A stretch of 32,890 nucleotides of DNA from Candidatus Wildermuthbacteria bacterium RIFCSPHIGHO2_01_FULL_49_22b (GTDB lineage Bacteria > Patescibacteriota > Minisyncoccia > Minisyncoccales > UBA10102), in the NCBI GenBank assembly GCA_001823165.1, contig MHTT01000001.1, forward strand, positions 1 through 32,890, read 5' to 3'. The notes below the pieces were generated by a model that made no database searches, was not told where the DNA came from, and saw only the letters and a list, made by a program, of their open reading frames with translations. Of this stretch, positions 1 through 32,890 are shown one piece after another (the stretch's first letter is position 1; each line of letters starts with the position of its first letter). Both the position numbers and the translations under genes were made by a program.

Positions 1-7
1 GAGCAGA

Positions 8-448
8 GTGAATCCAAAGAACTTTGTGGTGCTGGAGCGGGAGTACAACAAGGTGGGGGAGTTTTTGCGCCAGCTCCACCAGGGCCTTGACCAAGATGTT
101 AGACCTCGGAGGTCTAACATACCAGATGTAAGAAGTCCTAAGGGAAAGGGAAATACGACATTACAACAAGGAATACTTTCACAAGGAATACTTTCTGGCA
201 GACGAGAAACAAAGGAGAACAGTTCTCCTTTGTTTCCTCAAAGGGCAAAGGAAGGGGAACTTTCCCCCCGGCAAAACAGAATTTTGCAGCTTTTGCACAA
301 TAAAGACAAGACGCAGGTATGGGAGCTCAAAAAGGTGCTTCCCGAGGTAACCAAAAGGACCCTGCGCCGCGACCTTGATGACCTGCTTCAGCGCAACCTT
401 ATCGTCAGGCAGGGGGAATGGAACGAGGTTTTTTACCAAATTCACTAG
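8..448 (+). CDS. DeoR-like winged-helix DNA-binding protein (possibly 5' partial)
   Basis: The C-terminal part (about residues 88-140) reads as a DeoR-type winged helix: SPRQNRILQLL starts helix 1, TKRTLRRDLDDLLQR is the recognition helix region and VRQGEWNEVFYQ the wing. The N-terminus (LEREYNKVGEFLRQLHQGL) looks helical. The linker between them (about residues 30-85) is low in complexity and built from a palindrome, a 5-residue tandem repeat (QGILS twice) and a 31-base palindrome. A GTG at 8 gives a plausible start, but the frame stays open to the window edge, so the gene may begin upstream. It lies 80 bases before an ECF sigma gene that has its own promoter, so a regulatory role at this surface locus is possible but only inferred. 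Target and ligand are unknown. Confidence 0.7.
   Translation: MNPKNFVVLEREYNKVGEFLRQLHQGLDQDVRPRRSNIPDVRSPKGKGNTTLQQGILSQGILSGRRETKENSSPLFPQRAKEGELSPRQNRILQLLHNKDKTQVWELKKVLPEVTKRTLRRDLDDLLQRNLIVRQGEWNEVFYQIH
96..120. repeat. Perfect 25-bp palindrome inserted in coding sequence
   Basis: Twelve-base arms ATGTTAGACCTC and GAGGTCTAACAT surround a single G. The hexamer AGATGT occurs at 94-99 and again at 124-129, exactly 30 bases (10 codons) apart, so it looks like an in-frame insertion with a short target duplication. The protein shows this as DV ... DV flanking RPRRSNIP. Confidence 0.75.
166..195 (+). repeat. 15-bp tandem direct repeat (two copies)
   Basis: ACAAGGAATACTTTC occurs at 166-180 and again at 181-195. 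The unit is a multiple of three and encodes QGILS twice, in the linker of the helix-turn-helix protein. Confidence 0.85.
206..236. repeat. 31-bp perfect palindrome inside coding sequence
   Basis: The left arm GAAACAAAGGAGAAC (206-220), a single A, and the right arm GTTCTCCTTTGTTTC (222-236) are perfect reverse complements. The palindrome lies in the same repeat-rich linker, about 10 bases after the tandem repeat. A smaller inverted repeat (GGGGAA / TTCCCC, 254-267) follows. Confidence 0.85.
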
Positions 449-472
449 GAATTGGGGAATAATTGTGGAAAA

Positions 473-525
473 AGCTAGGACATTGACCTTTCGCCTAATT
501 TGTCCTATCCTATAGCTAGGACATT
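473..525. promoter_or_regulatory. Triple half-site array around the sigma promoter
   Basis: The 12-mer AGCTAGGACATT is repeated directly at 473-484 and 514-525. An inverted copy of its core (TGTCCTA, 501-507) enters the -10 element, forming a dyad with TAGGACA at 517-523. The three half-sites touch the -35, the -10 and the start region, which suits a repressor or autoregulator site. The binding protein is unknown. Confidence 0.5.
483..511 (+). promoter_or_regulatory. Sigma-70-type promoter of the ECF sigma gene
   Basis: The -35 TTGACC (483-488), a 17-base spacer and the -10 TATCCT (506-511) match the housekeeping consensus well. The predicted start, near 518, leaves a leader of only about 10-17 bases before the ATG at 529 or 535. 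Confidence 0.6.
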
Positions 526-528
526 TTA

Positions 529-1035
529 ATGCCAATGGAAGAGACCAATCAATATTTCAGCCAGCTCTACGACCAGTATATCACCAGGATTTACCGGTTC
601 GTCTACCTGAAGGTCAGCTCTGTTGAGACGGCAGAAGACCTGTCTTCAGAGGTGTTTTTGCGCCTGTACAAGCGCCTTCGCGAGCCCGGCCGTGAAATCC
701 AGAACCCCCAGGCTTTTTTGTACCAGATTGCCCGCAATGTGGTGGCAGACCATTACCGGGGCAGGAGAGTGACTACGATATCCATTGAAAAGACCACCAT
801 TGAGATTGAGGATATCGGAGACCCGACACAAGGCCAGGCAGAGGTGAACCTTGAGATGGACCGAATCAGGCAGGCCCTGAGCCAGCTCCAGGACGACTAC
901 CAGAACCTGATTATCTGGCGGTACATAGATGAGCTCACCGTGCCAGAAATAGCCCAGATTATCGGAAAGTCAGAAGGAAATATACGGGTTGGAGTGTCAA
1001 GGGCGCTTGAAGCGCTTCGGGAAAAGATAACATAA
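529..1035 (+). CDS. ECF-type sigma-70 family RNA polymerase sigma factor
   Basis: It directs RNA polymerase to a specific promoter set. Region 2 spans about residues 8-80: YDQYITRIYRFVYLKV, then AEDLSSEVFLRLYKRL and the -10-binding segment AFLYQIARNVVADHYR. Region 4 is at about residues 112-166, with the helix-turn-helix TVPEIAQIIGKSEGNIRVGVSRALEAL cut here to its core TVPEIAQIIGKSEGN. A length of 168 residues is normal for ECF factors, which lack regions 1 and 3. An alternative ATG lies at 535. The downstream DUF5667 membrane protein would be the natural candidate for a regulator of this sigma, and the surface-protein gene a possible target; both are inferences from gene order. Confidence 0.92.
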   Translation: MPMEETNQYFSQLYDQYITRIYRFVYLKVSSVETAEDLSSEVFLRLYKRLREPGREIQNPQAFLYQIARNVVADHYRGRRVTTISIEKTTIEIEDIGDPTQGQAEVNLEMDRIRQALSQLQDDYQNLIIWRYIDELTVPEIAQIIGKSEGNIRVGVSRALEALREKIT

Positions 1036-1109
1036 AAGTGACGGTCGTCTTATTATTGTTAGTGTAATATTTTGGTTTATTTTACGACATAATTTATATG
1101 GAGCACGAT

Positions 1110-1904
1110 ATGGAGCAGGAGAAGAACCTCGTACAAAAAATTTCCCTCTTAAAAGACATTCAGCCCAAGAGCAATTGGGTGCTTTATGTTAAGACGCGGA
1201 TTCTCGCAGATTATGAGCGGATTTACGCGGATGCTGGGGTGGGACATGAGAGCTTGATAGGACAGACCCTCCTTCGCCAAGGCTTCGGAGGGCGAGTAGG
1301 ACATCTTGTATCCTATCTCCGATACCTAGAAAAGCCTGCCTTTGTGCTTTCTGCCATGACCTTTTTAGTGCTGGGAGGGGTTGGCTACCAGGTTTCCCAA
1401 AACAGTTTGCCGGGAGATGCCTTGTATTCTTTGCGTTCGGCCATTGAGAGGGCAACCATGGGTTCTGACCCTCTGGCCTCTTTGGAGATTGCCCAGAGGC
1501 GCCTGGAAGACCTGAAAAAGGTGGTTGAAGGAAACAAGGTGAGAAACCTTTCCTCGGCAACCCAGGAGTTTAACCAGAGCGTGGAGACGGCTACCAAGGG
1601 ATTTCTGGCGCTTGTGGAAAACGAGCCCAAAAAGGCTTTACAGGTCTCCAGGGAACTAGTACAATTGCAAAGAGGCAAGACGGAAATAGAACAGACTTTG
1701 GGTGCTTCTCTTGGAGAAGAAGAGAACTCTGAATTGCAGAACGCCACGCGGATATTGGTGGAAATGGAGTTTGCCGATTTAACAACCAGAACCTTGAGCG
1801 CAGAGCAGGAAGAATTATTCAAGCAGGCAGTCAGCGCGTACAAGGAACAAAGGTATGAGCAGGCGCTGGAGTACGTCTGGCTCATTGCTAACAACGCTGA
1901 TTAA
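1110..1904 (+). CDS. DUF5667-type single-pass membrane protein (possible anti-sigma-like regulator)
   Basis: The ATG at 1110 is chosen over the one at 1098 because GGAG (1100-1103) lies six bases upstream of it. The N-terminal cytoplasmic part (about 70 residues) is followed by one membrane segment (PAFVLSAMTFLVLGGVGYQV). The extracytoplasmic region starts with LPGDALYSLRSAIERA and continues with AQRRLEDLKKVVE, the hallmark of DUF5667, and is helical and rich in Gln and Glu. Placement just behind an ECF sigma fits a membrane-anchored sigma partner, though no classical zinc-type anti-sigma motif (HxxxCxxC) is visible. An in-frame 39-base insertion (finding at 1258-1303) adds 13 residues to the cytoplasmic part. 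Confidence 0.75.
   Translation: MEQEKNLVQKISLLKDIQPKSNWVLYVKTRILADYERIYADAGVGHESLIGQTLLRQGFGGRVGHLVSYLRYLEKPAFVLSAMTFLVLGGVGYQVSQNSLPGDALYSLRSAIERATMGSDPLASLEIAQRRLEDLKKVVEGNKVRNLSSATQEFNQSVETATKGFLALVENEPKKALQVSRELVQLQRGKTEIEQTLGASLGEEENSELQNATRILVEMEFADLTTRTLSAEQEELFKQAVSAYKEQRYEQALEYVWLIANNAD
1258..1303. repeat. In-frame palindromic element with 7-bp flanking direct repeats
   Basis: TAGGACA occurs at 1258-1264 and 1297-1303, exactly 39 bases apart. Between them lies a hairpin with arms CCCTCC (1267-1272) and GGAGGG (1287-1292) and an inner GCC/GGC pair. Removing one 39-base unit would restore a continuous reading frame (SLIG-HLVSYL), which is what an insertion with target duplication predicts. 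The encoded peptide is LLRQGFGGR-like. Confidence 0.75.
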
Positions 1905-1919
1905 TATTGATAGTTGGAG

Positions 1920-1938
1920 CCCACGAATTTCTTGTGGG
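1920..1938 (+). other. Small hairpin in the leader of the surface-protein gene
   Basis: CCCACGA (1920-1926) can pair with TTGTGGG (1932-1938) across a five-base loop, including one G-T pair. No T-run follows, so it is more likely a 5' leader structure (perhaps stabilising mRNA) than a terminator. The rest of the gap 1905-2010 is A-rich; I could not fix a convincing promoter or Shine-Dalgarno there. Confidence 0.35.
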
Positions 1939-2010
1939 ATTGAAAAATCTTTAAAGGTCGAAACTCAAAAGACAGTCGAATACAAACCAAAAAAAGACAA
2001 ACAAAGTTAC

Positions 2011-5000
2011 ATGAGTAGTTTTAAGAAAATATTTGCTACTGTAACCGTTGTGACCATGCTGGGAGTAGCGGCAGTACCCGCCCCTGCTTCTGCCATTACG
2101 GCAACCGAACTGCAGGCGCAGATTGACGCCCTCTTGGCACAGATTGCACAGTTGCAGTCGCAATTAACAACAGTAGAGGGAGGCACTTCTACTGGAGCTA
2201 TTACCGGCATTCCTTCCGGCTTTACCTTTAGTTCAAACCTGACGGTGGGGTCCACGGGAAATGACGTGAAATATCTCCAGCTTTTGCTGAACTCTGACTC
2301 CGCAACAAAATTAGCGAACTCTGGAGCCGGTTCTCCCGGGAGCGAGACCACCTACTTTGGGCCAATTACCAAAAGCTCGGTGATTAAGTTCCAGGACAAA
2401 TACGCTTCTGATATTCTGACCCCAGTGGGTCTGACTTCAGGAACCGGCTACTTTGGTCCTTCCACGAGGAGCAAGGCAAACTCCATTTTGGGAACTGCGG
2501 TAGTAACTCCTCCCGCAACAACGCCTCCAGCAGAGGAAACAGGGGGAGCAGTGGAGACGCCAACCTCTGGCGCTCCAATAGTGAGTTTGAGCGGCAACGC
2601 GCTTGATGCGCGCGTGGCTTCAGACACGCCAGCTGGCGTGACAATTCCAGACAACGCAAGTGCCAACTTCACCAAGTTCATCCTGACCACGGGAGACCAA
2701 GCGGTAACCGTGTCTAAGGTATTTGTGACCCGCAAGGGGCTGACTTCTAACTCCGACATGGAGAACGTGAAGATTCTGGACGCCAATGGCGTGAACTTGG
2801 GAAGCGTTGCCAGCTTTAACGTGAACAACAAGGCAACGGTAACCTTTACGCCTAACCTGTCATTGTCTGCAAAGTCCAGTTCTACCTTCTTCATTCGAGC
2901 TGGTGTTGTAGACACTACGGCGGCCAATAAGACGGTGCTGCTGGGCGTTGAAGCAAACAGCGACATTACGTCTTCTGCAAGCACGGTGACTGGAGCTCCG
3001 GTCTATGGGAACACCTTTACTACGGTGACCCTGGCCATTGGAACAGCCACCGTTGACCAGGCGTCTGCGGTTTCTGATTCCCAGCCCGATGTTGGAGACG
3101 CCGATGTTGTAGTGAACGACTTTAAGATAGAGGCAGGTTCTGGAGAAGCCATTACCGTGCACCAAATTACGGTATTGGAGGCGGGGACCGCTTCCCTGTC
3201 TGACACAAGCAACATTGAACTGTGGTCCGTGACCGAGAACAAGTCCTACGGCACGGTTGCCAACTGGACAGCAGGCGGCAAGGCGAGCTGGAGCAACCTG
3301 AACATTAAGGTTGCAAAGGGCGTTTCCCACCGCTTCCAGATTCGTTTGGACATTGTTGGAGGAGCTGAAGGCAGCTTGACCATTAACGCAGATGTCATGG
3401 ACGGCTCTGACATTTTGGTTGACGTGACCGGAGACACCTACGGCTTCTACATTACTCCGACCGATGGAGACAGCTGGAGCAACAGCAACGATGGACGCGG
3501 TTCAAGCGACCAGACCATTCAGGGAGGTTCCCTGACCGTTGCCAAGTCCTCTTCAACCCCTGCCACCGGCAACATTGCGCCCGCTGCAGACCAGGTTCTC
3601 GCAGTGTTTGACTTCATCGCCCTTGGTGAGGAAATGCAGGTTTCTGCTCTTACCTTGGACTTTGACTTTAGCGGCATGGTGTATACGGAGGTGACCAGCG
3701 TGCGCATATATGATGCGAATGGCAACATTGTGGCAGGACCCATGGATACGGCTGCTGCCGGCACCGTCGCATTCACCGACACCTTTATTGTGCCTATTGG
3801 CACGACCAAGTACACGGTGAAGACGAACATTGCCACGAGCACGTCCGGGACAGACACAGTGGACGTTGGCATCAGCACGCCTAATGCCATGACAGTGAAG
3901 GGAATGTCGTCCAACAACACCATTACCCCGACCCCAACCACCGAGGTGGAAGGAAATACGCTTACCGTGACGGCAGCTGATTTGGATGCCACTACGTTGA
4001 CCACCCCGGTTGCACGGAGCATCTCAAAGGGCTCCCAAGATTACATCTGGGCTACCTTCTCGCTTAGCGCAACGGATTCCGGCGAGAACATCAACGTGAC
4101 TGCGCTCGTGATTGAAGACACCCTGGGAGACGCTGCGGACGAAGCAGATATGATTGACAACGCGGAGATATGGGCAGACCTGACGTCAGCCAGCAGCTCT
4201 CGCGGAGACGCGTATGAGACCAAGGTTTCCCAGACCAAGCAGTTCGCGGACTCTGCAGCTACTGACGAGACCTTGAGCTTTACCCTGACCCAGACCGTTG
4301 TGGTGCCCAAGGGCAAGACCGTGGGCCTGGCATTTGTTGCAGACCTTGCGGCAGGAGCTACCACGGGCGACATCCACACCATTAGTTTAGACACCGATTC
4401 TGGAGACGTAACCGCGACTGGAGCTTCCACAGGAACCTCTGTGACCGTAACGCCAACCGGCGCAGGACAGGCCATGACCGTGACGGGAGCCGGCACGCTG
4501 ACGATTACGAACGACGCTTCCCAGCCTAGCGCCAAGCTCATGATTGCCAACGGCACTACAGAGCAGACGCTCGGCATATTCCGGTTTGCTGCCAACAATG
4601 TGGAAAACATTGAGCTGGACGACGTTCTCTTTGAGGTGACGAACGGAGGCCGCGTGCTCTCCTACAAGTTCTATGTTGGTAGTACGCTGGTAGCTGAAGC
4701 GGGTTCCGGAACCGGTCCCAAGGCGGTGTTCGCGGACGGTGCAGTGATAGCAAAGGCAAACAGCAACGTAAAGCTGACCGTGAAGGGAGTTCTTGCTTCT
4801 ATCACGCAGACAAGCGATCAGGACACCTCCATTACGGTGAACCTGGATAATATTGCTGATGTGAACGCCACCGGACTTGCTTCCGGGAGTGGAGCTACCA
4901 TTAGCGGAACTGCAAGCGCCAACACGCACATTGCCTTTGAGTCGTACCCGCAGTTCAGCGTGAACGCCAGCACGCCTAAGGGCGACCTGACTACGCTGAG

Positions 5001-5451
5001 TTCTGCGGCGCTGGTAGCCATCTTTGACGTTACTGCTGTGGGAGGCGAAGACATTACGTTTACCACGCTCAAAGACAGCTTGACGATGAACGTGTCCCAG
5101 CAGATCACCGACTCAAATACCACGGCAAACACCTGGACGCTGAAGGATGTGGCAGGCAACACGCTGGACTCCAACGCTACCGTGGCGGAGAACACCAACT
5201 CGCCTACGGTAGACTGGGACTTCAGCACAGCAACCTTTACGGTGGCTGCCGGCCAGACCGCGTCCTTGTATGTGTACGCCAACACCCTGGAGTTTGAGGA
5301 CGACGGCGACTCTTTGCAGGTATGGCTTGACGACGGCCTGGCAGCAGGCAAGCTGAAGTGGAGCATTGACGGCGACGGGGGAGCATACGAGCACCCAGAT
5401 ATCATCTTTAGAGGAGATATCTTCGCTGGCTCGTTAGTTAACCCGAGCTAG
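2011..5451 (+). CDS. Giant secreted surface (S-layer-like) protein with peptidoglycan-binding domain
   Basis: The start at 2011 is chosen because it opens a clear signal peptide (MSSFKKIFATVTVV, hydrophobic core, cleavage near PAPASA at residue 28); the frame is open further upstream into the previous gene but without coding character. After the signal come a short coiled coil (ELQAQIDALLAQIAQLQSQL, about 32-52), a PG_binding_1-like domain (about 78-160, with two YFGP motifs and SSVIKFQDKY), a Pro/Thr linker, and then about 950 residues of repeated beta-rich, Thr/Ser/Asp-rich segments. Lys and Arg are sparse and Cys is absent as far as read. Codons are markedly C-ending compared with neighbours, which suggests high expression. 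The likely role is an envelope-anchored array protein outside the cell. No signal-independent function is assigned. The gene ends in its own strong terminator. Confidence 0.85.
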   Translation: MSSFKKIFATVTVVTMLGVAAVPAPASAITATELQAQIDALLAQIAQLQSQLTTVEGGTSTGAITGIPSGFTFSSNLTVGSTGNDVKYLQLLLNSDSATKLANSGAGSPGSETTYFGPITKSSVIKFQDKYASDILTPVGLTSGTGYFGPSTRSKANSILGTAVVTPPATTPPAEETGGAVETPTSGAPIVSLSGNALDARVASDTPAGVTIPDNASANFTKFILTTGDQAVTVSKVFVTRKGLTSNSDMENVKILDANGVNLGSVASFNVNNKATVTFTPNLSLSAKSSSTFFIRAGVVDTTAANKTVLLGVEANSDITSSASTVTGAPVYGNTFTTVTLAIGTATVDQASAVSDSQPDVGDADVVVNDFKIEAGSGEAITVHQITVLEAGTASLSDTSNIELWSVTENKSYGTVANWTAGGKASWSNLNIKVAKGVSHRFQIRLDIVGGAEGSLTINADVMDGSDILVDVTGDTYGFYITPTDGDSWSNSNDGRGSSDQTIQGGSLTVAKSSSTPATGNIAPAADQVLAVFDFIALGEEMQVSALTLDFDFSGMVYTEVTSVRIYDANGNIVAGPMDTAAAGTVAFTDTFIVPIGTTKYTVKTNIATSTSGTDTVDVGISTPNAMTVKGMSSNNTITPTPTTEVEGNTLTVTAADLDATTLTTPVARSISKGSQDYIWATFSLSATDSGENINVTALVIEDTLGDAADEADMIDNAEIWADLTSASSSRGDAYETKVSQTKQFADSAATDETLSFTLTQTVVVPKGKTVGLAFVADLAAGATTGDIHTISLDTDSGDVTATGASTGTSVTVTPTGAGQAMTVTGAGTLTITNDASQPSAKLMIANGTTEQTLGIFRFAANNVENIELDDVLFEVTNGGRVLSYKFYVGSTLVAEAGSGTGPKAVFADGAVIAKANSNVKLTVKGVLASITQTSDQDTSITVNLDNIADVNATGLASGSGATISGTASANTHIAFESYPQFSVNASTPKGDLTTLSSAALVAIFDVTAVGGEDITFTTLKDSLTMNVSQQITDSNTTANTWTLKDVAGNTLDSNATVAENTNSPTVDWDFSTATFTVAAGQTASLYVYANTLEFEDDGDSLQVWLDDGLAAGKLKWSIDGDGGAYEHPDIIFRGDIFAGSLVNPS

Positions 5452-5510
5452 TCCGATTTGCTGAAACGAACCCACGCCTCTTTCCTTGTGGAGGTTGAGC
5501 GGGAGAATAG

Positions 5511-5548
5511 CCCCGCCCGTCTATCTATAGACGGGCGGGGTTTGTTTT
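5511..5548 (+). terminator. Strong rho-independent terminator
   Basis: Fourteen-base arms (5511-5524 and 5527-5540, CCCCGCCCGTCTAT and its complement) are followed by TTTGTTTT. It closes the surface-protein transcription unit. Confidence 0.93.
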
Positions 5549-5556
5549 AGTAAGAT
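5528..5556 (+). promoter_or_regulatory. Possible promoter overlapping the terminator hairpin
   Basis: TAGACG (5528-5533), a 17-base spacer and TAAGAT (5551-5556) form a fair sigma-70 match, with the -35 inside the 3' arm of the terminator. The predicted start lies only a few bases before the ATG at 5567. Confidence 0.4.
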
Positions 5557-5566
5557 AGATAACGCT

Positions 5567-6529
5567 ATGTCAAACGAAAAGAGTTTCAATTTCGTCAAAC
5601 AGGTTAAGGGCGCAATCCAGCAAGCACATGAAACGGGACAGCTGCCCGAGACAAAAAATGACGTGCTAGACGGCTTTTCTGGGGACAGCATCGTTGGCTG
5701 TCTGCAGCGGCTTACGAAGATTGTGTCGGCACGAAATGACTCATGCTATCTTGAGATTGGCGTGTTGCAAGGGTTTACGCTGCTTTCAATAGCCCTCGCG
5801 AACCCAGATGTTCCGTGTTTTGGGATAGATGATTTTTCATTGTTCAACGAAGGAAAGAAGAATTTTGAGATTGTGCGCGAGCGTCAGCGTAAGCTCGGCA
5901 TTACAAACGCGCACATTCTCAATATGGATTTTGAGGAAGCTCTTGATAACCTTGAGCAGCATATACAAGAAAAAAAAATTGGCGTTCTGTTTGTTGATGG
6001 ACCGCATGATTACCGAAGCCAGCTCATCTCTCTTTTGAAGGCGAAGCGCTCTTTGGCAGACAGCGCTGTCATTGTTGTTGATGACGCGAACTATGCGCAT
6101 GTCAGGCAGGCCAACGCGGATTTTTTGGCATCAGAGCTGGACTTCGCTCTGCTCTTTGAAGCATACACGCCTCTGCACCCTGCCAACATGACGCCCCGGG
6201 TAAAAGAAAAGGCAAGGAAGGGGTGGTGGAACGGGGTGAATGTGCTCATGAAAGACCGGGAACGTCGTGTCGTTCGCTCTTTTCCTCCTACGGGTGAACG
6301 CGAACGTTTTTTTGCCTCGCACGACGTGTTCCGCCACGAATTTGCGGAGACAGCCATTGAAGCGCTCCGCTACGGGTCGGCGCTTGTTGACGGAACTGAG
6401 TCCGAGGAAAAAAAGCGAAGGAAGCTGCTGAAGGAACGCCTTTTATCTGAAAGACAAAGACACCCCGGACGTTTTCCGTTTTACAATACCGAAAGCAAGG
6501 GGCTCCCTGATTTTAAACTGCACTTGTAA
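5567..6529 (+). CDS. Class I SAM-dependent methyltransferase-like protein (Methyltransf_24 type)
   Basis: The Rossmann core is visible: motif I YLEIGVLQGFTLLSIALA (61-78), an acidic motif II region with FGIDDF (85-90), HILNMDFEEAL (116-126), and LFVDGPHDYRSQLISL (141-156) followed by AVIVVDDANY (167-176). The order EIG / VDGPHDY / VVDD is typical of small O-methyltransferases that act on sugars or small metabolites. At 320 residues it carries an extra basic C-terminal part (about 225-320) of unknown role. It starts about 26 bases after the surface-gene terminator and is followed nine bases later by another methyltransferase, so the two probably form an operon. A run of nine A residues (5970-5978) lies in the gene but the frame is intact. 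The substrate is inferred to be a surface sugar. Confidence 0.75.
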   Translation: MSNEKSFNFVKQVKGAIQQAHETGQLPETKNDVLDGFSGDSIVGCLQRLTKIVSARNDSCYLEIGVLQGFTLLSIALANPDVPCFGIDDFSLFNEGKKNFEIVRERQRKLGITNAHILNMDFEEALDNLEQHIQEKKIGVLFVDGPHDYRSQLISLLKAKRSLADSAVIVVDDANYAHVRQANADFLASELDFALLFEAYTPLHPANMTPRVKEKARKGWWNGVNVLMKDRERRVVRSFPPTGERERFFASHDVFRHEFAETAIEALRYGSALVDGTESEEKKRRKLLKERLLSERQRHPGRFPFYNTESKGLPDFKLHL

Positions 6530-6538
6530 TCAATCTCT

Positions 6539-7633
6539 ATGCTCACGGCAGAGCGGATTCTCAAAGCGTTTGAAAAGTCAATGGCAGAGTACGAACCTGC
6601 CCAGAAAAGCAAGCACTGGGAGGGGTGGTTTGGCCGCACCAAACACTTGTATAAAGCGGAATTTTTAGAGAACTTTCGGAACAATACCTTGTCTGCGGGC
6701 TTAGACGACCAGGCCCCTCCGCAAGGGACGAAAGAGATCTTTTGTGATTTGCTTGCCGAAGTCGGTGAGGAGTTTGTTTTTTCAAACCTATCTACAAAAA
6801 ACATCGGCAACTCGCGCCAAGTTTTTATGATAGGAGAAAAGGTTGTAGACGCGGGGCAGGCATTTCACATCAAGTGGCTCCACGACCTTGTAGCCCACGT
6901 GTTTTCTCAAAGGGATGTCAAGTACATGTGCGAAATTGGGGGCGGGTATGGGTCTCTGGCGCAGAAAATCCGCTCCAATATCAAGTGCAGGTATATTATG
7001 ATTGATCTTCCAGAAGCGAACGTGCTGTCAAGCTGCTACTTGAGCAGGCACTTTCCCGATATGCGGTTTCTTTTGGCAGACGAGGTAGCCGGCAATGCAG
7101 TGAATAAAGAACAGATTGACCAGTATGATTTTGTCATCGTGCCTCCCTGGTATGAAATCAAGGGGGTTGCGATTGATTTGTTTATCAACACCAGATCTAT
7201 GATGGAGATGAACATGGAAGCTATCAAGAAGTATTTTGATTTCATCCAGGGCGCTGTTTCGCCGAACGGATTCTTCTTTAACATCAACAGGTATTACAAG
7301 GACTCGGTTGGTTATCCTATTAAACTATCGGAGTATCCGTACGATGAGAAGTGGAATGTTGTTTTGTCCAAGCCCGCCTGGAGGCAGCCCATTATTCACT
7401 GTTTGCTGACGCGGAGAACGGAGGGGAAAGGCACTATTAGAGAGGAGCTCAACAAGATTGAGCGCATCTATCAAGAGAACAGGCGGGTTGGGAGGGAAGG
7501 ATTTGTAAAGACCAGAACGATTGTAGTTCCCGGCAAGAGGGCGGTACTGGGTCTTCCTTTCAAATTCCTCAAAGCAATACTTCCTCCTTCCCTCTATAGA
7601 AAGCTGAAAGAGGCGATTATCTCCCAGTTGTAG
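6539..7633 (+). CDS. Putative sugar O-methyltransferase (NanM/TIGR04371-like)
   Basis: Motif I is CEIGGGYGSLAQKI (131-144), followed by the acceptor-loop strand RYIMIDLPEANVLSSCYL (151-168). EIGGGYG plus IDLPE is characteristic of the putative sugar O-methyltransferase family found in polysaccharide loci. A length of 364 residues agrees with that family. The N-terminal 120 residues are helical and lack an obvious signal or membrane segment, so it is probably cytoplasmic and acts on a nucleotide sugar or lipid-linked sugar. It lies nine bases after the previous methyltransferase and converges on the ligase pair with a 12-base gap that has no terminator. No promoter or Shine-Dalgarno was seen, so expression likely depends on read-through. 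Confidence 0.78.
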   Translation: MLTAERILKAFEKSMAEYEPAQKSKHWEGWFGRTKHLYKAEFLENFRNNTLSAGLDDQAPPQGTKEIFCDLLAEVGEEFVFSNLSTKNIGNSRQVFMIGEKVVDAGQAFHIKWLHDLVAHVFSQRDVKYMCEIGGGYGSLAQKIRSNIKCRYIMIDLPEANVLSSCYLSRHFPDMRFLLADEVAGNAVNKEQIDQYDFVIVPPWYEIKGVAIDLFINTRSMMEMNMEAIKKYFDFIQGAVSPNGFFFNINRYYKDSVGYPIKLSEYPYDEKWNVVLSKPAWRQPIIHCLLTRRTEGKGTIREELNKIERIYQENRRVGREGFVKTRTIVVPGKRAVLGLPFKFLKAILPPSLYRKLKEAIISQL

Positions 7634-7645
7634 TTAGAGCAGGGG

Positions 7646-9937
7646 CTAGGGAAGGGTTTGAAGGAATGCGTTGATTTGCTGCTGCGTTTCGGGAGTGGGG
7701 CTTAGGCGCCACATCTCCTGAAGCTGTTTTATTGCTTTTTCCCGTTCTCCAATGTCCCGGTAGAGCCCGGCGAGCACGGCGTGGTACTGGAAGATGTCTG
7801 GGACGGCTCTCGTGAGCTGTTCATAGGCCCGCATCAGGTCTTTTTTGTAGCGTTCCGGCTGCGCCCCGTATGCCTGGATAAACTGAAAGAGGAAGGGCGC
7901 GTCGCCCTGGACCGCGATTCCGTGATTTTTCGCTTCTTCAGCAAGCGCCTCAAAACCCCTGTCCATTGTTCCCTGCACAATGCTCATGAGTACGCGTTCC
8001 TGCCAGCAGTCCTTGAGGTTGGGCCGCAGGGCAAGGCATTTGTCCACGACCTCCTGCCCTTTTTTGTATTGGCCGGTGAGTCGGTAGGTCTGGGCGAGTT
8101 TCGCAAATGTGGCATGCCGCTGGGGGCTTAGCTCTTCAGCCCGCTTGAGAGCGGCTTCCGCGCGTTCTGCGAGCCGCAGCCGTTCTTCCTTGTCTAAAGA
8201 AAGCAGAATAAGGTTGTTGAGATAGCCTCCGAGCAGAATATAGGAGCGGGGGTCGCGCTCTCGCGTTTGGTGATATTCTTCGAGCATGAACACCGCGCCC
8301 TCCGAAAGTTTTTTGACTTGTGAAGGCATGTTTGTGATGCACTGCCCGATAATGTCTACGTAGCGCTGGCGGTGGTAATGCTGAAAATGCGAATTGGCGG
8401 GGAAGGAGGCCTCCATGATGGTAATCGCTTTTTCACACTGCTCCTTGTCTGCTTTTGTCTGCGCAAGGTTTATGTCTTTGTTGACCGCAAGGGGCTTTAA
8501 AGCGGCGGTGTAGAGAAACAAAAGTACAAGGATACCCAGAAGACCAAACAGGCCGAGCTGAACGTTGGGGTGGAGGCGTTTCCAGAAACTTGGAAACATG
8601 GGAGTGACAACCTCCGTTTGCCGGTGGCTGGTAGTTAAAAAGAGGGCATAGGCGCAGAGCAAGAAAAAGATAAGGTAGAGGGGCGTGGAGGTGAAGGCGG
8701 GGATCATTGCCGCGAGGAAGGCGACAAGCGCTGTTTGCGTTCCGTGTATGAGAAGTTTCTCTTGAGGAGGCGCCGGTTTTCTTGCAGCCATGAGACCCCA
8801 AAAGAGGGCCCCCAAGAACAATAAGAAGGTTCCAAGTCCGAGGAATCCCGTGCCAGCGGCAATGTCCAGGTACATGCTGTGGGCCGTATCCCACCAGCCC
8901 GTGGATCTGTATTCTGTTACAAAGCTTTCCTCAAAGTGTTTATTAAACCCAATGGCAGAGTTATACGGCCCGTAGCCAAGGAATGGCCGGTCAGCTACGC
9001 CTTTCAGTTCAATTGACCAGCCGGCCAGACGCTCGGTTTTCATGAGTCCTTGAGGTGTGATTCTGTTCCAGGAGCGTGAGAGTTCTTCTCCAAGAAATGA
9101 TGGAGGGGTTGGGTAAAAGAACAGCCAGGTGAAGGTGGTAACTCCTGCAAGCACAAAACCAATGCCAAGTACGCGCAAGAGGCGCGCCCGGACTGGGGCA
9201 AAAAGTAAGAAAAAGAAGACGCCGGCTCCGAGCCCTAGGAACGCGGACCGGCTGCCAGCAAAGAAAATAGCGAGAAGCAAGAGAAGAGCGAGAACGATAT
9301 AGGGAGATAAGGTTGAGATACGGTGGAGATGGGGTTGAGATAATGTTGAGATGCGTTTCAGAGCGAATCCTAAAAGCAGAAAGACCAAAGGGGTAAGATA
9401 CGCGCCCAAGAGAATGGGGTTGCCAAGAGTGGCATGCGGTTTCCCGGTAGGATCAATAAGATTAGGGAGTAAGGCAAATCGTTGGGCAAAGGCGACAAGA
9501 GCAAGAAAGACAGCTCCTGCAAAAACCGCAATCCACACCGTTTTCCACTCCTCTTTTTTGAGAGATAAAAAGGCAAGAAGCCCTAAAATGACATACAGAA
9601 AGTAGTTGAGAGCTCCCCAGCCGCGGTCCGGGTCTCCCCAAAAGGAAAAGTGCGGGTCCATAGAAAACAGCAAGGCGAGCATGTACACTGAAAGGAACAG
9701 AGCAAAGGCCGCCAGGGGCCATCTGACTGCCTGTATGCGCTCTTTTGCCTGTTGGACAAAACCAGGAGTGCCGAGGAGGCGCGCTAAAAAGAGAATCCCC
9801 AGGAGCGGCACGAGAAAACGCACCAGGACGGCCTGGCCCCAGGGAGCGGGGGCAAACCAGGGAGGTAGGTTCATGAGGGGAATCAGGGCCGCAAGGGCAA
9901 AGAGGAGAAGGGTGAGCTTTCGGAGAGTATCGTGCAT
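7646..9937 (-). CDS. O-antigen ligase family (Wzy_C) membrane protein with C-terminal TPR domain, copy 1
   Basis: The start at 9937 (MHDTLRKLTLLLFALAALIPL) begins directly with the first membrane segment; the frame continues upstream within the neighbour's 3' end but without membrane or family character. About 10-12 membrane segments fill residues 1-480. The family hallmark, the long outer loop, contains GYGPYNSAIGFNKHF and STGWWDTAHSMYLDIAAGTG. The last 250 residues hold TPR-like helix pairs (AEAALKRAEELSPQRHATFA, LRLTGQYKKG-like units). It would join or polymerise lipid-linked glycan on the outer face of the membrane. Start and upstream stop are separated by one base (TAG T ATG), so it is translationally coupled to copy 2. 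It resembles copy 2 in order and motifs, so it is probably a duplication. Total 763 residues. Confidence 0.88.
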   Translation of the reverse strand: MHDTLRKLTLLLFALAALIPLMNLPPWFAPAPWGQAVLVRFLVPLLGILFLARLLGTPGFVQQAKERIQAVRWPLAAFALFLSVYMLALLFSMDPHFSFWGDPDRGWGALNYFLYVILGLLAFLSLKKEEWKTVWIAVFAGAVFLALVAFAQRFALLPNLIDPTGKPHATLGNPILLGAYLTPLVFLLLGFALKRISTLSQPHLHRISTLSPYIVLALLLLLAIFFAGSRSAFLGLGAGVFFFLLFAPVRARLLRVLGIGFVLAGVTTFTWLFFYPTPPSFLGEELSRSWNRITPQGLMKTERLAGWSIELKGVADRPFLGYGPYNSAIGFNKHFEESFVTEYRSTGWWDTAHSMYLDIAAGTGFLGLGTFLLFLGALFWGLMAARKPAPPQEKLLIHGTQTALVAFLAAMIPAFTSTPLYLIFFLLCAYALFLTTSHRQTEVVTPMFPSFWKRLHPNVQLGLFGLLGILVLLFLYTAALKPLAVNKDINLAQTKADKEQCEKAITIMEASFPANSHFQHYHRQRYVDIIGQCITNMPSQVKKLSEGAVFMLEEYHQTRERDPRSYILLGGYLNNLILLSLDKEERLRLAERAEAALKRAEELSPQRHATFAKLAQTYRLTGQYKKGQEVVDKCLALRPNLKDCWQERVLMSIVQGTMDRGFEALAEEAKNHGIAVQGDAPFLFQFIQAYGAQPERYKKDLMRAYEQLTRAVPDIFQYHAVLAGLYRDIGEREKAIKQLQEMWRLSPTPETQQQINAFLQTLP
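9304..9355. repeat. 19-bp direct repeat in ligase copy 1
   Basis: GAGATAAGGTTGAGATACG (9304-9322) and a copy with two mismatches (9337-9355) are spaced 33 bases (11 codons) apart. They encode RISTLS twice, in a short loop between membrane segments. Confidence 0.75.
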
Positions 9938-9938
9938 A

Positions 9939-12539
9939 CTATTGAGGGAGTTTGTTGAGCAGGTCTTGGGCGCGCTGGATGTACTCTTGCGCGTTGTCTT
10001 CGTCTCCACGCTGTTTTGCGAGTTCGGCGAGCTTTTGATAGGTTTCCATGAGTTGCGGGGTGTCTTGGTTTGCCAGATAGACCTCCGCAAGGTCCTTGAG
10101 CGTTTCTTCAGAAGAGGTTGAGAGCCCGAGTTGTTCCGCGCGGATCCTTGCGAGTGTAGCTCCCTGTTCGTTGTGGAAGGTAAGTTCCACAAGCGAGAGC
10201 CGCCAGCAGGATGAAGTGTTCCCTGCACTGCAGTCCTGCCGGAGAATACCTCTTATGGGCTCAAGGAATTCTTCCACCTGGCTTTGTAAGTCGGGCTGCC
10301 ACTGGAGCATGAGCAGGGTTGCTTTGTGCGCGTCATTCCAGTTCCCGAGTTGCTTGTGCGCGAGTGCGAGGGAGGCCGCGTACTGGAGGTTTTCTGTCCT
10401 GAACACCAGGAGTTCATAAGCTGTGGCCATCCGTTGCTTGTCTCCAATTGTTTGGTAAGCGAGCGCGAGCTGGTTGAGGTATGGAATAGGCCAGGATCTC
10501 CGCCTGTTCAGTTCCTCCATGTCTTCATCCACTGCCTCCAGGTCGCCCAGATACACGTTCGCCAGTACTTTTTCCCAGATGCAGTCGCTGTACTCGTTGT
10601 TTAAATAGAGACACTCATTCGCTCGTTCTACTGCCTCGCCGTATTTTCCCTGCAGGCGGGCGGTCTGCGCCCATTTTGCGTATAGCTCCACTCTCTTGGG
10701 GCTTAGCTCTTGGGCTTTCTGGAGAGCTTCTTGCGCTTGCCGTGCAATGGCCTCCCTTTGTTCTCCTTTTTGAAGATAGGTCAGGACAATGTTGAGATAG
10801 TCGGCTTTTGTAAGATAGGTTCTGGAGTATTGGGGACGCGCCGCTGCGGCCCTGTCTAGGACTTGGCCCGCTTTTAGGGAAAGAAGCACCCTGGTCTGCG
10901 GGTCTTCAGAGCCTGAAGGCAGGCAGGCGCGGATAACGTTTGTATATTGAGCAGGTAGGTAGTAATCCAGTTGGGGGCTGGGAGAAGAAAGTTCCTCGGC
11001 CTTGTCAATGGCTTGCTGGCATCTTCCCTGTTGGGCCTGGAACACCGCGACATTCATCTCTTTATTCACCCATAAGGGCGCAAGCGTGTGCTGCCAGAGG
11101 AACCAGAGGAGGAAAACGCTCAAGAGACCAAAGAGGGCGAGGCGGGTATTGGAGTTTGGATATTGGTGATTGGCGATTGGCGATTGGCTAATTTGCGGAG
11201 ATGCGGTGGAAATAAGAAACAAAGAGTAGGCAACAAGAAAGAAAAACACCAGGTAGGTGGCAAAGGTGTTAAAAGAGAACATTCCCTGCACAAGGTAAGC
11301 CAAGAAAGCGGCCTGCGCGCCTATTATCTGGAGGCGGAGCTCCGGCTTTCTCCGCTGTGTCTCCTGGAGTTTCCAAAAGAGAGAGGCAAGAAGGGCGAGG
11401 AATGCGGCCAGGCCGACCAGTCCGGTCTCCAGCAGATAGTCAACAAAGATGTTGTGAGTGGTGTCCCACCATCCAATGGAAACGCGCAGGGTGGCTACGC
11501 TTGAGTCGTAGAATTTGTCTAAAGCAAGGAAGGCGTTGTAGGGTCCGTATCCAAGGATAGGTTTTTCCACCGCGGCCTTCAAGGCGAGTTCCCAAGCGGC
11601 AAAGCGAGCATCCTCGATACTACGCTCCACGGAAAAGCGTCCCCATAGAGAAACGGCGTTGGGAACTTTCCGAAGGAAGTCCGGTGCCGGGTTGGTGTTG
11701 ACATACCAAAGCAGGAGAACGCCCAGAAGAACAGTACCCAGTACTCCTATCCTGGCCAGCTTGAGGAACGCTGCCTGTTTGGGAGCTGCCAACGCAAAAA
11801 AGAGAACGCCAGCTCCCAGCCCTATAAACGCGGAGCGGCTAACGGTTATGAATATGGCGTAGAGAAACAAAAGGAGCGCTGCTCCAATCGCTGTACGCCG
11901 CTTTGTTGAACGTTCCTGTAAGAGCCACACAAATCCCATGAGAGTGAGGGGAATGAGGGTCATGGCAAGGAACAAGGGATTCCCCAGCGTGGCCACCGGT
12001 CTTCCATAGGTGATGAGAGTTCCGGAAAACCAGCCAAAGTTTTGGAACGCGGCCAACAGGGAAAGCCCGGTTCCCGTAGCCAGCAGTACGTACCAGAGCC
12101 GTTGCCACTCTTTTGTTTTGAGTATGAGAAAGAGAGATACCGCAAAGGCAATGTAGAAAAGGTAGTTTACAATGCCCCATGCGCGGCTCGGGTCGCTCCA
12201 GAAGCTGTTCTTCGGGTCAAGGGAAAATACGGCAGCAATCAAGAGTACTACGCCGAGCGCGTACAGCAAGGTCCAAGGTACTCTTGCTGGACCGTGGGGG
12301 ACGAGAAATGAAAGATTTCTGGTTTTGGTAAGTTGCCAGAGAAACCCCAAGACGAGAAGACCAAAGAGCAGGCGAAATGCCACGGTCTGCCCCCATGCAG
12401 GGGGAGAGAACAAGGGAGGAATATTAAGCAGGGGAAGCAGGAGGATAGCAATGAAGCCCCAGAAGAACGTCCAGTACCAGCCTGTACTGAGCCCCTCGAC
12501 TACGCTCGGGGTAGACTCCGTCGAAGTATTGCCGTTCAT
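9939..12539 (-). CDS. O-antigen ligase family (Wzy_C) membrane protein with C-terminal TPR domain, copy 2
   Basis: The protein has 866 residues. About 11 membrane segments occupy residues 20-480, with the outer loop carrying GYGPYNAFLALDKFY and SIGWWDTTHNIFVDYLLETG, equivalent to the loop of copy 1. The C-terminal 370 residues are TPR-like (AQEALQKAQELSPKRVELYA, LQGKYGEAVERANECLYL). TPR fusions to this family are frequent in CPR genomes and may organise a glycosylation complex. The start at 12539 lies only eight bases beyond a good promoter. Two repeat insertions are visible: an imperfect palindrome at the extreme N-terminus (STPSVVEGLSTG) and an ATTGG-rich tandem array between membrane segments (SPIANHQYPNSN). 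Whether it acts as ligase, polymerase or protein O-oligosaccharyltransferase cannot be settled from the sequence. Confidence 0.88.
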   Translation of the reverse strand: MNGNTSTESTPSVVEGLSTGWYWTFFWGFIAILLLPLLNIPPLFSPPAWGQTVAFRLLFGLLVLGFLWQLTKTRNLSFLVPHGPARVPWTLLYALGVVLLIAAVFSLDPKNSFWSDPSRAWGIVNYLFYIAFAVSLFLILKTKEWQRLWYVLLATGTGLSLLAAFQNFGWFSGTLITYGRPVATLGNPLFLAMTLIPLTLMGFVWLLQERSTKRRTAIGAALLLFLYAIFITVSRSAFIGLGAGVLFFALAAPKQAAFLKLARIGVLGTVLLGVLLLWYVNTNPAPDFLRKVPNAVSLWGRFSVERSIEDARFAAWELALKAAVEKPILGYGPYNAFLALDKFYDSSVATLRVSIGWWDTTHNIFVDYLLETGLVGLAAFLALLASLFWKLQETQRRKPELRLQIIGAQAAFLAYLVQGMFSFNTFATYLVFFFLVAYSLFLISTASPQISQSPIANHQYPNSNTRLALFGLLSVFLLWFLWQHTLAPLWVNKEMNVAVFQAQQGRCQQAIDKAEELSSPSPQLDYYLPAQYTNVIRACLPSGSEDPQTRVLLSLKAGQVLDRAAAARPQYSRTYLTKADYLNIVLTYLQKGEQREAIARQAQEALQKAQELSPKRVELYAKWAQTARLQGKYGEAVERANECLYLNNEYSDCIWEKVLANVYLGDLEAVDEDMEELNRRRSWPIPYLNQLALAYQTIGDKQRMATAYELLVFRTENLQYAASLALAHKQLGNWNDAHKATLLMLQWQPDLQSQVEEFLEPIRGILRQDCSAGNTSSCWRLSLVELTFHNEQGATLARIRAEQLGLSTSSEETLKDLAEVYLANQDTPQLMETYQKLAELAKQRGDEDNAQEYIQRAQDLLNKLPQ
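10911..10924. repeat. Short hairpin GCCTG-AAGG-CAGGC in the TPR region
   Basis: Five-base arms surround a four-base loop; the encoded peptide is CLPSG. It resembles the short palindromes seen elsewhere in these genes but no flanking duplication was found. Confidence 0.35.
11148..11188. repeat. ATTGG-rich heptamer tandem array in ligase copy 2
   Basis: GATTGGC is repeated exactly at 11168-11174, 11175-11181 and 11182-11188, preceded by decayed copies from about 11148. Three heptamers make 21 bases, which keeps the frame. It encodes SPIANHQYPNSN in a linker between membrane segments. Confidence 0.8.
12491..12516. repeat. Imperfect palindromic element at the N-terminus of ligase copy 2
   Basis: CCCC (12492-12495) and GGGG (12508-12511) bracket TCGACTACGCTC, giving a bulged hairpin. 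It encodes the peptide SVVEGLS in the ligase frame. It looks like the reiterated short elements in other genes here; no clear flanking duplication was seen. Confidence 0.45.
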
Positions 12540-12547
12540 ATGGATTT

Positions 12548-12576
12548 ATGATACAGAATAGCTATTCGTAATTCAA
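12548..12576 (-). promoter_or_regulatory. Promoter of the ligase pair with palindrome in the spacer
   Basis: On the minus strand TTGAAT (12576-12571), a 17-base spacer and TATCAT (12553-12548) match sigma-70. The start codon lies eight bases beyond the -10, so the mRNA should be leaderless or nearly so. The spacer holds the perfect palindrome GAATAGCTATTC (12556-12567), a possible operator. Confidence 0.6.
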
Positions 12577-12592
12577 GTTGGTTTCTCCGTGT

Positions 12593-13036
12593 ATGTCCAA
12601 AATTATCGTAGCGGTGAGCGGGGGATTTGACCCCATTCATATCGGCCATATCCGGTTAATGGAGGCGGCAAAGAAGCTCGGCGATGAGTTGGTCGTGATT
12701 CTGAATAACGACCACTGGCTCAAAAAAAAGAAGAGGTTTATATTTATGCCGCAGCAAGAGCGTAAAGAAATTCTTGAGGCGCTCAAGTGGGTTGATAGGG
12801 TTGTGCTCACGGCACACAAGGCGTCCCCAAAGGATATGAGCGTGTGCAGCGAGTTGAGGAAGATTAGGCCGAATATTTTTGCGAACGGAGGAGACAGAAC
12901 ATACAAAAACATTCCCGAAACGCAGGTATGCAAGGAGATTGGATGCAAGATGGTTTTTGGAGTAGGAAGGGGGGGCAAGGTCCAGTCGAGCTCCCGGCTT
13001 CTTCAGAAGTTCTTGGATGGGTGTACTGGACGATAA
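12593..13036 (+). CDS. HIGH-motif nucleotidyltransferase (RfaE/HldE-C or TagD-like)
   Basis: It transfers a nucleotidyl group to a sugar- or polyol-phosphate, releasing pyrophosphate. The fold's signatures are GGFDPIHIGHIRLMEAAKKLG (here its core DPIHIGHI at 13-20), the acidic strand VVILNND (34-40), GGDR (99-102) and VQSSSRLL (130-137), equivalent to the ISSTxL motif of this superfamily. At 147 residues it is a stand-alone cytidylyl/adenylyltransferase, without the kinase half of HldE. The ATG at 12593 is preferred because the family starts just before KIIVAVSGGFDP. It diverges from the ligase promoter and precedes the operon that contains gmhA, so activation of a heptose-like phosphate is plausible. 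Nucleotide (ATP or CTP) and sugar remain unproven. Confidence 0.85.
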   Translation: MSKIIVAVSGGFDPIHIGHIRLMEAAKKLGDELVVILNNDHWLKKKKRFIFMPQQERKEILEALKWVDRVVLTAHKASPKDMSVCSELRKIRPNIFANGGDRTYKNIPETQVCKEIGCKMVFGVGRGGKVQSSSRLLQKFLDGCTGR

Positions 13037-13046
13037 GTGGCCCGTA

Positions 13047-13074
13047 TTGACACCTTTTGACTTTCCTCTACAAT
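13047..13074 (+). promoter_or_regulatory. Promoter P1, near-identical to the promoter at 17365
   Basis: TTGACA (13047-13052), a 16-base spacer and TACAAT (13069-13074). The segment 13041-13057 is identical at 16 of 17 positions to 17359-17375. A G-run (13076-13080) lies between the -10 and the ATG at 13085; with the expected start near 13081 it would be outside or at the very edge of the mRNA. Confidence 0.75.
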
Positions 13075-13084
13075 AGGGGGTGTT

Positions 13085-14308
13085 ATGAAAGATATCATTG
13101 TCGTTGGCACCGGAGACGTGTTCCGCAGGTTTTTGGCGCCGTCCCTTGGTCTTTTAGAAGCTCAGCGGTTGCTCAGAGCTTTGGCAACGGTTGACATTAG
13201 GGAAAGGGAACCCATGGGATGCTTATCTGAAGGAATAGAACATAGAATGAGGGCTTTTGACGAGGCCTTGAGCGCTCTCCTGGAAGATTTGAAAGGCAAA
13301 AATCCAATCGTTATTCTTGCGCACGACAATGACCTGCACTATCAGGACACAAAAGACCTTGTGGATTCCGGATTTCAGGTTATGCTCGAGAAACCCTACG
13401 TTATTGGGAAAGACCAGTTAGATTCTTTCAAACAACTCGTTTCTGAACATCCGCAAAGGGTTTTTCTCATGGGGTACTATTTCATGAGGAAGATGGCACC
13501 GCTGCTTCTGCTGGCCGGTATATTACGGAAAGATAGTTTTTATCTTCAAACAGAGGAGGTTTTCCAAAGGGATGGAAGTGCCAACGGCCTGGAGTCATAC
13601 AGCGGCAAACTTGAAGAGATTTTGGGAGAGCCGGTTTCTCTGAAGGTGAGAACGCTGGAGAGCGCAGGGTTTTCCGGCCAGCTTGACCATAGGGGTTCGT
13701 ATGTTTTTGACGTGAGAAGGGGCGGTGGAATGATACAGGACATGGGAATCCATGCCCTGCTTCCCCTGTTTATTCTTGATCAGTACCTTGGCAAAGTTGA
13801 TATATCATTTGCAGCGGGGCAAGTGAGAACCGCCAGATGCAGAGAATGTTACAATCTTTCCAGGTCAAAGTACGGCATCCCGGAAGAGTGCATTGCCGAA
13901 ACGTATTCTGAAATAGAGTTGCAAACGGAGAAAGGGATTCCCATTACCGTATCGGTAGGAAAGTATACGGCAGATGTGCCAACGCACAAAAACCTCGTTT
14001 TAAAGGGGACCAAGGGGGAAATTGATTTAGACATGCACGAACATCGCATGCATATATATAAAAAAGGCAAGCTCATCGACCGCATTGAACTCATTAACTC
14101 TCCAGGAAGCAAATATTATCCCGTGCTCCGGACGGGCTTGGAGTACTGTGACGGAGGGAGCCCCTTTACCATAGATTTCTCCCAAAAACAATTAGATGCT
14201 CAAGAGCTGACCCTTGCCATTCTTGAGCGGGCGAGAACAACTGGCCAGGCTGTCATGTATGAGAGCGGAGAGCAGTCAGAAAATATTTTTAAACACCACG
14301 CAAAATGA
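13085..14308 (+). CDS. Gfo/Idh/MocA-family oxidoreductase
   Basis: An NAD(P)-dependent sugar oxidoreductase is indicated. The N-terminal Rossmann strand is IIVVGTGDVFRRFLAPSL (4-20), the family's EKP motif is MLEKPYV (100-106), and the second-domain signature is GGGMIQDMGIHALL (213-226) with Asp219 and His223 in catalytic-type positions. A C-terminal substrate strand set includes LKGTKGEIDL. The length of 407 residues is at the upper end of the family. Four Cys and His residues around CRECYNL are unusual but not clearly a metal site. The gene opens the operon, and its stop overlaps the next start as ATGA. The substrate is presumably a nucleotide-activated or free sugar in this surface pathway. 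Confidence 0.85.
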   Translation: MKDIIVVGTGDVFRRFLAPSLGLLEAQRLLRALATVDIREREPMGCLSEGIEHRMRAFDEALSALLEDLKGKNPIVILAHDNDLHYQDTKDLVDSGFQVMLEKPYVIGKDQLDSFKQLVSEHPQRVFLMGYYFMRKMAPLLLLAGILRKDSFYLQTEEVFQRDGSANGLESYSGKLEEILGEPVSLKVRTLESAGFSGQLDHRGSYVFDVRRGGGMIQDMGIHALLPLFILDQYLGKVDISFAAGQVRTARCRECYNLSRSKYGIPEECIAETYSEIELQTEKGIPITVSVGKYTADVPTHKNLVLKGTKGEIDLDMHEHRMHIYKKGKLIDRIELINSPGSKYYPVLRTGLEYCDGGSPFTIDFSQKQLDAQELTLAILERARTTGQAVMYESGEQSENIFKHHAK

Positions 14309-15240
14309 AAGTTGCCGTTAGCGTCGTCACGTTTTCAAAAAATAAGGAGCTTGTGGAAGAACTCGCCAAGCATTTCCCGGATTATAAGCTCAACACCTTT
14401 GAAAGAAGATACACGAAAGAAGAGTTCACGGAGGCATTGCGAGACGCAGATGCGGCAATTGTTGGATTGGATACGATTGATGAGGAGGTTTTGCGCCACT
14501 GCCCTCAACTTAAGGTTATCGCTAAACACGGCATAGGAACGGACAAGGTTGATTTTGAAGCGTGCAAAAATCATGGAATTGAAGTAAAGCTACAGCCCGG
14601 AACAAACAAAAGAAGCGTTGCAGAGCTTACCCTAGGTTTTATGCTTGGCCTTATGCGGGGTGCTTTTGTCTCTTCTCTTGACTTGAAAAATGGAGTATGG
14701 AACAAGTATGATAATGCGGGAAGAAACCTGAGCGAAAAAACCATTGGAATCATTGGCGTTGGGAACATAGGCAAAGACCTCGTATCCTTGCTGGAGCAGT
14801 TTCATTGCATCATCCTGGTAAATGATATACGAGAGGATTCAGAACAAAAACAATTTTACCAAGAGCACAAGCTTAAGGAGTCCTCAAAAGAAGAAATCTA
14901 CCGGCAAGCAGATATTATCACCATACACACTCCCCTCACGGAATTAACCAGAAACATGATTGCCAAAGAACAGTTCTTGATGATGAAACCTGCCTCTTAC
15001 TTTATCAATACGGCAAGGGGGGAGATTGCCAAGGAAGAAGATTTGCTTTGGGCTTTGAAAAACAACATTATTGCAGGAGCGGGGCTGGACGTGTACACGC
15101 AAGAGCCGCCCAGCAATCCTGAATTATTGACTCTGAAAAATATCTATTGCACCCCTCACATTGGAGGAACGTCAAAAGAAGCGTCTTTGGCTTTGGGCAT
15201 GACCGCCATAAACAACCTCAGAGAGTATTTTGGAACATGA
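14305..15240 (+). CDS. D-isomer-specific 2-hydroxyacid dehydrogenase (PGDH-like)
   Basis: The enzyme would interconvert a 2-hydroxyacid and a 2-ketoacid with NAD(H). The cofactor motif is GIIGVGNIGKDL (148-159), and the catalytic triad is complete: Arg238 in NTARGE, Glu267 in DVYTQEPP and His285 in TPHIGGTS. At 311 residues it matches the compact type of D-3-phosphoglycerate dehydrogenase without ACT domain. It overlaps the previous gene by ATGA and the next by ATGA. Placement beside an HpcH/HpaI aldolase, which makes or breaks 2-keto acids, suggests a role on a sugar-acid intermediate rather than in serine synthesis; this is inference. Confidence 0.88.
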   Translation: MKVAVSVVTFSKNKELVEELAKHFPDYKLNTFERRYTKEEFTEALRDADAAIVGLDTIDEEVLRHCPQLKVIAKHGIGTDKVDFEACKNHGIEVKLQPGTNKRSVAELTLGFMLGLMRGAFVSSLDLKNGVWNKYDNAGRNLSEKTIGIIGVGNIGKDLVSLLEQFHCIILVNDIREDSEQKQFYQEHKLKESSKEEIYRQADIITIHTPLTELTRNMIAKEQFLMMKPASYFINTARGEIAKEEDLLWALKNNIIAGAGLDVYTQEPPSNPELLTLKNIYCTPHIGGTSKEASLALGMTAINNLREYFGT

Positions 15241-15974
15241 GCTTTGAACAGGAGCTTCGTTCGGCAAAGGAAGCGGCGCAAAGAGCAGGGGAACACCTGA
15301 GAAACGTTTCTGACGCAGGCATCATTTCAAATTCGGGTAAAGACATAGAGTTGAAAGCAGACAGAGAAGCACAGGAAATTATACTTGATTATCTGAAACC
15401 AACACCATATCCCGTAATTTCCGAACACATGGAAAATCCGCAAAGGAACAAGGAAGGGCCAAGGTGGATAGTTGACCCCTTAGATGGAAGCTTGAACTTT
15501 TACCGCCAAATCCCCAACGCGGCGGTCTCCATAGCGCTCTGGGACGGCCAAGAACCTTGTCTTGGCGTTGTGTATGACTTTAACAGAGATGATATGTATT
15601 ACGGAGCGGTGAAAGAGGGCTCTTTTAGGAACGGGGAAAAGATATCCGTGAGCGATGTCGCAGAGAAAGGCAATGCGGTGCTTTGCATGGGGTTTCCTTC
15701 AAAGGCAGATTATGCAACGGAACGTTTGCTTGGTTTTGTGAAAAAAGTTCAGGACTTTAAAAAAGTTCGGCTTTTGGGTTCCGCGGCCCTGTCTCTGGCG
15801 TATGTTGCTTCCGGCAAGGCGGACGCCTATCATGAAGAGGGGATAATGCTGTGGGATGTTGCCGCTGGCCTGGCTTTGGTCAAGGCGTCCGGGGGAGAGT
15901 TTGAAATGAAAGGTCTCGGCAAAAACCAGTTTGACATTTTTGCAAGCAACGGCGCTCTACAACGAGCGAACTAA
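15237..15974 (+). CDS. Inositol-monophosphatase-family phosphatase
   Basis: It is a metal-dependent phosphatase of the IMPase/FBPase fold. Glu63 in ISEHME, the metal motif IVDPLDGSLNF (78-88) and the second motif LWDVAAG (205-211) are all present, so it should be active. The 245-residue length is normal. The start at 15237 overlaps the previous stop (ATGA); the frame upstream lies inside the dehydrogenase gene and is not coding. Within this operon, next to gmhA, it may remove the phosphate from a heptose-like bisphosphate, the job GmhB does elsewhere, but the substrate is not shown by the sequence. Confidence 0.88.
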   Translation: MSFEQELRSAKEAAQRAGEHLRNVSDAGIISNSGKDIELKADREAQEIILDYLKPTPYPVISEHMENPQRNKEGPRWIVDPLDGSLNFYRQIPNAAVSIALWDGQEPCLGVVYDFNRDDMYYGAVKEGSFRNGEKISVSDVAEKGNAVLCMGFPSKADYATERLLGFVKKVQDFKKVRLLGSAALSLAYVASGKADAYHEEGIMLWDVAAGLALVKASGGEFEMKGLGKNQFDIFASNGALQRAN

Positions 15975-15975
15975 C

Positions 15976-16581
15976 ATGAAAGAGCAAATTTTATCCGCGA
16001 TTGAAGAAAGTATTGAAGCTAAAGAATACCTCAAAGAACAGGAGGACTCCTTGCTTGGAGCGGCAGAGATAATCTTCAAAAGGTTCCAGGAGGGCCGCAA
16101 GCTGCTCACGTGCGGAAACGGGGGAAGCGCAGCGGACGCCCAGCACATTGCCGCAGAATTCACTGGCCGCTTTAAGAAAGAAAGAAAAGGGCTGCCCGCC
16201 ATCGCCCTGACGACAGACACTTCTTTTTTGACCGCATGGGCCAATGACTACGAAGAGGGGTTTGAAACGATTTTTGAACGCCAGGTGCAGTCCTTGGCGA
16301 AGCGAAACGATGTATTGTGGGGGATTTCAACGTCGGGAAATTCCGAGAATGTTGTGCGGGCGTTCCGAAAAGGCCGTGAAATGGGCACCTATAATCTCTC
16401 GTTAACGGGGAGAGACGGGGGCAAGCTGAAAGAGTTAAGCGACTTGAATATTAACATTCCCGTTGCCGCTACGGCCAGAATCCAGGAAGCCCACGAACTT
16501 GCCTACCATATTATTTGCGGCTTGGTTGACGATTATGCCGCTCATGCCGACAGAGGAGAAAAATGGTCTGTAAATAAATAA
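15976..16581 (+). CDS. gmhA: Sedoheptulose-7-phosphate isomerase (phosphoheptose isomerase)
   Basis: GmhA converts D-sedoheptulose 7-phosphate into D-glycero-D-manno-heptose 7-phosphate. The SIS-domain motif is TCGNGGSAADAQHIAAEF (45-62), with zinc ligands His57 and Glu61, and the second set Gln170 and His178 in RIQEAHELAYHII; the spacing agrees with E. coli GmhA. STSGNSENV (118-126) forms the phosphate loop. At 201 residues the length is typical. It begins one base after the previous stop and lacks a clear Shine-Dalgarno, so it is probably translated by coupling. CPR bacteria are not thought to have a typical LPS core, so the heptose is more likely used in a surface glycan. The usual heptose kinase (HddA or HldE) is not in this window. 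Confidence 0.9.
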   Translation: MKEQILSAIEESIEAKEYLKEQEDSLLGAAEIIFKRFQEGRKLLTCGNGGSAADAQHIAAEFTGRFKKERKGLPAIALTTDTSFLTAWANDYEEGFETIFERQVQSLAKRNDVLWGISTSGNSENVVRAFRKGREMGTYNLSLTGRDGGKLKELSDLNINIPVAATARIQEAHELAYHIICGLVDDYAAHADRGEKWSVNK

Positions 16582-16599
16582 TCAAGACAGCAATAAAAA

Positions 16600-17328
16600 A
16601 TGAACAATGTTAGGTTCGGAACGTGGATAACGCTGGGGCATCCGTCCATTGGCGAAATAATGGCCGAGGCGGGCTTTGACTGGGTATGCATTGACATGGA
16701 GCATTCCGCAATTGACTATGCCGAAGCGCAGCTGCTCATTGCGGCCATCCAGTCCAAAGGGAAACCCGCGTACGTTCGCGTGGGAGAAAACAACGCCCGC
16801 ATTATCAAGAGGGTCTTGGATGCCGGCGCAGACGGCATTATAACCCCTATGGTCTGTTCGGCCGAGGACGCAAAAAAGGCGGTTGAGGCGGTAAAGTACC
16901 CGCCCGAAGGAAAGCGGGGCGTGGGTCTGGCCCGGGCGCAGGGGTACGGCTTTTCGTTTGACGAGTACAAGAGCAAGAAAGCAAAAGAGATAAAGCTGGT
17001 CGTGCTCATTGAGCACATAGAGGCAATACGCAACCTCCGGGAGATTTTGGCGGTTGAAGGAGTGGACGGAAGCTTTATTGGGCCCTACGATCTTTCTGGG
17101 TCCTTGGGCAAGCCCGGGGAGTATAACGAACCGGATGTTCAGGATGCCATGGCTCAGTACGAAAAAGTAGCCAGAGAGTTTGATAAATGGATGGGTTCTC
17201 ACGTGGTATGGCCTGACCCCCAGACCGTACGGGAAAAGGTTGACAAGGGGTATACGTTTATCGCGCTTTGTTTTGATACGGCATTTTTGGGGCAAAAGTG
17301 CAGGGAGACGCTGCGTCAAGTTCGATAG
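16600..17328 (+). CDS. HpcH/HpaI-family class II aldolase
   Basis: These metal-dependent aldolases cleave or form 2-keto-3-deoxy acids from pyruvate (or another ketoacid) and an aldehyde. Residues agree with the family: FDWVCIDMEHS (26-36) with His35 as catalytic base, Arg60 in YVRVG, Glu138 in LIEHIEA and Asp164 in GPYDLS. The length of 242 residues is normal. It lies 18 bases after gmhA in the same operon and is the last gene before a new promoter. Together with the 2-hydroxyacid dehydrogenase it suggests a branch through a sugar-derived 2-keto acid. Direction (synthesis or breakdown) cannot be told from sequence. Confidence 0.88.
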   Translation: MNNVRFGTWITLGHPSIGEIMAEAGFDWVCIDMEHSAIDYAEAQLLIAAIQSKGKPAYVRVGENNARIIKRVLDAGADGIITPMVCSAEDAKKAVEAVKYPPEGKRGVGLARAQGYGFSFDEYKSKKAKEIKLVVLIEHIEAIRNLREILAVEGVDGSFIGPYDLSGSLGKPGEYNEPDVQDAMAQYEKVAREFDKWMGSHVVWPDPQTVREKVDKGYTFIALCFDTAFLGQKCRETLRQVR

Positions 17329-17364
17329 ATCAGGTGCCTTGAAACGAGAAAGAGATGACCCTTA

Positions 17365-17392
17365 TTGACACCTTTCTTCCTTTAACTACAAT
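17365..17392 (+). promoter_or_regulatory. Promoter P2, near-identical to the promoter at 13047, leaderless
   Basis: TTGACA (17365-17370), a 16-base spacer and TACAAT (17387-17392). The ATG at 17399 falls six bases after the -10, where the transcription start itself is expected, so the mRNA should be leaderless. Confidence 0.75.
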
Positions 17393-17398
17393 ATATTC

Positions 17399-17644
17399 AT
17401 GACAGAAATACAGCGGAACGAAGTATATACCACCCAAGAGGCCAGGAACTTTTTGCGCATTTCAGAGCGTACCATGAAGCGTTGGCTCAAGCGCGGTATT
17501 GTTCGGGCCAACAAGGTTGGGGGGAGATACCGGATTTTGGGCAGGGAGATTCTTCGTCTTGTTTCTCCGCAGGCTGAACGCCAGGCGGTGAGCACGTATC
17601 AGCGGTTCAAGAAAAAAGTGCAAGACAAAATTGCCTCATGGTAA
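17399..17644 (+). CDS. Small helix-turn-helix DNA-binding protein (excisionase/MerR-like, HTH_17)
   Basis: The 81-residue protein carries YTTQEARNFLRISERTMKRW (10-29), followed by LKRGIVRANKVGGRYRILG, the helix-turn-helix plus wing of the MerR/excisionase-type fold, and a basic C-terminal helix (about 55-81). It has no effector domain, so it is probably a simple repressor, activator or architectural factor. It is the first gene of its operon and overlaps the next start by seven bases (17638-17644). Because its promoter matches the one upstream of 13085, it could regulate both; this is inference. A recombination-directionality role is unlikely, since no integrase is present. Confidence 0.75.
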   Translation: MTEIQRNEVYTTQEARNFLRISERTMKRWLKRGIVRANKVGGRYRILGREILRLVSPQAERQAVSTYQRFKKKVQDKIASW

Positions 17645-18393
17645 GTTCTACTAAAAGGGTAGGCATTTTAGGAAATGGAGAGGTTGGAAAAGCAATTGCC
17701 AAGTTCTACAAAAAGCCGCGCATCAAAGACCTCAAGCGAGACGATGGACTTTCTGGAGTAGACGTACTGCATGTGTGCATTCCATGGAGCTCCAGCTTTG
17801 AGGGCGTGGTGGGAAGAGAAATACGCAAAGCTCAACCTAAGCTCACCATCATTCATTCTACGGTTGCTCCCGGCACAGCAAAGCGCATTATTCAAAAACT
17901 CCCAGCAGGCCTGAAATCTGTTGTGCACAGCCCCATTCGGGGCATTCATCCGCATTTGTACAAGAGCGTGAAGACCTTTGTGAAGTACATTGGAGCGGAA
18001 GACCAAAAGGTAGGGAACAAGGCAAAGAAGCATTTAGAGAGCGTGGGGATGAAATGCCGTGTTGTTACGCCGGCCTCCACCACGGAACTCGGCAAGCTCT
18101 TGGATACAACCTATTACGGTTTAGTGATTGCCTGGCACGGGGAAATGGCAAAGATGTGCAGAGAACTCGGCGCGGACTTTGAGGAAGCGGTTTCTGAATT
18201 CAACAAGACATATAATGAAGGATACACAAAGCTTGGAAAGAAGAACGTGGTGCGCCCGGTGCTTTTTCCTCCTACTAAGGGCATTGGAGGTCATTGCGTA
18301 ATCCAAAACAGCGAGATTCTCAAGGGGTTTTTCAAAAGCAAGGCATTAGACTTGGTGTTGCAGTATAAACCGAGGAAGCATGGAGATGCTTGA
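17638..18393 (+). CDS. Short UDP-glucose/GDP-mannose dehydrogenase-like protein
   Basis: The cofactor loop is VGILGNGEVGKAIAKFY (8-24), followed by VLHVCIPWS and STVAPGT (74-80), as in nucleotide-sugar dehydrogenases. The dimer-helix region EL-GKLLDTTYYGLVIAWHGEMA corresponds to the central domain, with Glu150 and Lys153, and GIGGHCV (215-221) supplies Cys220 in the place of the catalytic Cys. At 251 residues it stops where the C-terminal UDP-binding domain should begin, although family members have 400 or more. The reading frame is clean, so it is a genuine short form, not an obvious frameshift. It could act on a different substrate that lacks UDP, or need a partner. It overlaps both neighbours. 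Confidence 0.65.
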   Translation: MVSSTKRVGILGNGEVGKAIAKFYKKPRIKDLKRDDGLSGVDVLHVCIPWSSSFEGVVGREIRKAQPKLTIIHSTVAPGTAKRIIQKLPAGLKSVVHSPIRGIHPHLYKSVKTFVKYIGAEDQKVGNKAKKHLESVGMKCRVVTPASTTELGKLLDTTYYGLVIAWHGEMAKMCRELGADFEEAVSEFNKTYNEGYTKLGKKNVVRPVLFPPTKGIGGHCVIQNSEILKGFFKSKALDLVLQYKPRKHGDA

Positions 18394-19147
18394 ACCGTTG
18401 AAAGAGGTTCTGCGCAAGAACGCGGCATTTGTTTCTTGGTACAGAAAGGGAAGGTGGATAGGCGGGTTGTTGCTTGGCAATCTGTTCAATCCCGGCAAGA
18501 TTCGGCTTTTCTTGAAGCTTCGGCCCTACACGATGGTGAGCCAAAAGCGCCTCTCTAACGTATATGAACTGGCACATAAGGTAGAGGCAGAGAATGTTCC
18601 AGGGGCGTTTGTGGAGTTTGGGGTATGGAAGGGGGGAGCTGCAGCCTGTATGGCTGTTGTGGCAAAGCAGGCAGATTCTGAAAGAATAGTTTGGCTCTTT
18701 GACTCTTTTGAGGGTCTTCCAGAGCCCACAGAAAAAGATGGAGAGGTTGCGGCCTCCTTTTCTTTGCAGCGCACGTCAGGGAAGCTTCAATCCATCGATA
18801 AGTGTGTAGGGCAACTTGAGGACGTAGAAAAGCTGTTTTTTTCAATCTTGAAAATCCCGAGAGAACATGTAAGAATTGCCAAGGGCTGGTTTCAAAATAC
18901 CGTTCCTGTCGCAAAGTGTGAACTTTTGCAAATTGCGATTTTGCGGCTTGATGCTGACTGGTATGAATCTACCAAGTATGTGCTCCAGGAGCTGTATGAC
19001 CGGGTGGCTCAGGGAGGATATGTGATTGTTGATGATTATGGCGATTGGGAGGGCTGCAAAAGAGCGGTGGATGAGTTTTTTAAAGAGCGCAGCCTAAAAG
19101 AGCAATTCCATTCTATTGACGGCAGAGCTATTTATTTCCAGAAATAA
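18380..19147 (+). CDS. TylF/MycF-type sugar O-methyltransferase
   Basis: Motif I is FVEFGVWKGGAAACMA (about 76-91), then VWLFDSFEGLPEPTE (105-119), with RLDADWYESTKYVL and GGYVIVDDYGDWEGC later. These are diagnostic of the TylF/NovP/MycF family, metal-dependent O-methyltransferases that act on sugar hydroxyls. The metal-binding Asp residues (DADWYEST and VDDYGDW) are present. A length of 255 residues is typical. ATG codons at 18380 and 18386 are both possible; GAGGA (18372-18376) is better placed for 18386. The start overlaps the previous gene by 14 bases. The methyl acceptor is probably the amino or keto sugar made by the next genes. Confidence 0.85.
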   Translation: MEMLEPLKEVLRKNAAFVSWYRKGRWIGGLLLGNLFNPGKIRLFLKLRPYTMVSQKRLSNVYELAHKVEAENVPGAFVEFGVWKGGAAACMAVVAKQADSERIVWLFDSFEGLPEPTEKDGEVAASFSLQRTSGKLQSIDKCVGQLEDVEKLFFSILKIPREHVRIAKGWFQNTVPVAKCELLQIAILRLDADWYESTKYVLQELYDRVAQGGYVIVDDYGDWEGCKRAVDEFFKERSLKEQFHSIDGRAIYFQK

Positions 19148-19152
19148 GCACT

Positions 19153-20136
19153 ATGGCATTTTTTGACGACAAAACCATACTGGTAACGGGGGGATGCGGT
19201 TCTTTTGGTCAGAAGTTTGCAGAGGTTGTTTTGCGCGACCACAATCCACAGAGTATCCGCATCTATGACCACAACGAGCTTGGTTTGGTTGAGATGGAGC
19301 GGGCCATGCCAGATTCCCGCCTCCGTTTTCTTGTAGGAGACGTGCGAGACAGAGGACGCTTGACCCGGGCAATGAACAGGGTGAACATTGTGGTGCATGC
19401 CGCGGCCTTAAAGCATGTGCCCGTGTGCGAATACAACCCCATTGAAGCTATCAAAACCAATATTGATGGAGCTTGTAATGTTATTGATGCAGCCCTTGAT
19501 GCGAGGGTGGAGCGCGTCATGGCAGTGAGCACGGACAAGGCGGTGTATCCGGTGAACCTGTACGGGGCAACTAAGAAGGTTGCAGAACAGCTCTTTGTGC
19601 AGGCAAACGTGTACACGGGAAGCCATGGCAAGACGGAGTTCAGCTGCGCCAGGTACGGGAACGTGATTGGAAGCAATGGAAGCGTGATACCTCTTTTTAT
19701 TGAGCAGAAGCGCCGGGGGGAGATTACCATTACCGACGAGCGCATGACCAGGTTCTGGGTAGGGCTTCAAGAAGGGGTTCAGTTCGTCATTCGTTCCATA
19801 GAACAGATGGTGGGTGGAGAAATCTTTGTGCCCCGGCTTCCTTCCATGAAGCTGTTGGACTTAGTGGAAGTCATCGCTCCGGGCGTGGAGCGCAGAATCA
19901 TTGGTATCAGGCCCGGGGAAAAACTGCATGAAGCGCTCATTACCCCAGAAGAAGCAACCCGCACGCTTCAGTTTACAGACCACTTTGTGGTCACGCCCGC
20001 CTTTCCTTTTTGGGAGAGCGACAACCACAAGGAAGGAAAGGAGGTTTCCCGGGACTTCTTTTACGCAAGCCACACCAACGATTGGTGGCTTAGTCGGGAA
20101 GAAATGCACCAGCTATGCAAAGAGTTTCTCGTATAA
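19153..20136 (+). CDS. pseB: UDP-N-acetylglucosamine 4,6-dehydratase (PseB-like)
   Basis: PseB-type enzymes turn UDP-GlcNAc into a 4-keto-6-deoxy sugar with inversion at C5, the first step toward pseudaminic acid. The NADP loop is LVTGGCGSFGQ (10-20), with Cys where most members have Thr. Catalytic Asp128 and Lys129 (STDKA) and Tyr137 with Lys141 (YGATKK) match the family. HAAALKHVPVCEYNPIEAI (82-100) is also diagnostic. The length of 327 residues is standard. It is followed at once by a PseC-like gene that overlaps by 22 bases, as in pse clusters. The Gly-for-other or Cys16 variation is unlikely to block NADP binding. The inverting or retaining outcome is inferred from similarity. Confidence 0.88.
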   Translation: MAFFDDKTILVTGGCGSFGQKFAEVVLRDHNPQSIRIYDHNELGLVEMERAMPDSRLRFLVGDVRDRGRLTRAMNRVNIVVHAAALKHVPVCEYNPIEAIKTNIDGACNVIDAALDARVERVMAVSTDKAVYPVNLYGATKKVAEQLFVQANVYTGSHGKTEFSCARYGNVIGSNGSVIPLFIEQKRRGEITITDERMTRFWVGLQEGVQFVIRSIEQMVGGEIFVPRLPSMKLLDLVEVIAPGVERRIIGIRPGEKLHEALITPEEATRTLQFTDHFVVTPAFPFWESDNHKEGKEVSRDFFYASHTNDWWLSREEMHQLCKEFLV

Positions 20137-21254
20137 AGAAATATTTGCCGTATGGTCATCAGTGGATTGATCAAGAGGATGTCCGGGCGGTAGTAAAAAT
20201 ACTGAGGTCAGAATGGCTTACCCAGGGTCCGCTGGTGGAAGAGTTTGAAAATGCAGTTGCCAAGTATTGCGGAGCAAGATACGCACTTGCCGTTTCCTCG
20301 GGAACAGCGGCGCTCCATGTGGCGTATTTTGCAGCCGGTATTCAAAAGGGAGACGAAGTTATCATGAGCCCCCTGACGTTTGCGGCAACCGCGAATACCG
20401 CCGTTTTTCTTGGGGCCAAACCCGTGTTTGCGGACATAAAAGAAGATACTTTGAATATTGACCCCGCGGAGGCAGAAAAACGCATAACCAAAAAGACAAA
20501 GGTTATTATGGCAGTGGACTTTGCCGGGAGGCCTTGCGAGTATAAAGAGCTCTCCCGCATTGCCCGCAAGCACAAGCTTGTGCTCATGGCGGACGCGGCG
20601 CATTCTTTGGGGGCAACATACAAAGGAAAGAAGGTGGGTCAGCTGGCTGATATAACGACATTAAGCTTTCATCCCGTCAAGGCAATCACCACCGGGGAAG
20701 GGGGAATGGTTTTGACGAATAACAGGAAGTTTGCCGAGAAAGCTCGTAGGTTCCGCAATCACGGCATTGAGCGTAAACCGGGGAAAAGGGGCTGGTACTA
20801 TGAGATTGCAGAGCCCGGGCTCAACTACCGAATCACGGACATTCAATGCGCCTTGGGATTGAGTCAGTTAAAAAAACTCAACGGCTTTCTCAGACGCAGA
20901 AGGGAGCTTGCGCGCCAGTACCGAGGACTCCTGAAAGGTGTCAAGGGACTTATTCTTCCAACAGTAGCGAGGGAAGCACAATCAGCATGGCATTTGTACC
21001 CGGTGCAGATTGCCAAGGGAGCGGCAAGGAGAAAAGAGGTGTTTGATAAACTTAGACAGCAGGGGATTGGAGTGCAGGTTCATTATATGCCCCTTCATCT
21101 GCACCCGTTTTACAAAAGGAAGTTTGGATACAAAAGGGGAGATTTCCCTAACGCAGAACGCTACTACGACAGGGCCTTGAGCATTCCTTTGTTTCCCGCA
21201 ATGACCAATCTTCAGCAAAAGCATGTGGTACAAGCATTAATAAATCTTTTATGA
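20115..21254 (+). CDS. pseC: DegT/DnrJ/EryC1 aminotransferase, PseC-like
   Basis: It would add an amino group at C4 of the PseB product, using PLP and glutamate. Features are SSGTAALHVA (61-70) for the phosphate loop, ADAAHSLGA (159-167) with Asp160, and SFHPVKAITTGEGG (184-197) with Lys189 as the PLP lysine. The start YLPYGHQWIDQEDV resembles PseC N-termini. At 379 residues the length is normal. It overlaps the 3' end of pseB by 22 bases and the next gene by ATGA, so translation is coupled. Residues that separate PseC from retaining-path enzymes cannot be checked by eye. Confidence 0.87.
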   Translation: MQRVSRIKKYLPYGHQWIDQEDVRAVVKILRSEWLTQGPLVEEFENAVAKYCGARYALAVSSGTAALHVAYFAAGIQKGDEVIMSPLTFAATANTAVFLGAKPVFADIKEDTLNIDPAEAEKRITKKTKVIMAVDFAGRPCEYKELSRIARKHKLVLMADAAHSLGATYKGKKVGQLADITTLSFHPVKAITTGEGGMVLTNNRKFAEKARRFRNHGIERKPGKRGWYYEIAEPGLNYRITDIQCALGLSQLKKLNGFLRRRRELARQYRGLLKGVKGLILPTVAREAQSAWHLYPVQIAKGAARRKEVFDKLRQQGIGVQVHYMPLHLHPFYKRKFGYKRGDFPNAERYYDRALSIPLFPAMTNLQQKHVVQALINLL

Positions 21255-21892
21255 CTCTGCTTGAGAAAGTTGAAAACGCAAAAAAACTTATAGCAGAATA
21301 CGCTGAAAAATATCCCAAGAGCGCGGTTGCGGTTTCCTTTGGCAAGGACAGCACCGTGGTTCTCCATTTAGCAAAACAGGTGAAGCCGGACATTAAGGCG
21401 TTTGCCGTTTTGTCCGATACGGAGTTTCCAGAGATTCTTCAGCTTAGAGACCGGATTGTGAAAGAATGGAGCTTGAATTATGCGGAGTATCAGTATAAAA
21501 ATGACCCTGCAAAAGGATTGGAGGATTGCTGCAAGTCAGGCAAGCTGGAAGCAATCAAAAAAGCCGTACAGGAGCTTGACTGTTGGTTTTCCGGGGTGCG
21601 CAGGGATGAGGGTATAACAAGAACGGATATGCCGTTTGTGGAAGAGAAGGATGGCTTGGTAAAGGTTAATCCCATCTTGGATTTTACCGAAAAAGATATA
21701 TGGCACTACATTGGAGCGAACGCTATCCCCGTGGTCGTCCAATATGCCCAGGGATATCGTTCTTTATCTTGTAGTAAGTGCTCTGCCCCGGAAGAAGATG
21801 AAAATGAACCTGAGAGAGCGGGCCGCTGGAAAGGAACAAAGTCACAGGGGGGAGAATGCGGCATCAACGTGGAGTCGCTCAAGAAGCTATAG
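21251..21892 (+). CDS. cysH: APS reductase-type CysH (adenylyl-sulfate reductase) in a glycan operon
   Basis: Every motif of the iron-sulfur type of APS reductase is visible: the P-loop SFGKDSTVVLHL (29-40), Cys-Cys at 93-94 (CCKSGKLEA), WFSGVRRDEGITR (112-124), CSKC (174-177) for the [4Fe-4S] cluster, ERAGRWKGT (188-196) and the C-terminal ECGIN (202-206) with the catalytic Cys203. The usual end is ECGLH, so Asn replaces His. It would reduce adenylyl sulfate to sulfite with thioredoxin or a similar donor. It overlaps pseC by ATGA, so it is in the sugar operon, but no sulfate adenylyltransferase or sulfite-using enzyme is visible. A role in sulfonated or sulfur-bearing sugar synthesis is possible. 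Confidence 0.85.
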   Translation: MTLLEKVENAKKLIAEYAEKYPKSAVAVSFGKDSTVVLHLAKQVKPDIKAFAVLSDTEFPEILQLRDRIVKEWSLNYAEYQYKNDPAKGLEDCCKSGKLEAIKKAVQELDCWFSGVRRDEGITRTDMPFVEEKDGLVKVNPILDFTEKDIWHYIGANAIPVVVQYAQGYRSLSCSKCSAPEEDENEPERAGRWKGTKSQGGECGINVESLKKL

Positions 21893-21909
21893 CTGTTCAG
21901 GATGTGCTC

Positions 21910-22833
21910 TCACTGCGTACCATCACTCGCCGATTCTTTGTTGAGAATTGGCTTGAGGTATTTGTTGGTAAACAAGACAATGCCCTCGGTGTTTAAGTGG
22001 TCATGATCTTGGTAGAGACACGCATCAGCGATGCTTTCTGATAGGTCATACCATTCGGTTCCGTACGCGGTTTGGAGTTCCTGGAGCGTTTGCTTGAGTT
22101 GCGTTTCTCCCGGCAAGTCACCCAGTAGGGTGGTGGGAAGAATAAAAATAAGGCGGGTGTCGCGCGAGCGCGCATATTGCGCAATACCCTCAAGTATAGC
22201 CTTATACTTTCCAAACACCGACTGCTCTGTTCCGTTTGGATAGAGGGACTCGATTCTTTTGCGCACCGCCTTTTCATCAACACGGCACAACGACTGGCTT
22301 TCTATACTTTGTGCGTTGGGCTTTTCAAGAAGCCAGTTCAGCGTGAGCTTGGATTTTAGGTAGGTTGCAAACATGCCGATAGGCGCTTTTCTTTCAAGCA
22401 AAAACGCGGAGAAACTCAAATCTAAAGGTTCGTCGTAAAAAAGGTCGTTGGCAACGTTCCACGCATCAGAATACAGCACCCAAGGGTCAATAAAATAAAC
22501 AATTGTGTCGGTTTCATTGTTCCGCTCAAAGAAATAGCGCAGGTAGAGTTCGCTCGCCCAAACCCCTCTGCCGCCTGAGCGAGACAGGTTGAGGACTGAT
22601 TTGCCTAGCAAGGATTCAACGCGCGAGTGATTCTGCGCGCGTGAAAAAATACGTCCATGAGACGTGCCAAGCATTACCACGTCAACGTGCGCATCGTTGG
22701 GTATGAAGGGCGTGGCAGCTTCCCAGCTGCTTTGGTCAAAATCGTGAATCCATAAGGGAATATTGGCCCAGAGCAGCGCCAATACCGCAACAATGAGGCC
22801 GAGCGAGCATGATTTTGCGATGAAAAGGCGCAT
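21910..22833 (-). CDS. SGNH/DltD-AlgX-like hydrolase, partner of the MBOAT acyltransferase
   Basis: A single N-terminal membrane anchor (about 8-27) is followed by an extracytoplasmic SGNH-type domain: VVMLGTSHGRIFS (52-64) holds the nucleophile Ser58, and YQDHDHLNTEG (274-284) holds the Asp276/His279 pair. The pattern is shared by AlgJ/AlgX/DltD-type proteins that transfer acyl groups onto exported polymers. It lies three bases downstream of the MBOAT gene on the same strand. It converges on the CysH gene with a 17-base gap. The acceptor is probably the surface glycan made in this region; the acyl group is probably acetyl. Confidence 0.78.
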   Translation of the reverse strand: MRLFIAKSCSLGLIVAVLALLWANIPLWIHDFDQSSWEAATPFIPNDAHVDVVMLGTSHGRIFSRAQNHSRVESLLGKSVLNLSRSGGRGVWASELYLRYFFERNNETDTIVYFIDPWVLYSDAWNVANDLFYDEPLDLSFSAFLLERKAPIGMFATYLKSKLTLNWLLEKPNAQSIESQSLCRVDEKAVRKRIESLYPNGTEQSVFGKYKAILEGIAQYARSRDTRLIFILPTTLLGDLPGETQLKQTLQELQTAYGTEWYDLSESIADACLYQDHDHLNTEGIVLFTNKYLKPILNKESASDGTQ

Positions 22834-22836
22834 GTG

Positions 22837-24318
22837 CTAGAAAATAAAGTATATAAACTGGCGTTCGCCGAATTTCCCGAACACCAAAAGGAAAAAGATT
22901 ATCGTCACGTACAAGGGCCACCTCACAAACCAGCGGTAGGCAGAGAACATGTGGCGGATGTGCGTGTGCGGCTGGATGATATGCACAAATTCCATAAATG
23001 CAAGCGCAAGCACGACGATGAGCAGTTCGCGTTTATCCTGCCCTAAGAAAACGAACTCGTTGAGATAGGCGGTATTCCATACGGCAATATTATAGAACCA
23101 TTCGCCTATCCCCTGTAAGCTGTGGGTAAAGATATATACCGCGTCGCGCATAGTTTGCGCCCGGAATAGAACCCAGGCAACACATGTAAGAAAGAAGGTG
23201 GTGACAATCTGCAAATACGCATGCAGGGTGGGTACTTTATAAAGCCGAAATAAACAAACGCCCTGGGCGCGAATATCTTCTGTTAGGCGGGAAGCGATAA
23301 GATAGAATCCATGCAGAGCTCCCCACGCGACAAATGTCCACGCGGCTCCATGCCAAACCCCACTTATGAGAAACGTAAGGAAAATATTTATGTATAATTT
23401 CCCGGTGCCAACACGGTTGCCGCCAAGCGGAATGTATACATAGTCCCGAAACCATGTAGAGAGAGATATGTGCCAACGCGACCAAAACTCCCCAATTGAT
23501 TTTGCAGCGTATGGCCTTCTAAAATTGTCTCTTAGATTAAAGCCGAGGGTTTGCGCGGTGCCAATGGCAATGTCTGAGTATCCGGAAAAATCACAATAGA
23601 TTTGGAACGCAAAAAACACGGTTGCGAGAATAAGGGGCATGCCGGTAAAGGACTCCGGACTTTGGTAGACATAGTCAACAAAAACCGCTAAACGGTCCGC
23701 AATTACTACTTTTTTAAACATGCCCCATGCGGCAAGTTTCAGACCGCCGGTTATCTGTTGGTAGTCAAAGGTATGCGTTCCGTTGAACTGACCTAAAAGA
23801 TGCGGAGCCCGCTCAATGGGACCCGCTACAAGTTGCGGAAAGAACATGATGTACAGAAGATACTTGAAGAAATTTCTTTCCGCTCCAAGTTTTGCGCGAT
23901 GCACGTCAATGACATAGCTTATTATCTGAAACGTATAAAAGGAAATACCAAGCGGCAAAATAAGATTATGAATTATGGAACTGGTTCCGCCTCCAAAGAG
24001 CGTTGAGACATCATTTGCTGTAGAGATAAAAAAATTGAAATACTTGAATGTAAAAAGAATGAGTAAATTCGTAGCAATGCTGATTCCGAGAAGGACATGC
24101 CTTGTTCCTTGCCGCTCAGTTTTCTGAAGATAAATCGCAATGATGTAACTAGTCAATGCAGATACTAGGATTAGTACGATGTACTCGGGTTTCCATGCCA
24201 TGTAGAAATAAAAACTGGCTGCTAAAAGCAGCAAATTTTTAAGCTGACGCGGCAGGGCGAAATAGAGGAAAAATACAACCGGGAAAAATATGAGGAAGTG
24301 GAACGAGTTAAACAGCAT
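22837..24318 (-). CDS. MBOAT-family O-acyltransferase (AlgI/DltB-like)
   Basis: It is a membrane protein of 493 residues with about 11 membrane segments (first: FNSFHFLIFFPVVFFLYFAL). The family block FWSRWHISLSTWFRDYVYIP (278-297) and the catalytic His323 in GVWHGAAW, with His336 in GALHGFYL, are intact. PQLVAGPIERAPHL (161-174) is the conserved outer loop. It moves an acyl group from a cytoplasmic donor across the membrane for polymer O-acylation. The SGNH gene follows three bases later. Both genes run opposite to the sugar operons on either side and look more AT-rich, which may mean the pair was inserted as a module. A -10-like TATCAT lies about 30 bases upstream but its -35 is weak. Confidence 0.9.
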   Translation of the reverse strand: MLFNSFHFLIFFPVVFFLYFALPRQLKNLLLLAASFYFYMAWKPEYIVLILVSALTSYIIAIYLQKTERQGTRHVLLGISIATNLLILFTFKYFNFFISTANDVSTLFGGGTSSIIHNLILPLGISFYTFQIISYVIDVHRAKLGAERNFFKYLLYIMFFPQLVAGPIERAPHLLGQFNGTHTFDYQQITGGLKLAAWGMFKKVVIADRLAVFVDYVYQSPESFTGMPLILATVFFAFQIYCDFSGYSDIAIGTAQTLGFNLRDNFRRPYAAKSIGEFWSRWHISLSTWFRDYVYIPLGGNRVGTGKLYINIFLTFLISGVWHGAAWTFVAWGALHGFYLIASRLTEDIRAQGVCLFRLYKVPTLHAYLQIVTTFFLTCVAWVLFRAQTMRDAVYIFTHSLQGIGEWFYNIAVWNTAYLNEFVFLGQDKRELLIVVLALAFMEFVHIIQPHTHIRHMFSAYRWFVRWPLYVTIIFFLLVFGKFGERQFIYFIF

Positions 24319-24368
24319 GTTTATTTAGTTGCACACTTGTTAAATGATACCACGAAGCGGCCGCAAAG

Positions 24369-24397
24369 TGGACTCATGAGCTGAGATATGCTATACA
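24369..24397 (+). promoter_or_regulatory. Possible promoter of the nonulosonate-like operon
   Basis: TGGACT (24369-24374), 17 bases and TATACA (24392-24397). The start codon is nine bases after the -10, so little or no leader would be present. The match is weaker than at the other promoters. The gap 24319-24406 also contains the palindrome TTGTACAA. Confidence 0.45.
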
Positions 24398-24406
24398 TGT
24401 TGTACA

Positions 24407-25144
24407 ATGGATGTGCAGATATTCTTACAGGCGAGAATGGGGTCAACCCGATTTCCCGGAAAGGTATTGGCAGACATTACAGGCAAGAGCGTGTTTGAAC
24501 GCACCATTGAACGGTTGTCGCAAGTTAAAGGAGCGAGCAAGATTGTTCTCGTAACGAGCGAGAAACCAGAAAACGACCAGTTGGCGACACAGGCACAGCG
24601 TCTGGGGGTGCCGGTGTTCAGGGGGGCAGAAGAAAATACCTTGGATAGGTTTTATCGGGCAGCTCAGCAGTTCGGTCCGGATGCCGTTGTGCGAGTAACA
24701 TGCGACTGTCCCTTGATTGATCCTACACTCATAGACGAAGGGATTCGCTTGTTTAAAGAGAAAAGAGTTGATTTCCTTGGCAATACGCATCCCTTTAGTC
24801 ATCCTCACGGAATGCAGTTTGAGATAACGAGAAGGGACGCGCTTGAACGCGCCTGGAAAACGCAGCGCGACAGCTTTGCGGATGAGCAAAAGTTTAAGAG
24901 TGCGGACCTAAATCCAGGCGATCCCATCACGGAGGACCCGAGATTTCGAAAGGAATACATGACCCACGAACCCAATCTCGCCCATATTCGTATTACCCTA
25001 GATTACCCCGAAGACCTCGAAGTTATCAGAAAGGTATATGAACTGCTTCCCGAAGGAAAACGAGATTTCCCCCATATTGCTGATTTATTTGAAAAGCGTC
25101 CCGAACTTTTGGAGATTAATAAAATGCGTAACCGATACCTATGA
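24407..25144 (+). CDS. spsF: SpsF-type cytidylyltransferase
   Basis: The N-terminal signature IFLQARMGSTRFPGKVLADI (5-24) is that of the SpsF/acylneuraminate-cytidylyltransferase family, and VTCDCPLIDPTLID holds the metal-binding acidic residues. With 245 residues it is a single-domain enzyme. It would activate a nonulosonic acid (or a similar acidic sugar) with CMP. It is followed by two NeuB-family genes, an aminotransferase and others with ATGA overlaps, as in SpsC-SpsE-SpsF-type clusters. The gene ends in ATGA shared with the first NeuB gene. The sugar it activates is unproven. Confidence 0.85.
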   Translation: MDVQIFLQARMGSTRFPGKVLADITGKSVFERTIERLSQVKGASKIVLVTSEKPENDQLATQAQRLGVPVFRGAEENTLDRFYRAAQQFGPDAVVRVTCDCPLIDPTLIDEGIRLFKEKRVDFLGNTHPFSHPHGMQFEITRRDALERAWKTQRDSFADEQKFKSADLNPGDPITEDPRFRKEYMTHEPNLAHIRITLDYPEDLEVIRKVYELLPEGKRDFPHIADLFEKRPELLEINKMRNRYL

Positions 25145-26193
25145 AGAAAGAAATACATATTGGGGGAAAACCCATAGGTCCCGGCCACGATATTTTTTTG
25201 AGCTGTGAGGTTGGCACAACGCACAACGGAGAGTTTGATAAGGCCGTGAAAATCATTGAAGGTGCCGCCTATGCTGGTGTGGACGCGGTGAAGTTTCAGA
25301 TTATCGGCCCCGAGGAGATTCATAGCGACAAATCCAAAACCTATACCTATACCACCTATGACGGGGAGACCAAGACGGAGAATGAGGTGGAGCTGCTCAA
25401 GAAGTACAAGTTCACGCTCCCCGAGTGGAAGCGGTTAAAGGAGCTTGCGGAATCCAAAGGACTCATATTTTTTGCCACCGTGGACTATCCGGGAGCCATT
25501 GATATTGCAGAAGAACTTCAGGTGCCCGCCTACAAAATCTGTTCTTGGGATATGACGTATTATCCCTTCATCAGACGCATTGCCAGAATAGGCAAGCCCG
25601 TGGTGCTGGATACCGGTCCCATAGACACAGAAGACCTCGCCCGTGTGCTCAAAATTTTTAAAGAGGAAGGGAACGAACAGGTTATCGTGCTCCACTGTTT
25701 TCATACGGCAAGGCCCGAGGAAATGAATATGCGTTCCATTGCGTACATTAAGGATACGTTCGACGTGCTTTGCGGGCTTTCTGCTGCAGACCGCAACTTT
25801 GATGTTGATTTTATGGCTATTGCCTTTGGTCCCGTGATGATAGAGAAACGCCTCACCTTTGATAAGACAAACAAGGAACATCACCACGCCCAGGCCTTAG
25901 AGCCAGAGGAGATGAAAGAGTATGTGGAGAAGGTAAAGAAAGTTGCCAAGGCAGTGGGAAGGTATGGAATGTTTCCGAGTCCCGGGGATATTGAAGAGGG
26001 AAGATGGTCTTTGCGTAGGATTGTCGCCAACCGGGACATCGCCGAGGGCGAAACGTTTTGTGAAGAAAACATTGAATGCAAACTTCCTCAAGAGGGAGGG
26101 TTGCATCCTTTGTATTACTCTCTTGTTCTTGGAAAGATTGCCAAGCGCGCCTTGAAAGAGAACGAGCCAATCACCAAAGAAGACATTGGATAA
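25141..26193 (+). CDS. Divergent NeuB-family protein with altered active-site residues
   Basis: The protein (350 residues) has the NeuB TIM-barrel layout (SCEVGTTHNGEFDKAVKII at 21-39, AVKFQIIGPEEI at 49-60, then KICSWDMT with Lys132) plus a C-terminal SAF-like part (RRIVANRDIAEGE). However, compared with the next gene, which is canonical, it has lost several key positions: the HS of SDHS is replaced by Ala215-Ala216-Asp217, so the second metal His is gone; YPA after LHC is replaced by TARPE; EKHFTLD is EKRLTFD; and the SAF Arg-rich PRRPGTG is CKLPQEGG. His185 remains. It could be an altered-specificity synthase or a non-catalytic partner. It is translationally coupled to spsF and, two bases before the next ATG, to the canonical copy. 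Confidence 0.8.
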   Translation: MKKEIHIGGKPIGPGHDIFLSCEVGTTHNGEFDKAVKIIEGAAYAGVDAVKFQIIGPEEIHSDKSKTYTYTTYDGETKTENEVELLKKYKFTLPEWKRLKELAESKGLIFFATVDYPGAIDIAEELQVPAYKICSWDMTYYPFIRRIARIGKPVVLDTGPIDTEDLARVLKIFKEEGNEQVIVLHCFHTARPEEMNMRSIAYIKDTFDVLCGLSAADRNFDVDFMAIAFGPVMIEKRLTFDKTNKEHHHAQALEPEEMKEYVEKVKKVAKAVGRYGMFPSPGDIEEGRWSLRRIVANRDIAEGETFCEENIECKLPQEGGLHPLYYSLVLGKIAKRALKENEPITKEDIG

Positions 26194-26194
26194 T

Positions 26195-27247
26195 ATGGCT
26201 ACTTTTAAAATAGGAAAACGCACCCTAGGGGAAGGACACCCGTGCTTTATCATTGCGGAGGCCGGCATCAACCACAACGGGGATTTGAAAATCGCCAAGA
26301 AAATGGTGGATGTTGCCGCAAAAGCCGGTGCGGACGCCATCAAGTTCCAGACATTCAAGGCAGAGGAAGTTGTGAACACACAAGAGGAGATGATTGCCTA
26401 CCGTCATCAAGGCAAGCTGGTGAAGGAATCCTTTATGGGGCTTTTACGGAGCGTAGAGCTTGCTTACAAAGAGTGGCGCGAGTTAGCTGCCTACGCCAAG
26501 GCAAAAGACATTCTATTCTTTTCCACGCCCCAGAATATGCCGGACCTCCGCATGCTCATGAAAATAGGGGTTCCAGCCATTAAGGTAGGGTCTGACGACC
26601 TCACCTGCCTTCCCCAGCTGGCAGAGTACGCCAAGACCCGCCTCCCCATGATTGTGTCCACGGGCATGGCGTACCTTTCTGAAGTGGATGAAGCGGTGCG
26701 CACGATTCTCCCGCACAACCCCAAGCTTGCTGTGCTCCACTGCGTCTCCTTATATCCCGCGGAGTTTGAAGAGCTGAACCTGCGAAGGATAGAGACGCTG
26801 AAAAGCGCGTACCCCAATGTTGTGGTGGGATTCTCTGACCACTCCCGGGGAATCACGGCTCCCCTTGTGGCTGTAGCCCTGGGGGCAAAGGTGCTGGAAA
26901 AGCATTTTACCTTAGACCGGGGCATGAAAGGACCTGACCATGGTTTTGCCTTGGAATCAGACGAGCTCCGGCAGCTCGTCAGAGAAGTGAGAAATGCGGA
27001 GGCCTCGTTGGGAAGCTCCGTGGTAGAGCCGGTTGGGGAGCGGGAGCTGAAAGAGCGCAAGGAAAGCCAGCGTTCCCTGGTGGCCGTGAAGGACATTACC
27101 AAAGGAGAGAAAATCACAAAGGAGAACGTAGCGCCGCGCAGGCCAGGTACTGGACTTCCGCCAAAGTTTCTTTTGTATCTTCTCGGAAAGAAAGCAACAA
27201 GGGATATTAAAGCGCACGAGTTCATTCGCTTGGAAAGCATTCAATGA
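26195..27247 (+). CDS. neuB: N-acetylneuraminate/pseudaminate synthase family (canonical NeuB/PseI/LegI type)
   Basis: NeuB-family enzymes condense phosphoenolpyruvate with a 6-carbon amino sugar to make a nonulosonic acid. Motifs are intact: IIAEAGINHNGDL (19-31), AIKFQTFKAEEVV (48-60), LHCVSLYPAEFEELNLRRI (181-199) with His182, GFSDHSRGITAPL (212-224) with His216, EKHFTLDR (235-242), and the SAF-type end with VAPRRPGTGLPPK (312-324), which supplies the substrate-binding Arg. The start at 26195 is chosen over TTG at 26186 because the family begins near MATFKIG. It overlaps the following aminotransferase by ATGA. The final sugar is neuraminic-, legionaminic- or pseudaminic-like; pseB and pseC nearby make a pseudaminate-like route the leading guess. 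Confidence 0.9.
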   Translation: MATFKIGKRTLGEGHPCFIIAEAGINHNGDLKIAKKMVDVAAKAGADAIKFQTFKAEEVVNTQEEMIAYRHQGKLVKESFMGLLRSVELAYKEWRELAAYAKAKDILFFSTPQNMPDLRMLMKIGVPAIKVGSDDLTCLPQLAEYAKTRLPMIVSTGMAYLSEVDEAVRTILPHNPKLAVLHCVSLYPAEFEELNLRRIETLKSAYPNVVVGFSDHSRGITAPLVAVALGAKVLEKHFTLDRGMKGPDHGFALESDELRQLVREVRNAEASLGSSVVEPVGERELKERKESQRSLVAVKDITKGEKITKENVAPRRPGTGLPPKFLLYLLGKKATRDIKAHEFIRLESIQ

Positions 27248-28296
27248 TTCCCCATAACGTTCCAACATTAGGAAAGGAAGAGGAAGAGGCCGCAGTGCGC
27301 GTACTGCGCTCCCACTGGGTTGCAGAAGGCAAAGAGGTGGAGCAATTTGAAAAAGAGCTCTGCAAGTTCTTGGAAGTCCCCGCTGGGACAGCCGTGGCGC
27401 TTTCTTCTGGGAGCGCGGCGCTCTACGTTGCCTTGCAGGCGCTGGGAGTCGGCAGGGGAGACGAAGTAATTGTTCCTTCCTATGCTTGTTCTGCTCTTCT
27501 GGACGCCATTTTTCTTGCGCAGGCAACGCCCAAGCTCGTAGATGTGGAGGAAGAGGATCTTAACCTTTCTCTTGAGGAAACAAAGCGCAGCATCGGGAGA
27601 AAGACCAAGGCCATTATTGTGACGCACACGAACGGCATGCCAGCTGACATGAAAACGCTTATGCGGTTGGGCGTCCCGGTGATTGAGGATGCAGCGCAGG
27701 CGATAGGGGCAAGGTATGCGGGGAAACCAGTAGGAGTATTTGGCGATATTGCCGTGTTCTCATTTGGAGCAACCAAGATGCTTACGAGCGGGCACGGGGG
27801 CATGGTATTCTCCAAAAAGAGAAAACTCGGCCGACTGGCGAGGAGTTTCCGGCAGTACGAAAAACAGGGTCCCTATCGCCAGCGTTTCAACTTTCAGCTC
27901 TCCGACCTGCAGGCAGCAGTGGGAAGGGCGCAGCTCCGCAAGCTCCCGGACTTTCTCAAGAAAAGGAGGCAGACGGCAGAGACCTACCTGCGGGCGTTCC
28001 CGGCAGAGCGCTGCTGGCCGCCTTGTCTTGCGGGACGGCAGCCAAACTTTTATCGTTTTTTTGTCAAGGTGGAGCGCCCGGAATTGCTGCGGCAAAGGTT
28101 CAAAGAAGCCGGGGCGGAGACGCGCGTTCTGAGCCGGGCGATGCAGCCGCTCCATCGGCGTCTTGGGCTTTCGGCCGGAAAGTTCCCGAATACAGAATGC
28201 GCCTTTCAAACCATGCTCTCTTTGCCCGTGCACCCTTCCTTGCGAGCAAAAGACGTTTCTCGCATTATCAAGACAGGCAAGAATCTTATTTCCTAA
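27244..28296 (+). CDS. DegT/DnrJ/EryC1/StrS aminotransferase, second copy
   Basis: A PLP-dependent sugar aminotransferase of 350 residues. ALSSGSAALYVALQAL (52-67) and VIEDAAQAIGA (146-156) with Asp149 bind the cofactor, and SFGATKMLTSGHGGMV (173-188) holds Lys178. It differs from the pseC-like copy in the acceptor segments, for example HTNGMPADM in place of the usual HLFGxPADM, so it should accept another keto sugar. It starts with the ATGA overlap after neuB and is followed, after seven bases, by a TIM-barrel gene. An unusual CLAGRQ stretch (28015-28042) interrupts the region before the NFYRFFVK strand and may be another insertion. Confidence 0.87.
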   Translation: MIPHNVPTLGKEEEEAAVRVLRSHWVAEGKEVEQFEKELCKFLEVPAGTAVALSSGSAALYVALQALGVGRGDEVIVPSYACSALLDAIFLAQATPKLVDVEEEDLNLSLEETKRSIGRKTKAIIVTHTNGMPADMKTLMRLGVPVIEDAAQAIGARYAGKPVGVFGDIAVFSFGATKMLTSGHGGMVFSKKRKLGRLARSFRQYEKQGPYRQRFNFQLSDLQAAVGRAQLRKLPDFLKKRRQTAETYLRAFPAERCWPPCLAGRQPNFYRFFVKVERPELLRQRFKEAGAETRVLSRAMQPLHRRLGLSAGKFPNTECAFQTMLSLPVHPSLRAKDVSRIIKTGKNLIS

Positions 28297-28303
28297 CACC
28301 TTT

Positions 28304-29074
28304 ATGCAGCTCGGATTGAAGCTTTGGTCCACAAACGGAGACGTCCTGGGGCAAGCAGAGTCCTTGATAGCAAAGGGAACGTTTCAGTATGTGGAATTGA
28401 TGGTGGTGCCGGGAACCGACCCGGTGCCTTTCCAGAAGAGCGGGCTTCCCTACGTGCTCCATGCCGCTCACGATACGTGGGGTCCGAACCCTGCGGATCC
28501 CGAGCGCCTTGAGGTAACGCGAAAAAGCCTGGAGGACGCACGTGCGTGGGCTGACCTATTGGGAGCGCGGTTCATTGTGTTCCATCCCGGATTTTGCAAG
28601 CCAGGATTTTCTGCCATGGAGAATGTGCTGGAGTTTCTCAAAGACGAACCTGCAGACAAGCGCATTGTCATTGAGAATATGGCAAGTTTTGGGCTGGACT
28701 ATGGACAGGTGGTTGAGCATGCGGGGTATACAAAAGAGCAGCTGGAGCTTCTGATGCAAGACAAGTTTAATTTCTGCCTGGACCTTTATCATGCCATGCG
28801 CGCTGCCCGAAGCCTGGGAAGGAATCCAAAGGAATATTTTGACGAGTTGCTGAGCCTAAAACCCGTTTTGTTCCATATATCAGACGGGGATTTTTCCCAG
28901 ACGCTAGATAATCATCTTGGGCTCAAAGCTGGGGAGTTTGACCTTGCGTTTTTTGCAGAGTGCATCCGTTCTGTCCCCCAGGCCTTGGTGACCCTGGAAA
29001 CTCCCCGAGAACACCTTCATTCGCTGAAAGAAGACGAGGGAAATGCTGTAATCTTTCGTTCTCTTTTTTCTTGA
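28304..29074 (+). CDS. Sugar phosphate isomerase/epimerase-like TIM barrel (AP_endonuc_2 type)
   Basis: It belongs to the xylose-isomerase-like TIM barrels, which usually isomerise or epimerise sugars or keto-acids at a divalent metal. The expected ligands are Glu124 (VIENMASFGL), Asp160 and His163 (FCLDLYHA), His191 (LFHISDGD) and Glu232 (TLETPREH). Length 256 residues. The start at 28304 is chosen because LGLKLWSTN forms the first barrel strand; the frame extends upstream into the aminotransferase gene but is not coding there. A NeuC-type epimerase/hydrolase or PseG is not seen in the window, so this protein could take part in precursor preparation; that is inference. Confidence 0.8.
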   Translation: MQLGLKLWSTNGDVLGQAESLIAKGTFQYVELMVVPGTDPVPFQKSGLPYVLHAAHDTWGPNPADPERLEVTRKSLEDARAWADLLGARFIVFHPGFCKPGFSAMENVLEFLKDEPADKRIVIENMASFGLDYGQVVEHAGYTKEQLELLMQDKFNFCLDLYHAMRAARSLGRNPKEYFDELLSLKPVLFHISDGDFSQTLDNHLGLKAGEFDLAFFAECIRSVPQALVTLETPREHLHSLKEDEGNAVIFRSLFS

Positions 29075-29075
29075 T

Positions 29076-30029
29076 ATGCAAATTTCTATTGAACGTTACA
29101 ACCCGGGCATGGAACAAGAATGGGATGAGTTTGTGCGCAAAGATTCTGTAAATGGAACGATTTATCATACGAGGAAGTTTTTGAGCTACCATCCGCGGGG
29201 CCGGTTTGAAGACACGAGCATTCTCGTGCGGGACGGGACAAAACTCGTTGCCGTGGTGCCTTCATGCAAGACAAGAAAAGGGTTTGTTTCCCATTTAGGG
29301 TCCCCCTACGGCGGCCCTGTTATCCGGGAGGGGTACCACCACGCAGTTGCCTTAGAGAGTCTTGTAGAAGCGGTTCACAGCTTTTACAATGGGAACATCG
29401 TTATGCGCCTGGCAGAACGCCCCCTGTGGAAGGAATACAGCGATGCCCTTGTGTTTTTTCTCGGCCGCAGTTACCGGCTGGAGGAGCAGCTGGGTGTCTT
29501 TAAGAAACTTCCCCCTGGCGGCCAAGACCTGCTTTCTACGGTGCGTAAGCACAGCGCGAGAAACGAAATCCGCCAGGCGCAATGCAAAGGGGCGCGCGTA
29601 GAACAGGGATCTTCTGACGAACACTACCAAGGGTTCTACGCCCTCCTGGAAGCGACCCTCAAGCGCCACGATGCCGTTCCGAGCCATTCTGTCGCAGAAC
29701 TCCTCTGCCTGCGCGACCTCCTGGGAGATGAACAGGCCCTCCTTCTGCTTAGGGAAGCAGGAGGTGCGCTTGTTGCCGGGGCATACCTTGTGCGCACCAC
29801 TCCCAGGGTCTGGGAGGTGTACTACCTTGCGAGCGATCTCGCAAGTGCAGTTTCTGCGTCCTCTTTTCTCTACTTTGTGTGTATGGAGTTTGCGGCTTCC
29901 CAAGGGGCTTCCTGGTTGAATATGGGTCTATGCATGGAAAACAGAGAACTAAACCCCTCGCTCCTTGCTTTTAAAGAGGGCCTGGGAGCAGAACCCGTTA
30001 TCCGGCATGTAACGCATCCTATTATATGA
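29076..30029 (+). CDS. FemAB/GNAT-like acyltransferase domain protein
   Basis: The 317-residue protein shows the two-lobe GNAT-type pattern of FemAB and Acetyltransf_6 proteins: an N-terminal WDEFVRKDSVNGTIYHT, then LVAVVPSCKTRKGF, SPYGGPVIRE, and a second lobe with LLLREAGGALVAGAYLVRT and EVYYLASD-type strands, ending in SWLNMGLCMENRELNPSLLAFKEGLGAEP, of which LNMGLC and FKEGLGAEP are the FemAB-like ends. Such proteins transfer acyl or aminoacyl groups. In this operon it may N-acylate the amino sugar made by the aminotransferase, as PseH does, but it is not PseH-like by eye. It starts one base after the previous stop and overlaps the next gene by ATGA. Confidence 0.72.
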   Translation: MQISIERYNPGMEQEWDEFVRKDSVNGTIYHTRKFLSYHPRGRFEDTSILVRDGTKLVAVVPSCKTRKGFVSHLGSPYGGPVIREGYHHAVALESLVEAVHSFYNGNIVMRLAERPLWKEYSDALVFFLGRSYRLEEQLGVFKKLPPGGQDLLSTVRKHSARNEIRQAQCKGARVEQGSSDEHYQGFYALLEATLKRHDAVPSHSVAELLCLRDLLGDEQALLLLREAGGALVAGAYLVRTTPRVWEVYYLASDLASAVSASSFLYFVCMEFAASQGASWLNMGLCMENRELNPSLLAFKEGLGAEPVIRHVTHPII

Positions 30030-30736
30030 AGCAGAGCTTTGATTCTGCCTGGGAAGAGGACTACTATGGCAAGGCCAAACGTGAGGGCTATCCCTATGAG
30101 GGAGCGCCCAGGTATCCCTACGACCTAGTGGTGAGCATTGTGGCAAAGAAGTTTTTCGGCGTCCCAAGAAAAGAGCGCAGCAAGATTGTTATGCTTGATG
30201 TTGGGTGCGGAGCCGGGAACAACGCAATGTTCCTGGCGGAGAACGGCTTTACCGTATACGGCATAGACGGCTCCGCTTCCGGCATTGAGATATGCAAAGA
30301 GCGCTTCCGGGAAAAGGGCCTGAAGGGAGAATTTGTTGTTGGGGACTTCCTTTACCTCCCCTACGAGGATGGGAAGTTTGACTTTGTTCTTGACCGAGCG
30401 AGCCTGTACGCAAACCGGTGGGAAAACGTCAAGGAAGCGGTTGTCCAGGTGCATCGGATGCTCAAGCCCGGTGGACTGTTTGTGAGTTTCATGTACAACA
30501 CGGAGCACCCTCGCATGGCTCAGAGCGGCCAAGAGGTTGAGCCCCGTACGTATAAAGACACGAAGACCGGGAGGTTTGTGGGTTTTACGCATTATATGGA
30601 CCTCAAAGACGTCCTGGAGTTGTTTGGGGCTTTCTCCATAGAGAACATCATGAACTCTACCCTTCGGGAGGTGTACAATAAAACCGGAGCCCTCATGGAA
30701 GGGGCAGAGTATGTTATCCTAGCACGGAAATCTTGA
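30026..30736 (+). CDS. SAM-dependent methyltransferase (Methyltransf_11/25 type)
   Basis: The SAM-binding motif is VMLDVGCGAGNNAMFLAENG (55-74), then VYGIDGSASGIEICKERF, GDFLYLPYEDGKFDFVLDRA, and the post-motif LKPGGLFVSFMYN. The 236-residue length suits a small class I methyltransferase. It has no membrane segment. It ends the operon and is followed by a new promoter only a few bases later. The substrate is probably a sugar of the surface glycan, but it could also be another small molecule, since this family is broad. The start overlaps the previous stop (ATGA). Confidence 0.85.
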   Translation: MKQSFDSAWEEDYYGKAKREGYPYEGAPRYPYDLVVSIVAKKFFGVPRKERSKIVMLDVGCGAGNNAMFLAENGFTVYGIDGSASGIEICKERFREKGLKGEFVVGDFLYLPYEDGKFDFVLDRASLYANRWENVKEAVVQVHRMLKPGGLFVSFMYNTEHPRMAQSGQEVEPRTYKDTKTGRFVGFTHYMDLKDVLELFGAFSIENIMNSTLREVYNKTGALMEGAEYVILARKS

Positions 30737-30760
30737 CCGATTAGTGGAATCGGCTATGAT
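30733..30760 (+). promoter_or_regulatory. Promoter of the transporter unit, with dyad in the spacer
   Basis: TTGACC (30733-30738), 16 bases and TATGAT (30755-30760). The spacer holds the inverted repeat CCGATT (30737-30742) and AATCGG (30748-30753) around a five-base centre, which is well placed for an operator. Confidence 0.7.
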
Positions 30761-30781
30761 ATGGTAGACAGATCATTTCGC

Positions 30782-30791
30782 AGGAGGTGAT
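30782..30791 (+). promoter_or_regulatory. Perfect Shine-Dalgarno that fixes the transporter start
   Basis: AGGAGGTGAT complements the 16S rRNA tail at full length. The core GGAGG (30783-30787) is eight bases from the ATG at 30796, which argues for that ATG over a GTG at 30787. Almost no other gene in the window has such a site. Confidence 0.85.
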
Positions 30792-30795
30792 AGCG

Positions 30796-31692
30796 ATGCC
30801 TTGGTTTATTTATTCCTTCATTGCCGCGTCTGCGGTTACAGGGGCATTTCTGTGTGTACGGAGACTTACCGATCTGGGTTTCTCTCCACGGCTTGTCCTG
30901 GTTTTTAACATCACCGTAATTTTCTTGGGATTTGCGGTACTCAATGTTCTCTCGGGCACGCTTACCACGATGTGGTTTGCAGAATCGTTTCCACTTTTTC
31001 TTGGAGTGATGGTGGCAGTTGGAGTCGTGGCAATGGGGGTGAATCTGGCAAACTACATTGCGGTTCAGAGAGCTCCCAATCCCGGGTATGCGCGAGCAAT
31101 CATAAGCAGCTCCCCGATCCCCTTAGCGATTCTCTCTGTCCTCTTCTTCCAGAGCCCCTTGGGATGGGGAAACTTCCTAGGAACGGTGTTCATGCTTGCG
31201 GGGGTTGTTCTCCTCGTCTTGAAACGAAATCAAGATAAGGCGGATGGCACCAGCAGCAGACGGTGGCTGCTCCCCTCATTTCTTGCGCTCGCCGGCATGG
31301 TATTTGTCGTATTGGGCCTGAAAGAAGCAACATTAATTGGGGGTTTTGGACCAAATGAGATAAACTTCTTAGGGTTCGGCACGCAGCTTGCGTTATTCGC
31401 CCTCTTCAGCAGAGCCGCGATTCAAGAGGATGTCCGCAAAAACAGAGAACATCTAGGGCCGCTCTTTTTATTTGTGGGGCTTGGAGGGCTTTTCTCGATG
31501 GGGGCGAACTATTTCATTGTGATGGGGATTGAGTTAGCTCCAAACCCCGCCTACCATGAAGCGCTCTTTAGCACGAACGTATTGTACCTTACTCTTCTTT
31601 CCGTTCCCTTGCTGGGCTTGCGCCTGGAACGGCGCCGGCTTTTAGGGGTGGTGGCAGTGCTTCTGGGAGTGAGTGCAATCCTGCTCTTGTAG
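30796..31692 (+). CDS. DMT/EamA-type membrane transporter
   Basis: The 298-residue protein is almost entirely membrane segments, about ten, arranged as two similar halves of about five (the first half opens with WFIYSFIAASAVTGAFL, the second with LLPSFLALAGMVFVVLGL). Repeated PNPGYARAI and PNPAYHEAL motifs occur at matching points of each half, which is the inverted or tandem repeat design of the drug/metabolite transporter superfamily. The substrate is unknown. It has its own promoter, operator-like dyad, perfect Shine-Dalgarno and terminator, and does not overlap neighbours. This sets it apart from the tightly packed sugar operons and suggests separate acquisition or regulation. Confidence 0.85.
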   Translation: MPWFIYSFIAASAVTGAFLCVRRLTDLGFSPRLVLVFNITVIFLGFAVLNVLSGTLTTMWFAESFPLFLGVMVAVGVVAMGVNLANYIAVQRAPNPGYARAIISSSPIPLAILSVLFFQSPLGWGNFLGTVFMLAGVVLLVLKRNQDKADGTSSRRWLLPSFLALAGMVFVVLGLKEATLIGGFGPNEINFLGFGTQLALFALFSRAAIQEDVRKNREHLGPLFLFVGLGGLFSMGANYFIVMGIELAPNPAYHEALFSTNVLYLTLLSVPLLGLRLERRRLLGVVAVLLGVSAILLL

Positions 31693-31704
31693 TTGACAGC
31701 TGGG

Positions 31705-31738
31705 AGGCCTCTGCGATGACGCAGGGGCCTTTTTGTTT
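31705..31738 (+). terminator. Rho-independent terminator of the transporter gene
   Basis: AGGCCTCTGCG (31705-31715) pairs with CGCAGGGGCCT (31720-31730) across ATGA, with one T-G wobble, followed by TTTTTGTTT. Confidence 0.93.
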
Positions 31739-31741
31739 ATA

Positions 31742-31770
31742 TTGACGAGAGTAGAAATTTCTCTTAGGAT
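31742..31770 (+). promoter_or_regulatory. Promoter of the WbqC gene, leaderless
   Basis: TTGACG (31742-31747), a 17-base spacer and TAGGAT (31765-31770). The ATG at 31778 lies seven bases beyond the -10. The spacer contains the palindrome AGAAATTTCT (31753-31762). Confidence 0.6.
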
Positions 31771-31777
31771 AGAAGCT

Positions 31778-32494
31778 ATGATTCTCACCGCCCACCAGCC
31801 CCTGTATCTTCCCTGGTTGGGCCTGTTTCACAAGGCGGCTTTAGCTGACGGATTCTGTTTGGTGGACAGCGTGCAGTACCTGCCAAAAGAGTTCATGAAT
31901 CGCAACAGGATTAAGACCCCCCAGGGCCCCATGTGGCTCACCGTGCCCGTGCAGAGGAAAGGGTATCGGGACAAGGAGACGCGGGAAATAGAGATTAACA
32001 ACGTCCTGGATTGGAGGCGCAAGCACTGGAAGGCCCTGCAGATTAATTACGGCAAGGCCCCGTACTTTTCTCGGTACGCGGATTTCTTTGAAGATGTGTA
32101 CAAGCGCGACTGGCAGTATATTGCGCAACTAAACGAGCATATCCTTCGTTGGCTGTTCCAGGAACTGGGCATCAAGGGAGGGTTTTGGAAGACCTCGGAG
32201 CTGGGAGTAGAAGGCAAAAAGTCGGACTTTGTCTTGGACATGTGCAAGAAGCTGGGAGCTGACCTCTACATTTTTGGGGCGTTGGGCAAGGACTACGCGA
32301 AAAGAGAAGATTTTATAAAAGCTGGCATCAAGCTTTACTTTCAGGACTACCAGCATCCGCAATACCTGCAGCTTCACGGAGAATTTCTTTCCCACATGAG
32401 CATTGTGGACCTCTTGTTTAACCACGGCCCCCGGAGCTTGGAAATCTTGATGGAAGGGAATATAACGAAAGAGAAGCTTGAGCGGCAGGGATAG
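31778..32494 (+). CDS. WbqC-family protein
   Basis: The N-terminus ILTAHQPLYLPWLGLFHKAA (2-21) is the signature of the WbqC family, with further typical stretches DSVQYLPKEFMNRNRIKTP and LTVPVQRKG. The length of 238 residues is usual. The family is common in O-antigen and glycolipid loci, but its biochemical activity is not established, so no function is assigned beyond a role in surface glycan assembly. The start at 31778 is set by the family's N-terminus and by the promoter; an upstream in-frame extension runs into the terminator. It is followed after four bases by the last, partial gene. Confidence 0.88.
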   Translation: MILTAHQPLYLPWLGLFHKAALADGFCLVDSVQYLPKEFMNRNRIKTPQGPMWLTVPVQRKGYRDKETREIEINNVLDWRRKHWKALQINYGKAPYFSRYADFFEDVYKRDWQYIAQLNEHILRWLFQELGIKGGFWKTSELGVEGKKSDFVLDMCKKLGADLYIFGALGKDYAKREDFIKAGIKLYFQDYQHPQYLQLHGEFLSHMSIVDLLFNHGPRSLEILMEGNITKEKLERQG

Positions 32495-32498
32495 CAGC

Positions 32499-32890
32499 AT
32501 GGACAAAGATGCAATGGAACAGGTAATAGCCCGCTTGGAGAAAGAAGGATATAACCTTTCTTCTTTTCATGCGCTGGAGCTCTTTGCCCGGGAAGGGGAC
32601 TGGCACACGACAGCGTATGCCGACCGGGTGAAGTCCCTGGATGCCTGGGAGGTAGAACTTGCGTTCAAAGAGGGGCTGGCCAGGAACGTCCCGCAGGCAG
32701 AAATTAAGATTGTTGATTCCATTCAAGAGATAAAGAACCCTGCTCACCGCGGCAAGTATGAGTTCATCGTGGCGGACAACCCCCAGGGCTGCTACGGTCT
32801 GAACAACCAATACTGCGAGCATTTTGATGTCATTCCGCAAGCATGCGAGCTCCTGGGGGACCAGGGGATACTCATATTTAACGTTAATAC
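32499..32890 (+). CDS. Partial methyltransferase-like protein (runs off the window)
   Basis: The frame is open from ATG 32499 (or 32514) to the window edge, giving at least 130 residues. HALELFAREGDWHTTAYA (about 24-41) resembles a motif I strand-loop, SLDAWEVELAFKEGLARN the acidic motif II that contacts the SAM ribose, and YEFIVADNPQGCYG the strand after motif IV. This order fits a class I methyltransferase, but motif I is not the usual GxGxG, so the family is tentative. It starts four bases after the WbqC gene and would be translated with it. Confidence 0.55.
   Translation, partial: MDKDAMEQVIARLEKEGYNLSSFHALELFAREGDWHTTAYADRVKSLDAWEVELAFKEGLARNVPQAEIKIVDSIQEIKNPAHRGKYEFIVADNPQGCYGLNNQYCEHFDVIPQACELLGDQGILIFNVN

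Follow-up and report, generated by a model that had tools for sequence, protein, structure and literature searches.

The NeuB gene pair and its surroundings

The window, i.e. the whole stretch of 32,890 nucleotides analysed from a Candidatus Wildermuthbacteria genome, contains a surface-sugar gene cluster between 12.5 and 32.5 kb. All the genes located below lie on the + strand. Two of them, placed side by side as a preliminary description had reported, encode NeuB-family proteins of 350 residues each, an equality of length which is incidental. The product of the upstream gene, P0001 (25141..26193), has lost both histidine ligands of the manganese ion and is termed R-type in the following; the downstream gene (26195..27247) encodes a canonical NeuB, P0002, in which the metal histidine pair and the SAF arginine are present. 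Domain search identified both as complete NeuB+SAF proteins, P0001 matching the PF03102 barrel with 181.6 bits and the PF08666 SAF domain with 40.4 bits, and the AF2 models of both are confident (pLDDT 95.4 for P0001, 96.0 for P0002). The two sequences are 31% identical over 343 residues, a resemblance which, together with the supported clade described below, is not attributable to chance. They are the only NeuB homologues found in this genome (584 kb in 33 contigs). Neither reaches the NCBIfam equivalog cut-offs: against the 399.65 bits set for NeuB_NnaB, P0001 scores 222 and P0002 367.5, and against the 340.25 bits set for PseI they score 206 and 292.2, respectively.

The pair is tightly packed with its neighbors. 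A SpsF-like cytidylyltransferase gene (24407..25144, PF02348) directly precedes the R-type gene and overlaps it by the four bases ATGA (25141-25144). The R-type stop codon is separated from the NeuB start by a single base (TAA-T-ATG, 26191-26197), and a second DegT aminotransferase gene (27244..28296) overlaps the end of the NeuB gene, again by ATGA (27244-27247). The translational coupling of the R-type gene with spsF and with the canonical copy, proposed earlier, is confirmed on the sequence. Further members of the cluster are PseB, an inverting UDP-GlcNAc 4,6-dehydratase (19153..20136), and the transaminase PseC (20115..21254, counted from its earliest potential start codon), both scoring over their NCBIfam cut-offs; a PAPS-reductase-like protein (21251..21892); a WbqC-family protein (31733..32494), found in several other R-type clusters as well; and a xylose-isomerase-like TIM-barrel protein, acyltransferases and methyltransferases.

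Active site of P0001

The manganese ion of NeuB is held by two histidines (PMC7591256), and both are replaced in P0001. The canonical S-D-H-S (SiaC 213-216) corresponds to Ser214-Ala215-Ala216-Asp217 (25780..25791), where the first metal histidine has become Ala216 (GCA, 25786-25788), and the second is replaced by Arg237 (CGC, 25849..25851). In the numbering of the Neisseria meningitidis enzyme SiaC, the ligands are presumably His215 and His236, an assignment based on the alignment and on the 1XUU structure. Asp157 (25609..25611) stands in place of SiaC Ser154, while His188-Thr189 (25702..25707), following a deletion of two residues, take the place of the canonical Tyr-Pro (SiaC 186-187). In the SAF domain, SiaC Arg314 is replaced by Leu315 (26083..26085). 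At the level of motifs, GFSDHS becomes GLSAAD, EKHFTLD becomes EKRLTFD, SLYPA becomes HTARP and RRPGTG becomes KLPQEGG. The earlier reading of His216 as Ala, of LYPA as TARP and of RRPGTG as KLPQEGG is thus correct in every case. Two residues which it regarded as retained are not. The first metal histidine is replaced, His185 of the motif LHC, which is retained, not being one of the two manganese ligands, and the asparagine that is left aligns to a different column from the canonical asparagine of [IV]NHNG (SiaC Asn29), whose position is occupied by Thr27.

The alignment contains no displaced metal histidine at either canonical site, and both ligands are absent from every R-type member. A run of three histidines, His247-His248-His249 (25879..25887), is common to the R-types of Patescibacteria, Planctomycetes and the phage described below, though not to all R-types; in this subgroup it could in principle form a new metal site.

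A different set of residues is kept: Glu23, Lys51, Gln53, Thr113, Lys132, Ser135, Ser214 and Glu235. They include all of the PEP-side and acid residues, which in SiaC numbering are E25, K53, T110, K129 and E234. Four of these (K53, T110, K129, E234) are invariant across the R-type clade, and E25 is changed to Asp in three members. The PEP contacts conserved among NeuB pathways correspond to SiaC positions 110 and 129 (PMC7371886). R-types retain these two, and have Arg, Asp, His and Trp at metal- and sugar-side positions.

Distribution of the R-type family

R-types were defined as sequences with Arg at 236, Asp at 154 and His at 186 (SiaC numbering), and with both metal histidines absent. Eleven non-redundant sequences besides P0001, one of them on a phage contig (L304), are of this kind; the histidine at 186 is masked, and so unreadable, in L288. 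Altogether, R-types occur in 13 genomes of Patescibacteria, Phycisphaerae, Alphaproteobacteria and Flavobacteriales, and on the phage contig. The members are the window, L121 (G006), L122/L031 (G009), L032 (identical to G307 and counted once) and L288 (G199); for Phycisphaerae, L033, L034, L035 and L289, where L035 is labelled Alphaproteobacteria, yet was drawn in the class of L034; and, for the rest, L036, L037 (Flavobacteriales), L038 (SAR116), L041 and the phage contig. Two carriers have been cultured, Roseospirillum parvum (L036) and Ruegeria atlantica (L041).

In a scan that covered 84,980 species genomes, complemented by searching some 1,200 genomes with family models, the scores separate the family cleanly: its members exceed 380 bits, and all others remain at or below 280. 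The closest homologues of P0001 (46-48% identity) likewise bear the signature and belong to two genomes from its own family. Distribution is sporadic: one of 296 genomes in the Ruegeria family, 4 of 248 in Phycisphaerae and 3 of 380 in the sample of the window's phylum carry an R-type. Phylogenetic reconstruction placed the 12 non-redundant R-types in one clade with support 100/100, and with support 99 in another tree.

Mobile elements were also searched. Possible plasmid-borne R-types in annotated records were discarded, as the inspected matches (L153, L154, L156) turned out to be canonical. A viral scan with the first alignment detected non-R-type NeuB proteins only; with a wider alignment, the single R-type phage contig was detected. 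The INPHARED phage collection gave three matches of 23-27% identity and nothing closer. Clusters with two NeuB-family proteins exist in Fusobacterium (PMC4045943). No paper on a NeuB paralogue of this type was found in the literature searched. R-types are a genuine subfamily of NeuB, conserved and not described in that literature.

Conservation and selection

In a non-redundant set of 11 R-type sequences, Thr27, Asp63, Asn81, Trp96, Trp136, Asp157, Arg237, Pro279 and Asp283 are invariant, as is His188 wherever it can be read. At the columns of Thr27, Asp157, His188 and Arg237, canonical sequences have Asn, Ser, Tyr and His, respectively, with few exceptions or none. Column 216, by contrast, is variable within the clade (A, S, P, D, Q or K). 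Arg237, not Ala216, is the hallmark of the R-type. The check proposed earlier, whether proteins with Ala216 form a clade co-occurring with canonical forms, has a positive outcome for the clade and for the co-occurrence, but not for alanine as its diagnostic residue. Likewise, the SAF arginine is lost from P0001, as had been noted, but is present in the other R-types read, so that its loss is peculiar to the window copy. The remodelling of the active site as such, also inferred at that stage, extends across the whole clade.

Pocket columns of R-types are conserved above the rest (0.69 vs 0.53, Mann-Whitney p=0.0035). Purifying selection was measurable in the Planctomycete group, where dN/dS is 0.04-0.09 for R-types vs 0.09-0.17 for the partner NeuB.

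Genomic context of R-type genes

In Patescibacteria such as the window, L121, L122 and L032, SpsF lies directly before the R-type, and the DegT that precedes spsF in L121 is 62% identical to the second DegT of the window. More generally, R-type neighbors belong to the pseudaminic pathway (PseB, PseC, PseG, PseF, a Pse methylase and a formyltransferase), and elsewhere include WbuX/HisH/HisF. Most R-types have a single recognised cytidylyltransferase gene nearby, an argument for one pathway rather than two complete ones. The phage contig carries a comparable set, consisting of PIG-L, NeuB, an acyltransferase, WbqC, PseB, PseC, the R-type, PseF and a methyltransferase, which adjoins a terminase. 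Its NeuB is barrel-only (278 aa, without a SAF match), and its R-type has a SAF domain with the arginine.

Two candidate relationships were considered and rejected. R-types do not substitute for PseG, because PseG-like genes co-occur with them in Planctomycetes, Roseospirillum, Flavobacteriales and SAR116; and neither PIG-L nor WbqC is a specific partner, both being found in the L154 cluster, whose NeuB is canonical.

A further, more ordinary NeuB is present in 13 of 13 R-type genomes; in 12 of them, the two genes are no more than about 5 kb apart. The exception is G009, where the R-type sits on a contig of just 8.3 kb and the end of another contig carries the second NeuB as a fragment. For comparison, the proportion of genomes with any NeuB-family match in the same taxa is 16% (phylum sample), 28% (Ruegeria family) and 69% (Roseospirillum order). 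Spacing between the two genes varies from 0 to 5 kb, and in Ruegeria they lie on opposite strands; coupling as a means of fixing their ratio, suggested for the window, is therefore not general. The partner NeuBs represent two or more distinct clades of canonical type, and L121, although a close relative of the window, has a quite different partner of SDNN type. Mirror-tree correlations, calculated on a small sample of eight loci, are 0.60 between R-type and NeuB, 0.71 between R-type and PseB and 0.82 between R-type and PseC, and so reveal no closer co-evolution of the R-type with its NeuB partner than with these other genes of the pathway.

Three proteins (L015, L026, L096) in which His236 is replaced by Thr, here called T-type, form the sister group of R-types (joint support 99/96). 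Like R-types, they have lost His236, have Asp at 154 and, in Patescibacteria, occupy the same slot after SpsF; unlike them, they keep His215 and Tyr186 and have no Arg at 236. At L290 and L291, SpsF precedes the T-type in the gene order seen at patescibacterial R-type loci, and the PAPS-reductase-like gene is conserved in patescibacterial loci of both types. T-type genomes also hold a canonical-type NeuB. From the common slot, R-type and T-type appear to fill one role.

Interpretation

The explanation that best accommodates these data, with a probability of about 0.55, is that P0001 belongs to a functional subfamily which probably performs an extra catalytic, metal-independent step in a nonulosonic acid pathway of the pseudaminic acid type. 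A clade extending across phyla and to a phage, a retained fold, unchanged PEP-side residues, an invariant pocket, low dN/dS, a constant second NeuB and the Pse clusters are the sequence evidence that points this way. More tentatively, R-types may represent a metal-free NeuB-type class with Arg at the manganese site, catalysing an unrecognised second NeuB-family step that leads to a new ulosonic acid or to a new way of modifying pseudaminic-type acids.

In the proposed mechanism, PEP or a related keto acid would still bind. Arg237, together with Asp157 and His188, would take over the role of the metal by polarising the electrophile, in a geometry deduced from sequence only. With such a replacement, the enzyme would either join PEP to another acceptor or use as its substrate the nonulosonic acid that the ordinary NeuB produces. 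The SAF arginine would normally be used by the homodimer; the window copy, which manages without it, may work unlike its kin or rely on another residue. In the Caulobacter NeuB, the mutant H245A, altered in a manganese ligand, retains some activity, while R322A, altered in the SAF arginine, has none (PMC7591256), so that removing a single metal ligand does not necessarily inactivate the enzyme.

Several observations weigh against this explanation. PEP could be disfavoured by the change of Ser154 to Asp near its presumed site and by the deletion of the residue at SiaC position 184. The SAF arginine, which is essential in canonical enzymes, is missing from the window copy, and this would count against catalysis there. 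Conserved pockets are also found in ligand-sensing pseudoenzymes. Finally, with only one cytidylyltransferase in each cluster, a second ulosonic acid would have no activating enzyme of its own. In a special case of the preferred explanation, the R-type would be a second ulosonic acid synthase condensing PEP with another aldehyde sugar, and SpsF or PseF would activate both products. Retention of PEP-side residues along with altered sugar-side ones suits this idea, as does the separate-looking module formed at L122, L290 and L291 by a GSAM-type aminotransferase, a Gfo/Idh oxidoreductase and SpsF, followed by the R- or T-type. Considering that no second precursor pathway was recognised in the Ruegeria, Planctomycete and phage clusters, and that most R-types have a single cytidylyltransferase nearby, this special case is possible but doubtful.

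The alternative that the R-type is a non-catalytic partner, joined to the ordinary NeuB in a domain-swapped heterodimer to which it lends its SAF domain or which it regulates, has a precedent in NeuB itself, a domain-swapped dimer where the SAF arginine of one chain sits in the active site of the other (PMC7591256). The second NeuB in all R-type genomes and the phage pair, in which only the R-type has a SAF domain, are in line with it. Yet the mirror-tree value for NeuB is lower than those for PseB and PseC, partners have been exchanged between canonical clades, and gene adjacency and strand are not conserved. Moreover, the R-type SAF domain of the window has no arginine, so that swapping would inactivate the ordinary NeuB there, and the phage pair would require the reverse arrangement. 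Barrel-only NeuB-family proteins also occur on viral contigs (L112-L114) where no R-type was recovered. A heteromeric partner is thus unlikely, and, of the two ideas put forward in the preliminary description, an enzyme for another substrate is the better. An active metal enzyme with a relocated site, built from the histidine run and His188, appears less probable still. The run is shared by three groups and His188 is conserved where readable, but Roseospirillum (FHAD) and Ruegeria, SAR116 and Flavobacteriales (NGH) have the rest of the signature without it, and its final histidine also occurs in the canonical GPDH. Least credible of all is a functionless duplicate in decay, to which the loss of two metal ligands and, in the window, of the SAF arginine might point. 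The copies are not isolated remnants: a cross-phylum clade with invariant residues of its own, pocket conservation and dN/dS well below 1 rule out simple decay, and the genes are kept in genomes of 0.5-0.7 Mb and in a phage, the coupled reading frame being intact.

NeuB is a marker gene for the synthesis of sialic, legionaminic and pseudaminic acids. R-types score as NeuB-family proteins and risk being labelled sialic acid synthases despite having no catalytic metal site; annotation as a sialic or pseudaminic acid synthase should be avoided. If the R-type is an enzyme, its carriers, a phage among them, would make sugars that known pathways do not predict, and it would provide a natural case of PEP condensation in an active site restructured to dispense with metal.

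Comparison with known systems

P0001 shares with NeuB/SiaC of Neisseria meningitidis (1XUU, 2WQP) the same TIM barrel and SAF domain over the full length (Z 36.9, 26% identity), and has its E25, K53, Q55, T110, K129, S213 and E234. It differs by the changes His215 to Ala216, His236 to Arg237, S154D, Y186H, N29T, D247H and Arg314 to Leu315. PseI of Campylobacter jejuni (8H2C) is the top PDB sequence match (E 3.2e-41; fold Z 35.7) and agrees with the Pse-type gene neighborhood of P0001, from which, however, the metal ligands are gone and whose 206 bits compare with a PseI equivalog cut-off of 340.25. SpsE of Bacillus subtilis (1VLI), like P0001, combines NeuB and SAF domains and goes with a SpsF-type cytidylyltransferase; in alignments it retains the metal-site histidines of the S-D-H and EKH motifs, both of which R-types lack. 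The metal-independent class of KDO8P synthases, which has the same superfamily fold (Z ~25), is a precedent for PEP condensation without metal. There, a single Cys-to-Asn change accompanies metal loss, whereas R-types lose both histidine ligands and gain Arg, Asp and His.

Variant NeuB groups and neighboring genes

His236 (SiaC numbering) is replaced by Thr in the T-type NeuB paralogues L015, L026 and L096, which belong to the sister clade of the R-type proteins; the genomes carrying T-type paralogues also contain a canonical-type NeuB. In two T-type neighborhoods, L290 and L291, the gene is located downstream of the GSAM, Gfo/Idh and SpsF genes, in the slot occupied by the R-type gene in L122, a locus from a relative.

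A patescibacterial PseI-like group, made up of L009, L011, L017, L018, L019, L024, L025, L028 and of members found within the R-type loci L121 (3613-4755, reverse complement) and L288 (15122-16249), has the S-D-H motif replaced by S-D-N-N or, alternatively, S-N-N-N. His215 is therefore Asn, His236 is retained, and metal use is possibly also altered in this group. Another set of NeuB proteins, from Chloroflexota (L054, L065, L077, L085, L086, L095, L110), is about 630 residues long and has an additional C-terminal part; in these the SAF Arg is changed to Gly (VKGPGQG) and SDH to SGH.

A compact Pse-type cluster, coding for a barrel-only NeuB, an R-type NeuB, PseB, PseC, PseF, WbqC, PIG-L and a methyltransferase, is contained within a phage contig (L304:1480-8543; IMGVR_UViG_3300029893_000200), which also carries terminase and amidase genes.

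A PAPS-reductase-like protein is kept across patescibacterial R- and T-type loci (window 21251-21892; L122:1052-1690; L032:4311-5003). In the window, the plus-strand run of the cluster is broken, between this gene and spsF, by two minus-strand genes (21910-24318), encoding 307 and 493 aa; the larger product looks like a MBOAT-type acyltransferase.
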